This document shows, one piece after another, positions 1-64,000 of a stretch of DNA of 64,000 bases (positions are counted from its first letter, which is position 1; each line of letters opens with the position of its first letter). Below the pieces are notes generated by a model. That model was not told where the DNA came from. It saw only the letters and a list, made by a program, of their open reading frames with translations, and did not search any database. Origin of the DNA: Microbacterium sp. (lineage in GTDB: Bacteria; Actinomycetota; Actinomycetes; Actinomycetales; Microbacteriaceae); the NCBI GenBank assembly GCA_017306415.1, contig JAFKIL010000003.1, forward strand, positions 558,001 to 622,000. The letters are read 5' to 3'. The translations under genes and the position numbers were made by a program.

Positions 1-2
1 GG

Positions 3-206
3 GAGCTCATGGCCGTCTCCGTCGCGATCACCACGCAGTGCGGCTACTGCATCGACTTCCACGCGAACGCGGCCGTCACGGCCGGTGCCACCGAGGCGGA
101 GCTCGCCGAGGCGGCGTGGGTGGCCACCGCCATCCGTGCCGGGGGCGGCTACGCGCACGGCCGCCTGGCGTTCCGCCTCGCCGGCATCGACCCGCACGGG
201 CACTGA
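3..206 (+). CDS. AhpD / carboxymuconolactone decarboxylase-like protein (3' part)
   Basis: Only the C-terminal 67 or so codons are in the window; the frame is open to the left edge, so the start lies upstream. The visible segment contains CGYC followed by IDFHANAA. This is the CxxC-x3-H signature of AhpD-like alkylhydroperoxidase/carboxymuconolactone decarboxylase folds, in which the two cysteines and the histidine form a thiol redox or proton-relay site. The segment ends shortly after the signature helix, as expected for the second half of this small all-alpha domain. An ATG at position 9 is in frame, but it falls inside the conserved helix leading to the CxxC and is probably internal. The next gene is convergent, so nothing more can be said about the operon. 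Confidence 0.7.
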   Translation, partial: ELMAVSVAITTQCGYCIDFHANAAVTAGATEAELAEAAWVATAIRAGGGYAHGRLAFRLAGIDPHGH

Positions 207-248
207 CCGCTCGCGGCACCAGGACCCACGGTCGGAGGGATGCCGCGC

Positions 249-2237
249 CTACCCCTCGTCCGCCACGCGGTAAGCCAGCTCCACGGCCTCGTGGATCGCG
301 GCGTCGATGTTCCGGGGCGAGAGCGCGTCGCCGATGACGATCGGCGCGTCGGCCGCCCCGGCCGGGATGACGGCCGTGCGCGGCTCGATGGCGACGACCG
401 CGTCCAGGCCCTCGAGCACGCGCGGCACGGCGGAGCGGAACCCGTCCCTCAGTACGACGCCGGTGCCGTCGTACGAGGTCACGCGGTGCCGGACGTGCGG
501 GACGACACCCCCGTGCGCGTCGAGCCGTTCCAGGAGCAGCCCGCGGTCGTAGCCGGCACCGACGTGCGGGAACACCGTCTCGAAGGGCGTCACGAGGTGG
601 AGCTCGCGAACCGCGGGGAGGAGGCCCAGGACGACGCCGGACGCATAGGCGGTGCCATCCGCGTCGACGACGGCGATCCGGTCTCCCAGGCGCTCCGGAT
701 GCGCCAGCGCGTCGAGCGGGTCGACCACCTCGTGCGCGGCAGGGCCGGCCCACGCCCCAGCGCCCGCGAGTTCTCCGACGGCGCCGGACCGCGCACCGGT
801 CGCGATCACCACGCGGTCGGCGGGAATGCTCTGCAGCTCCTCGGCCGACGTCTCCACGCCGGTCCGCACGTCGACCCCGCGGGCCCGCAGGTCGCGCAGG
901 AGATCCGCCAGCAGCAGCCCGGCGCTCTCCCGCCCGGGCACCCTCGCCGCATGCCTCAGCTGCCCGCCGAGCTCCGGCGCCCGTTCCCGGAGGCGCACCC
1001 GGTGCCCGTCGCGCGCGAGCTCGATCGCCGCCCGCATGCCGGCCGGACCGCCGCCGAGCACCAGCCAGTCCGACGGCGACGCCGCCTCCGCCCGCGGGCC
1101 GCGCTCCCGCTCCCGCCCGGCGACCGGGTTGACCGTGCAGGTGACGGGCAGTCCGCGGCTCCCTCGGCCGAGGCATCCCTGGTTCAGGCGGATGCAGTGC
1201 TGGATCTCGTCGGCGCGCCCCTCGGCGAGCTTGCGGGCGAGGTCGGGGTCGGCGAGCTGCGCGCGCGTGAGCGCGACCATGTCGGCGATGCCCGAGTCCA
1301 CGACCTCCGCGGCCTGCTCGACCGATGTCGCCGCGCCGACGCCGAAGACGGGGACGTCGGGGTTCGCCGCCTTCACCGCGGCGACCTCCTCGCGCAGCCA
1401 GGCGACCGGCATGGCCGACGACGGGAACACGTAGTGCACGTTGTGGTACCCGCCGGCGGCGAGGTCGAGGAAATCGATCCGCGCCTCCGCGCGCAGGGCG
1501 GCGATGATCGCCCGGCAGTCCGCGGCATCGAGGCCGTCGGGATGGAACTCGTTCGCGACGATGCGGATGCCGACGGTGAAGTCGTCGCCGACCCGTGACC
1601 GCACGGCGCGGAGCACCTCGCGGGGGAACCGCGTCCGGCCATCGACGTCGCCGCCGAACTCGTCCGTCCGCGCGTTGTAGAGCGGGGAGAGGAACTGGTG
1701 CAGCAGGTACCCGTGCGCCATGTGGATCTCGACGCCGTCGAATCCCCCGTCGCGCGCGAGTGCCGCGCTGCGCGCCCATCCGTCGACGAGCTCCGCGATG
1801 TCGCGCCGGCTCGCGGCGCGCGTGGCGTGGCCGGTGGAGGGCGAGAGAAGTCGCGACGGCGCGGAGACGGCGCGCGGCCCGTCCGGACCGTCGGGCTGAG
1901 CCTGCGCGCCGTGGTGGTTGAGCTGCACGAGGATCCGCGCACCCTCGCGGTGGACCGCGGCGGTCATGCGCCGGTTCGCCGCCACCGACTCCGGTCGGAA
2001 CGCGTCCTCGAAGTTCCGGATCGACCCGCTCGGGTGCACGAAGTGGTTCCCCGCGACGAACAGCGCACAGCCGCCGCGCGCGCGGCGCACGAAGTAGGCG
2101 GTCTCGCGCGCGGACTCCACGCGGTCCGAGTACTGCTTGGAGTGGGCCGCCTGCATGAGGCGGTTCCGCACGTCGAAGGTGCCGATGCGCAACGGCGTGA
2201 ACAGGGACGACGGCGGCGCGGTCGGGAGTCCGGTCAC
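249..2237 (-). CDS. NADH:flavin oxidoreductase / 2,4-dienoyl-CoA reductase-like (FadH/Old Yellow Enzyme family)
   Basis: The 662-residue protein has the two-part architecture of FadH, trimethylamine dehydrogenase and related enzymes. An OYE-type FMN TIM barrel occupies roughly residues 1-345 (LFTPLRIGTFDVRNRL at the start, NARTDEFGG in the middle). A cysteine cluster follows at 348-367, then a Rossmann FAD/NAD(P) domain opening with VLGGGPAGMRAA near residue 392. Family members bind FMN, 4Fe-4S and FAD and pass electrons from NAD(P)H to enoyl or related substrates; the substrate here is unknown. Unusually, the second of the four expected Fe-S cysteines is leucine (CIRLNQGC instead of CIxCNQxC). 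It starts with GTG at 2237, 3 nt after the stop of the upstream thioesterase gene, so the two are probably co-transcribed and may act in acyl-CoA or steroid/terpenoid breakdown (inference). Confidence 0.85.
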   Translation of the reverse strand: MTGLPTAPPSSLFTPLRIGTFDVRNRLMQAAHSKQYSDRVESARETAYFVRRARGGCALFVAGNHFVHPSGSIRNFEDAFRPESVAANRRMTAAVHREGARILVQLNHHGAQAQPDGPDGPRAVSAPSRLLSPSTGHATRAASRRDIAELVDGWARSAALARDGGFDGVEIHMAHGYLLHQFLSPLYNARTDEFGGDVDGRTRFPREVLRAVRSRVGDDFTVGIRIVANEFHPDGLDAADCRAIIAALRAEARIDFLDLAAGGYHNVHYVFPSSAMPVAWLREEVAAVKAANPDVPVFGVGAATSVEQAAEVVDSGIADMVALTRAQLADPDLARKLAEGRADEIQHCIRLNQGCLGRGSRGLPVTCTVNPVAGRERERGPRAEAASPSDWLVLGGGPAGMRAAIELARDGHRVRLRERAPELGGQLRHAARVPGRESAGLLLADLLRDLRARGVDVRTGVETSAEELQSIPADRVVIATGARSGAVGELAGAGAWAGPAAHEVVDPLDALAHPERLGDRIAVVDADGTAYASGVVLGLLPAVRELHLVTPFETVFPHVGAGYDRGLLLERLDAHGGVVPHVRHRVTSYDGTGVVLRDGFRSAVPRVLEGLDAVVAIEPRTAVIPAGAADAPIVIGDALSPRNIDAAIHEAVELAYRVADEG

Positions 2238-2240
2238 GCG

Positions 2241-3248
2241 TCAGTCCTCGAGGGTGAGCGATGCGGGGATCGGGACGATGTGCTCGCGCAGCCGGATGAT
2301 CTCGCGCGCGTGCTCCCACAGCCGGACGTCCCCCTCGGCCGTCGGCTGCCACGGCGGCACCGGCCGGGCGGAGCCGCCGTCATCCGGCACCACGAACACG
2401 CTCATGCACTGGGTGGTGAGGGTGAGGGCATCCGGTTCGCGCGGGTCCGCCGACGACACGCGGATGCTCAGGTGCATGCTGTGCGCCGACGTGTAGATGA
2501 TGCGCGCATCGACCTCGACGAGGTCGCCGATGCGGACGGGGGCGAAGAAGTGGATGCCGCCGGAGTAGACCGCGACAGCCGTGCTCGCGGCGTCCCCGTC
2601 GCGGGCCCACGATGCCGCGCACGCGTAGGCCGCCTCGTCGATCCACCGCATGACCGTCCCGCCGTGCGCGTTCCCGCCCCAGTTCACGACGCCGGGCGGA
2701 ACGAGGAAGCGCATCGTGACGCGTGGAGCCTCACTGGGACCGCCGTAGTCCTCGTCGAGCATGAGCCGCTTGATCTCGGCCCGCGCGGGCATGCGGTCGA
2801 TCGCCGCGGCCGCCAGCTTCCGGTCGGACCTCGACACGGGCGTCCACGCGGGCACCGCGGTCGGGCGGCCGTCGGCCCCCTTCGCGACGAAGACCAGGAT
2901 GCACGTGGTCGCGGGCGTGTAGGCGTGCGACGAGACCTCCGACGACGACACCGTCACGACGACGTGCATGCTGCTGCGCCCGGTGTGGATGAGCCGCGCC
3001 TGCACCTCGATGAGGCTGCCCGGCGCGATCGGGCGGCGGTGACGGACGTTTCCGACGTAGGCCGTGACGCAGTACGCGCCCGCCCAGCCCACGGCGCAGG
3101 CGTACCCCGCCTTGTCGATCCACTCCATGACGCTGCCCGCGGCCACCGACCGCCCGCCCGCTGCCGTGTCCGCCGGTGCGGCGAGGAAGCGCAGGGTGAT
3201 GCGGTCGTCGCGCCTCGTCGCGCGGCCGGGCGCGTTCGCCATCGTCAC
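2241..3248 (-). CDS. Acyl-CoA thioesterase, double-hotdog
   Basis: The 335 residues contain two tandem hotdog domains (about 15-150 and 180-310). Each has the pattern of acyl-CoA hydrolases: a G-x-V/S-MEWID-KAGYACA or G-G-T-VMRWIDEAAYACA helix, then a V-I-E-V-A-R-I-H-T-G-R-S-SMH strand. The repeated 'W-I-D-x-A-Y-A-C-A' and 'SMH' elements in both halves show an internal duplication, typical of Acot7/Acot12-like hydrolases that cleave acyl-CoA to free acid and CoA in the cytoplasm. The start is GTG 3248, 6 nt after a TAGGCT -10 box, suggesting a leaderless message; an ATG two codons later is an alternative. The downstream FadH-like oxidoreductase begins 3 nt after its stop, so these form a two-gene operon. 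Confidence 0.85.
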   Translation of the reverse strand: MTMANAPGRATRRDDRITLRFLAAPADTAAGGRSVAAGSVMEWIDKAGYACAVGWAGAYCVTAYVGNVRHRRPIAPGSLIEVQARLIHTGRSSMHVVVTVSSSEVSSHAYTPATTCILVFVAKGADGRPTAVPAWTPVSRSDRKLAAAAIDRMPARAEIKRLMLDEDYGGPSEAPRVTMRFLVPPGVVNWGGNAHGGTVMRWIDEAAYACAASWARDGDAASTAVAVYSGGIHFFAPVRIGDLVEVDARIIYTSAHSMHLSIRVSSADPREPDALTLTTQCMSVFVVPDDGGSARPVPPWQPTAEGDVRLWEHAREIIRLREHIVPIPASLTLED

Positions 3249-3254
3249 GGCGCG

Positions 3255-3260
3255 AGCCTA
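3255..3260 (-). promoter_or_regulatory. -10 box of the thioesterase/oxidoreductase operon (leaderless type)
   Basis: TAGGCT on the minus strand ends 6 nt before the GTG start at 3248, the spacing seen for leaderless actinobacterial transcripts. No convincing -35 hexamer is visible. Confidence 0.5.
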
Positions 3261-3292
3261 TCGGGAGACGGATGCCGCGTGCGCGGCGCGCG

Positions 3293-4327
3293 TCAGCGGA
3301 TGCCGGATCCCGCTTCCGCGCCCGCGAAGAAGCCGACGCCGAGGTCGGCGTGGTCCACGAAGACGCCGTCGACCCCGGCATCCCGGATCAGCGCCCATTC
3401 GGCCTCGTAGGCGCCGAACGCGGCCGGGCCGCCGCGGCCGCGGAACTGCCCCACGAGGAAGCGGTTCTCGGGCCGGCACGTCCACGTGAAGACCCGCAGC
3501 CCTCGCTCCTGCGCGTCGGCGGGGATGCGCGAGGGCCCGGTGGCGTGACCGAGCCGGTCGGGCGCGAGGATCATGCGCTTGTCGACGCTGATCCCGTCGA
3601 CGCGGCCGACGAGCTCGTCGAGGCCCGCGGGGGACGCGGTCTGCGGGTACGTGCGGGCGGCCCTGCCCTGCGCGGCGAGCAGGTCGAACGGACGTCCGGA
3701 CGCCTCGAGCAGGTAGACGTAGCTCCCGCGCACGCCGTGCTCGCGCACCCGTGCCAGCACGGTCGACTCGAACGACTCGACGACGAGCGGCAGCTCCCCC
3801 GCAGACCACCCCGCCTCACGCAACTCGGCCGCCAGCAGCGCCGCGACATCCCAGCCGAGGCCCGCGAAGTAGGTCGCGTGCTTGATCTCGACGACGACGC
3901 CGATCTCGCGGCCCTGGGCGAGCGACGCGGCACGGACGAGGTCGAGCACGTCGCGAAGCCGCAGGATCGGCTGCTGCCCGTCGAACGTCGCGCTGGCCGG
4001 CCGGATCTCCGGCAGTCGCTCCACCGCGCGCAGCGTGGACAGCTCGTCCCACGTGAAGTCCTCCGCGAACCAGCCGGTGAGGGCCTCGCCGTCGACGGTC
4101 TTCGTCGTGCGGCGATCGGCGAACGCGGGCCGCGTCGCGACATCCGTCGTGCCGGAGATCTCGTTCTCGTGCCGGACGACGAGCACGCCGTCGCGCGAGA
4201 CGACGATGTCGGGCTCGACGGCGTCGACGCCCATCTCGAGCGCGAGGTCGTACGACGAGCGCGAGTGCTCGGGACGGTACCCGGGCGCACCCCGATGGCC
4301 GATCACGAGCGGGGGCCGTCGGGTCAC
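3293..4327 (-). CDS. Glycerophosphodiester phosphodiesterase family protein
   Basis: The 344-residue protein opens with VIGHRGAPGYRPEHS and continues with VDAVEPDIVVSRDGVLVVRH. These carry the GDPD signature: His11, Arg12 and Gly13, the metal ligands Glu38 and Asp40, and catalytic His53, on a TIM barrel. The family hydrolyses glycerophosphodiesters (deacylated phospholipids, sometimes teichoic acid) to glycerol-3-phosphate and an alcohol. The barrel closes with GVDGVFVDHADLGV near residue 325, so the domain is complete. No signal peptide is evident, which favours a cytoplasmic enzyme. The GTG start at 4327 lies 6 nt behind a TACGCT -10 box. It is divergent from the Bax inhibitor gene, and its 3' end is 44 nt from the thioesterase operon. 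Alternative substrate classes in the family cannot be excluded. Confidence 0.88.
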   Translation of the reverse strand: MTRRPPLVIGHRGAPGYRPEHSRSSYDLALEMGVDAVEPDIVVSRDGVLVVRHENEISGTTDVATRPAFADRRTTKTVDGEALTGWFAEDFTWDELSTLRAVERLPEIRPASATFDGQQPILRLRDVLDLVRAASLAQGREIGVVVEIKHATYFAGLGWDVAALLAAELREAGWSAGELPLVVESFESTVLARVREHGVRGSYVYLLEASGRPFDLLAAQGRAARTYPQTASPAGLDELVGRVDGISVDKRMILAPDRLGHATGPSRIPADAQERGLRVFTWTCRPENRFLVGQFRGRGGPAAFGAYEAEWALIRDAGVDGVFVDHADLGVGFFAGAEAGSGIR

Positions 4328-4333
4328 CGTTCC

Positions 4334-4339
4334 AGCGTA
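4334..4339 (-). promoter_or_regulatory. -10 box of the glycerophosphodiesterase gene (leaderless type)
   Basis: TACGCT on the minus strand lies 6 nt before GTG 4327. Confidence 0.45.
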
Positions 4340-4442
4340 GCCAGCGGGCGACCGCCGACGGCCTCCGTCGCCGGCTGTTCATCTGGGCTCAAAGGGCTCT
4401 CACAGCCGCCTCCCGTGACCCCGCAGCGCGCCCACGGTATCG

Positions 4443-4473
4443 TTGACTAACAGCACGGTGCTGTTCTTACACA
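4443..4473 (+). promoter_or_regulatory. Promoter with embedded 17-bp palindrome, upstream of the Bax inhibitor-1 gene
   Basis: A -35 like TTGACT (4443-4448) is followed by a -10-like region near 4467-4473 (TTACACA). Between them lies a perfect inverted repeat, AACAGCAC-G-GTGCTGTT (4449-4465). Its position in the promoter spacer is that of a repressor operator. The cognate regulator is unknown. Confidence 0.5.
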
Positions 4474-4495
4474 GACATCAGGAGTGTGATCGAGC

Positions 4496-5404
4496 ATGGC
4501 CTCGGCCAACCCCGCATTCAACAATCCCGCGTTCCAGGATCCCCGCGCGGTTCAGTCCTATCCCGGTGGCGCCAAGGCGGCCGGCATCGGCGGCCAGACG
4601 CAGACCGCCGCCGCACAGCAGCAGGCTCAGGCCGCCGCCGTCAATGCACAGCTCGAGGGGCAGTTCGCCGCCCCCGCAGCGGGCGCGGTCGAGACCGACC
4701 GCATGACGGTCGAAGACACCGTCTACAAGACCATCGGCCTGTTCGCCGTCCTCGTCGTGACGGCGGTCGTCGGCTGGGTCTGGTCGATGTCGACGGTCAC
4801 CGGCCCGGGCACCGCCCCGACCATGCTCCCGTGGATCGTGGGCCTCATCGGCGGCTTCGCGCTGGCGATGGTCGTGTCGTTCTCCAAGACGGTGCGTCCC
4901 GCGCTGATCTTCGCGTACGCCGCGTTCGAGGGCCTCTTCGTCGGAGCCATCTCGGCCTTCTTCGAGTACATCTACCCGGGCATCGTCTTCCAGGCGACCC
5001 TCGCCACGCTCGCGGTGGTGGGCGTGACCCTCGCGCTGTTCGCCAGCGGCAAGGTCCGCGCCTCCAAGCGTGCGACCAAGATCTGGATGATCGCGATGAT
5101 CGGCTACCTGGTCTTCTCGCTGGTCAACGTGGTGCTGATGCTCTTCAACGCCCCGATCGCCGGTGGGGCCTTCGGCCTGTACAGCCAGAAGGTGTTCGGC
5201 ATCCCGCTCGGCCTCATCATCGGCGTGCTCGTCGTCATCATGGCGGCGTACTCGCTCGTGCAGGACTTCGACTTCATCCAGCAGGGCGTCCGCAACAAGG
5301 CCCCCCGCAAGTACGGCTGGCTCGGCGGCTTCGGCATCATGGTCACCGTCGTCTGGCTCTACATCGAGATCCTCCGCATCATCGCGATCGCCAGAAGCAA
5401 TTAG
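4496..5404 (+). CDS. Bax inhibitor-1/YccA family membrane protein
   Basis: The 302-residue protein starts with about 75 polar, Ala/Gln-rich residues (NPAFNNPAFQDP, then QAQAAAVNAQLEGQ). Seven hydrophobic segments follow from about residue 83 (IGLFAVLVVTAVVGWVW) to the C-terminus (VTVVWLYIEILRIIAIA). The 'FAYAAFEGLFVGAISAFFE' segment and the long hydrophilic N-terminus match the actinobacterial branch of the Bax inhibitor-1/YccA family. The family includes pH-sensitive calcium-leak channels (BsYetJ) and FtsH-associated proteins (YccA); the role of this branch is not established. The ATG at 4496 is preceded by CAGGAG at -16 to -11. The gene is monocistronic: its own palindrome-containing promoter lies upstream and a hairpin terminator at 5417-5450. 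Confidence 0.85.
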   Translation: MASANPAFNNPAFQDPRAVQSYPGGAKAAGIGGQTQTAAAQQQAQAAAVNAQLEGQFAAPAAGAVETDRMTVEDTVYKTIGLFAVLVVTAVVGWVWSMSTVTGPGTAPTMLPWIVGLIGGFALAMVVSFSKTVRPALIFAYAAFEGLFVGAISAFFEYIYPGIVFQATLATLAVVGVTLALFASGKVRASKRATKIWMIAMIGYLVFSLVNVVLMLFNAPIAGGAFGLYSQKVFGIPLGLIIGVLVVIMAAYSLVQDFDFIQQGVRNKAPRKYGWLGGFGIMVTVVWLYIEILRIIAIARSN

Positions 5405-5416
5405 CGCTGTCGTCGC

Positions 5417-5450
5417 ACGAAGGGGCCGTCCGGAAGGGCGGCCCCTTCGT
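5417..5450 (+). terminator. Hairpin terminator after the Bax inhibitor-1 gene
   Basis: A perfect 11-bp stem (ACGAAGGGGCC at 5417-5427 pairing with GGCCCCTTCGT at 5440-5450) with a 12-nt loop lies 13 nt after the stop. No T-run follows, as is common for high-GC actinobacterial terminators. Confidence 0.7.
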
Positions 5451-5473
5451 CGTCCTGCCCGTCGTCCGCCGCG

Positions 5474-5495
5474 CCGCCGATTCTGCTGTCGGCGG
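5474..5495. repeat. 7-bp inverted repeat upstream of the ClgR/PopR-like gene
   Basis: CCGCCGA (5474-5480) and TCGGCGG (5489-5495) are perfect inverted repeats 8 nt apart, about 30 bp upstream of the TATCGT -10 box. It could be an operator in the -35 region or upstream of it, or a weak hairpin. Confidence 0.35.
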
Positions 5496-5525
5496 AACGG
5501 GGGCGGATGCGGCATCCCGCCGTCC

Positions 5526-5531
5526 TATCGT
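5526..5531 (+). promoter_or_regulatory. -10 box of the ClgR/PopR-like regulator gene (leaderless type)
   Basis: TATCGT ends 6 nt before the ATG at 5538. No Shine-Dalgarno sequence fits in that space, which supports a leaderless message. Confidence 0.5.
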
Positions 5532-5537
5532 GAGCGC

Positions 5538-5897
5538 ATGGCTGAGATCGTCCCGCTGCACCAGCCCTCGTCTCCCTCCGGCACGCACGACCGTCCGCGC
5601 GGCACCGCGCCCACGACCCCGCGACCGGCGGGGCTCGAGCCCCTCTGGCGCGAGGCGGTGGGCGGCGTGCTGCGCCGCGCGCGCCACGACCGCGGCGAGC
5701 GTCTGGCCGACACGGCGCGGCGCTCCGGGGTCTCCCCGCAGTACCTGTCCGAGATGGAGCGCGGGCTCAAGGAGCCGTCGAGCGAGATGCTCGCCGCCGT
5801 CGCGGGGGCGCTCGATCTGACCCTCCTCGACCTTACGGGCGCCGTCGCCGAACAGCTCCGTCCCGCCGCGCCCGCCGCGGTCGTCCGCGCCGCCTGA
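5538..5897 (+). CDS. XRE-family regulator of ClgR/PopR type
   Basis: The 119-residue protein has a disordered N-terminal 35 residues, then an XRE helix-turn-helix at about 40-100 (VGGVLRRARHDRGERLADTA, then VSPQYLSEMERG). The 'YLSE-x-ERG-x-KE-x-SSE-x-L' stretch is the hallmark of actinobacterial ClgR and PopR, activators of clp protease genes. The protein ends ...VVRAA. In Streptomyces, PopR and ClgR are themselves degraded by ClpP1P2 through C-terminal alanines, so this tail may be a degron (family knowledge plus inference). The clpP-like pair lies 1.4 kb downstream on the opposite strand, the expected type of target. ATG 5538 is chosen because it lies 6 nt after a -10 box; a longer frame upstream has no support. 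It could instead be an unrelated XRE regulator; the genomic pairing argues against that. Confidence 0.75.
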   Translation: MAEIVPLHQPSSPSGTHDRPRGTAPTTPRPAGLEPLWREAVGGVLRRARHDRGERLADTARRSGVSPQYLSEMERGLKEPSSEMLAAVAGALDLTLLDLTGAVAEQLRPAAPAAVVRAA

Positions 5898-5921
5898 CCG
5901 CCCCCACACCCCTCCTCCCCC

Positions 5922-5989
5922 ATCCGTTTACGGACGGAACACGCCGTCGAGTGGTCGGCGCACGCGGCGTGTCCAGTCCGTAAACGGAT
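5922..5989. repeat. Large imperfect inverted repeat containing two TCCGTWWACGGA sites
   Basis: The arms are 25 nt (5922-5946 and 5965-5989) with 23 of 25 positions matching and an 18-nt loop. Each arm carries a 12-bp palindrome-like site, TCCGT-TT-ACGGA at 5923-5934 and TCCGT-AA-ACGGA at 5977-5988, centred 54 bp apart. The right site falls where the -35 of the downstream polymerase gene should be. It could be a two-site operator, a terminator for the regulator gene, or both. Confidence 0.6.
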
Positions 5990-6003
5990 TGGGCGAGGGC
6001 GAG

Positions 6004-6009
6004 TAGCGT
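6004..6009 (+). promoter_or_regulatory. -10 box of the LigD-type polymerase gene (leaderless type)
   Basis: TAGCGT ends 7 nt before the GTG at 6017, which favours that start over the in-frame GTG at 6008 that overlaps the box. Confidence 0.45.
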
Positions 6010-6016
6010 GGCGGGC

Positions 6017-7240
6017 GTGAGCGGCGCAGACGAGATGTACCTCGAGGTCGACGGACACGACGTGCGCGTGTCGCATCCCGACAAGGTCGTCTTCCCCGAG
6101 CCGGGCCTGACCAAGCTCGACCTCGTCCGGTACTACGTGGCGGTCGCGGACGGCGCCCTCCGGGGCGCAGGCGGACGGCCGATGGTGCTGAAGCGCTTCG
6201 TGAAGGGCATCGAGGCCGAGCCCTTCTTCCAGAAGCGCGTGCCCGATCACCCCGACTACATCGACACCGCGGTGCTGCGGTACGCGTCCGGCAGTTCGGC
6301 CGAAGAGGCGGTGGTGCGGAATGCCGCCGGGCTCGCCTGGGTCGTGAACCTCGGATGCCTCGACCTCAACCCGCACGGCGTGCGCGCCGAAGACCTCGAC
6401 CACCCCGATGAGCTGCGCGTCGACCTGGACCCGATGCCGGGCGTGGACTGGAGTCAGATCGTCGACGTGGCCTTCGTCGCGCGCGAGGTGCTCGACGACC
6501 ACGGGCTCGTCGGGTGGCCGAAGACGAGCGGCTCGCGCGGCCTCCACATCCTGGTCCGCATCGCACCCGACCACGATTTCAAGGCCGTGCGCCTGGCGGC
6601 CGAGACGCTCGCGCGCGAGGTCGAGAACCGCGCCCCGGGCCTGGCCACCGCCCGGTGGTGGAAGGAGGAGCGTGGCGAGAGCGTCTTCGTCGACTTCAAC
6701 CAGAACGCGAAGGACCGGACGGTGGCATCCGCCTACTCCGTGCGGCCGCGACCGGATGCCCGCGTCTCGACGCCGCTGGACTGGGACGAGGTGCGCTCAC
6801 GCCGGCCCGAGGAGTTCACGGTGCGAACGGTGCTCGCGCGGTTCGCGGAGCGAGGCGACCCGCACGCCGGGATCGACGACGCGATCGGCACGCTCGATGG
6901 CCTGCTGCGGCTCGCCGACGAGCTCGGGCCGGCGGAGAAGCCGCCGCGCGGGTCCAGCGGCGACGGCCGCCGCGTGTCGACCATGCCGCTCATCGAGGTC
7001 GCCCGGACCAAGACGAAGCCCGAGGCCGAGCAGGCACTCGCGCAGTGGCGCGGCGCCCACCCCGCGGCATCCGCCCTGCTGCATCCCGCCGATGCGCTGA
7101 TCGACGGGATGCGCGGGTCGAGCTCGCTCTGGTACCGGGTGCGCATCAACCTGCAGCACGTCCCCGAGGCGGAGCGCCCGGAGCAGGAGCCGCTCCTCGA
7201 CGACTACGACCCGCCCTGGGGCCCCTCCACGCATCGCTGA
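6017..7240 (+). CDS. LigD-type primase-polymerase domain protein (stand-alone PolDom)
   Basis: The 407-residue protein covers an archaeo-eukaryotic primase-type polymerase domain as found in LigD, the bacterial non-homologous end-joining ligase. Visible markers are the opening VRVSHPDKVVFPEPGLTK, the metal-binding DLD motif (about Asp136/Asp138, in RVDLDPMPG), the SGSRGLHI motif near 171-178 and VFVDFNQNAKDRT near 225. It adds nucleotides, often ribonucleotides, at DNA ends. No ligase or phosphoesterase domain is attached and no ku gene is in the window, so it is a split or solo form. The last 110 residues are a loosely conserved tail. GTG 6017 is preferred because a TAGCGT box sits 7 nt upstream. 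It lies between the PopR-like regulator and the convergent clpP pair, and its promoter overlaps the inverted-repeat sites at 5922-5989. Confidence 0.85.
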   Translation: MSGADEMYLEVDGHDVRVSHPDKVVFPEPGLTKLDLVRYYVAVADGALRGAGGRPMVLKRFVKGIEAEPFFQKRVPDHPDYIDTAVLRYASGSSAEEAVVRNAAGLAWVVNLGCLDLNPHGVRAEDLDHPDELRVDLDPMPGVDWSQIVDVAFVAREVLDDHGLVGWPKTSGSRGLHILVRIAPDHDFKAVRLAAETLAREVENRAPGLATARWWKEERGESVFVDFNQNAKDRTVASAYSVRPRPDARVSTPLDWDEVRSRRPEEFTVRTVLARFAERGDPHAGIDDAIGTLDGLLRLADELGPAEKPPRGSSGDGRRVSTMPLIEVARTKTKPEAEQALAQWRGAHPAASALLHPADALIDGMRGSSSLWYRVRINLQHVPEAERPEQEPLLDDYDPPWGPSTHR

Positions 7241-7315
7241 CGCGCTGCGCGGAGCCTCTGGCGCCAGGGGCCCGGGCGGGCAGGACCTGGCCGGGCCGCT
7301 CCTGAGGCGGAGTGA

Positions 7316-7909
7316 TCAGGCCGCACCCCGCTCGAGCACGCGGTCGGCGAGGCCGTAGGCCACGGCATCCGTCGCGGTGAAGAAGCGGTCGCGGTCGGTG
7401 TCGGCGCGCAGGCGCGCGGCATCCTGACCCGTGTGGTGCGCGAGGATCTCCTCCACCTCGGCGCGCACGCGCACGAGCTCGTCAGCCTGGAGGATGAGGT
7501 CGGGCACCGCGCCGCGTCCCTGCCCGGCCGGCTGATGGAGCACGACCCGCGCGTGCGGCAGCACGGCGCGCTTCCCCGCCGCCCCGGCCGCGAGCATCAC
7601 CGCTCCGACGCCGACGGCCTGGCCGATGCAGGTCGTCGCGATGTCCGGGCGGACGTGCTGCATGGTGTCGTATACGGCGAGCATCGCGGACGGGTCGCCG
7701 CCCTCGCTGTTGATGTAGAGCTGGATGTCGCGATCCGGGTTGTCGGCGTCCAGGTGCAGCAGCTGCGCGATGAGGGCGTTGGCGACGCCGGCGTCGATGG
7801 CGGTGCCGAGGTAGACGACCCGTTCGGTGAGCAGGTGCGAGTAGACGTCCATGATCCGGTCTCCGCGCGGATGCTGCGCCACGACGTTGGGGATCGTGTA
7901 GCCGCTCAC
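7316..7909 (-). CDS. ClpP-like subunit lacking the catalytic serine (pseudo-protease, ClpR-like)
   Basis: The 197-residue protein is ClpP-like throughout: MDVYSHLLTERVVYLG, IQLYINSEGGDPSAMLAVYD, VVLHQPAGQ and ADTDRDRFFTATDAVAYGL. Catalytic His125 and Asp170 are present. The nucleophile motif, normally GQAASMG, reads GQAVGVG, so Gly100 replaces serine and no peptidase activity is expected. Such inactive subunits occur as ClpR in plastids and cyanobacteria, where they form mixed rings with active ClpP. The GTG start at 7909 overlaps the stop of the upstream active clpP by 4 nt (GTGA), implying coupled translation and stoichiometric synthesis. A longer reading frame upstream overlaps the other clpP and is not used. 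It is the second gene of the pair, convergent with the polymerase gene. Confidence 0.88.
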   Translation of the reverse strand: MSGYTIPNVVAQHPRGDRIMDVYSHLLTERVVYLGTAIDAGVANALIAQLLHLDADNPDRDIQLYINSEGGDPSAMLAVYDTMQHVRPDIATTCIGQAVGVGAVMLAAGAAGKRAVLPHARVVLHQPAGQGRGAVPDLILQADELVRVRAEVEEILAHHTGQDAARLRADTDRDRFFTATDAVAYGLADRVLERGAA

Positions 7910-8529
7910 GCCGCCGCCTCCGTCACGCCGAGGCCCGCTGCCCGACGGCGGCGCGGGGAGATCTGCGCGAAGTCGGCGACGACCTCGTCGATGAACCCGT
8001 ATTCCCGTGCCTCGGCGGCCGTGTACCAGTGGTCGTGGAGGGAGTCCTCGAAGACGCGGTCGATGCTCTGGCCGGTGTCGTCGGCGATGAGCCCGAGCAC
8101 GGTGTCGCGCATGTGGCGCAGGTCGCCGGCCTGAACCTCGACGTCGACCGCGGACCCGCCGATGCCCGACGATCCCTGATGCATCAGGATGCGTGCGTGC
8201 GGGAGGGCGCGTCTCTTGCCGCGTGTCCCCGCCGAGAGCAGGAACTGCCCCGCGCTGCACGCCAGTCCCAGGGCGAGGGTCGAGACATCGTTCGGGATGA
8301 GCCGCATCACGTCGCGGATCGCGAGCATCGACGGCACCGAGCCGCCGGGCGAGTTGATCCAGAGCGCGATGTCGGCGGCGGCATCCTCCGCAGCCAGTGC
8401 CAGGAGCTGCGTAGCCAGGAGCGTGCCGTTGTCGTCGTCGAGGGGTCCGTCGAGCACGAGCACGCGCTGCTGGTACAGCTCGCGGCGCGCCTCGCCTCCG
8501 AACACCGGGATCTTGCCTTCGTCTGCCAT
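7906..8529 (-). CDS. ClpP-family serine protease subunit (non-canonical, active-site complete)
   Basis: The 207-residue protein has the ClpP fold with WINSPGGSVPSMLAIRD, LACSAGQFLLSAG (nucleophile Ser92), RILMHQGSSG (His117) and, by alignment, Asp162 in EDSLHDHWYTAAEA. The triad appears complete, but the motifs deviate from housekeeping ClpP (ACSAG for AASMG, HDHWYT for RDRFLS). This suggests a specialised paralogue like the Streptomyces ClpP3/ClpP4 group rather than ClpP1/ClpP2, and no clpX is adjacent. ATG 8529 has a weak GGGGG upstream. The gene leads a two-gene operon with the serine-less paralogue, overlapping it by 4 nt. The nearby ClgR/PopR-like regulator is the likely controller (inference). 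The tail RRRRAAGLGVTEAAA is an extension beyond the usual ClpP end. Confidence 0.88.
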   Translation of the reverse strand: MADEGKIPVFGGEARRELYQQRVLVLDGPLDDDNGTLLATQLLALAAEDAAADIALWINSPGGSVPSMLAIRDVMRLIPNDVSTLALGLACSAGQFLLSAGTRGKRRALPHARILMHQGSSGIGGSAVDVEVQAGDLRHMRDTVLGLIADDTGQSIDRVFEDSLHDHWYTAAEAREYGFIDEVVADFAQISPRRRRAAGLGVTEAAA

Positions 8530-8612
8530 GCCCCCAGCGTCGCGCGGCCGCCCTGCCGCCGCAGCCCGATCCGCCGGGCGCGGATCCGCCGCCAGCGGGT
8601 TGCGCCGACCTC

Positions 8613-8702
8613 GCGCGCAGAACTCCACGGATTCGACGCCGGTGGGGCCCGATCCGACCCCTGCAGCCGCCGTCCGTCGCGGATCCGTGGAGTTCTGCGC
8701 GC
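8613..8702. repeat. Perfect 20-bp inverted repeat with 50-nt spacer (REP-like)
   Basis: GCGCGCAGAACTCCACGGAT (8613-8632) is repeated in perfect inverted orientation at 8683-8702. It lies in the 219-bp gap between the clpP operon start and the end of the glycosyltransferase gene, with the left arm about 85 bp upstream of the clpP start codon. It could be a dispersed intergenic element, a terminator for the glycosyltransferase, or a regulatory structure. Confidence 0.6.
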
Positions 8703-8707
8703 CGACT

Positions 8708-8761
8708 CGGCTCAGGTGCGGCGCCTCGGCTCAGGCGCGGCGCCCGGCTCAGGCGCGGCGC
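8708..8761. repeat. Three tandem copies of a 17-bp unit at the 3' end of the glycosyltransferase gene
   Basis: CGGCTCAGGYGCGGCGC occurs at 8708-8724, 8727-8743 and 8745-8761, separated by 2 and 1 nt. On the minus strand each copy contains the end of the coding sequence (..CGCCTGA), so the gene's final codons and stop have been triplicated; the first stop in reading order is at 8749-8751. Confidence 0.7.
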
Positions 8762-10155
8762 GACGACCGCCCGAGGACATCGCCGACGGCCGAGGCGAGC
8801 GCCGCCATCACGTGCTCCGGATCGACCGCGCGCGCCGCGTCCACGGCCTCGTGCGAGAGCCGCACCCTGGTGTCGACGTCGTCGAGCACGCGCACCAGCC
8901 CCGCCGTCAGAGCGTCGACGTCGCCGTCGGGGACCAGGACGCCGCCGCCCGCCGCGAGCGCCTCGCGCGGACCGTAGCGGACGTCGTAGGCCACTACGGG
9001 GCAGCCATGGGCGAGCGCCTCGAGGATCGCCAGCCCCTGTCCCTCGAAGGCGGACGTGAACAGCAGGGCGGATGCCTCGTCGAGAACGCGATCGGGCGCG
9101 TCCGTCGCGCCGCGCAGCACCACGTGCGCACCCAGACCCCGCTCGTCGATCAGGGCCTGCAGCGCGTCCCGCTCGGCACCCTCGCCGTAGACGTCCAGCC
9201 GGGCGTCGGGCACCGCACGCACCACGCCCTCGAACGCGCGGATCGCGTGGTCGATGCGCTTGCCCGGCGCGAGGCGATTGAGCATCACGACCCTGCCCTG
9301 GTCACGGTCGGCGGGCGGCACGACCGACGATGCCGCGGAGACGCCGTGCGGCACGACGACGTGGACGCCGTCGAGCCCGAACCGCTCCCGCGCATCCGCG
9401 CGCTGTCCCTCGGTGAGCCACAGGACCGCGTCGAACCGCTCCGCGAGGTCGAACCACCGCGACCACAGGCCGTTCACCGGCGCATCGGGGGTGTAGGGCG
9501 GCTCGAGGTGGATGGTGTGCAGCGCGTGCACGAGCCGGACATCGGGGTCGTCCCATCCGGCGAGGAGCTCACCGAGCTGGCGCGACTCGCACAGCACGAC
9601 CACGGGTCGCGACGGATCCGCCCCGCGCAGTCCGCGGACGACATCGTCGAGCCACGCGCGGTAGAGCGCGCCGAAGCCGTCGACGATGCCCGCCGGACGC
9701 CCCGCGCCGTCGTAGACGACGACGGGTGCCGTGCTCACGTGCCAGTCCGGGTCACCCGCGATCACCGGAAGTCCGACCGCGGGCCGGTCGGCGGCATCCG
9801 ACACGACGCGGTACTCGAGGGCCGGGTCCGGCTCGCCGGGGTGGGCCGCGGCACGCAGCCACTCCGCCGCACCGCCGTCGGGGTCGGATGCCTCGTCGAA
9901 GAGGTTCCGCATCCGCCCGGGGTCGACGACGAGGTCCCGGCCGTCGAACACGGCGCGGTGATGGGCGTGCTCGGCCGGAGTCCCGGGGTCGACCGTGAGC
10001 AGGAGCGGACCGCGACCGCCGTGGACGCCGGCCGCCGCCATCTGCCGCGCACGGGCGAGGGTGGCGAGCGTGTAGCCGCCGTCCAGGTCGGGAATGAGGC
10101 GACTCGACAGGACGACGTACTCGGCGTCCGGGAAGTCCGCGTCGATCCGGGTCAC
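8749..10155 (-). CDS. Glycosyltransferase, GT4 family, TagE-like
   Basis: The 468-residue protein ends in a GT-B type GT4 domain: VVMLNRLAPGKRIDHAIRAF near 300-320 and the E-x7-E nucleotide-sugar motif in FEGQGLAILEAL near 380. The N-terminal half (VDPGTPAEHAHHRAVF, then VVDPGRMRNLFDEASD, later LHTIHLEPPY) resembles the region of TagE/TarM/GtfA enzymes that precedes the catalytic fold. These enzymes glucosylate poly-glycerol-phosphate or protein acceptors. No membrane segment or signal peptide is seen, so it acts in the cytoplasm. The acceptor is unknown; a cell-wall glycopolymer is an inference. The GTG at 10155 overlaps the stop of the upstream nitroreductase-like gene by 4 nt, so the two are coupled. 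Confidence 0.82.
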   Translation of the reverse strand: MTRIDADFPDAEYVVLSSRLIPDLDGGYTLATLARARQMAAAGVHGGRGPLLLTVDPGTPAEHAHHRAVFDGRDLVVDPGRMRNLFDEASDPDGGAAEWLRAAAHPGEPDPALEYRVVSDAADRPAVGLPVIAGDPDWHVSTAPVVVYDGAGRPAGIVDGFGALYRAWLDDVVRGLRGADPSRPVVVLCESRQLGELLAGWDDPDVRLVHALHTIHLEPPYTPDAPVNGLWSRWFDLAERFDAVLWLTEGQRADARERFGLDGVHVVVPHGVSAASSVVPPADRDQGRVVMLNRLAPGKRIDHAIRAFEGVVRAVPDARLDVYGEGAERDALQALIDERGLGAHVVLRGATDAPDRVLDEASALLFTSAFEGQGLAILEALAHGCPVVAYDVRYGPREALAAGGGVLVPDGDVDALTAGLVRVLDDVDTRVRLSHEAVDAARAVDPEHVMAALASAVGDVLGRSSRRA

Positions 10156-10598
10156 GCCGCGGCCTCGATCCGGAAGACCGGGAAGTCCGGGGCGATCTCG
10201 CGCAGCCTCTCCTCGGGCGAGGACGCGTCGACCCCGTCGAAGAAGCGGCCCACCTCCCATGCCCAGGCCGTGAGATAGGCGCGCAGGATCGGCGCCTTCT
10301 CGGCGTCGGGGACCTCGACCGCCGTGAACGCCTCGGCCGTACGACCCTTGCGCAGCTCGCCGCAGCCCGCGGCGCGCATGTTCTTCACCCACTGCGTGTG
10401 CCCGCGCGGGGCGACGAGATAGCGCATGCCCTGGACCCGCAGCGGGTTGACGGGGGTCGTACGCCACTCCCCCGACGAACGGCCACGCACGGCGAGCACG
10501 CGACTGCCGGCGAGGGGCACCCCGATGCGGGTGAGGAATCCGACGGCGCCGTTGAACACGGCATCCGCCCCTGTCGGCTTCACGTAGCGTTCGCTCAC
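10152..10598 (-). CDS. Deazaflavin (F420)-dependent nitroreductase-family protein
   Basis: The 148-residue protein matches the small split-barrel family of mycobacterial Ddn: GVPLAGSRVLAVRGRSSGEWRTTPVNPL, then RYLVAPRGHTQWVKNMRAAG. The R-x-S-G-x-x-R-T-P-V and G-x-T-x-W-V-x-N-x-R-A-A motifs contact deazaflavin F420. Members reduce quinones or nitro compounds with F420H2, and some are cofactor storage or binding proteins. No F420 biosynthesis gene is in the window. The start is taken as GTG 10598 (VSERYVKPTGAD). Its stop overlaps the glycosyltransferase start by 4 nt, so both are probably made from one transcript, although a functional link is not obvious. Confidence 0.85.
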   Translation of the reverse strand: MSERYVKPTGADAVFNGAVGFLTRIGVPLAGSRVLAVRGRSSGEWRTTPVNPLRVQGMRYLVAPRGHTQWVKNMRAAGCGELRKGRTAEAFTAVEVPDAEKAPILRAYLTAWAWEVGRFFDGVDASSPEERLREIAPDFPVFRIEAAA

Positions 10599-10681
10599 GT
10601 CTCCACACTGCCACGCCCGAACCCGACCCGCGACGGCACGCCCGCCGCGCCGGCGCAGCGCAGCGATCCCGCCTGTGCGGG

Positions 10682-12265
10682 CTACTCCCACTCGATGGTC
10701 CCCGGGGGCTTGGACGTGACGTCCAGCACCACCCGATTGACCTCGCGCACCTCGTTGGTGATCCGGTTCGAGATACGGGACAGCACGTCGTACGGCAGCC
10801 GCGTCCAGTCGGCGGTCATCGCGTCCTCGCTGGAGACCGGCCGCAGCACGATGGGATGGCCGTAGGTGCGCCCATCGCCCTGCACGCCCACCGATCGGAC
10901 GTCGGCCAGCAGCACCACCGGGCACTGCCAGATCTCTCCGTCCAGCCCCGCGGCGGTCAGCTCCTCGCGGGCGATCGCGTCGGCGTCGCGCAGCACCTCG
11001 AGCCGATCGGCCGTGACCTCGCCGACGATGCGGATGCCGAGGCCGGGGCCGGGGAACGGCTGACGGGCGACGATCGCCTCCGGCAGGCCGAGCTCACGGC
11101 CGATCGCCCGCACCTCGTCCTTGAAGAGCGTGCGCAGCGGCTCGACGAGCTCGAACTGGAGATCCTCGGGAAGACCCCCCACGTTGTGGTGCGACTTGAT
11201 GTTCGCGGTTCCCGACCCGCCGCCGGACTCGACGACATCCGGATACAGGGTCCCCTGCACGAGGAAGCGGATCGGCTCGCCCTCGGCCTTGGCCTCGTCG
11301 ACGAGCGCGCGCTGCACCTGCTCGAACGAGCGGATGAACTCGCGCCCGATGATCTTGCGCTTCTGCTCGGGGTCGCTGACACCGGCGAGCGCCGAGAGGA
11401 ACTGCTCGCGCGCGTCGACGGTGATGAGCCGGACGCCGGTGGAGGCGACGTAGTCCTGCTCGACCTGCTCGCGCTCGCCCTTGCGCAGGAGTCCGTGGTC
11501 GACGAACACCGCGGTGAGCTGGTCCCCCACGGCCTCGTGCACGAGCGCGGTCGAGACAGCGGAGTCGACGCCGCCCGAGAGCGCCGAGATCACGCGGCCG
11601 CTGCCGACCTGGGCACGGATGCGCTCGATCTGCTCGGCGATGACGTTGCCGCTGTTCCAGTCCGCGGGGAGCCCTGCGGCCCGGTGCAGGAAGTTCTCGA
11701 TGACCTTCTGCCCGAAGTCGGTGTGCTTCACCTCGGGATGCCACTGCACCCCGTACATGCGACGGGAGTCGCTGCCGAAGGCGGCGACGGGGGTGGCGCG
11801 GGTCGAGGCGAGCACTTCGAAGCCCTCGGGGGCACGCGACACCTGGTCGCCGTGGCTCATCCACACGTTCTGCTCGAGAGGCTGGCCCGCGAGCAGTACG
11901 CCGCCGTCGCCCTCGACCGCGGCATCCGTCGCGCCGTACTCACGCAGGCCGGTGTTGGCGACCTCGCCGCCGAGCGCCTGGGCCATGACCTGGAAGCCGT
12001 AGCAGATGCCGAGCGTGGGCACACCGAGGTCGAACACCCCGGTGTCGAGCGCCGGGGCGCCCGGCTCGTAGACCGAGGACGGGCCGCCGGAGAGGATGAG
12101 CCCGACCGGGTTCTTCGCGGCGATCTCGGCCGCCGTCGCGGTGTGCGGGACGATCTCGCTGTAGACGCCCGCCTCGCGCACGCGCCGGGCGATCAGCTGC
12201 GCGTACTGCGCGCCGAAGTCGACGACGAGGACGGGGCGCTGGGCGGTCTCGGTCTGCTCGGTCAC
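10682..12265 (-). CDS. guaA: GMP synthase (glutamine-hydrolysing)
   Basis: The 527-residue protein has a class I glutamine amidotransferase domain (about 10-200) with nucleophile Cys in [16 protein letters not shown] and His-Glu in [11 protein letters not shown]. An ATP-pyrophosphatase domain follows (P-loop [12 protein letters not shown] near 230), then the C-terminal dimerisation domain ending KPPGTIEWE. It converts XMP, glutamine and ATP to GMP, the last step of guanine nucleotide synthesis; guaB, supplying XMP, lies 9 kb away at 20982-22484. The GTG start ([18 protein letters not shown]) overlaps the stop of the upstream DUF3817 gene by 4 nt (GTGA), implying translational coupling. The length matches the family norm. 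Confidence 0.97.
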
Positions 12266-12729
12266 CGGGCTCCTTGGGTCGAGGGTGCCGGCTGCGCCGC
12301 GTCCGCGGCCTCCCGCTCGGCGAGGTAGTGCTTCACGTCGCGCGCGACGATCGCCTCCATGATGAACGACAGGAACGGCACCACGCCGCCGAGCGCCAGG
12401 AGGATGAACCGCCAGAACGGCCAGCGCATGAGGCTCCACACACGGAAGCACGAGAACAGGTACACGACGTAGAACCAGCCGTGCACGATGAGGATCGTCA
12501 TCGAGACATTCAGGCCGTTGCCCGACGACTTGCCGTCGAACGTCAGCGGCGAGAAGTAGAGGAAGCCGCCGGATCCGCCGAGGAAGAGCTCGTAGCCGAA
12601 CGCGTATTTCACGACCATCTCGGCGACCAGCAGGAGCAGGAACGTCCCCGTGATGATGGAGCAGACCTGGTAGAACCTCAGGGCGCCCCGGATGGCCGGA
12701 AACGATGCGATCTTGGGGGCGAGCGGCAT
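12262..12729 (-). CDS. DUF3817 integral membrane protein
   Basis: The 155-residue protein has three or four hydrophobic segments ([55 protein letters not shown]). The ordering and the HGWFYVVYL and VPFLSF motifs match the DUF3817 family, small actinobacterial membrane proteins commonly found next to guaA. The function is unknown. The C-terminal [17 protein letters not shown] is a cytoplasmic polar tail. ATG 12729 lies only 6 nt from a TAGACT -10 hexamer; a GGAGG one base before the ATG is too close to serve as ribosome binding site, so a leaderless message is likely. It heads the guaA operon and overlaps guaA by 4 nt. Confidence 0.82.
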
Positions 12730-12735
12730 GCCTCC

Positions 12736-12741
12736 AGTCTA
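12736..12741 (-). promoter_or_regulatory. -10 box of the DUF3817-guaA operon (leaderless type)
   Basis: TAGACT on the minus strand ends 6 nt before ATG 12729. Confidence 0.5.
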
Positions 12742-12883
12742 GTTCTCGGCGGCCGGACACTCCGTGCGGCCGAGGGCGCCGGTCCGCACGGGTTTCCGTA
12801 CCGCCTGGACGGTTCGCGGCGGTATCGTCTGAGCAGCGTCACGCCCGCCGTCTCCCGCGGGCGCGCAGCCGACAGGAGGACCC

Positions 12884-14278
12884 ATGTCCATCGACACCGC
12901 AACGGCCTACGATCAGGCGGCACTCCAGGCGAAGGCCCGCGACCACCTCTGGATGCACTTCTCGCGCCAGTCCACGATGGACGCGGGCGTGCCGATCATC
13001 GTCAAGGGCGAAGGCCACCACATCTGGGATGCCGCGGGCAAGCGCTACATCGACGGCCTCGCCGGTCTCTTCGTCGTCAACGCCGGTCACGGTCGGCGCC
13101 GGCTCGCCCAGGCCGCCGCGCGACAGGCCGAGGAGCTCGCGTTCTTCCCGATCTGGTCCTACGCGCACCCGTCCGCCATCGAGCTGGCCGACCGCATCGC
13201 CGATCTCGCCCCCGGCGATCTCAACCACGTCTTCTTCTCCACCGGCGGAGGAGAGGCGGTCGAGACCGCCTTCAAGCTCGCCAAGTACTACTGGAAGCTG
13301 CAGGGCCAGCCGACCAAGACGAAGGTCATCTCGCGGGCGATCTCGTATCACGGCACCACCCAGGGCGCCCTGGCCATCACGGGTCTCCCCGGCATCAAGG
13401 CGATGTTCGAACCCGTGACGCCGGGCGGATTCCGCGTCCCGAACACCAACTTCTACCGCGCGGCCGAGATGGGCGCTCCCGCGGACGATCCGGAGGCCTT
13501 CGGCATCTGGGCTGCGGACCGCATCGCCGAGATGATCGAGTTCGAGGGGCCGGACACGGTCGCCGCCGTCTTCCTCGAGCCGGTGCAGAACTCCGGCGGC
13601 TGCTTCCCTGCCCCGCCCGGCTACTTCCAGCGCGTCCGCGAGATCTGCGACCGCTACGACGTGCTGCTCGTCAGCGACGAGGTCATCTGCGCGTTCGGAC
13701 GCATCGGCAACTACTTCGCGTCCGAGACCTACGGCTATCAGCCCGACATGATCACGTTCGCGAAGGCCGTGACCAGCGGCTACGCGCCGCTCGGCGGCAC
13801 GATCGTGTCTGACCGCATCTACGAGCCCTTCCGGCACGGCAGCACGGCGTTCTACCACGGGTACACGTTCGGTGGCCATCCCGTCTCGACGGCGGTGGCG
13901 CTGGAGAACCTCGACATCTTCGAGGAGGAGGGCCTGAACGCCCACGTGCGCGAGAACTCGCCGCTGTTCCGCGCCTCGCTCGAGCGGCTGAAGGACCTGC
14001 CCATCGTCGGCGACGTCCGGGGAGACGGCTACTTCTTCGGCATCGAGCTCGTGAAAGACAAGGTCACCCGCGAGACGTTCGACGACGACGAGTCGGAGCG
14101 GCTGCTGCGCGGGTTCCTGTCCAAGGCGCTGTTCGACGCCGGCCTGTACTGCCGCGCGGACGACCGGGGCGATCCCGTCATCCAGCTCTCGCCCCCGCTC
14201 ACCATCGGCCCTTCGGAGTTCGACGAGATCGAGCAGATCCTCCGCGGCGTGCTCACGGAGGCCTGGACGAAGCTCTGA
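12884..14278 (+). CDS. PLP-dependent class III aminotransferase
   Basis: The 464-residue protein is a complete fold-type I class III aminotransferase: substrate-domain DAAGKRYIDGLAGLFVVNAGH, cofactor phosphate pocket FFSTGGGEAVETAFKLAKYY, Asp of LLVSDEVICAFGRIG, and the Schiff-base lysine in MITFAKAVTSGYAPLGG (around residue 287). This group moves amino groups from diamines, omega-amino acids or beta-alanine to pyruvate or 2-oxoglutarate. The long N-terminus with LWMHFSRQS resembles putrescine/omega-amino acid:pyruvate transaminases, but the substrate cannot be read from sequence. ATG 12884 has an ideal AGGAGG 6 nt upstream. It is monocistronic and convergent with SURF1, the two stops being 1 nt apart. 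Confidence 0.9.
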   Translation: MSIDTATAYDQAALQAKARDHLWMHFSRQSTMDAGVPIIVKGEGHHIWDAAGKRYIDGLAGLFVVNAGHGRRRLAQAAARQAEELAFFPIWSYAHPSAIELADRIADLAPGDLNHVFFSTGGGEAVETAFKLAKYYWKLQGQPTKTKVISRAISYHGTTQGALAITGLPGIKAMFEPVTPGGFRVPNTNFYRAAEMGAPADDPEAFGIWAADRIAEMIEFEGPDTVAAVFLEPVQNSGGCFPAPPGYFQRVREICDRYDVLLVSDEVICAFGRIGNYFASETYGYQPDMITFAKAVTSGYAPLGGTIVSDRIYEPFRHGSTAFYHGYTFGGHPVSTAVALENLDIFEEEGLNAHVRENSPLFRASLERLKDLPIVGDVRGDGYFFGIELVKDKVTRETFDDDESERLLRGFLSKALFDAGLYCRADDRGDPVIQLSPPLTIGPSEFDEIEQILRGVLTEAWTKL

Positions 14279-14279
14279 G

Positions 14280-15146
14280 TCAGGGGCCGGATGCCGCGGC
14301 CGCGGCATCCTGGATCTCTTCGACCTCTTTCTCCCACGCGTCCTTCGCGAGGCGGTACCAGAGGTAGAAGGCGAAGCCCGCGAACACCGCCCACTCGACG
14401 GCGTAGAACAGGTTCAGCCAGTTGACACCGCTGCGCTCGTCGGGCGCCGGGGAGGAGATCGCCGTGAGGCCGCCGAGCGGCTTCGCGGACGTCAGGTAGG
14501 GGCGGTAGACGTCGAGGCCCTCGACGTCGTGCCAGCGTCCGAGCAGTGCGGCCGGCGACATCGTCGTCAGCTCCATGGGCCGGTCGCGCGGCGGGACGGC
14601 CGGCCCCTCGTCCGAGATGATGCGCCCGGTGAGCACCTGCGCCGGCGCCGACGTCCCCGCGCCGGACGCGGCTGCGGTGCGTTCGAGCTCGGCGACGGCC
14701 CGTTCCGCTGCTTTCGCGGTGGGCGCCCACCCCACCGCGACGGCGAGCGACGTCGGAGTCCCCGAGGTCGCGAGGCGGAACTGGCCGGTCACCCAGTACC
14801 CCTCCGTGCCGTCGTTTACCCGCTGCGTCACGATGAGGAAGTCGTCCGCGACGAAGCGGCCCGACACCTCGACCTTCTGCCCCACGAGCGGCGCGCTCAG
14901 GTACTGTCCGGGTCTGACGACCTCATCGATCGGCTTGATCTGCTCCGTCGTGCCCGGATCGACGGGCGCGGTGTCGATCGCCCGGCCCAACTGCCACTGC
15001 CCGAGCCATGCGAACACGCCCGCGACCACGAGGCAGAGGGCGAGCATCGCGATCCAGCGGGGCCGGATCATGACCTCCCGCAGCGTCGGCGGGAAGACGT
15101 CGGGCACGGGCGTGCGCGGCGCGGTGGAGGGGTCGTGAACGGTCAT
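14280..15146 (-). CDS. SURF1 family cytochrome oxidase biogenesis protein
   Basis: The 288-residue protein has the SURF1 layout: an N-terminal transmembrane helix (WIAMLALCLVVAGVFAWLGQWQLGR, about 31-55), an extracytoplasmic domain and a C-terminal helix (LNLFYAVEWAVFAGFAFYLWYRLAKD, near 245-270). The WQLGRA motif after helix 1 and the NWLNLFYAVEW motif are characteristic. SURF1 proteins assist haem insertion and assembly of cytochrome aa3 oxidase in the membrane. The ATG at 15146 follows the guaB3 stop by 12 nt, so it is probably the second gene of that transcript; the pairing is positional, not functional. Confidence 0.87.
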   Translation of the reverse strand: MTVHDPSTAPRTPVPDVFPPTLREVMIRPRWIAMLALCLVVAGVFAWLGQWQLGRAIDTAPVDPGTTEQIKPIDEVVRPGQYLSAPLVGQKVEVSGRFVADDFLIVTQRVNDGTEGYWVTGQFRLATSGTPTSLAVAVGWAPTAKAAERAVAELERTAAASGAGTSAPAQVLTGRIISDEGPAVPPRDRPMELTTMSPAALLGRWHDVEGLDVYRPYLTSAKPLGGLTAISSPAPDERSGVNWLNLFYAVEWAVFAGFAFYLWYRLAKDAWEKEVEEIQDAAAAASGP

Positions 15147-15158
15147 CCGCTGCCGTGC

Positions 15159-16283
15159 TCAGCCCGCGCTGTACGGCGCGACCACGACCTCGACGCGCTG
15201 GAACTCCTTGAGGTCGGAGTAGCCGGTGGTCGCCATCGACTTGCGCAGGGCACCGATCAGGTTGGCGGTGCCGTCGGCCACCGGGGCCGGGCCGTAGAGG
15301 ATCTCCTCGAGCGCCGCGACCTGCTCGACCTTCACCCGGCGACCGCGCGGGAGCTGAGGATGGTGCGACTCCGGACCCCAGTGATAGCCCTGACCGGGCG
15401 CGTCCGTCGCGCGGGCGAGCGCGACGCCGAGCATCACGGCGTCCGCGCCCATCGCGAGCGCCTTCACGATGTCGCCCGACGTTCCGACCCCGCCGTCGGC
15501 GATCACGTGGACGTACCGACCGCCGGACTCGTCCAGGTAGTCACGGCGGGCACCCGCCACGTCGGCGACGGCGGTCGCCATCGGGGCGTGGATGCCGAGG
15601 GTCGCGCGCGTCGTCGAGGCCGCTCCCCCGCCGAACCCGACGAGGACGCCGGCCGCCCCCGTGCGCATGAGGTGCAGGGCGGCCGTGTAGGTCGCCGCGC
15701 CGCCCACGATCACCGGGACGTCGAGGTCGTAGATGAACTTCTTGAGGTTGAGCGGCTCGTCGACGCTCGAGACGTGCTCGGCCGACACCGTCGTGCCGCG
15801 GATGACGAAGAGGTCGACGCCGGCCGCGACGACCGTCTCGTACAGCTGCTGCGTGCGCTGCGGTGTCAGCGCGCCCGCGACGGTCACGCCCGCGGCACGG
15901 ATCTCCGCCAGCCGGTCCCGCACGAGCTCCGGCTTGATCGGCTCGGCGTACAGCTCCTGCATCCGCCGCGTCGCGTCGCGACCCGGCATCCCGGCGATCT
16001 CCGCGAGGAGAGGCTCCGGGTCGTCGTAGCGCGTCCACAGACCCTCGAGGTCGAGCACGCCGAGACCGCCGAGCTGGCCGAGCATGATCGCCGTGCGCGG
16101 GCTCACCACCGAGTCCATCGGGGCCCCGATCACGGGGATGGAGAACGGGAACGCGTCGATCGTCCAGGCGGTGGAGACGTCTTCGGGATTGCGCGTGCGT
16201 CGCGACGGCACGACCGCGATGTCGTCGAACGTGTACGCGCGGCGAGCGCGCTTCGCGCGGCCGAGCTCGATGTCCATGCTCAC
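15159..16283 (-). CDS. guaB3: GuaB3 family IMP dehydrogenase-related protein
   Basis: The 374-residue protein is an IMPDH/GMP reductase-type TIM barrel without CBS domains: YTFDDIAVVPSRRTRNPEDV, FPFSIPVIGAPMDSVVSP and HVIADGGVGTSGDIVKAL. The loop that carries the catalytic cysteine in IMPDH (GSICTT) reads GGGAASTTRATLG, so that cysteine is absent, as in other actinobacterial GuaB3 proteins. The reaction is therefore not assured; a role in purine nucleotide interconversion is likely from family knowledge. The GTG start at 16283 is 6 nt from a TAGGCT -10 box, and an ATG two codons later is an alternative. Canonical guaB is separate at 20982. Confidence 0.88.
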   Translation of the reverse strand: MSMDIELGRAKRARRAYTFDDIAVVPSRRTRNPEDVSTAWTIDAFPFSIPVIGAPMDSVVSPRTAIMLGQLGGLGVLDLEGLWTRYDDPEPLLAEIAGMPGRDATRRMQELYAEPIKPELVRDRLAEIRAAGVTVAGALTPQRTQQLYETVVAAGVDLFVIRGTTVSAEHVSSVDEPLNLKKFIYDLDVPVIVGGAATYTAALHLMRTGAAGVLVGFGGGAASTTRATLGIHAPMATAVADVAGARRDYLDESGGRYVHVIADGGVGTSGDIVKALAMGADAVMLGVALARATDAPGQGYHWGPESHHPQLPRGRRVKVEQVAALEEILYGPAPVADGTANLIGALRKSMATTGYSDLKEFQRVEVVVAPYSAG

Positions 16284-16289
16284 GACCTC

Positions 16290-16295
16290 AGCCTA
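16290..16295 (-). promoter_or_regulatory. -10 box of the guaB3-SURF1 operon (leaderless type)
   Basis: TAGGCT on the minus strand ends 6 nt before GTG 16283. Confidence 0.5.
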
Positions 16296-16330
16296 CCCGC
16301 GCCGCCCTCGACGCCCGCCTCCGGTCGCCG

Positions 16331-18019
16331 TCACCGGGCGCGCGCGACACGGGACTCGTCCCAGACGGCGGTGTCGGACTCGTAGACCCGGCCGTCGGAT
16401 CCGAAGACGAGGAACCGGTCGAACGAGCGGGCGAACCACCGGTCGTGGGTGACCGCGAGCACGGTCCCCTCGAAGCGGGCGAGGGCTTCCTCGAGCGCCT
16501 CGGCGGAGACGAGGTCGAGGTTGTCGGTCGGCTCGTCGAGCAGGAGCAGGGTCGCCCCGCTGAGCTCCAGGAGCAGCACCTGGAACCGCGCCTGCTGACC
16601 GCCGGACAGGCTGTCGAACGACTGCTCCGCCTGACGGATGAGGCCGTAGCGGTCGAGCGCCGAGCTCGCGGCATCCCGCGGCAGACCCGTCCGCACGTCG
16701 TCACCACGATGCAGGATCTCCAGGAGCGTGCGCCCGGTGAACTCCGGATGCCGGTGCGTCTGCGCGAACCATCCGGGTGTTACGCGCGCGCCGAGCACGG
16801 CGCGGCCGGTGTGCGCGACCGGCTCCAGCCCCGCGCCGGTCGCCGTGACGTGGCCGAGCGTGGCATCCGGGTCCGTGCCGCCGCGTGCGAGGAGGCGCAG
16901 GAAGTGCGACTTGCCCGAGCCGTTCGAGCCGAGCACGGCGACGCGGTCGCCGAACCACACCTCGAGGTCGAACGGGCGCATCAGACCGGTGAGCTCGAGG
17001 CCCTCGGCGACGATCGCACGCTTGCCCGTTCGCGCTCCCCGCAGCCGCAGCGACAGATCCTGCGCCGGCGGCCGCTCCTCGGGCGGGCCCGCCTCCTCGA
17101 ACTTGCGCAGCCGCGTCTGCGCCGCGCGGTACCGGGAGGCGAAGCCGTCGTTGTTCGCGGCCTTGACCTTGAGCGTCGCGACGAGTGTACGCAGCTTCTC
17201 GTGCTGCTCGTCCCAGCGGCGGCGCAGCTCGTCGAGTCGCGACATGCGGTCCTCGCGCGCCTGGTGGTAGTTCGCGAAGCCGCCGCCGTGCACCCACGCC
17301 GAACTGCCGACGGGGCTCGCCTCGAGCGTCACGATCCGGTCGGCCGCCCTCGCCAGCAGCTCGCGATCGTGCGAGACCAGCAGGACGGTCTTGGGCGACT
17401 GACGCAGCTGCTCCTCCAGCCAGCGCTTCCCGGGGACGTCGAGGTAGTTGTCCGGCTCGTCGAGCAGCAGCACCTCGTCGGGTCCGCGGAGAAGGGCCTC
17501 GAGCGCGAGGCGCTTCTGCTCGCCGCCCGAGAGGGTGACCAGGTCACGGAAGCGCGCCCGTTCGTACGGGATGCCGAGCGCCGCGGTGGTGCACGCATCC
17601 CACACCGTCTCGTGCTCGTAGCCCCCCGCGTCGGCGTAGTCGGCGAGCGCGGCGGCGTAGCGCATCTGCGTGTCCGTGTCGTCGCGCTCGATGATCGCGT
17701 CCTCGGCGGCCTCGAGCTCGCGCGCGGCATCCCGCACCCGCGCGGGCGCGACGGCGACGAGGAGGTCCTGGACGGTCTGCCCCGCGTCGGCATGCCCGAC
17801 GAACTGGTCCATCACGCCGAGGCCGCCGCCGATGGCGATCGTCCCGCCGTGCGCCGCGAGCTCTCCGCGCACGATGCGCAGCAGCGTCGTCTTCCCCGCG
17901 CCGTTCGCGCCGATCAGCGCCGTGGTCGACCCCTCGCCGACGCGGAACGTGACCTCGTCGAGCAGCGGCCGCCCGTCGGGCAGCACGAACGAGACGCCGT
18001 TGACGTCGATATACCCCAT
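16331..18019 (-). CDS. ABC-F family ATPase (duplicated ABC domains, no membrane part)
   Basis: The 562-residue protein has two ABC cassettes and no membrane helices. Domain 1 has Walker A GANGAGKTT, signature LSGGEQKR and Walker B LLLDEPDNYLD. Domain 2 has GSNGSGKS, LSGGQQARFQ and LLLDEPTDNLD. A charged linker between them (about 240-320, LDELRRRWDEQHEKLRTL) corresponds to the P-site tRNA-interaction region of ABC-F proteins. The family acts on ribosomes, either as translation factors (EttA-like) or as antibiotic protection factors; which applies here is unclear. The start is ATG 18019 (MGYIDVNGVSF) with GGTGGA upstream; frames extending further upstream are not coding. A TAAGCT box near 18060 on the minus strand may be the -10. 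Confidence 0.87.
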   Translation of the reverse strand: MGYIDVNGVSFVLPDGRPLLDEVTFRVGEGSTTALIGANGAGKTTLLRIVRGELAAHGGTIAIGGGLGVMDQFVGHADAGQTVQDLLVAVAPARVRDAARELEAAEDAIIERDDTDTQMRYAAALADYADAGGYEHETVWDACTTAALGIPYERARFRDLVTLSGGEQKRLALEALLRGPDEVLLLDEPDNYLDVPGKRWLEEQLRQSPKTVLLVSHDRELLARAADRIVTLEASPVGSSAWVHGGGFANYHQAREDRMSRLDELRRRWDEQHEKLRTLVATLKVKAANNDGFASRYRAAQTRLRKFEEAGPPEERPPAQDLSLRLRGARTGKRAIVAEGLELTGLMRPFDLEVWFGDRVAVLGSNGSGKSHFLRLLARGGTDPDATLGHVTATGAGLEPVAHTGRAVLGARVTPGWFAQTHRHPEFTGRTLLEILHRGDDVRTGLPRDAASSALDRYGLIRQAEQSFDSLSGGQQARFQVLLLELSGATLLLLDEPTDNLDLVSAEALEEALARFEGTVLAVTHDRWFARSFDRFLVFGSDGRVYESDTAVWDESRVARAR

Positions 18020-18167
18020 GTCGATTCCACCATCCGCTCCGGATGCGGAGCCGACCAGCTTATCCGAACCCCGCCGGCGCCCCTCCACCGAGTGAGAAAT
18101 GCCCGAGCGCGCGAGCCGCCGGCGCGTTACACGCGCCTCGGCATGTCTCGGCGGGCACGGCCGCGGT

Positions 18168-18806
18168 TCACCAGGGATCGTCGCCGCGGGGGCTGATCTC
18201 CAGCACCTGGGCGAGCTTGCTCGGGAAGCAGGTCTCGAACATCTCGGTGATCCGGGGGTCACGGTCGTAATCGTCGACGAGGCGCAGCCCGATCATCGTC
18301 GTGATCAGCATCCCCTCCGCGAGGAACTCCCGCGCGGCCTCGGGGTCGAACCCCGCATCGCGGATGAACGCCCACACGCGGGCGAAGCCGTCGCGGGCGC
18401 GGGGGCCGATCACGGGATGGGCCCCGAGCAGGAACGCGTGCGACAGGGTCTGATGCAGGCCACGCACCTCGAGCAGGCCGACGTAGGCGTGACCGATCCG
18501 CCTCTGCAGCGGGTCCTCGGCGGTCGTGTCTTCCACCGCGGCACGGAACGCCGACAGCAGGATCTCGAGACATTCGTTGAGCGCCGCGAGAAACAGGCTC
18601 TCCTTCGACCCGAACAGGCGGACCACGTAGGGCTGGCTGACGCCCGCGGCCTTCGCCACCTCGTCGGTGGTGGCGCCGACGTACCCGCGCGCGCCGAAGA
18701 CGGCGATCGCAGCACGGACGATCTGCTCCCGCCGCTCGTCCGAGGAGAGCCGTCGGGAGGTCTCGGATGCGGGGGCCGGTGCGGTCGGAGAACTCACGCT
18801 TGACAT
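18168..18806 (-). CDS. TetR family transcriptional repressor
   Basis: The 212-residue protein has an N-terminal TetR DNA-binding domain (about 23-70: RREQIVRAAIAVFGARGYVG, TTDEVAKAAGVSQPYVVRLF, GSKESLFLAAL) and an all-helical ligand-binding domain. It is divergent from an MFS drug transporter gene with 73 bp between starts. That gap holds two matching 16-bp operators, the first directly abutting its own start codon, so it very probably represses both genes. The inducer is unknown; substrates of the transporter are candidates. ATG 18806 begins MSSVSSPTAPAP, a low-complexity leader preceding the HTH domain. Confidence 0.92.
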   Translation of the reverse strand: MSSVSSPTAPAPASETSRRLSSDERREQIVRAAIAVFGARGYVGATTDEVAKAAGVSQPYVVRLFGSKESLFLAALNECLEILLSAFRAAVEDTTAEDPLQRRIGHAYVGLLEVRGLHQTLSHAFLLGAHPVIGPRARDGFARVWAFIRDAGFDPEAAREFLAEGMLITTMIGLRLVDDYDRDPRITEMFETCFPSKLAQVLEISPRGDDPW

Positions 18807-18822
18807 GTTATCAGTCGATTAC
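18807..18822. promoter_or_regulatory. TetR operator 1
   Basis: GTTATC-AGTC-GATTAC, one mismatch from a perfect 6-4-6 palindrome, directly next to the tetR start codon. It matches operator 2 in sequence and orientation; the copies are 33 bp apart (about three helical turns). Confidence 0.7.
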
Positions 18823-18839
18823 TACATTCGTCCTCGGTA

Positions 18840-18855
18840 GTAATCATTCGATTAC
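18840..18855. promoter_or_regulatory. TetR operator 2
   Basis: GTAATC-ATTC-GATTAC is a perfect 6-4-6 palindrome lying 24 bp upstream of the MFS start codon. A second, overlapping inverted repeat (GATTACTAC at 18817-18825 with GTAGTAATC at 18837-18845) links the two operators. Confidence 0.7.
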
Positions 18856-18879
18856 AAACAGTGCGAACGGAACCCGACC

Positions 18880-20322
18880 ATGACGTCAGACCTGCTCCAG
18901 GCCCCGAGCCCGGCCCCGGCCGATCGCGCACCCTCGCGACGCCCGTTCGCTCTCGTCGTCGCCGCGGCATCCCTCCCGATGTTCATGGCCACGCTGGACA
19001 ACCTCGTGATGACCAACGCGCTCCCGGTGCTGCACACGCAGCTGCACGCCTCGGTCGAGCAGCTGCAGTGGTTCGTGAACGCCTACACGCTCGCCTTCGC
19101 CGGGGCGATCCTCCTCGCGTCCGCCCTCGGCGACCGCTTCGGGCGCCGCACGGTCTTCGTGATCGGGATCGCGATCTTCGGGATCGGGTCCGTCCTCGCG
19201 GCACTCAGCGCAGACCCGACGCAGCTCATCGTGGCGCGGGCCATCCAGGGCTTCGGCGCCGCCGGGGTCCTCCCCCTTTCGCTCGCCCTCATCTCGGGCG
19301 CCGTGGCCCCCGAACGCCGGCCCCTCGCGATCGGGATCTGGGGCGGGATCTCCGGCCTCGGCGTCGCGGCCGGACCCCTCATCGGCGGCGCCGTGATGGA
19401 GGGGTGGAGCTGGCAGGCGATCTTCTGGATCAACGTCCCGGTTGCGGTCGTCGCCATCCCGCTCGTCCTCTTCGCCCTCCGCAACGACTTCGGCACGCGG
19501 GAGCGCATCGACGTCCTCGGGGTGCTGCTCGTCGGTCTCGGCGTGCTCGCGCTCGTCCACGCGATCGTCCGCGGCAACGACGACGGCTGGGACTCGGTCG
19601 GCGTCGTCGCCGAGATCGTGGCGGCCGCGGTGCTCCTCGGCGTGTTCGTAGTGTGGCAATGGCGGGGCAGGGCGCCCATCCTTCCGCTCCGGCTGTTCCG
19701 CGACCGCTCGTTCACGATCACCAACGTCGTCGGATTCGGCTTCAGCTTCGGCACGTTCGGCGCCGTGTTCATCCTCATCCAGTACATGCAGGTCGTGCAG
19801 GGGGCGAGCCCCCTCGAGGCCGCCGTGCGCACGACACCCTGGACGATGGCCCCGATGGTGATCGCCCCGCTCGCGGGCATCTTCGCGCCGCGCATCGGGA
19901 CGCGGATGCTGATGATCGCGGGGCTCCTGCTCCAGGCCGGCGCCCTCGGCTGGCTGGCGGCCACGATGTCGACCGACACCCCCTACGCCGAGATGGTCGC
20001 GCCGTTCATCATGGCCGGGGTCGGCATGGGGCTGGTGTTCGCGCCGTCCGCCACGGCGCTCCTCGCGACGCTCGGGGTGCTCGACCACGCCAAGGCGTCG
20101 GGCGTCAACTCGACCGTGCGCGAGATCGGCATCGCCTTGGGCACCGCGGTCATGACCGCCGTCTTCCTCGGGGCGGGTGGCCAGCTCGTCCCGGACCTCT
20201 ACGTGACGGCGGCGCAGCCGGCCGTCTACGTGGGTGCCGCGGTGCTGCTGGCCACCGCGATCGTCGCGCTGTGGCTGCCCGCCGGCCGCTCATCGACCCG
20301 GACGGCGACGGTCGCTCACTGA
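18880..20322 (+). CDS. MFS transporter, DHA2 (EmrB/QacA) drug efflux family
   Basis: The 480-residue protein has about 14 predicted membrane segments and the MFS motifs: TLDNLVMTNALPVL in helix 1 (the DHA2 D-x-T-x-V-N-x-A-L-P type motif), GDRFGRRTVF (motif A) after helix 2, and ARAIQGFGAAGVLPLSLALI (motif C-like). DHA2 members are proton-driven exporters of hydrophobic drugs, dyes or antibiotics. The gene is divergent from tetR and under the same two operators. ATG 18880 begins MTSDLLQAPSPAP, a soluble leader. The C-terminus stops 7 nt short of the convergent TMEM175-like gene. The true substrate is not predictable from sequence. Confidence 0.92.
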   Translation: MTSDLLQAPSPAPADRAPSRRPFALVVAAASLPMFMATLDNLVMTNALPVLHTQLHASVEQLQWFVNAYTLAFAGAILLASALGDRFGRRTVFVIGIAIFGIGSVLAALSADPTQLIVARAIQGFGAAGVLPLSLALISGAVAPERRPLAIGIWGGISGLGVAAGPLIGGAVMEGWSWQAIFWINVPVAVVAIPLVLFALRNDFGTRERIDVLGVLLVGLGVLALVHAIVRGNDDGWDSVGVVAEIVAAAVLLGVFVVWQWRGRAPILPLRLFRDRSFTITNVVGFGFSFGTFGAVFILIQYMQVVQGASPLEAAVRTTPWTMAPMVIAPLAGIFAPRIGTRMLMIAGLLLQAGALGWLAATMSTDTPYAEMVAPFIMAGVGMGLVFAPSATALLATLGVLDHAKASGVNSTVREIGIALGTAVMTAVFLGAGGQLVPDLYVTAAQPAVYVGAAVLLATAIVALWLPAGRSSTRTATVAH

Positions 20323-20329
20323 GCACCGG

Positions 20330-20950
20330 TCAGCCCCTCCGGCCTCCCCGCTGCAGCAGCAGGGTGAGCGGACCGTTCAGGAAGAAGACGCAGAACCCCC
20401 ACGAGCCGACCCACGGCGACAGCGCCGCCGCGACGGCGCCGCAGACGACGGCGGCCACCCCGCCGGCGTTCTCCGCCCGCGCGCCCTCCCTCGCCTCCGG
20501 CTTCAGCAGATGACCGTCCCGCGACGCCGCCCAGGCCCAAGACAGATAGCCGATCAGCGCGGCGAAGAAGAAGTTGACGGGAAGCATGACGCGGCCCGCG
20601 ACGAACTCCGAGTACTCCGCGACGAGGCTCGTCGTGAAGGGGATGAGCACGATGAACAGCAGCCGGACGTTGTTGAGCCACAGCAGCGTGGCATCCGCCT
20701 TCGCCAGGGAACGGAACTGGTCGAAGTGCACCATCCAGAGCAGACTCAGCAGGAGGAAGCTGACCACGAAGGCGGTGACGTTGTCGGCGAGTCCGCCCAG
20801 CGCGGCCCACATCTCCGCGTCGCTCCTCACCGCCCCGAGCGCCTGCGCGCTGAGGTCGAGGACGAGGAGCGTCGCCGCGATCGCGAAGACCGCGTCTGTG
20901 TAGGCCTCCACGCGCGAGATGGCGTAGAAGCTGGGCGTCCGATCGGCCAT
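20330..20950 (-). CDS. TMEM175 family potassium channel-like membrane protein (DUF1211)
   Basis: The 206-residue protein has six hydrophobic segments. The first helix, AYTDAVFAIAATLLVLDL, corresponds to the pore-lining F-S-D-x-V-F-A-I-x-x-T-L motif of prokaryotic TMEM175 channels, with Tyr-Thr in place of Phe-Ser. A LLWMVHFDQFRSLAKAD segment follows, also typical. Bacterial members form tetrameric, weakly K+-selective channels in the plasma membrane. The change in the motif is conservative around Asp and the hydrophobic constriction residues, so function is plausible but not proven. ATG 20950 lies 6 nt after a TAGCCT -10 box (leaderless type). It is a single-gene unit. Confidence 0.85.
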   Translation of the reverse strand: MADRTPSFYAISRVEAYTDAVFAIAATLLVLDLSAQALGAVRSDAEMWAALGGLADNVTAFVVSFLLLSLLWMVHFDQFRSLAKADATLLWLNNVRLLFIVLIPFTTSLVAEYSEFVAGRVMLPVNFFFAALIGYLSWAWAASRDGHLLKPEAREGARAENAGGVAAVVCGAVAAALSPWVGSWGFCVFFLNGPLTLLLQRGGRRG

Positions 20951-20956
20951 GCGCCC

Positions 20957-20962
20957 AGGCTA
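20957..20962 (-). promoter_or_regulatory. -10 box of the TMEM175-like gene (leaderless type)
   Basis: TAGCCT on the minus strand ends 6 nt before ATG 20950. Confidence 0.5.
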
Positions 20963-20981
20963 GCGGCGGCGACCGCCCTCG

Positions 20982-22625
<1,644 letters not shown>

Positions 22626-22668
22626 TCACGGCTTGAACGGATTCGTGGTCGAAACACGATCGACACAA

Positions 22669-22674
22669 TAGGCT
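22669..22674 (+). promoter_or_regulatory. Possible -10 box of the liv operon
   Basis: TAGGCT lies 62 nt before the livH start codon, with a weak -35-like TGGTCG 17 nt upstream. The 252-bp gap between guaB and livH holds nothing else recognisable. Confidence 0.35.
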
Positions 22675-22736
22675 CGTACGGTCGCATCACCGCCGATTCG
22701 ACACGATCATCGGTGCAGCGACGGACTGGAGGATCT

Positions 22737-24101
22737 GTGGGTTCCAGGACAACGACCGCGATGCGATCTGCGCGATTGATCGTCATGGCGATGGGGGCAC
22801 TGCTGATAGCGCTCTTCGTGATCACGGCCTCTCCCCCCGCACACGCGGCCGATGCCACCCCGACTCCGGGGGCGACGGCGGGCGAGGTCCAGACCGAGCC
22901 GTGCACCCCCACCGCGACGGTCGGATGTCTCGCCGGCACGCTTCCGGCCGGAGGCGCGGGCGTGGAGATCACGGCGACCGGCCCGGCAGGGACCTTCACG
23001 GCCAAGACCAACAATTCGGGTCAGTGGTCCATCGCGGTGACGCAGGCGGGAAACTACACCGTCAGTCTCGATGCGAGCACGCTTCCGGACGGCGTGAAGC
23101 TCAAGGACGACTCGTCGCGTCCCTTCGCCGTGACGCTCGGGGCGACCCGGGGCGTGCTGTTCAGCATCGCGACGGATTCGTCGGGCGGCAAGGGCGGCGC
23201 GACCGCCGGCACCGGCTTCGACTGGGGCCGCCTCGCGCAGCAGGCGGCATCCGGTCTCCGGCTCGGGCTCCTCCTCGCCCTCGCGGCGGTCGGCCTCTCG
23301 CTGATCTACGGCACCACGGGCATCTCGAACTTCGCGCACGGCGAGCTCGTCACGCTCGGCGGCCTCCTGGCGTTCGTCTTCGCGAACCTGATGGGGCTCA
23401 ACCTGTGGGTCGCGGCGATCATCGTCGTGATCATCAGCGGGGCGTTCGGCTATCTGCAGGACGTCGTCATCTGGAAGCCCTTGCGGCGAAGGCGATTGAG
23501 TCTCACCCAGCTCATGATCGTGACGATCGGCATGTCGCTGGCGCTGCAGTACACGTTCCAGTTCTTCATCGGCGCCTCCACGGTACGCATCGTCACGGCG
23601 AACCCGGTCCCGATCAAGATGGGCCCTGTCAGCCTCAGCCTGGACTCCCTGGTCGCGATGGGCATCGCGGTGGTCGTCCTCGGCGCGGTGGGCTTCTTCC
23701 TCCTGCGCACGCGCGTCGGTCGCGCCACCCGTGCGGTGAGCGACAACCCCGCGCTGGCGGCGGCATCCGGCATCAACGTCGACGGCGTCATCCGGCTCAT
23801 CTGGACCGCCGCGGCCGCGCTCGCCGGCCTCTCCGGCATCCTGCTCGGACTGGTCCTGAACGGCATCAACTGGATGACGGGCATGCAGCTGCTGCTGCTG
23901 CTCTTCTCCGCGGTGACGCTCGGCGGGCTCGGGACGGCGTTCGGCGCCCTCGTGGGCGCCCTCATCATCGGGATGACGGTGGAGCTGACCAACATCTGGC
24001 TCCCCGGTGACTTCAAGTACGCGACGGCGCTGGTCCTGCTGATCCTGCTGCTGCTGGTGAGACCGCAGGGCATCTTCGGGCGCAAGGAACGGGTGGGCTG
24101 A
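22737..24101 (+). CDS. livH: Branched-chain amino acid ABC transporter permease LivH with secreted N-terminal domain
   Basis: The 454-residue protein has two parts. Residues 1-38 form a signal-peptide-like segment ending PPAHA. Residues about 60-147 form a beta-rich domain (GVEITATGPAGTFTAKTNNS, then GQWSIAVTQAGNYTVSLD) resembling carboxypeptidase-regulatory/Cna-B-type folds, with Cys56 and Cys64 as a possible disulfide. The LivH permease begins near 172 (LRLGLLLALAAVGLSLIYGT, TGISNFAHGELVTLGGLLA) and continues with eight or so helices. Ordinary LivH proteins (about 290 residues) lack the extra domain, which should sit outside the membrane, perhaps positioning the binding protein. The GTG start is fixed by GGAGGAT directly upstream. 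It is first in livHMGF, with livM starting 3 nt after its stop. Confidence 0.88.
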   Translation: MGSRTTTAMRSARLIVMAMGALLIALFVITASPPAHAADATPTPGATAGEVQTEPCTPTATVGCLAGTLPAGGAGVEITATGPAGTFTAKTNNSGQWSIAVTQAGNYTVSLDASTLPDGVKLKDDSSRPFAVTLGATRGVLFSIATDSSGGKGGATAGTGFDWGRLAQQAASGLRLGLLLALAAVGLSLIYGTTGISNFAHGELVTLGGLLAFVFANLMGLNLWVAAIIVVIISGAFGYLQDVVIWKPLRRRRLSLTQLMIVTIGMSLALQYTFQFFIGASTVRIVTANPVPIKMGPVSLSLDSLVAMGIAVVVLGAVGFFLLRTRVGRATRAVSDNPALAAASGINVDGVIRLIWTAAAALAGLSGILLGLVLNGINWMTGMQLLLLLFSAVTLGGLGTAFGALVGALIIGMTVELTNIWLPGDFKYATALVLLILLLLVRPQGIFGRKERVG

Positions 24102-24104
24102 CGC

Positions 24105-25091
24105 ATGGACCAGATCATCGGAATCCTTCGCGACATGTCGTCGACGGCCATCGCGCCCTCGACCGCGGCGTTCGCCATCGCGGCGATCGGCCTCAACATC
24201 CACTTCGGCTACACCGGGCTCCTCAACATGGGTCAGGCCGGCTTCATGCTGCTCGGCGCGTACGGCTACGCGGTGTCGGTCTCGGCGGGCCTCGGCTTCT
24301 GGCTGTCGCTGCTGATCGCGCTGCTCGTGGTCCTCGTGTTCAGCTTCATCCTGGGCATACCGACGCTGAAGCTGAGGGGCGACTATCTGGCGATCGTCAC
24401 GATCTCGGCCGCCGAGATCGTCCGCATGGTGGGCAGATCGAGCATCATGAACCCGATCACCGGCGGCAGCAACGGCATCCCGAACAGCCACTACAGCCAG
24501 CCGTTCAACGACCTGTCGTTCTTCGGCGACGGCCAGACGACGATCCTGTGGTGGACGTACGACAACACGGGCGTCAACGGCTGGTGGATCCGCTTCGTGG
24601 CATGGGCCCTCGCGCTCCTGCTGTGCCTCCTGGTGTGGCTGCTCGTGCGCAGCCCGTGGGGCCGTGTGCTCAAGGGCATCCGAGAGGACGAGGACGCCGT
24701 GCGCAGCCTCGGCAAGAGCGCGTACTCCTTCAAGATGCAGGCGCTCATCCTCGGCGGCCTGATCGGCGCCCTCGCGGGCATCATCTACGTGCTCCCGACG
24801 TCGGTCCAACCGGACGGCCTGGGCAGGTCGACGACGTTCTTCATCTGGACGGCGCTCCTCCTTGGCGGCGCGGCGACGATCTTCGGTCCGATCCTCGGCC
24901 CGATCCTCTTCTTCGTCGTGCGCATCTTCATCCAGGACGTCACGCGACTCGTGGTGCCGCCGTCGGTCATGTCCGGCCAGCAGACCGAGCAGTTCTCGTG
25001 GATCCTGATCGGGATCGCGCTCATGCTCCTCGTGATCTTCCGACCACAGGGCATCCTCGGCAACAAGAAGGAGCTGAGCTTCAATGTCTGA
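24105..25091 (+). CDS. livM: Branched-chain amino acid ABC transporter permease LivM
   Basis: The 328-residue membrane protein carries LivM hallmarks: LNIHFGYTGLLNMGQAGFMLLGAYGYA near 30-55, LRGDYLAIVTISAAEIVR and the cytoplasmic coupling segment SPWGRVLKGIREDEDAVRSLGK. It forms the transmembrane channel with LivH for import of branched-chain amino acids or chemically related amides/amino acids; the true substrate depends on the binding protein. The C-terminus PQGILGNKKELSFNV is cytoplasmic. The downstream ATPase gene overlaps its 3' end by 8 nt, indicating coupled translation. Confidence 0.93.
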   Translation: MDQIIGILRDMSSTAIAPSTAAFAIAAIGLNIHFGYTGLLNMGQAGFMLLGAYGYAVSVSAGLGFWLSLLIALLVVLVFSFILGIPTLKLRGDYLAIVTISAAEIVRMVGRSSIMNPITGGSNGIPNSHYSQPFNDLSFFGDGQTTILWWTYDNTGVNGWWIRFVAWALALLLCLLVWLLVRSPWGRVLKGIREDEDAVRSLGKSAYSFKMQALILGGLIGALAGIIYVLPTSVQPDGLGRSTTFFIWTALLLGGAATIFGPILGPILFFVVRIFIQDVTRLVVPPSVMSGQQTEQFSWILIGIALMLLVIFRPQGILGNKKELSFNV

Positions 25092-26091
25092 GCCGCAGAC
25101 GCTCACCGGAGTCATCCGGACGCAGCTGGACGGCGTCGCGGAGACGCCCGGATCGGCCAAGCCCGATCCGATCCTCGTCGTCGACAACATCGTGCGCCGC
25201 TTCGGCGGCATGACCGCCGTCGACGTCGACCACCTGGAGGTCCAGCGCGGCGCCATCACGGCCCTCATCGGACCGAACGGCGCCGGCAAGACCACGTTCT
25301 TCAACCTGATCACGGGCTTCGACAAGCCCACGAGCGCCAAGCGCCTCATCGGCGGCGTCCCGGCCGACAAGGCGGCGCGCTGGACCTTCGACGGCACCAC
25401 GATCGCGAACACGGGCGCCTCGAAGGTGGCCCGCAGCGGCATGGTGCGCACGTTCCAGCTCACCAAGGCGCTGTCGCGCATGACGGTCATCGACAACATG
25501 CTCCTCGGCGCGCGGGACCAGCTCGGCGAGAACATGGCGGCAGCCCTCGTCCGTCCGCTCTGGCGCGCACGGGAGAAGGCCATCACGGCGAAGGCGGAGG
25601 AGCTCCTCGACCGGTTCAAGCTGGCCGACAAGAAGGACGACCTCGCCGGTTCGCTCTCGGGCGGGCAGAAGAAGCTCCTCGAGATGGCGCGGGCGCTCAT
25701 GAGCGACCCGAAGATGATCATGCTCGACGAGCCGATGGCGGGCGTGAACCCGGCCCTCACGCAGTCGCTGCTCGGCCACATCCGTTCGCTGCGCGATGAC
25801 GGCACCACGGTGCTGTTCGTCGAGCACGACATGCACATGGTCCGCCACATCTCGGACTGGGTCGTCGTGATGGCGCAGGGCGTGATCGTGGCGGAAGGCC
25901 CCGCGGGCGACGTCATGTCGCAGCAGGCGGTGGTCGACGCCTACCTCGGCGCTCACCACGACACCGATCTCGGCGACGACGCGCTGCTCACCGAGACCTC
26001 CGCGGTGCGGATCGCGGAAGAGGTGGCCCAGGAGGACGCCCTCGAGGAGCAGCGCGTGGAACAGGCGCTCGGGAAGGAGACCCGCTCATGA
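25084..26091 (+). CDS. livG: Branched-chain amino acid ABC transporter ATPase LivG
   Basis: The 335-residue ABC ATPase has Walker A GPNGAGKTT, signature SLSGGQKKLLEMARAL and Walker B MIMLDEPMAGVNP, the LivG-specific 'D-E-P-x-A-G-x-N-P' form. IVRRFGGMTAVDVD at the start of the cassette is also typical of LivG. A 20-residue leader and a charged tail after about residue 295 (TSAVRIAEEVAQEDALEEQR) extend beyond the usual 255 residues; the tail may be a coiled or regulatory segment. The next gene, livF, starts 4 nt before its stop (ATGA overlap). Confidence 0.93.
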   Translation: MSEPQTLTGVIRTQLDGVAETPGSAKPDPILVVDNIVRRFGGMTAVDVDHLEVQRGAITALIGPNGAGKTTFFNLITGFDKPTSAKRLIGGVPADKAARWTFDGTTIANTGASKVARSGMVRTFQLTKALSRMTVIDNMLLGARDQLGENMAAALVRPLWRAREKAITAKAEELLDRFKLADKKDDLAGSLSGGQKKLLEMARALMSDPKMIMLDEPMAGVNPALTQSLLGHIRSLRDDGTTVLFVEHDMHMVRHISDWVVVMAQGVIVAEGPAGDVMSQQAVVDAYLGAHHDTDLGDDALLTETSAVRIAEEVAQEDALEEQRVEQALGKETRS

Positions 26092-27068
26092 GCATCGCCG
26101 CATCCCTCGTCGAGCCGCCGGCATCCGCGACAACGGAGCCGGTGCTCATCGCGCGCGACCTGCACGCCGGCTACCTGCCCGGGATCAACATCCTCAACGG
26201 CGTGAACATCGAGGCGCGTCCGGGCGAGCTGATCGGCATCATCGGCCCGAACGGCGCCGGCAAGTCGACCTTCCTCAAGGCGGTCTTCGGCCAGGTGTCC
26301 ATCCGGCAGGGCACGGTGACGCTGAAGGGCACCGACATCACCGGCTGGCGGCCGAACAAGCTGGTGCGCGAAGGCGTGGGATTCGTGCCGCAGACCAACA
26401 ACGTGTTCCCCTCCCTCACCATCGAGGAGAACATGCAGATGGGCATCTACCAGAAGCCGAAGGAGTTCAAGGAGGCGCTGGAGCGCATCTTCGAGATCTT
26501 CCCGGTGCTCGCCGACCGACGTCAGCAGCGCGCGGGCTCGCTCTCCGGCGGCGAGCGGCAGTCGGTGGCGATGGCACGGGCCCTCATGATGAACCCGTCG
26601 GTGCTGCTCCTCGACGAGCCCTCCGCGGGGCTGTCGCCGGTGCGCCAGGACGAGACGTTCATCCGCACGCGTCGCATCAACAAGGCGGGCGTGAGCGTCA
26701 TCATGGTCGAGCAGAACGCCCGCCGCTGCCTGCAGATCTGCGATCGCGCCTACGTGCTCGACCAGGGGCGTGACGCCTACACGGGCACGGGCCGTGAGCT
26801 CGCGAACGATCCGAAGGTGATCCAGCTGTACCTGGGCACGCTCGCCGCCGACGTCGACGCCGAGACGAAGTCGCACCAGGTCGTGGCGGATGCCGCGGCC
26901 GCGCCGGCTCCGGCGCAGGAGTTCCCGCCCTCGGACGGACCGACTCCCGACGAGCAGCTGCCGACCGAGGCCGTGGAGGCATCCACCGCCGCGGAGGATC
27001 TGCCGCCGTCGCAGGAGCCGATGGCCGCGCCCGGCGTCGAGGACGCCGCGGAGGGCGACCGCGACTGA
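26088..27068 (+). CDS. livF: Branched-chain amino acid ABC transporter ATPase LivF
   Basis: The 326-residue protein carries Walker A GPNGAGKST, signature SLSGGERQSVAMARAL and Walker B VLLLDEPSAGLSP, with LHAGYLPGINILNGVNIEA at the start, typical of LivF. From about residue 255 the sequence turns into a long acidic, Pro/Ala-rich tail (AAPAPAQEFPPSDGPTPDEQ...) absent from most LivF proteins and probably disordered. Together with LivG it powers the LivHM channel. It closes the operon; a strong hairpin terminator follows at 27087-27116. Confidence 0.92.
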   Translation: MSIAASLVEPPASATTEPVLIARDLHAGYLPGINILNGVNIEARPGELIGIIGPNGAGKSTFLKAVFGQVSIRQGTVTLKGTDITGWRPNKLVREGVGFVPQTNNVFPSLTIEENMQMGIYQKPKEFKEALERIFEIFPVLADRRQQRAGSLSGGERQSVAMARALMMNPSVLLLDEPSAGLSPVRQDETFIRTRRINKAGVSVIMVEQNARRCLQICDRAYVLDQGRDAYTGTGRELANDPKVIQLYLGTLAADVDAETKSHQVVADAAAAPAPAQEFPPSDGPTPDEQLPTEAVEASTAAEDLPPSQEPMAAPGVEDAAEGDRD

Positions 27069-27086
27069 CCCGGCGACACCCGTGTG

Positions 27087-27116
27087 AGAGTCCGCCCCCG
27101 AAACGGGGCGGACTCT
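27087..27116 (+). terminator. Terminator of the liv operon
   Basis: A perfect 12-bp stem (AGAGTCCGCCCC at 27087-27098 with its complement at 27105-27116), 6-nt loop CGAAAC, then TTCAG. It lies 18 nt after the livF stop. Confidence 0.85.
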
Positions 27117-27135
27117 TTCAGTTGGGGCGGGCTCT

Positions 27136-27167
27136 CGCCGCCGCCGCCCGCCCGCCCGCCCGCCCGC
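27136..27167. repeat. Simple-sequence GCC/CCCG repeat between two terminators
   Basis: Three GCC units run into about five CCCG units in the gap between the convergent livF and livK terminators. A length-variable tetranucleotide repeat; no gene spans it. Confidence 0.6.
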
Positions 27168-27201
27168 AGGAGTTGTGCACGCCGGACGGACGGCACGACG
27201 A

Positions 27202-27231
27202 AGCGGCCCCCGGGAATCCCCGGGGGCCGCT
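27202..27231 (-). terminator. Terminator of the substrate-binding protein gene
   Basis: A perfect 13-bp GC-rich stem (AGCGGCCCCCGGG at 27202-27214 with its complement at 27219-27231) and 4-nt loop, 19 nt beyond the livK stop on the minus strand. Confidence 0.8.
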
Positions 27232-27250
27232 CGCGTCTGTCAGCTGCGGA

Positions 27251-28576
27251 TCAGGACTTGCCCTCCACCGCGCTCTGCCAGATCGGCTTGTTGTCCTCGT
27301 CGAACTTGTAGATGCCGATGAAGGCGCTCGACGGGTCGTTCTTCGCGTTGAACGGGCCGACGCTCGAGATGCCCTGATACTGGATGTCCTTGCCATCCTT
27401 GATCAGCTTCAGGCAGTCGGCGTAGGACTCGCATTTCGTGGCGCCCGACAGCGGCGTGCCGTCTTCTGCCGCACCCGACACCGCGTGCATGTTCTTCTGG
27501 ATCGTCGTCGGGTCGGTCGCGCCGCCCTTCGCCGCCGCCAGAGCCGCGAGCACGACGGCGTCGTAGGACTCCGCCGCGTACGAGAAGTCGGACAGCGCCT
27601 TGCCGTTGGTCGCCTTGTACCAGTCGGATGCCTGCTGCTTGAACTTCTTGTTCGGGTTCACGCCGGGGATCGTGCCCTGCGCGCCCTTCAGCGTGCCCTT
27701 GTCGAACACCTTCGAGTAGTCCGACGTGTTGCCGTCGGTGTAGTAGGTCTTCGACATGTCCCAGCTCTGCGAGACGAGCTCCGGCACGATCGCCTTGGTC
27801 TCATCGAACGCGATGATCACGATGGCGTCGGGCTTGGAGGCGATCGCCGCCGTCACCTCGGACGAGAAGGTGGTCTGGCCGGGAGGGAACTCCTGACCCT
27901 TCCCCTTGGCGCCGTACGTGATCTCCCCGCCCGCGGCCTCGACCGTGGACTGGATCGTGTCGCGCAGGCCGGTGCCGTACGAGTCGTTGAAGACGAGGAA
28001 CGCGACCTTGGCGTTGCCGTCCTTCACGATCTGCTGGCCGAGCGCCGAGCCCTGGACGGTGTCCGGCGGAGCGGTGCGGAAGTAGAACGGCGAGATGCCG
28101 GACAGCGTGGCCGCCGTGTTCGCCGGCGAGATCTGCACGATCGGCGTCTTGGTGATGGAGGCCACGACGTTCTGCGACACCGACGACGATGCGGCACCGA
28201 TGACGGCGGAGACCTTCGCGTCGATGAGCTTCGCGGCGGATGCGGTCGACACGGTGAGGTCGGTGCTGTCACCCGAGTCGGTCTCGAACGTGCAGGCCTT
28301 CGTGCCCGCCGCGACGATGTCGTTGACGGCGAGGCCGACGCCGGCGATCTCGGGCGGTCCGAGGAACGCGAGCGTGCCGGTGACCGGCAGCAGCGTCCCG
28401 ATCTTCAGGGTGTCCGCACTCGTCGTGCCGTCCGCGCACGTGTGCGCCTTGTAGTCGGCCGCAGGGGCGCTGGAGGAGGCTGTGCCCCCGCCGCCGCCGG
28501 AACAGCCGACCAGCGTGAGCGCCGAGACACCCGCGAGGGCGACCGCGGCGAACCACGCCTTGTTGGAGTGAACCAT
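27251..28576 (-). CDS. livK: Branched-chain amino acid ABC transporter substrate-binding lipoprotein
   Basis: The 441-residue protein has a lipoprotein signal peptide (AAVALAGVSALTLVGCSGGGG, lipobox LVGC near residue 25) and a type I periplasmic-binding fold: LKIGTLLPVTGTLAFLGPPEIAGVGLAVNDI at the start, VAFLVFNDSYGTGLRDTIQ and DAIVIIAFDETKAIVPELV later. It should be anchored outside the membrane and deliver ligand to the LivHMGF complex encoded convergently just upstream. Conserved cysteines near 60 (TCADG), 100 (ACTFETDSG) and 395-405 (TKCESYADCL) may form disulfides. The start ATG 28576 has AAAGGA 13 nt upstream. The ligand is unknown: amino acids, amides and short-chain acids are all possible in this family. 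Confidence 0.9.
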   Translation of the reverse strand: MVHSNKAWFAAVALAGVSALTLVGCSGGGGGTASSSAPAADYKAHTCADGTTSADTLKIGTLLPVTGTLAFLGPPEIAGVGLAVNDIVAAGTKACTFETDSGDSTDLTVSTASAAKLIDAKVSAVIGAASSSVSQNVVASITKTPIVQISPANTAATLSGISPFYFRTAPPDTVQGSALGQQIVKDGNAKVAFLVFNDSYGTGLRDTIQSTVEAAGGEITYGAKGKGQEFPPGQTTFSSEVTAAIASKPDAIVIIAFDETKAIVPELVSQSWDMSKTYYTDGNTSDYSKVFDKGTLKGAQGTIPGVNPNKKFKQQASDWYKATNGKALSDFSYAAESYDAVVLAALAAAKGGATDPTTIQKNMHAVSGAAEDGTPLSGATKCESYADCLKLIKDGKDIQYQGISSVGPFNAKNDPSSAFIGIYKFDEDNKPIWQSAVEGKS

Positions 28577-28767
28577 TCTGGTCCGTCCTTTCACTCTTGG
28601 TGCGCGGCAATGCCCCGCGTTCGGATCACGGTAGCGCCGCATTGTTACGACTCTGTTTTGCGCGGCGTTCCAATGCATCAACTCGGGCCGATTCGGGACG
28701 GAATCGTTATAAGCGCCGTCACAGCGCGAAACGGAGTCCCACGGGCATCCAGCCCGGGTCTCGCCTC

Positions 28768-29730
28768 TCAGGCGGCTGCGGCCCGCGCGCGAGCGCTGCG
28801 GGCGGCGGTCAGCGAGTCGATCGTGAGCACGACCAGCGCGACCCACACGAGCCCGAAGCCGATCCAGCGCTCGAACGTCATCTCCTCGTGCAGGATCGCG
28901 ACGGCGATCACGAACTGGAGGATCGGTGTCACGAACTGCAGGAGCCCGACCAGGCTGAGCGGGGCGCGACGCGTCCCGGCCGCGAAGAACAGCAGTGGGA
29001 TGGCGGTGATGACCCCGGCCATGGCCAGCAGGACGGTATGCAGGGGCCCGACGGACCCGAAGGTGATGCCCGTGGTCGCCTGCACCCCGACGAGGATCGC
29101 GATCGCGACGGGCGTCATCCACGCGGATTCGAGCGCGAGGCCGCTGAGCGCATCGACGGACGGGCCGATCTGCTTCTTCACGAGGCCGTACAGGCCGAAG
29201 GAGAACGCGAGGATGAGGGCGATCCAGGGCACCTGACCGTAGCCGAGCACGATCACGAGCACCGCCGCCACCGCGATGCCGATCGCGGCCCACTGGGCGG
29301 GACGCAGCCGCTCCCGCAGGACGAGCACACCGAGCAGGACCGTGACGATCGGATTGATGAAGTAGCCCAGGCTGGTCTCGATGACGTGGCCGCTGAGGGT
29401 GCCGATCAGGTAGGTGGTCCAGTTGACCATGATCAGCGTGCCGGCGAGCGCCGTGAGGGCCAGGAGCCGCCCCTGTCGCACGACGCGGGCGAGTGCCGGC
29501 CACGCCCGGAGGACCGTGATCGCGATCGCGCAGAAGACCAGCGACAGGCCGACCCGCCACGCGACGACCTCCCACGGCCCGGTCGGCCGCAGCGCGAGGA
29601 AGTAGAGCGGGAACGCCCCCCACAAGAGGTACGCGGCGAGTGAGTACACGCCTCCGAGGAGGGTCTCGCGGGCCGCGGGCCGGGAGACCGGGCCGCCCTG
29701 CGTGATGCGCTCCGGATCGCCGTCCCTCAT
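28768..29730 (-). CDS. rarD: RarD-type EamA transporter
   Basis: The 320-residue protein has ten hydrophobic segments in two EamA halves. The signature LAAYLLWGAFPLYFLAL, then EVVAWRVGLSLVFCA and SLGYFINPIVTVLLGVLVLRERLRPAQWAAI identify the RarD branch of the drug/metabolite transporter superfamily. RarD proteins were first linked to chloramphenicol sensitivity; physiological substrates are uncertain. ATG 29730 lies 6 nt after TAGGCT, a leaderless-type promoter. The gene is a single unit between livK and groES. The 191-bp region between it and livK must hold the livK promoter, but no convincing hexamer pair stands out. Confidence 0.9.
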   Translation of the reverse strand: MRDGDPERITQGGPVSRPAARETLLGGVYSLAAYLLWGAFPLYFLALRPTGPWEVVAWRVGLSLVFCAIAITVLRAWPALARVVRQGRLLALTALAGTLIMVNWTTYLIGTLSGHVIETSLGYFINPIVTVLLGVLVLRERLRPAQWAAIGIAVAAVLVIVLGYGQVPWIALILAFSFGLYGLVKKQIGPSVDALSGLALESAWMTPVAIAILVGVQATTGITFGSVGPLHTVLLAMAGVITAIPLLFFAAGTRRAPLSLVGLLQFVTPILQFVIAVAILHEEMTFERWIGFGLVWVALVVLTIDSLTAARSARARAAAA

Positions 29731-29736
29731 CCGATC

Positions 29737-29742
29737 AGCCTA
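29737..29742 (-). promoter_or_regulatory. -10 box of rarD (leaderless type)
   Basis: TAGGCT on the minus strand ends 6 nt before ATG 29730. Confidence 0.5.
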
Positions 29743-29764
29743 GGGCCGCGCCGGGCACGCACGC

Positions 29765-29800
29765 CGAAGGGCCCGGTTGCCGAGGCAGCCGGGCCCTTCG
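29765..29800 (-). terminator. Terminator of groES
   Basis: A 12-bp perfect stem (CGAAGGGCCCGG with its complement) extended by up to five more pairs including one G-T wobble, 9 nt after the groES stop on the minus strand. Confidence 0.8.
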
Positions 29801-29809
29801 AGAACGGAG

Positions 29810-30106
29810 TCAGCGGACGACGACCGCGAGGACGTCGCGCGCCGACAGCACGAGGTACTCGTCGGCACCGAACTTGACCTCGGTCCCGCCGTACTTGCTG
29901 TAGAGCACGCGGTCGCCGACGGTGACGTCGAGCGGCACGCGGTTGCCGTTGTCGTCGATGCGGCCGGGGCCCACCGCGACGACCTCGCCCTCCTGGGGCT
30001 TCTCCTTCGCGGTGTCGGGGATGACCAGGCCACTCGCGGTGGTCTGCTCGGCCTCGACCTGCTTGATGACGATGCGGTCCTCGAGCGGCTTGATGGAAAC
30101 CGACAC
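29810..30106 (-). CDS. groES: Co-chaperonin GroES
   Basis: The 98-residue protein matches GroES end to end: [34 protein letters not shown] with the mobile loop around residues 17-34, then [15 protein letters not shown] and [33 protein letters not shown]. It caps the GroEL chaperonin in the cytoplasm. No groEL follows; many actinobacteria keep a separate groEL elsewhere. GTG 30106 has AAGAGGT upstream. Two CIRCE operators bracket its promoter, so HrcA-controlled heat-shock induction is expected. Confidence 0.96.
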
Positions 30107-30140
30107 GGTCTACCTCTTCCTTCTTGAGACTGAAGACTCG

Positions 30141-30167
30141 TTAGCACTCACACAGGGAGAGTGCTGA
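30141..30167. promoter_or_regulatory. CIRCE element 1 (HrcA operator)
   Basis: TTAGCACTC-N9-GAGTGCTGA, one mismatch from the CIRCE consensus, lying at the expected groES transcription start and early leader. Confidence 0.92.
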
Positions 30168-30171
30168 TCCC

Positions 30172-30201
30172 AGTCTAGGCGCGGAGTTGGCACTCCCGCA
30201 A
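30172..30201 (-). promoter_or_regulatory. groES promoter
   Basis: On the minus strand TTGCGG (30196-30201) and TAGACT (30172-30177) are 18 bp apart. The -35 lies inside CIRCE 2 and the start region inside CIRCE 1. Confidence 0.6.
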
Positions 30202-30213
30202 CGCGAGTGCCAA
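30187..30213. promoter_or_regulatory. CIRCE element 2 (HrcA operator)
   Basis: TTGGCACTC-N9-GAGTGCCAA is a perfect inverted repeat, varying symmetrically from the consensus at position 3. It overlaps the groES -35 and also lies only 33 bp upstream of the divergent -10 at 30247. Confidence 0.88.
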
Positions 30214-30246
30214 CGCGGGTCATCCGGCATCCTCGCGACCGCACCG

Positions 30247-30252
30247 TAAGCT
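30247..30252 (+). promoter_or_regulatory. -10 box of the THUMP-like methyltransferase gene (leaderless type)
   Basis: TAAGCT ends 7 nt before ATG 30260. Confidence 0.5.
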
Positions 30253-30259
30253 GGCTCGG

Positions 30260-31462
30260 ATGGAGATGGCCGAGCTCGAAGCGCTGCTGACGCCCGAGGG
30301 ACTGCGCCTCCTGGACGACCTGCCTCCCGTCGTGTCGAGCGATGACGTCGCGCGCACGGTGTCGCGCCTGCGCGCCGCCCGCCACTCCCCCGACCTCGTC
30401 TCGGCCGTCGTCGGCCAGGCGCGCCTGCGTGAGCGGGGGCGGTCCAAGTTCGGTGCGTTCGCCGAGCGGATGCTGTTCACCCGCGCGGGTCTCGAGCAGG
30501 CGACGCGCCTCTCGATCGCGGCGCGGCACGCCGGCCGATTCCGCGCCGCGGGGATCACCTCTGTCGCCGACCTCGGCTGCGGCATCGGCGGCGATGCCCT
30601 CGGTTTCGCGGCCCTCGGCCTGCAGGTCGCGGCTGTCGACGCCGACGAGGTGACGGCCGCGATCGCCGCCTACAATCTCGCCCCGTTCGGCGATCTCGTC
30701 TCGGTGCGGCACGCGCGGGCTGAGGACGTCGTCGATTCCGGCGGTGGGGTGTCCGCCGAGGCCGTGTGGCTCGATCCTGCACGACGGACGGCCGGCCACG
30801 GCGAGACGAGCAGGGTCCGGGCGGAGGACTACACGCCTTCCCTCGACTGGTCGTTCGCGCTCGCGGAGCGCATCCCCGCGGGAATCAAGCTGGGACCGGG
30901 ATTCGACCGCACCGCGATCCCGGACGATGTCGAGGCGCAGTGGATCAGCGCCGACGGCAGCACGATCGAGCTGGTGCTGTGGTCGGGGCGCCTCGCGCGA
31001 GAGGGCGTGCGTCGTGCCGCGCTCGTGGTGCACGGCGAGACCGCGCACGAGCTGACCGCCGGGGAGGATGCCGCGGATGAGCCCGTTCGCGAGCTCGGCG
31101 CGTTCGTCCACGAACCCGACGGCGCGATCATCCGCGCGCGGCTGATCGGCGAGGTCGCACGCAGCCTCGAGGCGGGCATGCTGGCGGACGGGATCGCCTA
31201 CCTGACCTCGGACGCGGCGCTCACGAGCCCGTTCGTGTCCAGCTTCCGCGTGCGGGAGGTCCTCCCCTTCGACCCGAAGCAGCTGGGTGCGGCGCTCCGC
31301 GCGCGGGGGATCGGCGTCCTGGAGATCAAGAAGCGCGGCGTCGACGTGGACCCCGCCGCGCTGCGGCCGCGGCTGAAGCTGCGCGGGAGCGAATCCGCGA
31401 CGCTCATCCTCACGCGGATCGGCGGGACCCGCACGGCGGTCCTCGCCGATCGCGTGAGCTGA
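30260..31462 (+). CDS. SAM-dependent methyltransferase with C-terminal THUMP-like domain
   Basis: The 400-residue protein has an N-terminal helical region (1-90), then a class I Rossmann methyltransferase core: SVADLGCGIGGDALGFAALG (motif I near 100-118), VAAVDADEVTAAIAAYNL and the WLDPARRTAGHGE motif near 175. The C-terminal part ending EIKKRGVDVDPAALRPRLKL and GSESATLILTRIG matches the THUMP-like domain found in this family. The 'DPARR' motif and THUMP-like tail suggest an RNA substrate, but the target nucleotide is not established. ATG 30260 follows a TAAGCT box by 7 nt. It is divergent from groES and shares the CIRCE-containing intergenic region, so it could be weakly heat-regulated (inference). 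Confidence 0.85.
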   Translation: MEMAELEALLTPEGLRLLDDLPPVVSSDDVARTVSRLRAARHSPDLVSAVVGQARLRERGRSKFGAFAERMLFTRAGLEQATRLSIAARHAGRFRAAGITSVADLGCGIGGDALGFAALGLQVAAVDADEVTAAIAAYNLAPFGDLVSVRHARAEDVVDSGGGVSAEAVWLDPARRTAGHGETSRVRAEDYTPSLDWSFALAERIPAGIKLGPGFDRTAIPDDVEAQWISADGSTIELVLWSGRLAREGVRRAALVVHGETAHELTAGEDAADEPVRELGAFVHEPDGAIIRARLIGEVARSLEAGMLADGIAYLTSDAALTSPFVSSFRVREVLPFDPKQLGAALRARGIGVLEIKKRGVDVDPAALRPRLKLRGSESATLILTRIGGTRTAVLADRVS

Positions 31463-31504
31463 GCGGTCGCCCGGCCGACGGCGCACCATCCGGCGGCGAA
31501 ACCC

Positions 31505-31520
31505 GGTGATAACGTTCCCT
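31505..31520. promoter_or_regulatory. Weak LacI-type operator-like site upstream of the lacI-family gene
   Basis: GGTGATAACGTTCCCT shares the AACGTT core and partial flanks of the stronger sites at 32623 and 35494. A possible autoregulatory site, but degenerate. Confidence 0.3.
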
Positions 31521-31551
31521 CGGAGCCGAAGGGATCGGAGGCGCGAGGCCG

Positions 31552-32577
31552 ATGAGCGAGACCACCCGGCGACCCACCGTGAAGGAGGTCGCCGAACGCG
31601 CCGGCGTGAGCCCGATGACGGTGTCCCGCACTCTGGCGGGCGGCGTCAACGTCCGTCCCGACCTCCAGGACCGCGTGCTGGCCGCCGTCGCCGAGCTCGG
31701 CTACCACCGCAACGAGAACGCGCGCAGCATCCGGCCCGGACAGTCCAGCGGCCTCATCGGGGTGGCGATCACGAACATCGCGAACCCGTACTACAGCACG
31801 TTCGCCCTCGGCGTCGAGGAGGAGGCGGACAGGACGGGTCGCCGCATCCTTCTGGGCAACACGTCCGAGGACGCCGTCCGCGAGGCGCAGCTGGTCAACG
31901 ATTTCCTCGGGCGACGCGTCGAAGGACTCATCGTCGTGCCGACCGGCGCGTCGTGGACCCATCTCGCCCACGCGGTGCAGAGCGGAGTGCCCGTGGCGCT
32001 CGCGTCGCGCCGCATCCCGGGGCTCGCCGTCGACAGCGTCGTGCTCGACGACGAGCACGGCGCCCACGAGGGGACGGCCGCGCTGCTGGACGCCGGGCAC
32101 AGGCGGATCGCCTATCTCGGCAACATGCGCAGCATCTTCACCGGCGAGCGCCGGTATCGCGGGTTCTCCCGCGCGCACGAGGACCGCGGGCTGTCCGTCG
32201 ACGCCGCGCTCGTCCCCGCGGGGCAGCAGGAGGTCGGCGAGGCCGCCACGGCGATGCGCGCGCTGCTGGAGCTCGCCGATCCTCCGACCGCCGTGTTCTG
32301 CGCGAACAACCGGAATGCGATCGGCGCGGTGACGGAGATCGGCAGGCAGATCGCCGAGCTCGGGCGCTCCCCCGCAGATCTGCCCGAGCTCGTGAGCTTC
32401 GACGACTTCGAGCTCTCCGGGATGATGCCCGTTCCCGTGAGCGTCATCGACCACGACGCGCGCGCACTCGGACGGCAGGCCGCCCGCCTGCTCCTCGACC
32501 GCCTCGATGGCCGCGCCGGGCCGGTCGCGCCGCGCGAGGTGGAGCTGCCGGTCGTGCTGCGGCGCCGCTCCCGCTGA
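31552..32577 (+). CDS. LacI family transcriptional regulator of the sugar cluster
   Basis: The 341-residue protein has an N-terminal LacI HTH and hinge (PTVKEVAERAGVSPMTVSRTL at 8-28, LGYHRNENARSIR with the hinge helix near 50-62) and a periplasmic-binding-like effector domain (GLIGVAITNIANPYYSTFALG; VEGLIVVP; a C-terminal PVSVIDHDARALGRQAARLLLDRL). It should bind palindromes with an AACGTT core; near-identical sites lie at 32623-32640 before the ROK gene and 35494-35509 before the transporter. Effector sugar unknown. It is the first gene of the cluster and is separated from the ROK gene by 94 bp with a separate promoter. Confidence 0.93.
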   Translation: MSETTRRPTVKEVAERAGVSPMTVSRTLAGGVNVRPDLQDRVLAAVAELGYHRNENARSIRPGQSSGLIGVAITNIANPYYSTFALGVEEEADRTGRRILLGNTSEDAVREAQLVNDFLGRRVEGLIVVPTGASWTHLAHAVQSGVPVALASRRIPGLAVDSVVLDDEHGAHEGTAALLDAGHRRIAYLGNMRSIFTGERRYRGFSRAHEDRGLSVDAALVPAGQQEVGEAATAMRALLELADPPTAVFCANNRNAIGAVTEIGRQIAELGRSPADLPELVSFDDFELSGMMPVPVSVIDHDARALGRQAARLLLDRLDGRAGPVAPREVELPVVLRRRSR

Positions 32578-32604
32578 GTCGCCGGCAGGGCGATCCGGCT
32601 CGTG

Positions 32605-32640
32605 TTGACGACGGTGCACGCGATTGGTAACGTTACCAAT
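32605..32640 (+). promoter_or_regulatory. Promoter and perfect LacI operator of the ROK/isomerase operon
   Basis: TTGACG (32605-32610) and TAACGT (32628-32633) are 17 bp apart. The -10 is embedded in the 18-bp perfect palindrome ATTGGTAACGTTACCAAT (32623-32640), the canonical LacI/GalR-type operator, so a bound repressor would block polymerase. Confidence 0.85.
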
Positions 32641-32671
32641 CTCATCGCCAGGACGCACACGAGGAGGTGGC

Positions 32672-33583
32672 ATGGAACTGGGGATCGATCTCGGCGGCAC
32701 GACCGTCAAGCTGGGGCTCCTCCACGACGGCGTCGTCGTCGCGTCGGACGAGATCCGCACGACGGGAACCGCGGCCGACCTCGACGGCGTCCGCGCACGC
32801 GCGCACGACCTCCTCCGCGACGCCGGATCGGGATGGGATCTCACCGCTGTCGGCATCGCCGTCCCCGGCGTGGTCGATCGCCCGCGCCGGGCGATGATCC
32901 AGGCGAACGACAAATACGCGCACGTGATCGGCGTCGACCTCGTGCGATGGGCCGAGGTCGCCTTCGACGCTCCGGCCGTGCTCGAGAACGATGCCCGCGC
33001 CGCGCTCGTGGGCGAGGTCGCGGACGGCTGCGCGGCGGGCACCCGCGACGCGGTGATGATCACCCTCGGCACCGGCATCGGCACGGCGGCGATGATGGAC
33101 GGCGTCCTCATCCGCGGAGCGCACGGACACGCCGGCATCCTCGGCGGACATGTCACTGTGGACATCGACGGCCCCGCCTGCCCCTGCGGGAACATCGGGT
33201 GCGCCGAGGCCGTGGCCAGCACGCGGGCCCTGCGCGAAAGCCACCCGGCGCTCGACGGGATCCGCGACGTCGTCGCCGGCGCCGCGGCATCCGCCGAGCT
33301 CGCGCTCCTCCTGCACCGCTACGTCGAGGTCTGGGGTGCGGCCGTGGTGGGCATGTGCCACATGTACGACCCCGACGTCGTCGTGCTCTCCGGCGGAGTG
33401 CTGCGCGCTGGAGACGCCGTGAGCGGACCGATCGCGGACTACGTGACCGCACACCTGTGGAGCTCCGCGCACCGGCCCCGCTTCGCGGTGCCCGACGCGC
33501 CCGAACTGTCCGTGGTGCGGGGCCTGGCGGCCCTCGCGCGCTCCGCACGACGGGGGCGCTCGACCGAAGGGGAACGTGCATGA
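32672..33583 (+). CDS. ROK family sugar kinase
   Basis: The 303-residue protein has the ROK kinase features: phosphate-binding LGIDLGGTTVKLGLL at 3-17, the catalytic Asp in VLENDARAALVGE, ITLGTGIGTAAMMDG and the zinc motif CPCGNIGCAE (Cys170, Cys172, Cys177). An upstream histidine (HGHAGILGGH) completes the zinc site. ROK kinases phosphorylate glucose, mannose, fructose, N-acetyl-hexosamines or allose with ATP. The start ATG 32672 has GAGGAGGT 5 nt upstream; a longer frame starts inside the operator. Its stop overlaps the following isomerase-like gene by 4 nt (ATGA). With a phosphomannose-isomerase-like partner, a mannose- or related hexose-phosphorylating role is plausible (inference). Confidence 0.9.
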   Translation: MELGIDLGGTTVKLGLLHDGVVVASDEIRTTGTAADLDGVRARAHDLLRDAGSGWDLTAVGIAVPGVVDRPRRAMIQANDKYAHVIGVDLVRWAEVAFDAPAVLENDARAALVGEVADGCAAGTRDAVMITLGTGIGTAAMMDGVLIRGAHGHAGILGGHVTVDIDGPACPCGNIGCAEAVASTRALRESHPALDGIRDVVAGAAASAELALLLHRYVEVWGAAVVGMCHMYDPDVVVLSGGVLRAGDAVSGPIADYVTAHLWSSAHRPRFAVPDAPELSVVRGLAALARSARRGRSTEGERA

Positions 33584-35418
33584 ACGGCACGATCGACGAG
33601 ATGTCCGGCGGCCGCACGCGCCGCGGGCTCTACGACACGCAGCCGACGATCGCGCTGCCCGCGGGTGAGCGGATCGTGCGGGGTGCGGCGGCATGGCGCG
33701 CCGCCGCGGCATGCGCCGTCGACCGCGCACAGGGGGGCCCCGCGCGACTGCTCGTGGACGTGTATCCCGGTGCGGACATCTCCGCGATCGCAGCTGCGAT
33801 CGCGGAGGCGCTGCCGGAGTGGCGGATCGTCGACGTGGAGACGGCGGCGAAGCCGATCGAGGAGATCGACGCGCTCATCGCCCAGAACCTCACCGACGAC
33901 CGCGTGTTCGGCGTCCTCAGCCACGAGACGCTCCCCGACCTCTACGACGCCGACGCCCTGGCCGGCCTCACCGTCGAGGTGGATGCCGCGCCCGACCCCG
34001 TCGTGGTCATCGGATGGGGTGCGGCACTCGTGTCCGACGGACTCGGCACCGCACCGGCGCTGGTCCTGGTGGACATGGCGCGCTGGGAGATCCAGCTCCG
34101 CCAGCGCAAGGGTGCCACGAACTGGCGTGCAGGAAACCCCGGAGAGGACAATCTGCGCAAGTACAAGCGCGGCTTCTTCGTCGAATGGCGCATCGCCGAC
34201 CGGCACAAGCGCGGACTGTTCGACGCCGTGGACCTGGTCGTCGACGGCAACGCGATCGCTCCGGCGGAGCCGCATCCGGATGCCGCCCCCGCCGGCGCGA
34301 TCACGGGCGACGCCTTCCGCGGCGCGCTGCAGGCCGCCACGGACCGCCCGTTCCGGGTCGTTCCGTTCTTCGACCCGGGCGTGTGGGGCGGGCAGTGGAT
34401 GAAGAGTCTCATCGGCCTCGACCCGGCGAAGGACAACTACGCCTGGTGCTTCGACTGCGTGCCGGAGGAGAACTCGCTCCTCCTGGAGGGTGACGGAGGC
34501 GTCATCGAGATCCCCGCCCTGGACCTCGTGCTCAGTCGGCCGGTGGAGCTGCTCGGCGCGAAGACCTTCGCCCGCTTCGGCGCGGAGTTCCCCATCCGCT
34601 TCGACTTCCTGGACACGATGGACGGCGGCAACCTGAGCCTGCAGGTGCATCCGCTCACCGACTACATCCAGAACACGTTCGGCATGCACTACACGCAGGA
34701 CGAGAGCTACTACCTCCTCGATGCGGGCGACGACGCGGTCGTCTACCTGGGCCTTCGCACGGGCATCGACCCCCACGCGATGCTCCGGGATCTGGAGATC
34801 GCGCAGAGCGGAGACCGGCCGTTCCCCGCCGAGACGTACGTGAACGCCTTCCCCGCGCGCAAGCACGACCACTTCGCGATCCCCGCAGGGACGGTGCACT
34901 GCTCCGGCGCGAACTCGATGGTGCTCGAGATCTCCGCGACGCCCTTCATCTTCACGTTCAAGCTCTGGGACTGGGGGCGCGTCGGGCTGGACGGCATCCC
35001 GCGCCCCGTCCACCTCGACCACGGCGCACGCAACATCCAGTGGGACCGCGACACCGAGTGGACCCGCGAGAACCTCGTCGGCCGCGTCGACACCATCCGC
35101 GAGGAACCGGGGCTCGTCGAAGAGCGCACCGGTCTGCACGAGCTCGAGTTCATCGAGGTGCGCCGTCATTGGTTCACCGCGTCCGCCGATCACGACACGG
35201 AGGGGACGGTCAACGTCCTGAATCTCGTCGAAGGGGATGAGGCGCGCGTCGTCAGCCCGACGGGCGCGTTCGCACCCTTCACCGTCCATTACGCGGAGAC
35301 GTTCATCATCCCCGCGGCGGTCGGCCCCTACCGGATCGAGCGCACCGAGTCCTCGGTCAGCGAGCGGCTCGGCACCGTCAAGGCCTATGTGCGCGGATCG
35401 CGCACCGTCGACAACTGA
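33580..35418 (+). CDS. Fused kinase-like / class I phosphomannose isomerase-like protein
   Basis: The 612-residue protein has two parts. The N-terminal 240 residues (LLVDVYPGADISAIAAAIAE, DRVFGVLSHETLPDLYDADA, then YKRGFFVEWRIADRHKR) look like a nucleoside/uridine-kinase-type fold whose ATP P-loop is not recognisable, so a degenerate kinase or sensor domain. The C-terminal part (about 265-600) is a cupin-type class I mannose-6-phosphate isomerase: VPFFDPGVWGGQWMKSLIGL, then GNLSLQVHP with zinc-ligand His357, DESYYLLDAG with Glu375 and PAGTVHCSG with His440. It should interconvert a ketose- and aldose-6-phosphate made by the ROK kinase. ATG 33580 overlaps the ROK stop. The operon seems to end here; the transporter has its own operator. 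Confidence 0.8.
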   Translation: MNGTIDEMSGGRTRRGLYDTQPTIALPAGERIVRGAAAWRAAAACAVDRAQGGPARLLVDVYPGADISAIAAAIAEALPEWRIVDVETAAKPIEEIDALIAQNLTDDRVFGVLSHETLPDLYDADALAGLTVEVDAAPDPVVVIGWGAALVSDGLGTAPALVLVDMARWEIQLRQRKGATNWRAGNPGEDNLRKYKRGFFVEWRIADRHKRGLFDAVDLVVDGNAIAPAEPHPDAAPAGAITGDAFRGALQAATDRPFRVVPFFDPGVWGGQWMKSLIGLDPAKDNYAWCFDCVPEENSLLLEGDGGVIEIPALDLVLSRPVELLGAKTFARFGAEFPIRFDFLDTMDGGNLSLQVHPLTDYIQNTFGMHYTQDESYYLLDAGDDAVVYLGLRTGIDPHAMLRDLEIAQSGDRPFPAETYVNAFPARKHDHFAIPAGTVHCSGANSMVLEISATPFIFTFKLWDWGRVGLDGIPRPVHLDHGARNIQWDRDTEWTRENLVGRVDTIREEPGLVEERTGLHELEFIEVRRHWFTASADHDTEGTVNVLNLVEGDEARVVSPTGAFAPFTVHYAETFIIPAAVGPYRIERTESSVSERLGTVKAYVRGSRTVDN

Positions 35419-35493
35419 ACAGCACGACCGCCTCACCGAGGCATCCGCCCTTGCAGCCACGGAATCACGTTGATAGCGTGACGGCAGGAGCGG

Positions 35494-35509
35494 TTGGTAA
35501 CGATACCAA
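35494..35509. promoter_or_regulatory. LacI operator upstream of the sugar ABC transporter operon
   Basis: TTGGTAACGATACCAA, one base from the perfect palindrome at 32623-32640. It lies 18 bp before the ATG of the binding-protein gene, overlapping the likely promoter. Confidence 0.85.
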
Positions 35510-35527
35510 ACGAACAAGGGAGTTCCC

Positions 35528-36796
35528 ATGACCTCACGACGCACCCTGGTCACCGCGGTGGCCGCCCTCACCGTGGTCGGCGCGGCGCTCGCCGGCTGCT
35601 CCGGCTCCTCCGGAACGGCGGGCGGCGCCACGACCGGCACGCTGAGCTTCTACACCGACAAGGCAGCCTGGAAGCCCGACTTCGAGTCGCTCAACGCGAC
35701 GAGCAAGAAGGACGCGGACATCACGCTGAAGACCACCGGCTATTCGGACGCGAACCAGTACGACGCGTTCATCAAGCAGTCCTTCCGCACGTCCAAGAGT
35801 CCCGGGCTGTTCACCTGGCACACCGGCGACTCGCTCAAGCAGCTCGTCGACGACGGCCTGGTCGCCGAGACGACCGACATCTGGGCTAAGGCCGTCAAGG
35901 AGGGATGGGTCAGCGAGGACCTCCGCACGTCGTACACCTTCGACGGCAAGCAGTACTGCGTGCCCATGAACATCGCCTACTGGGTCATGTTCTACAACAA
36001 GAAGACCTTCGACCAGAACGACATCACCGTGCCCACGACGTGGGACGAGCTCAACCAGGTCGCGGCGACGCTCAAGAGCAAGGGCGTCACGCCGTACTAC
36101 CAGACCAGCCAGCTCTTCACCTTCCAGTGGTTCCAGCACCTCGTCGCCTCCACCGATCCCGACCTGTACAAGGGACTCGAAGACGGCACGGTCAAGTACA
36201 CCGACCCGCGCATCGTCGACGTCATGAACACGTGGCTCGACGAGGAGAAGAAGGGCTGGTTCAGCGACGCGGGGAGCTCCACCGACCCCGCCGTCGGCCT
36301 CAAGCAGGGCGACTTCGCCATGATCGACTTCGGCACCTGGTACGCGGGGAATCTGGCGGGCGCCGGGATGACGACGTCCGACTACGGCATGTTCGCCATC
36401 CCCGCGGTCAACTCCGCGCTCGACAAGACCCCCGTCGCCGTCGAGTCGGGACCCCTGTGCGTGGCGGCGAAGTCGAGCCAGAAGGCGCTCGGGCTGAAGT
36501 ACTCCGAGTGGTGGATGTCCGCCGACGCCCAGTCGGCCTGGAACAAGGCTCACGGCGACGTGGCCTTCAACCCCAAGGCCACGGTCTCCGACCCGGCGCT
36601 GGCGAAGATCGGCACCGAGATCGCCGGACCGGACTACCAGCTGTACGACCGCTTCTTCGAGGCCATGCCGACCGCCGTCGTGACCGTGGCTCTCGAGCAG
36701 TTCGGTGCGTTCGCGGCGAACCCCGGAGACCCCAAGCCGTTCCTGCAGAAGATCCAGGATGCGGCCGACAAGTACTGGGCGAGCCAGAAGAAGTAG
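35528..36796 (+). CDS. Carbohydrate ABC transporter substrate-binding lipoprotein
   Basis: The 422-residue protein has a lipoprotein signal peptide (AVAALTVVGAALAGCSGSSG, lipobox LAGC near residue 24) and a class I extracellular solute-binding (MalE/UgpB-like) fold: GTLSFYTDKAAWKPDFESL, NQYDAFIKQSFRTSKSPGLF, YCVPMNIAYWVMFYNKKTFDQ and a C-terminal AMPTAVVTVALEQFGAF. It captures a sugar outside the membrane for the two downstream permeases. ATG 35528 follows GGGAG by 6 nt. The ligand is not readable, but the cluster's isomerase and glycosidase suggest a mannose- or glucose-containing di- or oligosaccharide (inference). Confidence 0.92.
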   Translation: MTSRRTLVTAVAALTVVGAALAGCSGSSGTAGGATTGTLSFYTDKAAWKPDFESLNATSKKDADITLKTTGYSDANQYDAFIKQSFRTSKSPGLFTWHTGDSLKQLVDDGLVAETTDIWAKAVKEGWVSEDLRTSYTFDGKQYCVPMNIAYWVMFYNKKTFDQNDITVPTTWDELNQVAATLKSKGVTPYYQTSQLFTFQWFQHLVASTDPDLYKGLEDGTVKYTDPRIVDVMNTWLDEEKKGWFSDAGSSTDPAVGLKQGDFAMIDFGTWYAGNLAGAGMTTSDYGMFAIPAVNSALDKTPVAVESGPLCVAAKSSQKALGLKYSEWWMSADAQSAWNKAHGDVAFNPKATVSDPALAKIGTEIAGPDYQLYDRFFEAMPTAVVTVALEQFGAFAANPGDPKPFLQKIQDAADKYWASQKK

Positions 36797-36810
36797 GAAT
36801 CCACGATCGC

Positions 36811-37689
36811 ATGACGACGCGCACCGCGACGACATACCAGTGGTCCGCCCGGGGCTTCGTGGCCCCGGGCGTGATCCTGGTCGCCGTCCTCCTCTATCTG
36901 CCGCTCCTGTGGACGGTCTACCTCAGCTTCACGCATTACGACGGGCTGGGCGATCCGCAGTGGGTGGGGCTCGACAACTACGTCGAGATGTTCACCGACC
37001 CGGGCTTCGTCGGCTCGGCGCTGAACACCCTCCTGTGGGTGGTGGGCACGCTCATCGTGCCGGTCGGGGTGGGGCTCGCGATCGCGCTGCTCACCTGGAA
37101 CCTGGGTGGAGGCATCTGGCTGCGGCTGCCGTTCCTCATCCCCTACGCCCTCTCCGGCATCGGCGTCGGCGTCATCTGGTCGTTCATCCTGTCCTCGGGC
37201 GGCGCGCTCGACCAGGCGCTCGCGGCGATCGGCGTCACCGACCCGCCGCGCTGGCTCATCGACGCACCGCTGAACACCGTGGTGATGATCATCGCCGCCG
37301 CGTGGCAGGGCGTCGGCGTGAACGCGCTCCTGTTCACGATCGGACTGCAGTCGATCCCGAAGGAGCCGCTCGAGGCCGCCCGGATCGACGGCGCCAACGG
37401 TCTGCGCCTGTTCGGCAGCATCCTGTGGCCCATGCTCCGCCCGCTCACCGCGGTGGTGGTCGGCCTGTCGATCGTGGCGAGCCTGAAGACCTTCGACATC
37501 GTGTGGAGCATGACGAAGGGCGGGCCGGGGACCGTCTCGGAGACCCTCGCGCTCACCATGTACAAGGACACCTTCGTCAACAGCGACTACGGCCTGGGGT
37601 CGGCCATCGCCGTCTTCCTCACGATCGTGACCCTCGTCGCGTCGATCATCTACCTGCGCCAGCAGCTGTCCCCGAAGAACGAGATCTGA
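36811..37689 (+). CDS. Carbohydrate ABC transporter permease (MalF/UgpA type)
   Basis: The 292-residue protein has six membrane helices and the binding-protein-dependent permease EAA loop, EAARIDGANGLRLFGSILWP, near residues 190-210. VAPGVILVAVLLYLPLLWTVYLSF is the first helix and WVGLDNYVEMFTDPGF the periplasmic segment typical of this type. It pairs with the next permease to form the sugar channel. No ATPase gene is in the cluster, so a shared MsmK/SugC-like ATPase elsewhere must energise it, as is usual for this transporter class. Confidence 0.92.
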   Translation: MTTRTATTYQWSARGFVAPGVILVAVLLYLPLLWTVYLSFTHYDGLGDPQWVGLDNYVEMFTDPGFVGSALNTLLWVVGTLIVPVGVGLAIALLTWNLGGGIWLRLPFLIPYALSGIGVGVIWSFILSSGGALDQALAAIGVTDPPRWLIDAPLNTVVMIIAAAWQGVGVNALLFTIGLQSIPKEPLEAARIDGANGLRLFGSILWPMLRPLTAVVVGLSIVASLKTFDIVWSMTKGGPGTVSETLALTMYKDTFVNSDYGLGSAIAVFLTIVTLVASIIYLRQQLSPKNEI

Positions 37690-37690
37690 C

Positions 37691-38503
37691 ATGTCCAGGA
37701 TCATCCGCATCGTCGTCCTCGTCGTCCTCGGCCTCGTCTGGCTGGTGCCGACGTACCTCCTCGTCGTGAACGCGGCCAAGGATCCCACCACCTTCACCAC
37801 CAAGCAGAGCTGGATCCCGACGGACTTCCACCTCTTCCAGAACATCGGCGACGCGCTCACGCTCTCGGGGCTGGGCAACAGCATCCTGAGCACCGCGATC
37901 TACTCGATCGTCTCCCCCGCCATCGCCGTCGTGGTCGGTGCGGCCGCCGGGTTCGCGATCGTCGCGTTGAAGCTCCGTCGGGGCTTCCTGTGGTTCGTGG
38001 TCATCTTCGGGGGGACGGTGTTCCCCCTGCAGATGATCCTGCTGCCGCTGTTCGACGGCTACTCACGCGTCGGCCTGTACGACACCCGGATCGGGATGGT
38101 GATCGTCTACACGGCGATCTCGATCCCGTTCTCCGCCTTCGTGATGCGCAACTTCTTCACGGGCGTCGCAGCGAGCGTCTTCGAGGCGGCGGTCCTGGAC
38201 GGAGCGACGACCTGGCGGATCTTCACCAGGATGTATCTGCCGATCGCCTCGAGCGCCCTCGTCGCGATCTTCATCCTGCAGGCGACCTTCGTCTGGAACG
38301 ACCTCCTCCTGGGACTGACGCTCACCCAGTCCGACGACATCCGCCCCATCGTGACCACCCTGTCCGGCATGCAGAGCACCTACGGCGGCGCACAGATGTC
38401 GACGGTGCTCGCGGCTGCGGTACTCGTGTCGCTGCCGACCGTGATCCTGTTCCTGTGCACGCAGAAGTTCTTCGCCAAGGGCCTCGCCCTCGGCCAGTAC
38501 TGA
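37691..38503 (+). CDS. Carbohydrate ABC transporter permease (MalG/UgpE type)
   Basis: The 270-residue protein has six helices and the EAA loop EAAVLDGATTWRIFTRMYLP near residues 162-181. The typical ISIPFSAFVMRNFF segment precedes it, and the C-terminus FLCTQKFFAKGLALGQY is the conserved end of this family. The start codon ATG 37691 is 1 nt after the preceding permease stop. It completes the sugar transporter with the upstream binding protein and permease. Confidence 0.92.
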   Translation: MSRIIRIVVLVVLGLVWLVPTYLLVVNAAKDPTTFTTKQSWIPTDFHLFQNIGDALTLSGLGNSILSTAIYSIVSPAIAVVVGAAAGFAIVALKLRRGFLWFVVIFGGTVFPLQMILLPLFDGYSRVGLYDTRIGMVIVYTAISIPFSAFVMRNFFTGVAASVFEAAVLDGATTWRIFTRMYLPIASSALVAIFILQATFVWNDLLLGLTLTQSDDIRPIVTTLSGMQSTYGGAQMSTVLAAAVLVSLPTVILFLCTQKFFAKGLALGQY

Positions 38504-38519
38504 GTCCGAAAGGCATCCC

Positions 38520-40649
38520 GTGAACCCCACGATCCCGACGGCGGCCGACCTGGCCGCTGACCCGATCACCCACCACGACGACGATCTGGTCGCTCCCCCC
38601 GGTCTCACGAACTTCCTCGGGACGGTGCGGGTCGACCACGACCTCACCGCCCTGACGGCCGTCCAGTTCCCGCCGGTGTCGCAGGGCCTCACTCAGACGG
38701 CCGCGCTCTTCGTGGACGGTCGCCTCTTCACGTCGTTCGGCGTGCCCGTGACGCACGCATGGCGCCCCGACCGGGTCGTCCGCTCCGCCGTCGTCGACGA
38801 CTGGGGCATCACGACGACGACGGTCTGCGCGCCGCGCCGCACCGCCGTGGTCATCGACGTGGTCGTCGAGAATCGCTCGTCGCGGGAGCGGACGGTCCGG
38901 ATCGCGCTCTCCGTCGCCGCGCGGGTGACGCGGTCCGCGCACGCGTGGGGGGATGCCGAATCGCCCAGCGCGCGCGACACGGCCATCGCCGCGGACGGTC
39001 GCATCCTCCTCCACTCCGCCGACGAGCGGGCCTGGAGCGTCCAGGGCCTCGACGTCCCGAGCGCGGCCCGACTGAGCGGGGTCGTCGCCGCGACCGAGGA
39101 CTTCGACCTCGGCATCGGCGGCAACGGCCGAGGGGGAGAGCTCGTGGTCGAGCTCTCGATCGCGCCCGGCGCGTCCCGCCGCGTCGGCTACACGCACGCC
39201 ATCGCCACCGACCGCGCGACCGCCGAGGCGACCTACGACGCCGTCTCGGCCGACGTGCCCGCGGTCGTGGCCGATGCCGAGCGCTACTGGGATGCGCAGC
39301 TGGAGGCCGCGTTCACCCCCGGCAACGGCGAGTACTCAGGGCATCTCCCCGTGCTCGACACGACCTCCGCGCCGCTGCGCCGGCTGTACTGGTGGGCCGC
39401 ACTCGGCCTCATCTGGTTCCGCCGCGAGTTCGAGGGCAACGTCCTGGGACGCACCTTCGACACCCTCATGCCGAACTACTGGGGGTCCACGACCTTCATC
39501 TGGGACTACAGCCTGAGCTCGACGAGTCACGCGCTCCTGGACCCGGCCGAGATGCGGCGCCAGCTCACGCAGTGGATCCGGCTCGACATCCACTCGCACT
39601 TCGGGACGTCGTCCCTCACGGGCGAGCCCGTCGGGCGCTGGTACTCGGTCAACGACTACGCCATGACACGGCTCGTCCACGACTACGTGCGCTTCACCGG
39701 CGACACCGGGTTCCTGGACGAGGAGATCGGCGATGCCGGAACGGTGATGGCATCACTGCTGACATGGTCGCGGGCATGGCACGACCTCCGCACGGGTTCG
39801 GGGTCGGGCCTCGCCGACTACGGCGAGATCGACAACCTCCTGGAGTGCGTGAGCTCGTATACGCACGAGGTCGCGAGCCTGAACGCCGCCAACGTCTGGA
39901 ACATGCGGACGGTGGCCGCCATCGCCCGGATCCGCGGTGAGACCGAGATCGCGGACGGCCTCGAGGCTGAGGCGGACGCGCTCATCCCCGCCGTGCTGTC
40001 CCTCTACCAGGATGGCGCCGGCTGTTTCGCCGCCGGCCAGCCCGACGGCAGCCGGCTGCCCGTGCGCCACTGCTACGACTTCAGCGTCGTCGGCACCACA
40101 ATCGCGGGCGACCTGCCCCCGATCATGCGCGCCGAGATGACCGACTTCTTCCGTCGTGAGCTGCAGACCGAGAACTGGATGCGCGCGCTCTCGCCCTGGG
40201 ATCCCGACGCGAGCTTCAGCGTGCGGCCGGACCACCAGTGGAACGGCGCCTACCCGGCGTGGCCCGCCGACGCCGGTCGCGCCCTCATCGCGCTGGGCGC
40301 CGCGGACACGCTGGTCGCGTGGCTGGAGGGCCTCTCCCGCACGGCGAACCAGGGACCGATGGGTCAGGCGCACTTCGTCGAGGAGGCGCAGCCGGGCATC
40401 GGCGGCGGCGCCCGCAAGGCGCCACCCCAGCTCCCGTACATCACGGACTGGGCCTGCTCCTCGTCCGGCGCCTGGATCGAGCTCGTCCTCGACGGCGTGT
40501 TCGGGCTGCGCGTTGCGCCGGACGGCGCCGTCACCGCCGGCGGGTGCGCGGCGCTGCTCGATCCGGACGCCGTGCTCCGTGGCGTCCGCATCGGGACGCG
40601 CACGGTCGACGTGCACGCCGACGGGCGAGTGGAGGACTCACCGGCCTGA
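38520..40649 (+). CDS. Intracellular glycoside hydrolase with six-hairpin (alpha/alpha)6 domain
   Basis: The 709-residue protein has no signal peptide. Residues 1-250 form a beta-sandwich-like N-terminal domain (FVDGRLFTSFGVPVTHAWRP; VVIDVVVENRSSRERTVRIAL). Residues about 285-660 form a helical barrel with LRRLYWWAALGLIWFRREFEG, YWGSTTFIWDYSLSSTSHAL and DYGEIDNLLECVSSYTHEVA. The W-D-Y and D-Y-G-E motifs sit where GH63/GH37-like or MGH1-like enzymes carry their catalytic acids; the exact family and substrate are not certain. It probably cleaves the imported oligosaccharide in the cytoplasm, with products going to the ROK kinase and isomerase (inference). GTG 38520 is used, with AAAGG at -10; it follows the permease by 16 nt. 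Confidence 0.7.
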   Translation: MNPTIPTAADLAADPITHHDDDLVAPPGLTNFLGTVRVDHDLTALTAVQFPPVSQGLTQTAALFVDGRLFTSFGVPVTHAWRPDRVVRSAVVDDWGITTTTVCAPRRTAVVIDVVVENRSSRERTVRIALSVAARVTRSAHAWGDAESPSARDTAIAADGRILLHSADERAWSVQGLDVPSAARLSGVVAATEDFDLGIGGNGRGGELVVELSIAPGASRRVGYTHAIATDRATAEATYDAVSADVPAVVADAERYWDAQLEAAFTPGNGEYSGHLPVLDTTSAPLRRLYWWAALGLIWFRREFEGNVLGRTFDTLMPNYWGSTTFIWDYSLSSTSHALLDPAEMRRQLTQWIRLDIHSHFGTSSLTGEPVGRWYSVNDYAMTRLVHDYVRFTGDTGFLDEEIGDAGTVMASLLTWSRAWHDLRTGSGSGLADYGEIDNLLECVSSYTHEVASLNAANVWNMRTVAAIARIRGETEIADGLEAEADALIPAVLSLYQDGAGCFAAGQPDGSRLPVRHCYDFSVVGTTIAGDLPPIMRAEMTDFFRRELQTENWMRALSPWDPDASFSVRPDHQWNGAYPAWPADAGRALIALGAADTLVAWLEGLSRTANQGPMGQAHFVEEAQPGIGGGARKAPPQLPYITDWACSSSGAWIELVLDGVFGLRVAPDGAVTAGGCAALLDPDAVLRGVRIGTRTVDVHADGRVEDSPA

Positions 40650-40652
40650 TCC

Positions 40653-40669
40653 CCGCCGCCCTTCGGCGG
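40653..40669 (+). terminator. Small hairpin between the glycosidase and the secreted protein genes
   Basis: CCGCCG-CCCTT-CGGCGG, 3 nt after the glycosidase stop. It could attenuate readthrough or stabilise the upstream message. Confidence 0.35.
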
Positions 40670-40721
40670 CACCCACGCGCGGGTCGCGAACAGCGATCCG
40701 CGACGACACGAAGGAGTGACG

Positions 40722-41888
40722 ATGACACGACGGACCTGGAGGATCGCCGCTGCCGCAGCGGTCGGCGTGACGGCTCTCGCCCTCGCCCTTCCGCAGGCGG
40801 CGATGGCCGGCGGGGCAGGGAGCGGACACGGCGGTGCGGGGCAGTGCGCGCTCGCGCGCAGCACGGTCACCGCCACGGCGCACGTGGACGCCGGGCTCAC
40901 CGAGCGCTTCGCGCGCTACGGCGACACCGGCGGCGGATGGACCGGCGGCGACAGCACCTTCTCGCTGCCGCTGAGCGGAGGCAGGCTCGGCTGGTTCTTC
41001 TCCGACACGTTCCTGGGAAAGGTGAACCCCGATGGGTCGCGGCCGGCCGACGCGCCGTTCGTCAACAACTCCATCGTCGTCCAGGACGCGCACGGGCTGC
41101 GCACCGTGGCGGGAGACGGCTCGGGCGCACCAGCCGGAGTCGTCCCGCCCGAGGCGGACGGCCGGTGGTACTGGGTCGGCGACCCGGCCAGCGGCCCGCG
41201 CGGCACCGTGCAGCTGCCCCTCCTGCAGTTCGAGAAGACCGGCACGGGAAGCTTCGACTTCCGCTGGACCGCCAATCGGCTCGCGATCCTCGACGGCAAG
41301 AGCCTCGCCCTGCGCACGATCGTCGACCTGCCGTCGGCGACGGGCATCAACTGGGGCTCGTGGACACTGCAGCAGGGCGCGACCACGTACATCTACGGCG
41401 TCACGGATGTGGACGGCGTGCGATCCGCGTACGTCGCGCGGACTCAGGGGCGTGACGGACTGACCGGGCACTGGACCTTCTGGAACGGCGCACGCTGGTC
41501 GGCGAGCGAGGCGGACGCCGTGCCGATCACGCCGAACGTCGCCAATGAGTTCAGCGTCGCGCCCTTCAAGGACGGCTACCTCCTCGTGACCCAGGACACG
41601 TCCGAGCTGTTCAGCACGCGCATCGTGGTCAAGGTCGGGTGCTCGCCCACCGGGCCGTTCACGGAGGCGGCCGAGCTGTACCGCACGCCCGAGACCGGCG
41701 CTCAGGGCAGTTACGCGAACGCGAACGTCTTCACGTACAACGCGCACGAGCATCCGGAACTGCGCCGCGGCAACCGCATCCTGGTCACGTACAACGTGAA
41801 CTCGTTCGACAACGTGGGCGACGTCTACGACGACGTCACCATCTACCGGCCGCGGTTCGTCGACGTCGACCTGACTGTGCGCCGCTGA
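40722..41888 (+). CDS. Secreted beta-propeller-like protein (DUF4185/DUF5005-like)
   Basis: The 388-residue protein has a Sec signal peptide (MTRRTWRIAAAAAVGVTALALALPQAAMAGG, cleavage near residue 28). The mature part has repeated propeller-like strands: GGGWTGGDSTFSLPLSGGRLGWFFSDTFLG, then GSWTLQQGATTYIYGVTD and GYLLVTQDTSELFSTRIVVK. The 'GDS...G-x-x-x-W-x-F-x-D-T' motif resembles the opening blade of DUF4185/DUF5005 proteins, some of which act on arabinose-containing glycans. A carbohydrate-active or carbohydrate-binding role is an inference from this resemblance and the setting. ATG 40722 is chosen because AAGGAG lies 5 nt upstream; the GTG two codons earlier overlaps that site. It is the last gene of the sugar cluster. 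Confidence 0.7.
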   Translation: MTRRTWRIAAAAAVGVTALALALPQAAMAGGAGSGHGGAGQCALARSTVTATAHVDAGLTERFARYGDTGGGWTGGDSTFSLPLSGGRLGWFFSDTFLGKVNPDGSRPADAPFVNNSIVVQDAHGLRTVAGDGSGAPAGVVPPEADGRWYWVGDPASGPRGTVQLPLLQFEKTGTGSFDFRWTANRLAILDGKSLALRTIVDLPSATGINWGSWTLQQGATTYIYGVTDVDGVRSAYVARTQGRDGLTGHWTFWNGARWSASEADAVPITPNVANEFSVAPFKDGYLLVTQDTSELFSTRIVVKVGCSPTGPFTEAAELYRTPETGAQGSYANANVFTYNAHEHPELRRGNRILVTYNVNSFDNVGDVYDDVTIYRPRFVDVDLTVRR

Positions 41889-41910
41889 AGGCCGGGGGTG
41901 GCTCGGAGGG

Positions 41911-42315
41911 TCAGCCGCTGCTGACGGCGGCCCACACGAGCCACCCCGCGCTGTAGACCACCGAGAGGATCGCGAGAGCGAGCGCCCACCCGGCGACCAC
42001 GCGGCTCTCGATCGGACGACGCAGGGCGACGATCGCCATCACGATCGCGGCGATGCCCACCGGGATCGCCCACCCGACGACGAAGGATGCTCCGAGACCC
42101 AGGAGCGCGAAGGCGAGAGCCGTGCCGGCGAGGCCTCGGGGCGGGCCGTCCGGCGATGCCTCGGGCCACGGCTGCGGCTCGCGCGCAGGCACGGACATCG
42201 GCCCGGGGCCCGGCTCGTCCGGCGCAGAGGTCGGGTCGTCGCCGGGCAGCCTCGTGCCCCCGTAGCCGCCGACCTGTCGGGCGTCGAGCGGTTCCGATCG
42301 CGGGGCGTCGCTCAT
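41911..42315 (-). CDS. Small proline-rich membrane protein (DUF4190-like)
   Basis: The 134-residue protein has a disordered, Pro/Gly-rich first half ([20 protein letters not shown]) and two hydrophobic helices, [33 protein letters not shown] and [21 protein letters not shown]. This matches the DUF4190-type layout, a cytoplasmic low-complexity tail ahead of two membrane spans. Function unknown. Its ATG at 42315 overlaps the tsaD stop by 4 nt (ATGA), so it is the last gene of the tsaE-tsaB-rimI-tsaD run; the association is positional only. Confidence 0.72.
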
Positions 42316-43397
42316 GCCGCCGCCCCCTCGGCCGATGACTCCGCGACCTGGATCTCCGTCACGGGAAGGGTGGAGTCGGCACCGAAGGCGAGCGTCGACG
42401 GGGCCCGGCCGGACATGATCAGCTGCGACGCGAGCGCCGCGATCATCGCGCCGTTGTCCGTGCACAGGGAGAGCGGCGGGATGCGCACGGCGACCCCCGC
42501 GGCGGCCGCGCGGGCCAGGGTGACGTCCCGCAGCCGGCGGTTGGCGATGACGCCCCCGCCGAGCAGCAGCCGGGGCACGCCGAACCGGGTGCATGCATCG
42601 AGGGCCTTCGTGACGAGCACGTCGACCACGGCCTGGCGGAAGCTCGCGGCCACGTCGGGGACCGGGACGGCGTCGCCCGCCGCCTCGCGCTGCTCGATCC
42701 ACCGCGCCACGGCCGTCTTCAGTCCGGAGAACGAGAAGTCGTAGCGGTGAGCATCCATGTCGGATGCGCGCGACAGTCCGCGCGGGAACCGGATGGCCTG
42801 CGGATCCCCCGATGCCGCGGCCCGATCGATCTCCGGGCCGCCGGGATACGGCAGCCCGAGGATCCGCGCGACCTTGTCGAACGCCTCCCCCGCCGCATCG
42901 TCCATCGTCTCCCCCAGGAGCTCGACGTCGGTCGTGAGATCGCGCACCAGCAGCAGCGACGTGTGCCCGCCGGAGACCAGGAGCGCGACGGTCGGGTATT
43001 CCAGGGGGCCCGCATCGGTGTCGAGCACGTCGGCGGCGATGTGTCCGACCAGATGGTTCACGGCATAGAGGGGCACTCCGAGCGAGACGGCGAGCGCTTT
43101 TGCAGCGCCGACGCCGACCATGAGGGCGCCGGCCAGGCCGGGACCGCTCGTGACCGCGACGGCGTCCAGGTCGTCGAGGCGGATCCCCGCTTCGGCGACG
43201 GCGGCCTCGATCGAGGGCTGGAGCGCCTCGAGGTGAGCGCGGGCGGCGACCTCGGGGACCACGCCGCCGTAGCGCGCGTGCTCGTCCATGCTGCTCGCGA
43301 TCGTGTTGCTGAGGAGCGTCGTCCCCCGCACGATGCCGATGCCGGTCTCGTCGCAGCTCGTCTCGATCCCGAGCACCAGGGGCTCGCGCACGTTCAC
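42312..43397 (-). CDS. tsaD: tRNA N6-adenosine threonylcarbamoyltransferase
   Basis: The 361-residue protein has the TsaD/Kae1 ASKHA fold: [16 protein letters not shown], the metal-binding [10 protein letters not shown] (H-x3-H), [11 protein letters not shown] and [12 protein letters not shown]. With TsaB and TsaE (both nearby) it transfers threonylcarbamoyl from TC-AMP to A37 of ANN-decoding tRNAs (t6A). The start GTG 43397 ([12 protein letters not shown]) overlaps the rimI stop by 4 nt; a GTG two codons upstream is an alternative. The length agrees with the family. Confidence 0.96.
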
Positions 43398-43891
43398 GTG
43401 CACGCCCCGGCATCGCTCGGGAGGATGTCGCGGGCGTGCGCCCACCCGCGCAGATCGAGGCGCATCACGATCGCGTCGACGTCGTCGGGCTGGTAGTACC
43501 GCGGACGGCGGCCGAGCTCGCGGAAGCCCTCCGAGGCGTACAGGCCCGCGGCCACCGGGTTGTCCGCCCGCACCTCGAGGAAGACCTCGTGCACACCGCG
43601 ATCCCGCGCCTCCTCGAGGATCGTCGTCAGCAGGAGCCGGCCGCGGCCCGCGCCGCGCGCGCCGGCGTCCACCGCGATCGTCTGCACGTCGCCCTGACGG
43701 GAGCCCTCCGGGGCGCGCAGCCCCGCGTAGCCGACGAGTCGCCCGCCCTCCTCGAGGACGACGTAGCGGCCGTGCGGAGACGCGAGCTCGGCGCGCATCA
43801 TCGCCTCGGACCAGGCGTCCGTGGGGAACGAGGCCCGCTCGAGCGCCATGATCGCGCCGAGGTCGTCCACCGTGGCCGTGCGCGGGGTCAT
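43394..43891 (-). CDS. rimI: Ribosomal protein S18-alanine N-acetyltransferase
   Basis: The 165-residue GNAT protein has [22 protein letters not shown], the acetyl-CoA loop [22 protein letters not shown] near 80-100 and [20 protein letters not shown] near 110-130. The last motif is the RimI 'E-V-R-x-x-N-x-A-A-x-x-L-Y-x-x-x-G-F' signature. It acetylates the N-terminal alanine of S18 in other bacteria. It lies between tsaB and tsaD, as in many genomes, with 4-nt overlaps on both sides. Confidence 0.92.
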
Positions 43892-44568
43892 GCGCCCACC
43901 CGCTTGCGGGCGGCGGGAGGCGTCACGTCCGGCGCACGGAGGTAGAGGGGGTCGTGCGGGCCGATGTCGCGCCCCGCGGCGATCGCACGCGCGGCGGCGA
44001 GCGCCAGCATCGAGCCCGAGACGCCTGCGGCGTCGTGGCGGATCGCGCCGAGGTCCGCGATCCGCGCGTCGACCTCGTCGCGCGGCGCGAGCGCCGGCCC
44101 TGCGACACGGACGGGCAGCCCGTCGTCGTCGAGACCGTCGTACACCGAGTAGGCGAACTCGCGCCGCCGCGCGTCCGTGACCACGGCGAAGCGCGGCGTG
44201 ACCGCGTCCGGCTCCCCGGTGATCGCGTCGAAGAGGAGGCGCTCGAGCGCGATCGCGTCGTGGCTGACCACCGGGACGACGGGGATCGCACGGCCCAGCG
44301 CGAAGGCCCGGGCGGCGGCGATGCCGATCCGCAGCCCCGTGAACGCGCCGGGGCCCATGCCTGCCGCGACATGCGTGACGCCGGGGCCGTCGCGATCCGG
44401 GACGCCGGACGGCAGCGCGGATGCCTCCGCCAGCGCGCGCTGGAGCAGCGTGCCGATGACCTCGGCGTGCCGCAGCGTCTCGGCGCTCGCGACCTGCGAG
44501 CGCACGACGCCGTCGGCCTCGACCACGGCGACCGCCGTGCCGAGAGACGTGTCGATGCCGAGGATCAC
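43888..44568 (-). CDS. tsaB: t6A biosynthesis protein TsaB
   Basis: The 226-residue protein begins [20 protein letters not shown] and carries [27 protein letters not shown] near 68-94, both hallmarks of TsaB, a degenerate TsaD paralogue. It scaffolds TsaD and TsaE in the threonylcarbamoyl transfer complex. The GTG at 44568 lies 6 nt after a TACCCT -10 box, so tsaB-rimI-tsaD may also be transcribed from its own promoter besides readthrough from tsaE, whose stop is 39 nt upstream. Confidence 0.94.
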
Positions 44569-44574
44569 CCTTCC

Positions 44575-44580
44575 AGGGTA
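44575..44580 (-). promoter_or_regulatory. -10 box of tsaB (leaderless type, internal to the operon)
   Basis: TACCCT on the minus strand ends 6 nt before GTG 44568. Confidence 0.4.
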
Positions 44581-44607
44581 GTCGCGGCCGCGCGCACCCG
44601 CGGGCGG

Positions 44608-45093
44608 CTAGGGACGCCGCGAGACGGTGACGACGCGGGGCGCGTCTCCGTCGAGGTCGTCGTCCGCATCGGCGGCCGACGCGGACGCGCCGAGGTCGCG
44701 CTCGATCTCGACCTCCCACCACGTGTCGCGCAGTCCGCCGACCATCCCGCGGCCCCACTCCACCACGACGACCGAACCGTCGAGGTCCAGGTCGAGGTCG
44801 TCGAGCTCGGCCGGCGAGCCGAGACGGTAGGCGTCCACGTGGACGAGCGGCGTTCCACCGACCAGCGACGGATGCGTGCGGGCGATCACGAACGTCGGGC
44901 TCTGGACCGGACCGCGGATGCCGAGGCCCGCGCCGATCCCGCGCACGAGGGTCGTCTTCCCCGCGCCGAGGGGACCGGTCAGGACGACGAGGTCGCCCGC
45001 ACGGAGCACGGCGCCGAGCGCACGCCCGAGCCCCTCCATGGCGGCGGCCGAGCTCACCTCGCGTCGTCCCGCGAACGCCTCGATGCCGCTCAC
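44608..45093 (-). CDS. tsaE: tRNA threonylcarbamoyl modification ATPase TsaE
   Basis: The 161-residue P-loop protein has LVVLTGPLGAGKTTLVRGIGAGLGI (Walker A near 45), SPTFVIARTHPS, and the HVDAYRLGSPAELDDLDLDL and VVVVEWGRGM motifs that are specific to TsaE. It hydrolyses ATP during t6A synthesis with TsaB and TsaD. The C-terminal third carries an extra acidic tail (SAADADDDLDGD). GTG 45093 overlaps the alr stop by 4 nt; a frame extending to 45174 lies inside alr and is not used. Confidence 0.93.
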   Translation of the reverse strand: MSGIEAFAGRREVSSAAAMEGLGRALGAVLRAGDLVVLTGPLGAGKTTLVRGIGAGLGIRGPVQSPTFVIARTHPSLVGGTPLVHVDAYRLGSPAELDDLDLDLDGSVVVVEWGRGMVGGLRDTWWEVEIERDLGASASAADADDDLDGDAPRVVTVSRRP

Positions 45094-46214
45094 GCGGAGA
45101 CCTGGCGCCGCGGGACGCGGGGTCCGATCCGCGTCACGATCTCGTAGTTGATGGTGCCTGCCGCATCCGCCCACTCGTCCGCCGCGGGTGCCCCGAGCGT
45201 GGGGTCGCCGAAGAGCACGACCTCGTCGCCGACCGCGACCGGATGGTCGCCGACGTCGACCACGAACTGGTCCATCGCGACGCGGCCGGCCACCGTGAAC
45301 CTCCCCGAGCCGATGCGCACGGGGCCGAGTCCGGACGCCTGCCGCGGGACGCCGTCGGCGTAGCCGACCGGCACGAGGGCGAGCGTCGTCTCCCGCGCCG
45401 TGCGATGGTCGTAGCCGTACGAGACGCCGTGACCGGCCGGCACCCGGCGCACGGCGGCGACCGCGGCCCGCACCGTCATCGCGGGGCGCAGCCCGAGGTC
45501 GGCGGACGAGCGGTCCGCGAACGGCGACAGCCCGTAGATGCCGATGCCCAGGCGGACGCAGCCCAGCCGCGCCTCGGGGAGGTCGATGGCGGCGTGGGTC
45601 GCGGCGATGTGGCGCAGGCGCGGCGCGACGCCCACCGACGCGGCGACCCCGATCGCCTCGTGGAAGAGCGCGAGGGCGGCGCGGTCGTCGTCCGGCGACG
45701 CGTTGGAGAGATGGCTGAACAGCCCGACGACGCGGACCTTGCCGATGCGCTCGAGCCGGGCCGCCTCGGCGGCCACCATCCGCCAGTCCTCCGGAGGGAT
45801 GCCGTTGCGGCCGAGACCCGTCTCGAACTTCAGGTGGACGCCGACGGGCCGATCGGCCGTCGCGGCGGCGGCGGCGCGGTTGAGCTGGTCCATCGTCGAG
45901 ATGCCGAGCTCCACCCCGGCCCCGGCCGCCTCGACGAACGAGGCGCCGGGCGCGAGCAGCCAGGCGACGATCGGCGCGGAGATCCCGCCGCGGCGCAGGG
46001 CGAGCGCCTCGCCGACCTCGGCCACGCCGAGCCGGGTCGCGCCCCCTTCGAGGGCGGCTGCTGCGGCGCGCACCGCGCCGTGCCCGTACCCGTCGGCCTT
46101 GACGACGGCGATGACCTCGGAGTCGGTGAGCCGGCGCAGGTGGCGCACGTTCGCCGCGATGGCCCCGACGTCGACGAGCGCCTCGCGCAGGACGCCCGCG
46201 GGGAGGGCGGTCAC
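45090..46214 (-). CDS. alr: Alanine racemase
   Basis: The 374-residue protein has the fold-type III PLP site VIAVVKADGYGHGAVRAAA (catalytic Lys near residue 37) and the second catalytic base region HGVSYGYDHRT, with RLGIGIYGLSPF between them. Other motifs are FSHLSNASPDD and VAMDQFVVDVG. It makes D-alanine for peptidoglycan. The GTG at 46214 overlaps the acpS stop by 4 nt. The gene order acpS-alr-tsaE-tsaB-rimI-tsaD is the usual actinobacterial arrangement. Confidence 0.96.
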   Translation of the reverse strand: MTALPAGVLREALVDVGAIAANVRHLRRLTDSEVIAVVKADGYGHGAVRAAAAALEGGATRLGVAEVGEALALRRGGISAPIVAWLLAPGASFVEAAGAGVELGISTMDQLNRAAAAATADRPVGVHLKFETGLGRNGIPPEDWRMVAAEAARLERIGKVRVVGLFSHLSNASPDDDRAALALFHEAIGVAASVGVAPRLRHIAATHAAIDLPEARLGCVRLGIGIYGLSPFADRSSADLGLRPAMTVRAAVAAVRRVPAGHGVSYGYDHRTARETTLALVPVGYADGVPRQASGLGPVRIGSGRFTVAGRVAMDQFVVDVGDHPVAVGDEVVLFGDPTLGAPAADEWADAAGTINYEIVTRIGPRVPRRQVSA

Positions 46215-46597
46215 GCGGCGGCTCCCGCGACGGCGGAGCGGGCGTCTTCGGCTTCCGCGATCACATAGGCGGTGGCGAGGCCGGCGTCGTGCGACATCGA
46301 CAGATGCAGCGTCGTGATCCCGCGGGCGGCGACGACCTCCGCGGTGGACCCGCACAGCGTGAACCAGGGCCGCCCTGAAGGCTCAGGGGTGATCTCGATC
46401 TCGGTCCAGTGCACGCCGTCGGACCCGCCGAGCGCCTTGATGAGGGCCTCCTTCGCGGCGTAGCGCGCAGCGAGCGACCGGGGCGGAAGAGGGCGTTCCG
46501 CGGGGGCGAAGAGCCGCTCGACCAGCCGCGGCGTCCGCGCCAGCGACCGCTCGAATCGCGGGATGTCGACGAGGTCGACGCCGATGCCGACGATCAC
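46211..46597 (-). CDS. acpS: Holo-[acyl-carrier-protein] synthase
   Basis: The 128-residue protein has IVGIGVDLVDIPRFERSL with the metal-binding Asp and RYAAKEALIKALG with the conserved K-E-A motif, then LHLSMSHDAGLATAYVI near the end, all AcpS hallmarks. It transfers phosphopantetheine from CoA to acyl carrier protein. The GTG start at 46597 has AAGGAG 6 nt upstream, which decides it over a frame that extends to 46627. A TAGGGT -10 box at 46633-46638 suggests a promoter between glmS and acpS. Confidence 0.94.
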   Translation of the reverse strand: MIVGIGVDLVDIPRFERSLARTPRLVERLFAPAERPLPPRSLAARYAAKEALIKALGGSDGVHWTEIEITPEPSGRPWFTLCGSTAEVVAARGITTLHLSMSHDAGLATAYVIAEAEDARSAVAGAAA

Positions 46598-46632
46598 TGC
46601 GGCTCCTTCCCGCCGCGATCGCGGCATCCTCG

Positions 46633-46638
46633 ACCCTA
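46633..46638 (-). promoter_or_regulatory. Possible -10 box of the acpS-alr-tsa operon
   Basis: TAGGGT on the minus strand lies 35 nt upstream of the acpS GTG, leaving room for a short leader with the AAGGAG site. Confidence 0.4.
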
Positions 46639-46678
46639 TCGCGGCGCGCGAGCGCTCAGCAGGGAGCGGGTGCGCGGG

Positions 46679-48532
<1,854 letters not shown>

Positions 48533-48552
48533 GCTCTCAATCCTATGAGAGC
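48533..48552 (-). promoter_or_regulatory. glmS -10 box enclosed in a perfect 7-bp inverted repeat
   Basis: On the minus strand GCTCTCA-TAGGAT-TGAGAGC: arms 48546-48552 and 48533-48539, with the hexamer 48540-48545 exactly as the loop. The ATG follows directly, so the message should be leaderless and the palindrome is an obvious operator candidate. Confidence 0.6.
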
Positions 48553-48596
48553 GAGCCTGGGCATCCGCCTCGGGCGCCTCGCCGCCGGAGATCGGG

Positions 48597-49562
48597 TCAG
48601 AGCTTTCGCAGCAGGACGCGCTCCACCGCGTGGTCGGGCCCCTTGCGCAGCACCAGGGTCGCGCGATGACGGGTGGGGAGGACGTTCTCCTCGAGATTGG
48701 GGAGGTTGATGTCGTTCCAGTAGCCGAGCGCCCGCGTGACCGACTCCTCGTCGCTCAGGTCGGCGAACACCTTGAAGAAGGAGTTCGGGTTGCTGAAGGC
48801 GGCATGGCGGAGGGCGAGGAAGCGGTCCACGTACCACCGCTCGATGTGGGATGCGTCGGCGTCGACGTAGATCGAGAAGTCGAACAGCTCACTCACCGCC
48901 ACGTCGTTCGGCGACGGCGGCGGCTGGAGGACGTTCAGCCCCTCCACGATCACGACATCGGGTCGGCGCACCGTGACGTGCGCATCGGGCACGATGTCGT
49001 AGCGCATGTGGGAGTAGTACGGTGCGCGCACCTCGTCCGCGCCGCTCTTGATCTCGACGAGGAAGTCCACCAGCGCCCGGCGATCGTAGGACTCCGGGAA
49101 CCCCTTGCGCTCCATCAGCCCGCGCCGCTCGAGCTCCGCGTTCGGGTAGAGGAAGCCGTCCGTGGTGACCAGCTCGACCCGGGGGGTGTCCGCCCAGCGG
49201 CTCATCAGCTCGCGCAGGAGTCGCGCGATCGTCGACTTCCCCACCGCCACGGATCCCGCCACGCCCACCACGAACGGCGTCGTCGTGTCGGGTTCGTTGA
49301 GGAAGCCGGCGGTATCGGCACCGAGGCGCTTGGTCGCCGTCGCGTAGAGGCTGAGGAGCCTGCTGAGCGGGAGGTAGACGTCGCGGACCTCCGCGAGGTC
49401 CAGGCGATCGCCGAGCCCGCGAAGCTGCACCACCTCGGTCTCGGTGAGCGGCTGGGCCATGCCGGCGGCGAGGCGCGCCCAGTCGTCCCGGGCGATCTCG
49501 CGGTAGAGCGGCGCGACTCCGGCGGGGACGGCTGCCGCATCGACGGCTTCTTCGGCGGACAT
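48597..49562 (-). CDS. coaA: Pantothenate kinase (type I)
   Basis: The 321-residue protein is a PanK-I enzyme: [26 protein letters not shown] with the P-loop near 100, [28 protein letters not shown] and the conserved [23 protein letters not shown]. It phosphorylates pantothenate, the first step of CoA synthesis. Two in-frame ATGs lie at 49571 and 49562. The -10 box TACGAT overlaps the first and sits 7 nt from the second, so 49562 ([10 protein letters not shown]) is preferred. It is divergent from the Ppx/GppA-like gene with only 41 bp between the starts. Confidence 0.95.
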
Positions 49563-49569
49563 CGGCCCC

Positions 49570-49575
49570 ATCGTA
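49570..49575 (-). promoter_or_regulatory. -10 box of coaA (leaderless type)
   Basis: TACGAT on the minus strand ends 7 nt before ATG 49562 and is 16 bp from the divergent box of the next gene. Confidence 0.5.
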
Positions 49576-49591
49576 TCGGCAGGTCGTCGGA

Positions 49592-49597
49592 TAGCCT
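49592..49597 (+). promoter_or_regulatory. -10 box of the Ppx/GppA-like gene (leaderless type)
   Basis: TAGCCT ends 6 nt before GTG 49604. Confidence 0.5.
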
Positions 49598-49603
49598 CGA
49601 CGG

Positions 49604-50548
49604 GTGCGCCTCGGAGTCCTCGACATCGGCTCGAACACCGTCCACCTGCTGGTCGCCGACGTCCGGCCGGGGGGACGTCCGCTGGCGACGACCAGCCGGC
49701 GCACGGTCCTGCGCCTCATGCGCTTCCTCGCACCGGACGGAGCCATCCGCGAAGAGGGCATCCGGGCGCTCGAGGACGCCGCCGCGGCCGTGCGGGAGAT
49801 GGCGCGGGCGGAGCGGGTGGACGAGCTGCTCGCGACGGCGACGTCCGCCGTCCGCGAGGCGACCAACGGACCGGAGGTCATCGCCCGCATCGAGACGGCG
49901 CTCGGACAGCCGTTGCAGGTCCTCGGAGGCGAGGCGGAGGCGCGCTACACGTTCCTCGCCGTCCGCCGATGGTTCGGGTGGGCCGCGGGGCAGATCCTCC
50001 TGTTCGACATCGGCGGCGGCTCGCTCGAGATCGCGGCCGGCGCAGACGAACTCCCGGAGGTCGCGGCATCCGTCCCCCTGGGAGCCGGCCGGATGACCGT
50101 GCAGTTCCTTCCCGACGACCCGCCCGGAGAGGACGCCGTCGAGGTGCTGCGCGCGCACGCGCGGGACGCGCTGGCACCCGAGGCGGACCGGTTCCTCGGG
50201 GGGCCGCGACCCGACCACGTCGTCGGCTCGTCGAAGGCCATCCGCTCGCTCGCGAAGCTGGCCGGCTATCCGGTCCCGGGCTGGAGCGGCATCGAGCGCA
50301 TGGTTCTGCCGCGCGCCGCCCTCGGCTCGTGGATCCCGCGCCTCGCGCGCATCCCTGCCTCGGCGCGTCAGGAGCTGCCGGGGATCACTCCCGACCGGAC
50401 CTTCCAGATCGTGGCCGGAGCCGTCGTGCTGCACACCGCCATGACGCTCATGCGCGTCGACGAGCTGGAGGTGTCGCCGTGGGCGCTGCGCGAGGGCGTC
50501 CTGCTGCGGTACATCGAGTCCTTGAGCTGGAGCGCACCGAGCATCTGA
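49604..50548 (+). CDS. Ppx/GppA family exopolyphosphatase-like protein
   Basis: The 314-residue protein has the ASKHA phosphatase motifs [16 protein letters not shown] at 5-20, [14 protein letters not shown] near 80-93 and [16 protein letters not shown] near 130-145, which bind phosphate and the catalytic Glu. It covers only the catalytic N-terminal two domains, the short form usual in actinobacteria. The family degrades polyphosphate or converts pppGpp to ppGpp; short actinobacterial forms vary in activity, so either is possible. GTG 49604 follows TAGCCT by 6 nt. It is divergent from coaA and its 3' end nearly meets that of glmM. Confidence 0.88.
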
Positions 50549-50550
50549 GC

Positions 50551-50567
50551 GACGCCTCTACGGCGTC
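50551..50567. terminator. Small hairpin shared by the convergent Ppx-like and glmM genes
   Basis: GACGCC-TCTAC-GGCGTC lies between the stop at 50548 and the glmM stop at 50558, which falls in the loop. A weak bidirectional terminator candidate. Confidence 0.35.
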
Positions 50568-51919
50568 AGCGCGAGGTGCTCGCGGACGACGGCGGCCAGA
50601 CGCTCGGCCACGCGCGCCGCGACTTCGGCGTCGGATGCCTCGACCATCACGCGCACCAGCTGCTCGGTGCCCGACGCGCGCAGCAGGACGCGGCCGGCGT
50701 CGCCCAGCTCCTCCTCGGCCTCCGTCACCGCGGCGGCGACGGCGGGATGCGCCACGCGGCTGCGATCCACGTCGCGGACGTTCAGCAGGACCTGCGGATA
50801 CACCGTCATGACCGATGCGAGCTCGGCGAGGGTCTTGCCCTGTCTCGCCATCTCGGCGAGGAGATGGAGGCCCGTGAGCAGGCCGTCGCCCGTGGTCGCA
50901 TACTCGCTCATGATCACGTGACCCGACTGCTCGCCGCCCAGCGCGTAACCGCCCTGGTCCATCGCCTCCAGCACGTAGCGGTCGCCGACGGCCGTCTGCA
51001 GGACGGTGATGCCGTGATCGGCCATCGCGCGATGCAGCCCGAGGTTGCTCATGACGGTCGCGACGAGCGTGTCCTTCGTGAGATGACCGCGGTCCTTCAT
51101 CGCCACCGCGAGGATCGCCATGATCTGGTCGCCGTCGACGATGTTGCCCTGCGCATCCACGGCGAGGCAGCGATCGGCGTCGCCGTCGTGGGCGATCCCG
51201 ACGTCGGCGCCGACGCGCACCACGTGCTCGGCGAGCGAGGCGAGGTGCGTGGACCCGACCCCGTCGTTGATGTTCCAGCCGTCCGGGTCGGCGCCGATCA
51301 CGGTGACACGCGCGCCGGCGTCGCGGAACGTCTCGGGTGACACGCCGGACGCCGCGCCGTGCGCGCAGTCCAGGACGACGTGGATGCCGTCCAGCCGGTG
51401 CGGAAGCGAGGCGAGCAGGTGGACGACGTAGCGGTCCTCGGCATCCGCGAACCGTCGGATGCGCCCGACGTCGGCACCCGTCGGCTGCAGCTTGGGACCG
51501 CTCATCGCGTCCTCGATGCGCTGCTCGACGACGTCGGGGAGCTTCACCCCGCCGCGCGCGAAGATCTTGATCCCGTTGTCGGGAGCGGGGTTGTGCGACG
51601 CGGACACCATCACGCCGAAGTCCGCGTCCGTCGATCCGATGAGGAACGCGGTCGCGGGCGTGGGCAGCACGCCCGCCTCGAGGACGTCCACGCCGGAGGA
51701 GGCGAGCCCGGCCGCCACGGCGGCGGCGAGGAACTCACCCGAGACGCGAGGGTCCCGGGCGACCACGGCGGTGAGGCGCCGCCCAGCGGCGCGGCGCGCC
51801 TCCGCGGAGCGACCCTGGCCCAGGACGACGGCGGTCGCCTGGGCCAGGGTGAGCGCGAGATCGGCGGTGAGAGGGCCGTTGGCCAGCCCCCGCACCCCGT
51901 CCGTGCCGAACAGCGGCAT
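50558..51919 (-). CDS. glmM: Phosphoglucosamine mutase
   Basis: The 453-residue alpha-D-phosphohexomutase has [20 protein letters not shown] at the start, catalytic serine loop [17 protein letters not shown] near 100-116, metal-binding [14 protein letters not shown] near 240 and sugar-binding [19 protein letters not shown] near 325. It converts glucosamine-6-phosphate to glucosamine-1-phosphate for UDP-GlcNAc. It starts 14 nt after the rpsI stop, in the usual actinobacterial order rplM-rpsI-glmM, so it is co-transcribed with the two ribosomal protein genes. Confidence 0.96.
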
Positions 51920-51933
51920 CGGAACGGTCCCGA

Positions 51934-52419
51934 TCAGCGCTTCGAGTACTGAGGAGCCTTGCGGGCCTTCTTGAGACCCGCCTTCTTGCGCTCCTTGACA
52001 CGCGCGTCGCGCGACAGGAAGCCGGCCTTCTTGAGCGTGGCGCGGTTGTTCTCGACGTCGATGCCATTGAGCGAGCGGGCGATGCCGAGGCGCAGCGCGC
52101 CGGCCTGGCCCGAGGGGCCGCCGCCGGAGATGCGGGCGATCACGTCGTACGCGCCGGTGAGGTTGAGGACCGTGAAGGGGTCCGTCACCAGCTGCTGGTG
52201 GAGCTTGTTCGGGAAGTAGTCCTCGAAGGTGCGCCCGTTCACCGTGATGGTGCCGGTGCCCGGAACCAGGCGCACGCGTGCGATGGCCTGCTTGCGACGG
52301 CCGACGGCTGCGCCGGGGACGCTGAGCACCGGGCGCTCGACCGCGACGGCCTCCTGGTCGACCGGGGTCTCCGTCGAGTAGCTCTGGGGGGTTTCGGTGG
52401 TGTCTTCGATGTTCGCCAC
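51934..52419 (-). CDS. rpsI: 30S ribosomal protein S9 (uS9)
   Basis: The 161-residue protein has a non-conserved N-terminal extension ([19 protein letters not shown], about 35 residues) followed by the universal S9 core: [23 protein letters not shown], then [21 protein letters not shown] and the tail [25 protein letters not shown], whose C-terminus reaches the P-site tRNA. The extension is typical of Microbacteriaceae and related actinobacteria. The GTG at 52419 is decided by TAAGGA 7 nt upstream. It lies 29 nt downstream of rplM. Confidence 0.97.
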
Positions 52420-52448
52420 GAGAGTGTCCTTAATCGTCTTTGCGGTGC

Positions 52449-52895
52449 TTACTGGGCGACCTGGTCGAGGGTGTACGTCTTCGGCTGCTGCGCACCGTGG
52501 GGGTGCTCGGCGCCGCGGTACACCTTGAGCTTGCGCAGCTGCTGGGCACCGATGCTGTTCTTGGGGAGCATGCCGCGCACGGCCTTCTCGACGGCGCGCT
52601 CCGGGTTCTTCTCGAGCAGCTCGCTGTAGGTCACCGACTTCAGGCCGCCCGGGTAGCCCGAGTGGCGGTAGGCCTTCTTCTGCTCGAGCTTCTGCCCGGT
52701 CAGCGCGACCTTGTCGGCGTTGATGATGATGACGAAGTCGCCGGTGTCGATGTGGTTGGCGAAGGTGGGCTTGTGCTTGCCCCGCAGGAGCGTGGCGGCG
52801 TGGGAGGCGAGACGGCCCAGGACGACGTCGGTCGCGTCGATGATGAGCCACTCGCGCTGGACTTCGCCGGCCTTGGGGGTGTATGTGCGCGTCAC
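52449..52895 (-). CDS. rplM: 50S ribosomal protein L13 (uL13)
   Basis: The 148-residue protein matches L13: [60 protein letters not shown] and [29 protein letters not shown]. It starts GTG 52895 ([16 protein letters not shown]). Its promoter is 140-170 bp upstream at 53037-53065, leaving a leader of about 135 nt that could carry an autoregulatory structure; I do not recognise one. It is first in rplM-rpsI-glmM. Confidence 0.97.
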
Positions 52896-53036
52896 AGTAG
52901 TGCTGCTTTCTTGTTCGAACGGAGAGGTTCGTGAATCCCGCTCCGGGGTGGTTCTCCGGCCGAGGGCCGACGGAACACGCCAGTGGAGGGCTCACGTTCG
53001 CAGAGCCGTCCTGCAGAGGCACGGCACCAAAGGAAC

Positions 53037-53065
53037 AGTTTACGGCATCCGGATGCCTCGTCCAA
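53037..53065 (-). promoter_or_regulatory. rplM-rpsI-glmM promoter with palindromic spacer
   Basis: On the minus strand TTGGAC (53060-53065) and TAAACT (53037-53042) are exactly 17 bp apart. The spacer contains the perfect 14-bp palindrome GGCATCCGGATGCC (53044-53057). Confidence 0.75.
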
Positions 53066-53183
53066 ACCGTCCTCTCCCCCGCACCTCGTCCTGTTTCATA
53101 CGATCCGCATAAGAGCCGCATGCGTATCTTCCAAGTCGGCGCTCATAGTCTCCCGCTGGATCACCGAGAGAAGGGTCGACGTC

Positions 53184-54484
53184 GTGGCGGACGAGATGGG
53201 GGATGCTGGCGGCACAGCCGTGGAGCACCTGGTGGCCCCGGCGGACGGTGCGGGGTCGACCCGCCCCCGACGCCGCTGGTACCGGCGGCCGCTGCTGTGG
53301 GTGGCGATCGGCGTGGTGGTCCTCGCCGTGGGCGTCGGCGCGTTCTTCGTCGTGCGCGCCTCAGCGCGGGTACAGGCGTCGCCGATCACCTATCGCGTGA
53401 CCAGCACCACCCTGCAGCAGACGGTCAGCACCACCGGCACGATCGAGCCCGCGCACCAGTCCCAGCTCTCGTTCGTCTCGCCGGGCACGGTCTCGAGCGT
53501 GTCGGTGAAAGTCGGAGACAAGGTCAGCGCAGGCGAGAAGCTCGCGGCTATCGACCCCGCATCGCTGCAGAGCGATGTGACGTTGGCCGAGGCGCAGGTG
53601 GCCGAGGCCCAGGCGCAGGTGTCGGCCTCGGCCGGCGGGTCGGCGACCGAGGAGGCCTCCGCGGCCGCGCAGCTCGCGTCGGCCCAGGCGAAGCTCCAGT
53701 CGGCGCAGCAGGCGCTCACCGCCGCCACGCTCGTCTCGCCCATCGCCGGAGTGGTGGCATCCGTCGGCGTCGCCGTCGGGGACCAGGTCGGCGGCTCATC
53801 GTCGACGGGAACTTCTGCGAGCCGCACAGCGACAGGATCGCCGGGGACGGGCCAGACGACGACCACCGCCACCGCCGCGATCTCGGTCATCTCGACGGAC
53901 TCGTGGATCGTGAACGCCGCGGTGGGCAGCTCCGACCTGCCCAGCATCAAGCCCGGTCTGCAGGTGCAGATCACGCCGAGCGGCGCGCAGAAGCCGATCT
54001 TCGGCACGGTCAGCTCCGCCGGCATCGTGGCCAGCTCGAGCACGGGCGGCGCGGCCTCCTTCCCCGTCGTCATCGCCGTGACAGGGACACCCACGGGCCT
54101 CTACGCGGGAACCTCGGCGAGCGTGAGCATCATCGTGAAGCAGATCGCCGACGCTCTCGTCGTACCGACCCAGGCCGTCCACACGACCGACGGCAGGACC
54201 GAGGTCACGGTCGTCGAGGACGGGCGGAACGTCGAGACCCCGGTGACGCTCGGCGAGATCGCGGGCGCGCGCACCCAGATCACGAAGGGCATCGCCGCGG
54301 GCGACACCGTCCTCATCCCCGGCTTCACCGGGAGGACCGGCACCGGAGGAACGGGCACCGGCGGCAGAACCGGCGGAGGCTTCGGCGGCGGGGGCGGCTT
54401 CGGCGGAGGCTTCGGCGGCGGGGGCGGCTTCGGCGGAGCCGGCGGTGGGTTCGGCAACCGCACCGGCGGCCAGGGGGGCAACGG

Positions 54485-54488
<4 letters not shown>
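53184..54488 (+). CDS. Membrane-fusion adaptor protein (MacA/HlyD-like)
   Basis: The 434-residue protein has a short cytoplasmic N-terminus, one membrane helix (LLWVAIGVVVLAVGVGAFFVV near 38-58) and an extracellular adaptor: QTVSTTGTIEPAHQSQLSF and VSSVSVKVGDKVSAGEKLAAI (first lipoyl half), an Ala/Gln-rich hairpin (AEAQVAEAQAQVSASAGG) and ATLVSPIAGVVASVGVAVGDQV (second half). The end is a Gly/Phe-rich tail (GGGFGGGGGFGG repeats, coded by a tandem DNA repeat at 54379-54444). In a Gram-positive it should couple the ABC exporter encoded next to an external partner. GTG 53184 is used, with GAAGG upstream; ATG 53196 is an alternative. The stop overlaps the ATPase start by 4 nt. Confidence 0.88.
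54379..54444 (+). repeat. Glycine-codon tandem repeat in the adaptor's tail
   Basis: Near-identical GGCTTCGGCGGCGGGGGC units encode the Gly/Phe-rich C-terminus of the first adaptor. Confidence 0.7.
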
Positions 54489-55260
<772 letters not shown>

Positions 55261-55264
<4 letters not shown>

Positions 55265-56487
55265 ACGGCATGGAGACGCTTCGCACCGCGTTCGACGCGA
55301 TCCGCACGCGACGGCTGCGCTCGGCGCTCACCGTGCTCGGGATCCTGATCGGCATCGCCGCGGTCATGCTGACGGTCGGCCTCGGTCAGGGTGCCCAGCA
55401 GCAGGTCGAGAAGCAGATCGACTCGCTCGGGTCGAACCTGCTCGTGGTGAGTCCCGGCAGCACGACCTCGAGCGCCGGGGTGCGGGGCGGCGGCGGGTCC
55501 GCGACGACTCTCACCACGGCCGATGCGCAGATGCTCGCCGAGAAGGACGTCGCGCCCGACGTCGCGAGCGTGGCATCGGTGTCGACGACCAGCGCGGACC
55601 TCACCGCAGGGACGGAGAACTGGACGACCTCGATCGTCGGGACCACTCCGTCGTGGCTCGGCGTCCGCGCCCGCACGGTGGTCTCCGGCCGCTTCTTCAC
55701 GGAGTCCGAGCTGTCGTCGTCGGCCAAGGTCGCGGTCATCGGTTCGACCACGGCCGAGAACCTGTTCGGCGTACGAGACCCGGTGGGGCAGACCCTCACG
55801 GCGGGCGGCATCCAGCTCACCGTCATCGGCGAGCTCAACACCGCGGGCTCGACGGTGGGAGGCGATCAGGACGACCAGCTCGTCATCCCCTCGACGACGT
55901 GGGCGACCGCGTTCTCGACGGCCGGTGGATCATCCGTGTCGGCGATCTACCTCGAGGCGCGCAGCGGCGACGATCTGTCGGCGGCGTACCAGGAGGCGAC
56001 GAACGCCCTGCTCACCAGCCACGGCGTCACTGCGACGACAGCGGACTTCACCGTCTCGAGCCAGGCCTCGCTCGTGCAGACGGCGACCAGCACGACGCAG
56101 ATCCTGACCGTCCTGCTCGGAGGCATCGCGGCGATCTCCCTGCTGGTGGGCGGGATCGGCGTGATGAACATCATGCTCGTCTCGGTGACCGAGCGGATCC
56201 GCGAGATCGGACTGCGGAAGGCTCTCGGCGCCACCCCCGGCGCGATCCTTCGGCAGTTCCTCGTCGAGGCGAGCCTGTTGGGCCTCGTCGGAGGCGTGCT
56301 CGGCATCGTCGTCGGCGTGATCGGCGCACTCCTGCTCCCCGCGGTGATCGGCTACACCGTGTCCCTCTCCGTCGGCGCCACCCTCACGGCACTGGCCGTC
56401 TCCCTCATCATCGGCGTCCTCGCCGGTGTCTACCCCGCACGTCGCGCCTCGCGACTCGCACCCATCGACGCACTCAGGACCGAATGA
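55261..56487 (+). CDS. MacB-type FtsX-like ABC permease
   Basis: The 408-residue protein has the MacB layout: one N-terminal helix (ALTVLGILIGIAAVMLTVGLG near 23-43), a large extracellular MacB-type domain (about 50-280), then three helices (LTVLLGGIAAISLLVGGIGVMNIMLVSV, FLVEASLLGLVGGVLGIVVGVIG, SLSVGATLTALAVSLIIGVLAGVYPA). SVTERIREIGLRKALGA is the FtsX cytoplasmic signature and PARRASRLAPIDALRTE the usual end. It exports or shuttles substrates such as peptides, lipoproteins or macrolides by a non-channel mechanism. The substrate is unknown. Confidence 0.92.
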
Positions 56488-56488
56488 C

Positions 56489-57391
56489 ATGAAGCGCACA
56501 CACCTCATCGCCGCCGCATCCCTCGCCCTCGTCGCGAGCATCGCACTCGCCGGCTGCAGCGCGAAATCGTCGGACTCCTCTCCGGCGGGCCCGAGCGCTT
56601 CGTCTGCTCCGCGCGGGTTCGCGGGCGGCGGACCGGGTGCCGCTCCCGGGGTCTCCGGCGAGGTCGCGCAGATCGACGGCAGCACCGCGCAGGTGCAGAG
56701 CAGGCAGTCCCAGACGGCGGTCAGCTGGACGGGCAGCACGAGGTTCACGGACCAGACCGCCGCCACGGCGGCGGATGTCGCCGTGGGCGACTGCATCATC
56801 GCGCGTCCCCGCACGTCGGCGGACGGGGCCGGGGCATCCACATCCTCCCGCACGATCGCGGCCGCCACCATCGAGATCACGCCCCGGACGAACGGACGAT
56901 GCACCGTCGCCGGCTTCGGCGGGCGCGGGGTGCGACCGGGGATCCGTCCCACCGCGGCGCCCGGCGGAGGGATCGGGGGCGGCGACCGCAGCGGGTCCAC
57001 CCCGCCCGCGGGAGCCCGATTCAGCGGGGCGGGGTTCGGCGCCATAGGTGAGGTGACGGCGGTCGGGGACGGCAGCTACACCGTGGCGGTGGAGCGCTTC
57101 GGGCGCTCCGGCACCGCCACCCCGGGCCCGTCCGAGACGCCGCTGACCACCTCCGACACAGTCACCTTCACATCGGACACCGTCTTCACCGCACTGAAGT
57201 CCGCCGACGCGTCTGCCGTCAAGGTCGGCGTGTGCGTCGCGGCTCTCGGGAAGACGGATGACACGGGGGCACTTTCCGCCACGTCGATCGCGGTGAGCGC
57301 CCCCCTCGACGGCACGTGCTCCAGCGGCCTCGGCGCGGGGCGGGGCGGAACCGGCGGCGGCTCCGCCGACTCGGGGTCCTCGAATGGCTGA
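56489..57391 (+). CDS. Lipoprotein with two DUF5666-like halves
   Basis: The 300-residue protein has a lipoprotein signal (LIAAASLALVASIALAGCSAKSSD, lipobox LAGC near residue 22). Two similar halves follow. The first has SGEVAQIDGSTAQVQSRQSQTAVSWTGSTRF and VAVGDCIIARP; the second has GEVTAVGDGSYTVAVERFG, TFTSDTVFTAL and VKVGVCVAALGK. This repeated beta-barrel pattern resembles DUF5666-type domains found in secreted actinobacterial proteins. It lies in the middle of the efflux operon, 1 nt after the permease stop and overlapping the second adaptor by 8 nt, so it may be an external accessory of the exporter. Function unknown. Confidence 0.72.
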   Translation: MKRTHLIAAASLALVASIALAGCSAKSSDSSPAGPSASSAPRGFAGGGPGAAPGVSGEVAQIDGSTAQVQSRQSQTAVSWTGSTRFTDQTAATAADVAVGDCIIARPRTSADGAGASTSSRTIAAATIEITPRTNGRCTVAGFGGRGVRPGIRPTAAPGGGIGGGDRSGSTPPAGARFSGAGFGAIGEVTAVGDGSYTVAVERFGRSGTATPGPSETPLTTSDTVTFTSDTVFTALKSADASAVKVGVCVAALGKTDDTGALSATSIAVSAPLDGTCSSGLGAGRGGTGGGSADSGSSNG

Positions 57392-59042
57392 CCCGCATCG
57401 GCGGCGCGCCTGGTGGATCGGCGGCGGGGTCGCCGCCGTCGTCCTGGTCGTCGGCGGCGGGGTCGGAGCCTACGCAGCGACGTCGTCGGCGGGGACTGCG
57501 TCCGACTATCGCACCGTCGTCGCGTCGAAGGGGCCCGTGCAGCAGACGCTCTCGCTCTCGGGCACCGTGCAGCGCGTGAGCCAGGTGACGGCGGCCTTCC
57601 CTGTCAGCGGCACCGTCGCATCGGTGTCCGTGCAGGTCGGCGACACCGTCACCCCGGGTCAGCCCTTGGCCGCGATGGACCCCACGGCCCTGCGCGCGGC
57701 ACTGCTCGCCGCCCAGGCGACCCTCGCCCAGGATCAGGCGTCCCTCGCCGCCGACCAGGCCGGATCGAGCACCGGCGCCACGACCGCGCCGACGGGGGCG
57801 ACGGCGAGTTCGAGTGGCGCGTCGAGGCCGGCGAGCACGTCGGCTTCCCTGACCCAGGGGCTCGGGCGGGCCGAGGCCGCCCTGACGACCGTGCAGCGTC
57901 TTCTCGGACAGGTCGATCAGCTCTGCGCGCCCGTATCCGGCTCGAGCGGGTCCGGCTCGGGGCCCACCAGCTCGCCCGCGCCCACGGGCTCCTCGAGTCC
58001 GACGCCGACTCCCACGCCCACCCAGACTCCCACTCCTACCCCCACTCCCACTCCCACGTCGACGTCCACTCCGACGCCGACCCCTGCGCCCACTCCCACG
58101 CCCACCGGCGGGACAGGATCCACTCCGACACCTGCGCAGGTCGCGGCGTGCGTGTCGGCGCTGCACACGACCGTGCAGGCGCTGCAGGGCGCGGAGAGCG
58201 CCGTGTCGCATCTCGTCCAGCAGGTGGCTGCTTCGTCGAAGTCGGCCGCGTCGTCGGGGAACGCCGCCGCAGGTGCGGTCCAGGGCGGGAGTTCACCGCG
58301 CACCACGGCATCGTCCGGCGGAGCAGCGCGAGTGGCGTCCGACGAGGTCGCCATCCTCCAGGATCAGCAGGCCGTGTCGACCGCGCAGACGAACGTGGAT
58401 GCCGCGAACCTGACTGCGCCGATCGGCGGCACCGTGGCAGAGGTCGATCTGGTGGCGGGGTCGGCGGCGAGCACCGGATCGGGGATCGTCATCGTCGGGC
58501 CGGGGGCCGCCGTCGTCACGGTCGACGTCCCTCTCTCCGAGATGGCCGTCCTCAAGACTGGCATGGCGGCCCACGTCGTTCCCGACGGTGCCGTCGACAC
58601 GGTCGACGGCACCGTCGAGTCGATCGACCTCCTCCCCGTCAGCAGCACGTCCGGTTCGCCCACCTACCCGGTGAGGATCCTCGTGACCGCGCCGACGGCG
58701 TCGCTGGCGAGCGGGGCGAACGCGACGGCGCAGATCGTCGTGGGTTCGACGACGGATGCCCTTCGCGTCCCTGCCTCCGCGATGTCCGGACGGACCGGGG
58801 ATGCGGCGAGCGTCACGGTCCTCGTGGACGGCCGCGCGACGCCGACTCCTGTCACGGTGGGCGCCGTCGGCGGCGGATGGGCGCAGATCCTCACGGGCCT
58901 CAGCGCCGGTGAGCGCGTGGTGCTCGCCGACGCCGCGCAGGCCCTTCCCACGACCACGACCGGATTCGCGGGCCGGCTGGGCGGCGCATTCGGCGGCGGA
59001 TTCGCGCGCCAGGGTGGGTCGCGCGCGGGCACCGGCGGCTGA
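57384..59042 (+). CDS. Second membrane-fusion adaptor protein with a Thr-Pro-rich insert
   Basis: The 552-residue protein has one N-terminal membrane helix ([23 protein letters not shown]) and a split lipoyl/adaptor fold: [35 protein letters not shown] early, and [19 protein letters not shown] with the beta-barrel ([27 protein letters not shown]) in the second half. The hairpin region between them is long and low in complexity, with a Thr-Pro-repeat stretch at about residues 205-245 (DNA 57996-58119) that may be disordered or glycosylated. Such an insert is unusual in adaptors. It is the last gene of the five-gene efflux operon and overlaps the lipoprotein gene by 8 nt. No second ATPase accompanies it, so both adaptors probably serve the one exporter. 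Confidence 0.85.
57996..58128 (+). repeat. Thr-Pro-coding simple repeat in the second adaptor
   Basis: A CACTCC/CACGCC-type hexanucleotide array, imperfect and in frame, encodes (Thr-Pro)n with a few Ser/Ala/Gln interruptions. Confidence 0.75.
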
Positions 59043-59134
59043 CGCGGAGCGGAGCGGCCGACCGTCGAGTGGCACTCCGCGGCGGCATCCGTCAGACTCG
59101 GGGAGAACATTGCCTGAGGGGGACGGATCGGGGT

Positions 59135-61002
<1,868 letters not shown>

Positions 61003-61003
61003 C

Positions 61004-62413
61004 GTGGTGGAGTTCGGCAGGCCGCTGCGGCCACTCCCGACACCCATCCCCGGCCTGGTCCTGTGGGAGCTGCCCGTCCATGGCGACAACCGCGGTTGGT
61101 TCAAGGAGAACTGGCAGCGCGAGAAGATGGTCGCGGCGGGACTCCCCGACTTCGGGCCCGTGCAGAACAACGTGTCGTTCAACGACGCGCCCGGAACGAC
61201 GCGCGGGATCCACGCGGAGCCCTGGGACAAGTGGGTGTCGGTCGCGACCGGCCGCGTGTTCGGCGCCTGGGTCGATCTGCGCGAGGGACCGACCTTCGGC
61301 ACCGTCTTCACCGCCGAGATCGACGCGTCGCGCGCCATCTTCGTCCCCCGCGGTGTGGGCAACTCGTATCAGACCCTCGAACCGGACACCGCGTACACCT
61401 ACCTGGTCAACGACCACTGGTCGCCCGAGACGAGCTACACGTTCCTGAACCTCGCGGACGAGACGGTCGCCATCCCGTGGCCGATCCCGCTCGCCGAGGC
61501 CGAGCTCTCCGCGAAGGACCTCACCCACCCGCGCCTGGCCGAGGTGACGCCCGTGCCGCCGCGGAGGATCCTCGTGCTCGGCGCCAACGGACAGCTGGGT
61601 CTGGCGCTGCGCGCCGAGTACGCGGATGCCGCGCACGTCGAGTTCGCCTCACAGGCGGACCTCGACCTCACCTCCCCCGACCTCCCGGCCGCGCGTCGAT
61701 GGCGCGACTACTCCGCGATCATCAACGCCGCCGCGTACACCGCGGTCGATGCCGCGGAGACCGCGGAGGGACGCCGCGACGCCTGGGCGGCGAACGTCAC
61801 GGGTGTGGTCGCCCTCGCCCGCGTCGCCGCGGAGAACGACATCACTCTCGTGCATGTCTCGAGCGACTACGTGTTCGACGGCGCCGCGGACGCCGCCTAC
61901 CGCGAGGACGATCCGCTCTGCCCGCTCGGCGTCTACGGTCAGACCAAGGCCGCCGGCGACGCCGCCGTGACGACCGCGCCCCGGCACCTGGTCGTCCGCA
62001 CCTCCTGGGTCATCGGGGAGGGCCGCAACTTCGTGCGCACCATGGCGTCGCTCGCCGAGCGCGGGGTCGACCCGAGCGTGGTCGACGACCAGGTCGGGCG
62101 CCTCACGTTCACGGACGACCTGGCCCGCGGCATCCGGCACCTCATCGAGGCGGGCGTCCCGTCCGGGGTCTACAACCTCACGGGATCCGGCGCACCGGCA
62201 TCCTGGGCGCGCGTCGCGAAGTGGGTCTTCGAGCTGACGGGGAACGATCCCGCCCGCGTGACGCCGGTGTCCACCGAGGAGTACTACGCGTCGTCGACCG
62301 GCCCGGTGGCCCCTCGTCCGCGCAACAGCGTGCTCGACCTGGAGAAGATCGCCGCGACCGGATTCGAGCCGCGCGACGCCTACGCGGCGCTGCGGGACTA
62401 CCTCCGCGCGTGA
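61004..62413 (+). CDS. Bifunctional dTDP-4-keto-6-deoxyglucose 3,5-epimerase / dTDP-4-dehydrorhamnose reductase (RmlC-RmlD fusion)
   Basis: The 469-residue protein fuses two enzymes. Residues about 1-175 are an RmlC cupin: GDNRGWFKENWQREKM, VQNNVSFNDAPGTTRGIHAEPW with the active-site His, and the VPRGVGNSYQTLEPDTAYTYLVNDHW core. From about 185 an RmlD-type SDR follows: ILVLGANGQLGLALRAEY, INAAAYTAVDAAE, VSSDYVFDGAAD and YGQTKAAGD. Together they turn dTDP-4-keto-6-deoxyglucose into dTDP-L-rhamnose, so three genes supply the whole pathway. Such fusions are known in actinobacteria. GTG 61004 is used; GTG 61007 also fits. The product feeds a rhamnose-containing wall polysaccharide (inference). 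Confidence 0.93.
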   Translation: MVEFGRPLRPLPTPIPGLVLWELPVHGDNRGWFKENWQREKMVAAGLPDFGPVQNNVSFNDAPGTTRGIHAEPWDKWVSVATGRVFGAWVDLREGPTFGTVFTAEIDASRAIFVPRGVGNSYQTLEPDTAYTYLVNDHWSPETSYTFLNLADETVAIPWPIPLAEAELSAKDLTHPRLAEVTPVPPRRILVLGANGQLGLALRAEYADAAHVEFASQADLDLTSPDLPAARRWRDYSAIINAAAYTAVDAAETAEGRRDAWAANVTGVVALARVAAENDITLVHVSSDYVFDGAADAAYREDDPLCPLGVYGQTKAAGDAAVTTAPRHLVVRTSWVIGEGRNFVRTMASLAERGVDPSVVDDQVGRLTFTDDLARGIRHLIEAGVPSGVYNLTGSGAPASWARVAKWVFELTGNDPARVTPVSTEEYYASSTGPVAPRPRNSVLDLEKIAATGFEPRDAYAALRDYLRA

Positions 62414-62425
62414 GGGCGGCCGGCG

Positions 62426-62596
62426 TCAGAGCTGGCGCTGGTTGTTGCGCCGCGTCGTGTGGATCGGGATCGCCATCGCGGCCGACACGAGCAGGATCCC
62501 CAGGATGAAGATCACGGCCTGCCAGCCCACCACCGAGAACGCGAGGCCGAAGCAGGCGATGCCGACGATGAAGAGCAGGATCGAGACGATGAACAT
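62426..62596 (-). CDS. Small two-helix membrane protein, 56 residues
   Basis: The 56-residue frame encodes MFIVSILLFIVGIACFGLAF, a second hydrophobic stretch (WQAVIFILGILLVSAAMAIPI) and a basic end (HTTRRNNQRQL). Two transmembrane helices with a positively charged C-terminus inside are predicted. GGGAGG lies 7 nt before the ATG and a TAGCCT -10 box lies further upstream, so expression signals are in place. It is convergent with rmlCD (stop 13 nt apart). Function unknown; small membrane proteins of this kind are common in Microbacteriaceae but I cannot assign a family. Confidence 0.7.
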   Translation of the reverse strand: MFIVSILLFIVGIACFGLAFSVVGWQAVIFILGILLVSAAMAIPIHTTRRNNQRQL

Positions 62597-62628
62597 GCGG
62601 GTCCCTCCCGGGGATACGGTGCGAGTCC

Positions 62629-62634
62629 AGGCTA
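62629..62634 (-). promoter_or_regulatory. -10 box of the 56-residue membrane protein gene
   Basis: TAGCCT on the minus strand lies 32 nt before the ATG, leaving room for the GGGAGG ribosome binding site. Confidence 0.45.
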
Positions 62635-62690
62635 CCGCGGGTTGACGCGGACCGCTGTCGCGGCTGCGCGCCGCACGTGCGCGCGGACGA

Positions 62691-63383
62691 TCACGCCGCC
62701 CCTTCGGCGGCCACGGCGGTCACCTCTGCGCTGACCAGGATCGGAAGGTGGTCGCTGAGCCCCTGCGGAAGGGTGCGGATGCGCTCGATGTCGAATCCGA
62801 CGGACGTGGCGAAGTCGTAGTGGCCCCGGAAGAACCGGTACCGGGTATAGGTGCGCGAATCGCTCAGAGTCAGCTCGTAGCCCTGCTCGCGGACCTTCTG
62901 CCCGAGGTTCTCCTTGAAGACCGGGTAGTTGTAATCGCCGACCATCAGCACGGGCAGTCCGTCGCCGAGCTGCTGCAACTCGGCGAGCGCCGTGCGGATC
63001 TGATGCCGGCGCAGCGAGTTGAGGGCGGTCAGCGGGGCGGCGTGGAAGGACGCGACGATGAACTCGCGTCCGCTGTCGATATCGAGGAGACGCACGCCGA
63101 GCATCCGCTCCTCGGCCGGCTTCAGCACCCGGTCGTGGAGCGACTTCTTGAGGGCGATGGAGCGGACCTCTTGCGGACGATACATGTCCGCGCGGTAGTA
63201 CACCGCCAGACCGAGCCGGTTGCGCTGCGTCGCGTCCGCCAGCCGGAGGCCGCCGATCGCGGCAGGGACGTCCGTCGTGTCGACCTCCTGGACGCACAGC
63301 ACATCGACGTCGTGGCGCTCCACGAGTGACTCGAGCTCGGCGGCCGCGCGATGCTTGCGCAGGTTGTAGGAGATGACCTTCAT
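62691..63383 (-). CDS. Endonuclease/exonuclease/phosphatase family protein
   Basis: The 230-residue protein has the DNase I-like fold motifs: MKVISYNLRKHR (catalytic Asn), DVDVLCVQEVD with metal-binding Glu, FIVASFHAAPLTA, VLMVGDYNYPVF with Asp and Asn, and SDHLPILVS with the terminal Asp-His pair. The family covers nucleases, phosphodiesterases and sphingomyelinase-like enzymes; no signal peptide is seen, so it acts in the cytoplasm. Specificity is unknown. ATG 63383 has a GGGGGC stretch upstream and a TAGGCT box 9 nt away. It lies between truA and the 56-residue gene. Confidence 0.85.
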   Translation of the reverse strand: MKVISYNLRKHRAAAELESLVERHDVDVLCVQEVDTTDVPAAIGGLRLADATQRNRLGLAVYYRADMYRPQEVRSIALKKSLHDRVLKPAEERMLGVRLLDIDSGREFIVASFHAAPLTALNSLRRHQIRTALAELQQLGDGLPVLMVGDYNYPVFKENLGQKVREQGYELTLSDSRTYTRYRFFRGHYDFATSVGFDIERIRTLPQGLSDHLPILVSAEVTAVAAEGAA

Positions 63384-63392
63384 CGTGCCCCC

Positions 63393-63398
63393 AGCCTA
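63393..63398 (-). promoter_or_regulatory. -10 box of the endonuclease/phosphatase-family gene
   Basis: TAGGCT on the minus strand lies 9 nt before ATG 63383, with GGGGG in between. Leaderless or a very short leader. Confidence 0.45.
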
Positions 63399-63453
63399 GG
63401 CATCCGCTGTGACCGGCGGACGACCTCTGCGCGAATGCATAGCGAACGACGGG

Positions 63454-64000
63454 CTATCCCGCATCGCGACGTGCCCGCGTCTGCTCGGCGCGGGCAGCGA
63501 GGAGGTCGTCGGCGGGATAGCCGATCTCGCGCAGCGTGAGTCCGCGCGCGGCCAGGACGGTGAACCCGCTCGTGCGCTGGGCGTCGTCGCGCAGGCGTGC
63601 GACGTCCGCGACCTCGAGGCGGCCGGCGCCGACCGCGGCGCACGCGCCGACGAGGGCACGCACCATCGAATGGCAGAACGCGTCGGCCTTGACGTCGGCG
63701 ACCAGCACGCCCTCCGCGTCGCGACGCCACTGGAAGACGAGGAGGGTACGGATCGTCGTCGCCTCCTCGCGCGCCTTGCAGTAGGCGGCGAAGTCGTGGA
63801 GGCCAACCAGCGAGCGCGCGGCGGCATCCATGCGGGCCACGTCGAGCCGGCCACGCACGGTCGTGGTCCGCAGGCGCTCGAGCGGATCGTAGCCGCTCAC
63901 GTCGTCGGCGACGCGGTACTCGTAGCGCCGCCAGACCGCGCTGAAGCGCGCGTCGAACCCTTCGGGCGCCACGGTCGCGCGGCGGACGGCGAGGTCGCTG
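63454..64000 (-). CDS. truA: tRNA pseudouridine synthase A (3' part; start beyond the right edge)
   Basis: The visible 181 or so residues are the C-terminal two thirds of TruA: GFDARFSAVWRRYEYRV near the middle, DFAAYCKAREEATTIRTLLVF, then VKADAFCHSMVRALVGACAAVGAG and the final GLTLREIGYPAD. TruA modifies U38-U40 in the anticodon arm of many tRNAs. The catalytic Asp lies upstream, beyond the window. The frame is open to the right edge. In relatives truA follows rplQ and precedes rplM-rpsI; here about 10 kb of other genes separate truA from rplM. Confidence 0.95.
   Translation of the reverse strand, partial: SDLAVRRATVAPEGFDARFSAVWRRYEYRVADDVSGYDPLERLRTTTVRGRLDVARMDAAARSLVGLHDFAAYCKAREEATTIRTLLVFQWRRDAEGVLVADVKADAFCHSMVRALVGACAAVGAGRLEVADVARLRDDAQRTSGFTVLAARGLTLREIGYPADDLLAARAEQTRARRDAG

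Follow-up and report, generated by a model that had tools for sequence, protein, structure and literature searches.

The window, i.e., the whole 64,000-nucleotide stretch of Microbacterium DNA analysed here, carries a pair of overlapping clpP genes and, convergent to them, the gene of a small regulator, with the following features:

5538-5897, plus strand: PopR/ClgR-type XRE regulator (119 aa, C-terminus VVRAA)
5889-5894, plus strand: the two C-terminal Ala codons of the regulator, a candidate Clp degron
6008-7240, plus strand: LigD polymerase-domain gene, inside the gap between the regulator and the clpP pair
7909-7316, minus strand: ClpP B (197 aa), serine-less, with Gly100/His125/Asp174 and docking-pocket positions Q/Y/H
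8529-7906, minus strand: ClpP A (207 aa), predicted catalytic subunit with Ser92/His117/Asp166 intact and docking-pocket positions A/W/L
8569-8585, no strand assigned: predicted PopR-type operator, an inverted repeat ATCCGC-N5-GCGGAT located 39 bp upstream of the A start codon
8584-8600, no strand assigned: second, weaker copy of the repeat with 1 mismatch, overlapping the first copy

Both proteins have the ClpP fold (peptidase S14; CLP_protease, PF00574), with 181.6 bits for A (E 1.7e-53) and 219.7 bits for B (E 3.5e-65) at a Pfam gathering cut-off of 20.2. The Ser-His-Asp triad of an active peptidase is complete in A, while B keeps His and Asp but has Gly for Ser; B is therefore not filed as an active ClpP and instead fits the description of ClpR as a ClpP homologue without catalytic triad residues. 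An earlier sequence-only reading had recognized Ser92 and His117 of A, Gly100 and His125 of B, and a GTGA overlap in which the GTG start codon of B overlaps the TGA stop codon of A, all of which we confirm. The aspartates that it named as catalytic (Asp162 of A and Asp170 of B) are replaced by Asp166 and Asp174 upon alignment to E. coli ClpP, where the catalytic residue is the second Asp of a D-x-x-x-D motif. Its ClgR/PopR-type regulator ending in VVRAA lies indeed 1.4 kb away (gap of 1418 bp). As in PopR/ClpP3P4 systems, the bicistronic pair is separate from the canonical clpP1P2 genes, which are present elsewhere in the same genome, and its neighbour is a ClgR paralogue distinct from ClgR: the window regulator has an HTH_3 domain and reaches 63.6 bits for ClgR (NF041677; curated cut-off 170), while the genome's own ClgR is encoded at C4:38310-38540 (99.7 bits). 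Four Clp-ATPase-type genes were recognized by PF10431. The host is a soil bacterium.

Relatives were collected with profiles A1 and A2, built from the window's genus and mostly from serine-less B proteins, and with A3, which added serine-bearing ones. The resulting 225 distinct B-clade pairs from Actinomycetota (43 genus-scan loci, 71 named loci from the best 80 of 556 relatives, and 111 others; genome scans contributed no more than 30 loci each) count identical B proteins once, though close relatives weigh heavily. The triad is intact in all 225 A proteins and in only 23 of the 225 B proteins; the remaining 202 show 21 different kinds of broken triad plus one incomplete case, with Ser replaced by Ala, Gly, Trp, Glu, or Phe, His by Gly, Asp, Asn, or Gln, and Asp by Ala, Asn, Ser, His, Thr, Glu, or Gln. 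As a control, we used 35 distinct canonical pairs from 40 stretches around the next-best matches (3 without a pair, 2 duplicates), where the triad is intact in 35/35 ClpP2 and 34/35 ClpP1 proteins (one alignment gap); another 12 "canonical" pairs had been chosen for having an intact triad and no regulator, and are no control. Within the genus, 48 of 99 sampled genomes carry B, with Gly at the serine position in 43, Ala in 3, and Ser in 2. Gly100 is not peculiar to this strain, and a strain-specific mutation, which the sequence-only reading had named as its own refutation, was dropped. Loss of the triad is not obligatory, since 23 B proteins keep it, including the two from the genus (L031 and L051), which nest inside serine-less groups.

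A second difference between the subunits concerns the pocket for Clp-ATPase docking. Its third aromatic position (F82 of E. coli ClpP) is aromatic in 224/225 B proteins, 34/35 canonical ClpP1, and 35/35 canonical ClpP2, but in only 10/225 A proteins, leaving 215 non-aromatic. Each subunit has thus lost what the other retains. The association between pocket loss in A and death of B comprises only 2 independent pairs. For Streptomyces ClpP1P2, it is described that catalysis comes from ClpP1 and the pocket for ATPase docking from ClpP2, and that a core with ClpP2-S131A retains full activity (PMC9765437, cited passage). By analogy, the division of labour between A and B appears to be this same split, here fixed in sequence. 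The sequence-only reading had suggested mixed rings; judging from ClpP1P2 and from the way in which the two proteins have lost complementary residues, one heptamer of A stacked on one heptamer of B seems more likely. AlphaFold models from 20-row alignments were poor, with a mean pLDDT of 63 for A and 48 for B.

In the trees, the B proteins group in a clade that none of the 47 canonical sequences enters (FastTree support 0.73); it also includes Streptomyces ClpP4 and branches beside actinobacterial ClpP2-type proteins among sequences that contain no ClpR reference. The distribution of intact and dead triads requires 8-9 changes. Both A and B are under purifying selection, with median dN/dS values of 0.161 and 0.216, respectively, for 43 distinct genus sequences (gap-free columns, 129 for A and 103 for B; 237 and 250 of 903 pairs). 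An assembly error or pseudogene was dropped on these values. A phage origin was likewise dropped (58 records for B versus phages, all <60% identity), as was a plasmid origin (100 records for A versus plasmids, three at 60-80%, which are Tsukamurella, Embleya, and Prescottella replicons carrying the module). The proposal of B as a conserved, dead, ClpR-like partner is supported by its rarely intact triad, its purifying selection, and its retained docking position.

The regulator is similarly a regular companion of the pair. It was found nearby in 212 of the 225 distinct pairs and is convergent to them in 209 of these, with a median gap of 41 bases (within 130 bases in 162/212 and >1 kb away in 30/212). 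Its C-terminus ends in AA in 205/212 cases, with LAA in 188 and RAA, the type of the window regulator, in a rare 3. Its link to the ClpP genes emerges more clearly from its position in the relatives than from the 1.4-kb distance seen here. In a scan starting from the regulator, 27 of the 30 best loci contained a B-type protein, 23 of these with a broken triad, though many of the loci had already been counted. Another 20 regulator-like genes had no known B neighbour: 9 are located beside intact ClpPs, and around the other 11 the stretch contains no ClpP. The AA end is absent from 10 of 11 ClgR-like genes beside intact ClpPs (including L334 and L343; L386 has it), and at L334 and L343, which belong to the 35 control pairs, and at L400, a ClgR-like gene without Ala-Ala end adjoins an intact pair.

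Upstream of A, the repeat at 8569-8585 is a variant of the PopR box and the only exact match to its pattern in the 64 kb; allowing one mismatch, there are 4 matches compared to 0.58 expected, a number reached in 1 of 100 shuffles, for a pattern that was selected after the relatives were inspected. Across relatives, TCYGCC-N3-GGCRGA with up to one mismatch is found upstream of A in 189/223 loci versus 0.9% in shuffles moving two-letter blocks. The commonest inverted repeat at this place in 11 Streptomyces-type loci is TCTGCC-N3-GGCAGA (8/11), and the published PopR box, which is double (PMC9775585, cited passage), is by eye present in full in the Streptomyces locus L188. The box is not specific to PopR, because regions upstream of canonical clpP1 also match (23/35 with up to one mismatch; exact matches 8.6% versus 45% upstream of A). 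The earlier suggestion of a PopR-type neighbour is supported, as are the conservation of its Ala-Ala end, a candidate degron, and the presence of a PopR-type box before A.

Taken together, we propose with a probability of about three in four that this locus encodes a PopR-controlled backup Clp core like ClpP3P4 of Streptomyces, in which the A ring would cut and the B ring, being dead, would serve for docking, and the best reading of this core is as an actinobacterial analogue of ClpR. Housekeeping ClpP1P2 would keep the AA-ended regulator short-lived, as the Ala-Ala ends of Streptomyces ClgR, PopR, and Lon are described to be recognized by ClpP1P2 (PMC9775585, cited passage). When ClpP1P2 is blocked or saturated, the regulator would accumulate, bind the inverted repeat that precedes clpP-A by 39 bp, and switch on the A-B operon; A and B would then form a two-ring core with cutting by A alone and Clp-ATPase docking by B alone. 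The term "self-sensing" used in the sequence-only reading is not supported, because Streptomyces PopR is degraded by the housekeeping ClpP1P2 according to the cited passages, so that the circuit senses the loss of ClpP1P2 (PMC9765437, PMC12607617). A wider version of this idea, to which we give even odds, is that Actinomycetota have repeatedly evolved a ClpR of their own: the cutting subunit would first have given up docking, after which different lesions would have removed the triad of its docking partner on about six or seven separate occasions, counting the two nested serines as reversals. The outcome would be an emergency protease whose two rings are specialized, one for cutting and one for docking, with half of its sites beyond the reach of serine-directed ClpP poisons.

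Other explanations must be weighed against this proposal. The pair might be constitutive while the nearby regulator controls other genes such as the adjoining LigD-polymerase gene, and the window regulator indeed sits 1.4 kb off behind this gene on its own strand, with 30 of the 212 regulators >1 kb away from the pair; yet most regulators lie within 130 bases of their pair, no LigD gene was found in 23/41 longer genus stretches, and a box precedes A, making this scenario quite improbable. Neutral triad loss in a decaying duplicate, with the pair on its way out, would fit its absence from about half of the sampled genus and some damaged or cut copies (B in G025 and G079, A in G091, and an N-interrupted copy in G064). 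However, B is otherwise in full frame in the genus carriers, its median dN/dS is 0.216 compared to 0.161 for A, and the docking aromatic persists despite the loss of catalysis; random decay would be expected to damage the pocket too and not to single out B, and we regard this as very improbable.

B could also be an inhibitory or regulatory subunit, not one for docking, that joins the rings of A or of housekeeping ClpP and lowers their activity or shields them from active-site poisons. Extra ClpPs can remodel complexes, Streptomyces ClpP-ADEP being described as disrupting ADEP-activated ClpP1 and pairing with ClpP2 (PMC12607617, cited passage). This role is unlikely, given that a docking position kept in B and lost in A fits docking and that in every locus counted the B gene comes straight after the A gene or overlaps it, where pairing was a condition of the count. 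Residual peptidase activity of B through another residue, or only in a mixed complex, seems hardly credible: Gly and Ala provide no nucleophile, and other lineages have Trp, Glu, or Phe at this position. The backbone NH after the catalytic Ser position is part of the oxyanion hole, and 34/225 B proteins have a Pro directly after this position that removes it. In favour of such activity, 23 relatives keep all three residues, and Listeria ClpP1 (Asn for Asp) is described as being aligned into activity only in complex with ClpP2 (PMC9765437, cited passage).

The preferred reading, a backup core divided into a cutting and a docking ring, bears on two puzzles: the presence of two ClpPs in many bacteria, and the retention by Streptomyces ClpP2 of a triad that it hardly uses. 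Evolution seems to have run the experiment of subunit inactivation many times in one family, with A as the intact partner and canonical ClpP2 as the intact control. The reading predicts which subunit docks and which one cuts, and that Streptomyces ClpP3P4 is a half-active core. This would bear on its insensitivity to ADEP, as reported in the cited part of PMC12607617, and on how ClpP knock-outs and inhibitor screens in actinomycetes are read.

Among known systems, the closest is clpP3-clpP4-popR of Streptomyces, which shares the overlapping clpP genes, the convergent PopR-type regulator with an Ala-Ala end, the TCTGCC-N3-GGCAGA-type box upstream, the housekeeping clpP1P2 and ClgR elsewhere, and a ClpP4 in one clade with B. 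The window differs in its box (ATCCGC-N5-GCGGAT) and in the RAA rather than LAA end of its regulator. Its lesion is also different: ClpP4 of L188 (where the names ClpP3, ClpP4, and PopR were assigned from layout and box, the record products being generic) keeps Ser and has Gly for the catalytic His, as do ten further loci of its subclade (support 1.0), one of them with an additional Asp to Glu change. The literature searched yielded no description of a catalytically dead actinobacterial ClpP; the primary PopR papers (Viala 2000, 2002) lie outside it, and the missing His of ClpP4 may be in print. ClpR of cyanobacteria, plastids, and apicoplasts is likewise a triad-defective ClpP homologue beside an active ClpP (PMC7966870, cited passage), but B comes from within the actinobacterial ClpP2-like group, through single-residue lesions that apparently happened several times (in trees without ClpR), and its core is probably an inducible backup and not the main core. 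Listeria ClpP1/ClpP2 also has a triad-defective paralogue in a heteromer, though this one is not serine-less, and the cited passage makes no link to PopR (PMC9765437). Finally, actinobacterial ClpP1P2 of Mycobacterium and Streptomyces is an asymmetric two-protein core as well, but one in which both subunits retain the triad and the docking aromatic, whereas A and B have each lost one of them.

Both clpP genes and the neighbouring regulator lie where the sequence-only reading had placed them, as the coordinates bear out:

5538-5897, plus strand: regulator R (PopR/ClgR-type, XRE family), 119 aa, C-terminus VVRAA
5918-5993: 29-nt inverted repeat (core CCGTTTACGGAC), in the gap that separates regulator and LigD genes
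6008-7240: LigD polymerase-domain gene, between R and B
7909-7316, minus strand: ClpP B, 197 aa, GTG start within the GTGA overlap at the stop of A, GQAVGVGAV with Gly100
8529-7906, minus strand: ClpP A, 207 aa, GLACSAGQF with Ser92
8569-8585: candidate PopR-type box, exact ATCCGC-N5-GCGGAT
8584-8600: second copy of the box, one mismatch to this pattern
8615-8700: 86-bp element bounded by 18-bp terminal inverted repeats (GCGCAGAACTCCACGGAT), next to the candidate clpP-A operator on its upstream side
8708-8761: 17-bp tandem repeat CGGCTCAGGCGCGGCGC, three copies, at and past the end of the glycosyltransferase gene

Both ClpPs have the His and Asp of the triad, and alignment to E. coli ClpP moves the catalytic Asp from the positions first read (162 in A, 170 in B) to 166 and 174. 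The four PF00574 proteins of the genome are this pair and the canonical clpP1P2 products (P1 and P2), whose genes adjoin one of four PF10431 (Clp-ATPase-type) genes, probably clpX from its position and size. A separate ClgR is also encoded, which scores above R (99.7 versus 64.2 bits) and ends in PELSFR, without Ala-Ala.

Within Microbacterium, B orthologues occur in 48 of 99 sampled genomes; residue 100 is Gly in 43 of these, and the other five have Ala (3) or Ser (2). Pro directly follows this residue (GPAAL) in 17/48, and His125 is changed to Asp or Asn in 2/48, so that catalysis was lost by more than one route. Median dN/dS over 43 distinct sequences of the genus is 0.161 for A and 0.216 for B, and by this measure both are under purifying selection. 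Beyond the genus, the best 80 of 556 relatives in a named-genome scan with A (including Microbacterium, Glycomyces, Actinomadura, Nonomuraea, Streptosporangium, and Planobispora) and the 30 loci listed by a family scan of 299 genomes have Gly or Ala at the serine position of B in 110/110 loci, a set in which some loci had been seen before, the window included, and for which the search profiles were biased toward Ser-less relatives. More distant lineages were added from a phylum scan (396 genomes), a class scan (394 genomes), and plasmid records.

Once identical B proteins were removed, 225 distinct A-B pairs were left, in which the Ser-His-Asp triad is intact in 225/225 A and 23/225 B. Written as the residues at these positions, the commonest of the 202 broken triads are AHD (89), GHD (74), and SGD (10), followed by ADD, SHN, WHT, and SHA (3 each), SHS and EHH (2 each), single cases of GDD, GND, GHA, AQD, WHD, EHN, GHE, SDD, SGE, SHH, GHQ, and FHN, and a last sequence that reads AH and lacks the Asp column. 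Trp, Glu, or Phe occupies the serine position in eight loci (L239, L244, L245, L259, L268, L274, L275, and L282), and these bulky or charged residues could fill the active site. For comparison, 20 genus stretches and 20 from elsewhere in the class supplied 35 distinct canonical clpP1P2 pairs as controls; in these the triad is intact in 35/35 P2 and 34/35 P1, the exception being an alignment gap.

In a tree built without the triad columns, the 225 B proteins form one clade (support 0.73) with 0/47 canonical sequences inside. Intact or dead status changes at least 9 times from an intact root, with 16 changes in the Ser, 7 in the His, and 13 in the Asp column. The Ser-bearing B proteins of Microbacterium (L031 and L051) are nested in Ser-less groups, and a single step separates their Ser codon (TCG) from GCG for Ala, which is compatible with either reversal or retention. 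Lesion codons elsewhere (Ala GCN, Trp TGG, Phe TTC) fit descent from canonical TCG/TCC.

The Streptomyces docking-pocket residues are presumably equivalent to Y60, Y62, and F82 of E. coli ClpP, given their equal spacing (2 and 20). Those mutated were Y76/Y78/Y98 of ClpP1 and S94/Y96/Y116 of ClpP2, and that work describes ATPases as depending on the ClpP2 pocket only and cutting on the ClpP1 serine only (PMC9765437). An aromatic residue (F, Y, W, or H) at the third position is found in 224/225 B, 35/35 P2, 34/35 P1, and 10/225 A; together with the triad counts, this means that a docking residue was lost in A and catalysis in B. Among 224 scored pairs, 200 show both losses, 14 pocket loss in A with intact B, 9 neither, and one a dead B with the pocket of A kept. 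On their tree pocket loss needs 2 changes and B death 8, which suggests an order in which docking was confined to one partner before repeated losses of the triad; the association of pocket loss with B death comes down to two independent pairs.

The regulator accompanies the pair in 212/225 loci, and none was found within the stretch examined around the other 13. It is convergent to the pair in 209/212 (median gap 41 bases) and ends in AA in 205, LAA in 188, and RAA in 3. Starting instead from the regulator (296 genomes), the best 30 loci, many overlapping those already counted, have a B-type protein nearby in 27, dead in 23 and SHD in 4. Twenty more regulator-like genes, none known to adjoin B, were inspected: 9 adjoin ClpPs with intact triads, and 11 have no ClpP within about 4 kb on each side, including orphan PopR-type genes ending in LAA or LSA (L381, L382, L383, and L384). 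Of the regulators beside intact ClpPs (these 9 and the canonical control loci L334 and L343), one (L386) ends in AA and the other 10 do not.

Without any prior pattern, TCTGCC-N3-GGCAGA emerged as the commonest inverted repeat upstream of A in 11 Streptomyces-type loci (8/11, and 39/223 overall); it is the PopR half-box published in PMC9775585. Allowing one mismatch, TCYGCC-N3-GGCRGA lies upstream of A in 189/223 loci versus 0.9% of shuffles, and also upstream of canonical clpP1 in 23/35; exact matches occur in 45% versus 8.6%, respectively, and the longer ATCYGC-N5-GCRGAT (up to one mismatch) in 72% versus 17%.

The genome has 33 arm copies of GCGCAGAACTCCACGGAT, 16 in forward and 17 in reverse orientation (reversed-pattern control 0), mostly in pairs spanning about 86 bp, which makes the element one of a REPIN- or MITE-like family. 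The CCGTTTACGGAC repeat has related copies elsewhere (9 arm matches in total, control 0) and could be another small repeat family or a paired terminator. The LigD primase-polymerase-domain protein stands alone, without a ligase domain match; its gene was not found in 23 of the 41 longer genus stretches, and in L059 and L066 it sits on the regulator's far side.

In Streptomyces, PopR activates clpP3P4 and is itself degraded by ClpP1P2 (PMC9765437, PMC12607617), so that the second core appears once the first fails. The anatomy of the window fits this circuit, and its A-B core would likewise be induced when housekeeping ClpP1P2 fails. In the predicted ring arrangement, one partner would be fit only to cut and the other only to dock. 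We consider a PopR-type backup circuit with such partners probable (about 0.75), and this split between two ClpPs is what is new; a literature search whose reach ended short of the primary PopR papers turned up no earlier account of a catalytically dead ClpP in such a module.

The named Streptomyces replicon L188 has the layout clpP3-clpP4-popR, with a full triad in the first ClpP and a second that keeps Ser but whose catalytic His is replaced by Gly; in Embleya of the same family (L186), the lesion of B is Ser to Ala. Similar clpP-clpP-regulator modules lie on replicons recorded as plasmids in Tsukamurella (L185) and Prescottella (L187), of which the former also has ribosomal protein genes and may thus be a chromosome piece. 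Dead ClpPs have a known precedent in ClpR of cyanobacteria and plastids (PMC7966870). We assign the module to the PopR-ClpP3P4 kind, as a variant that would work like ClpR.
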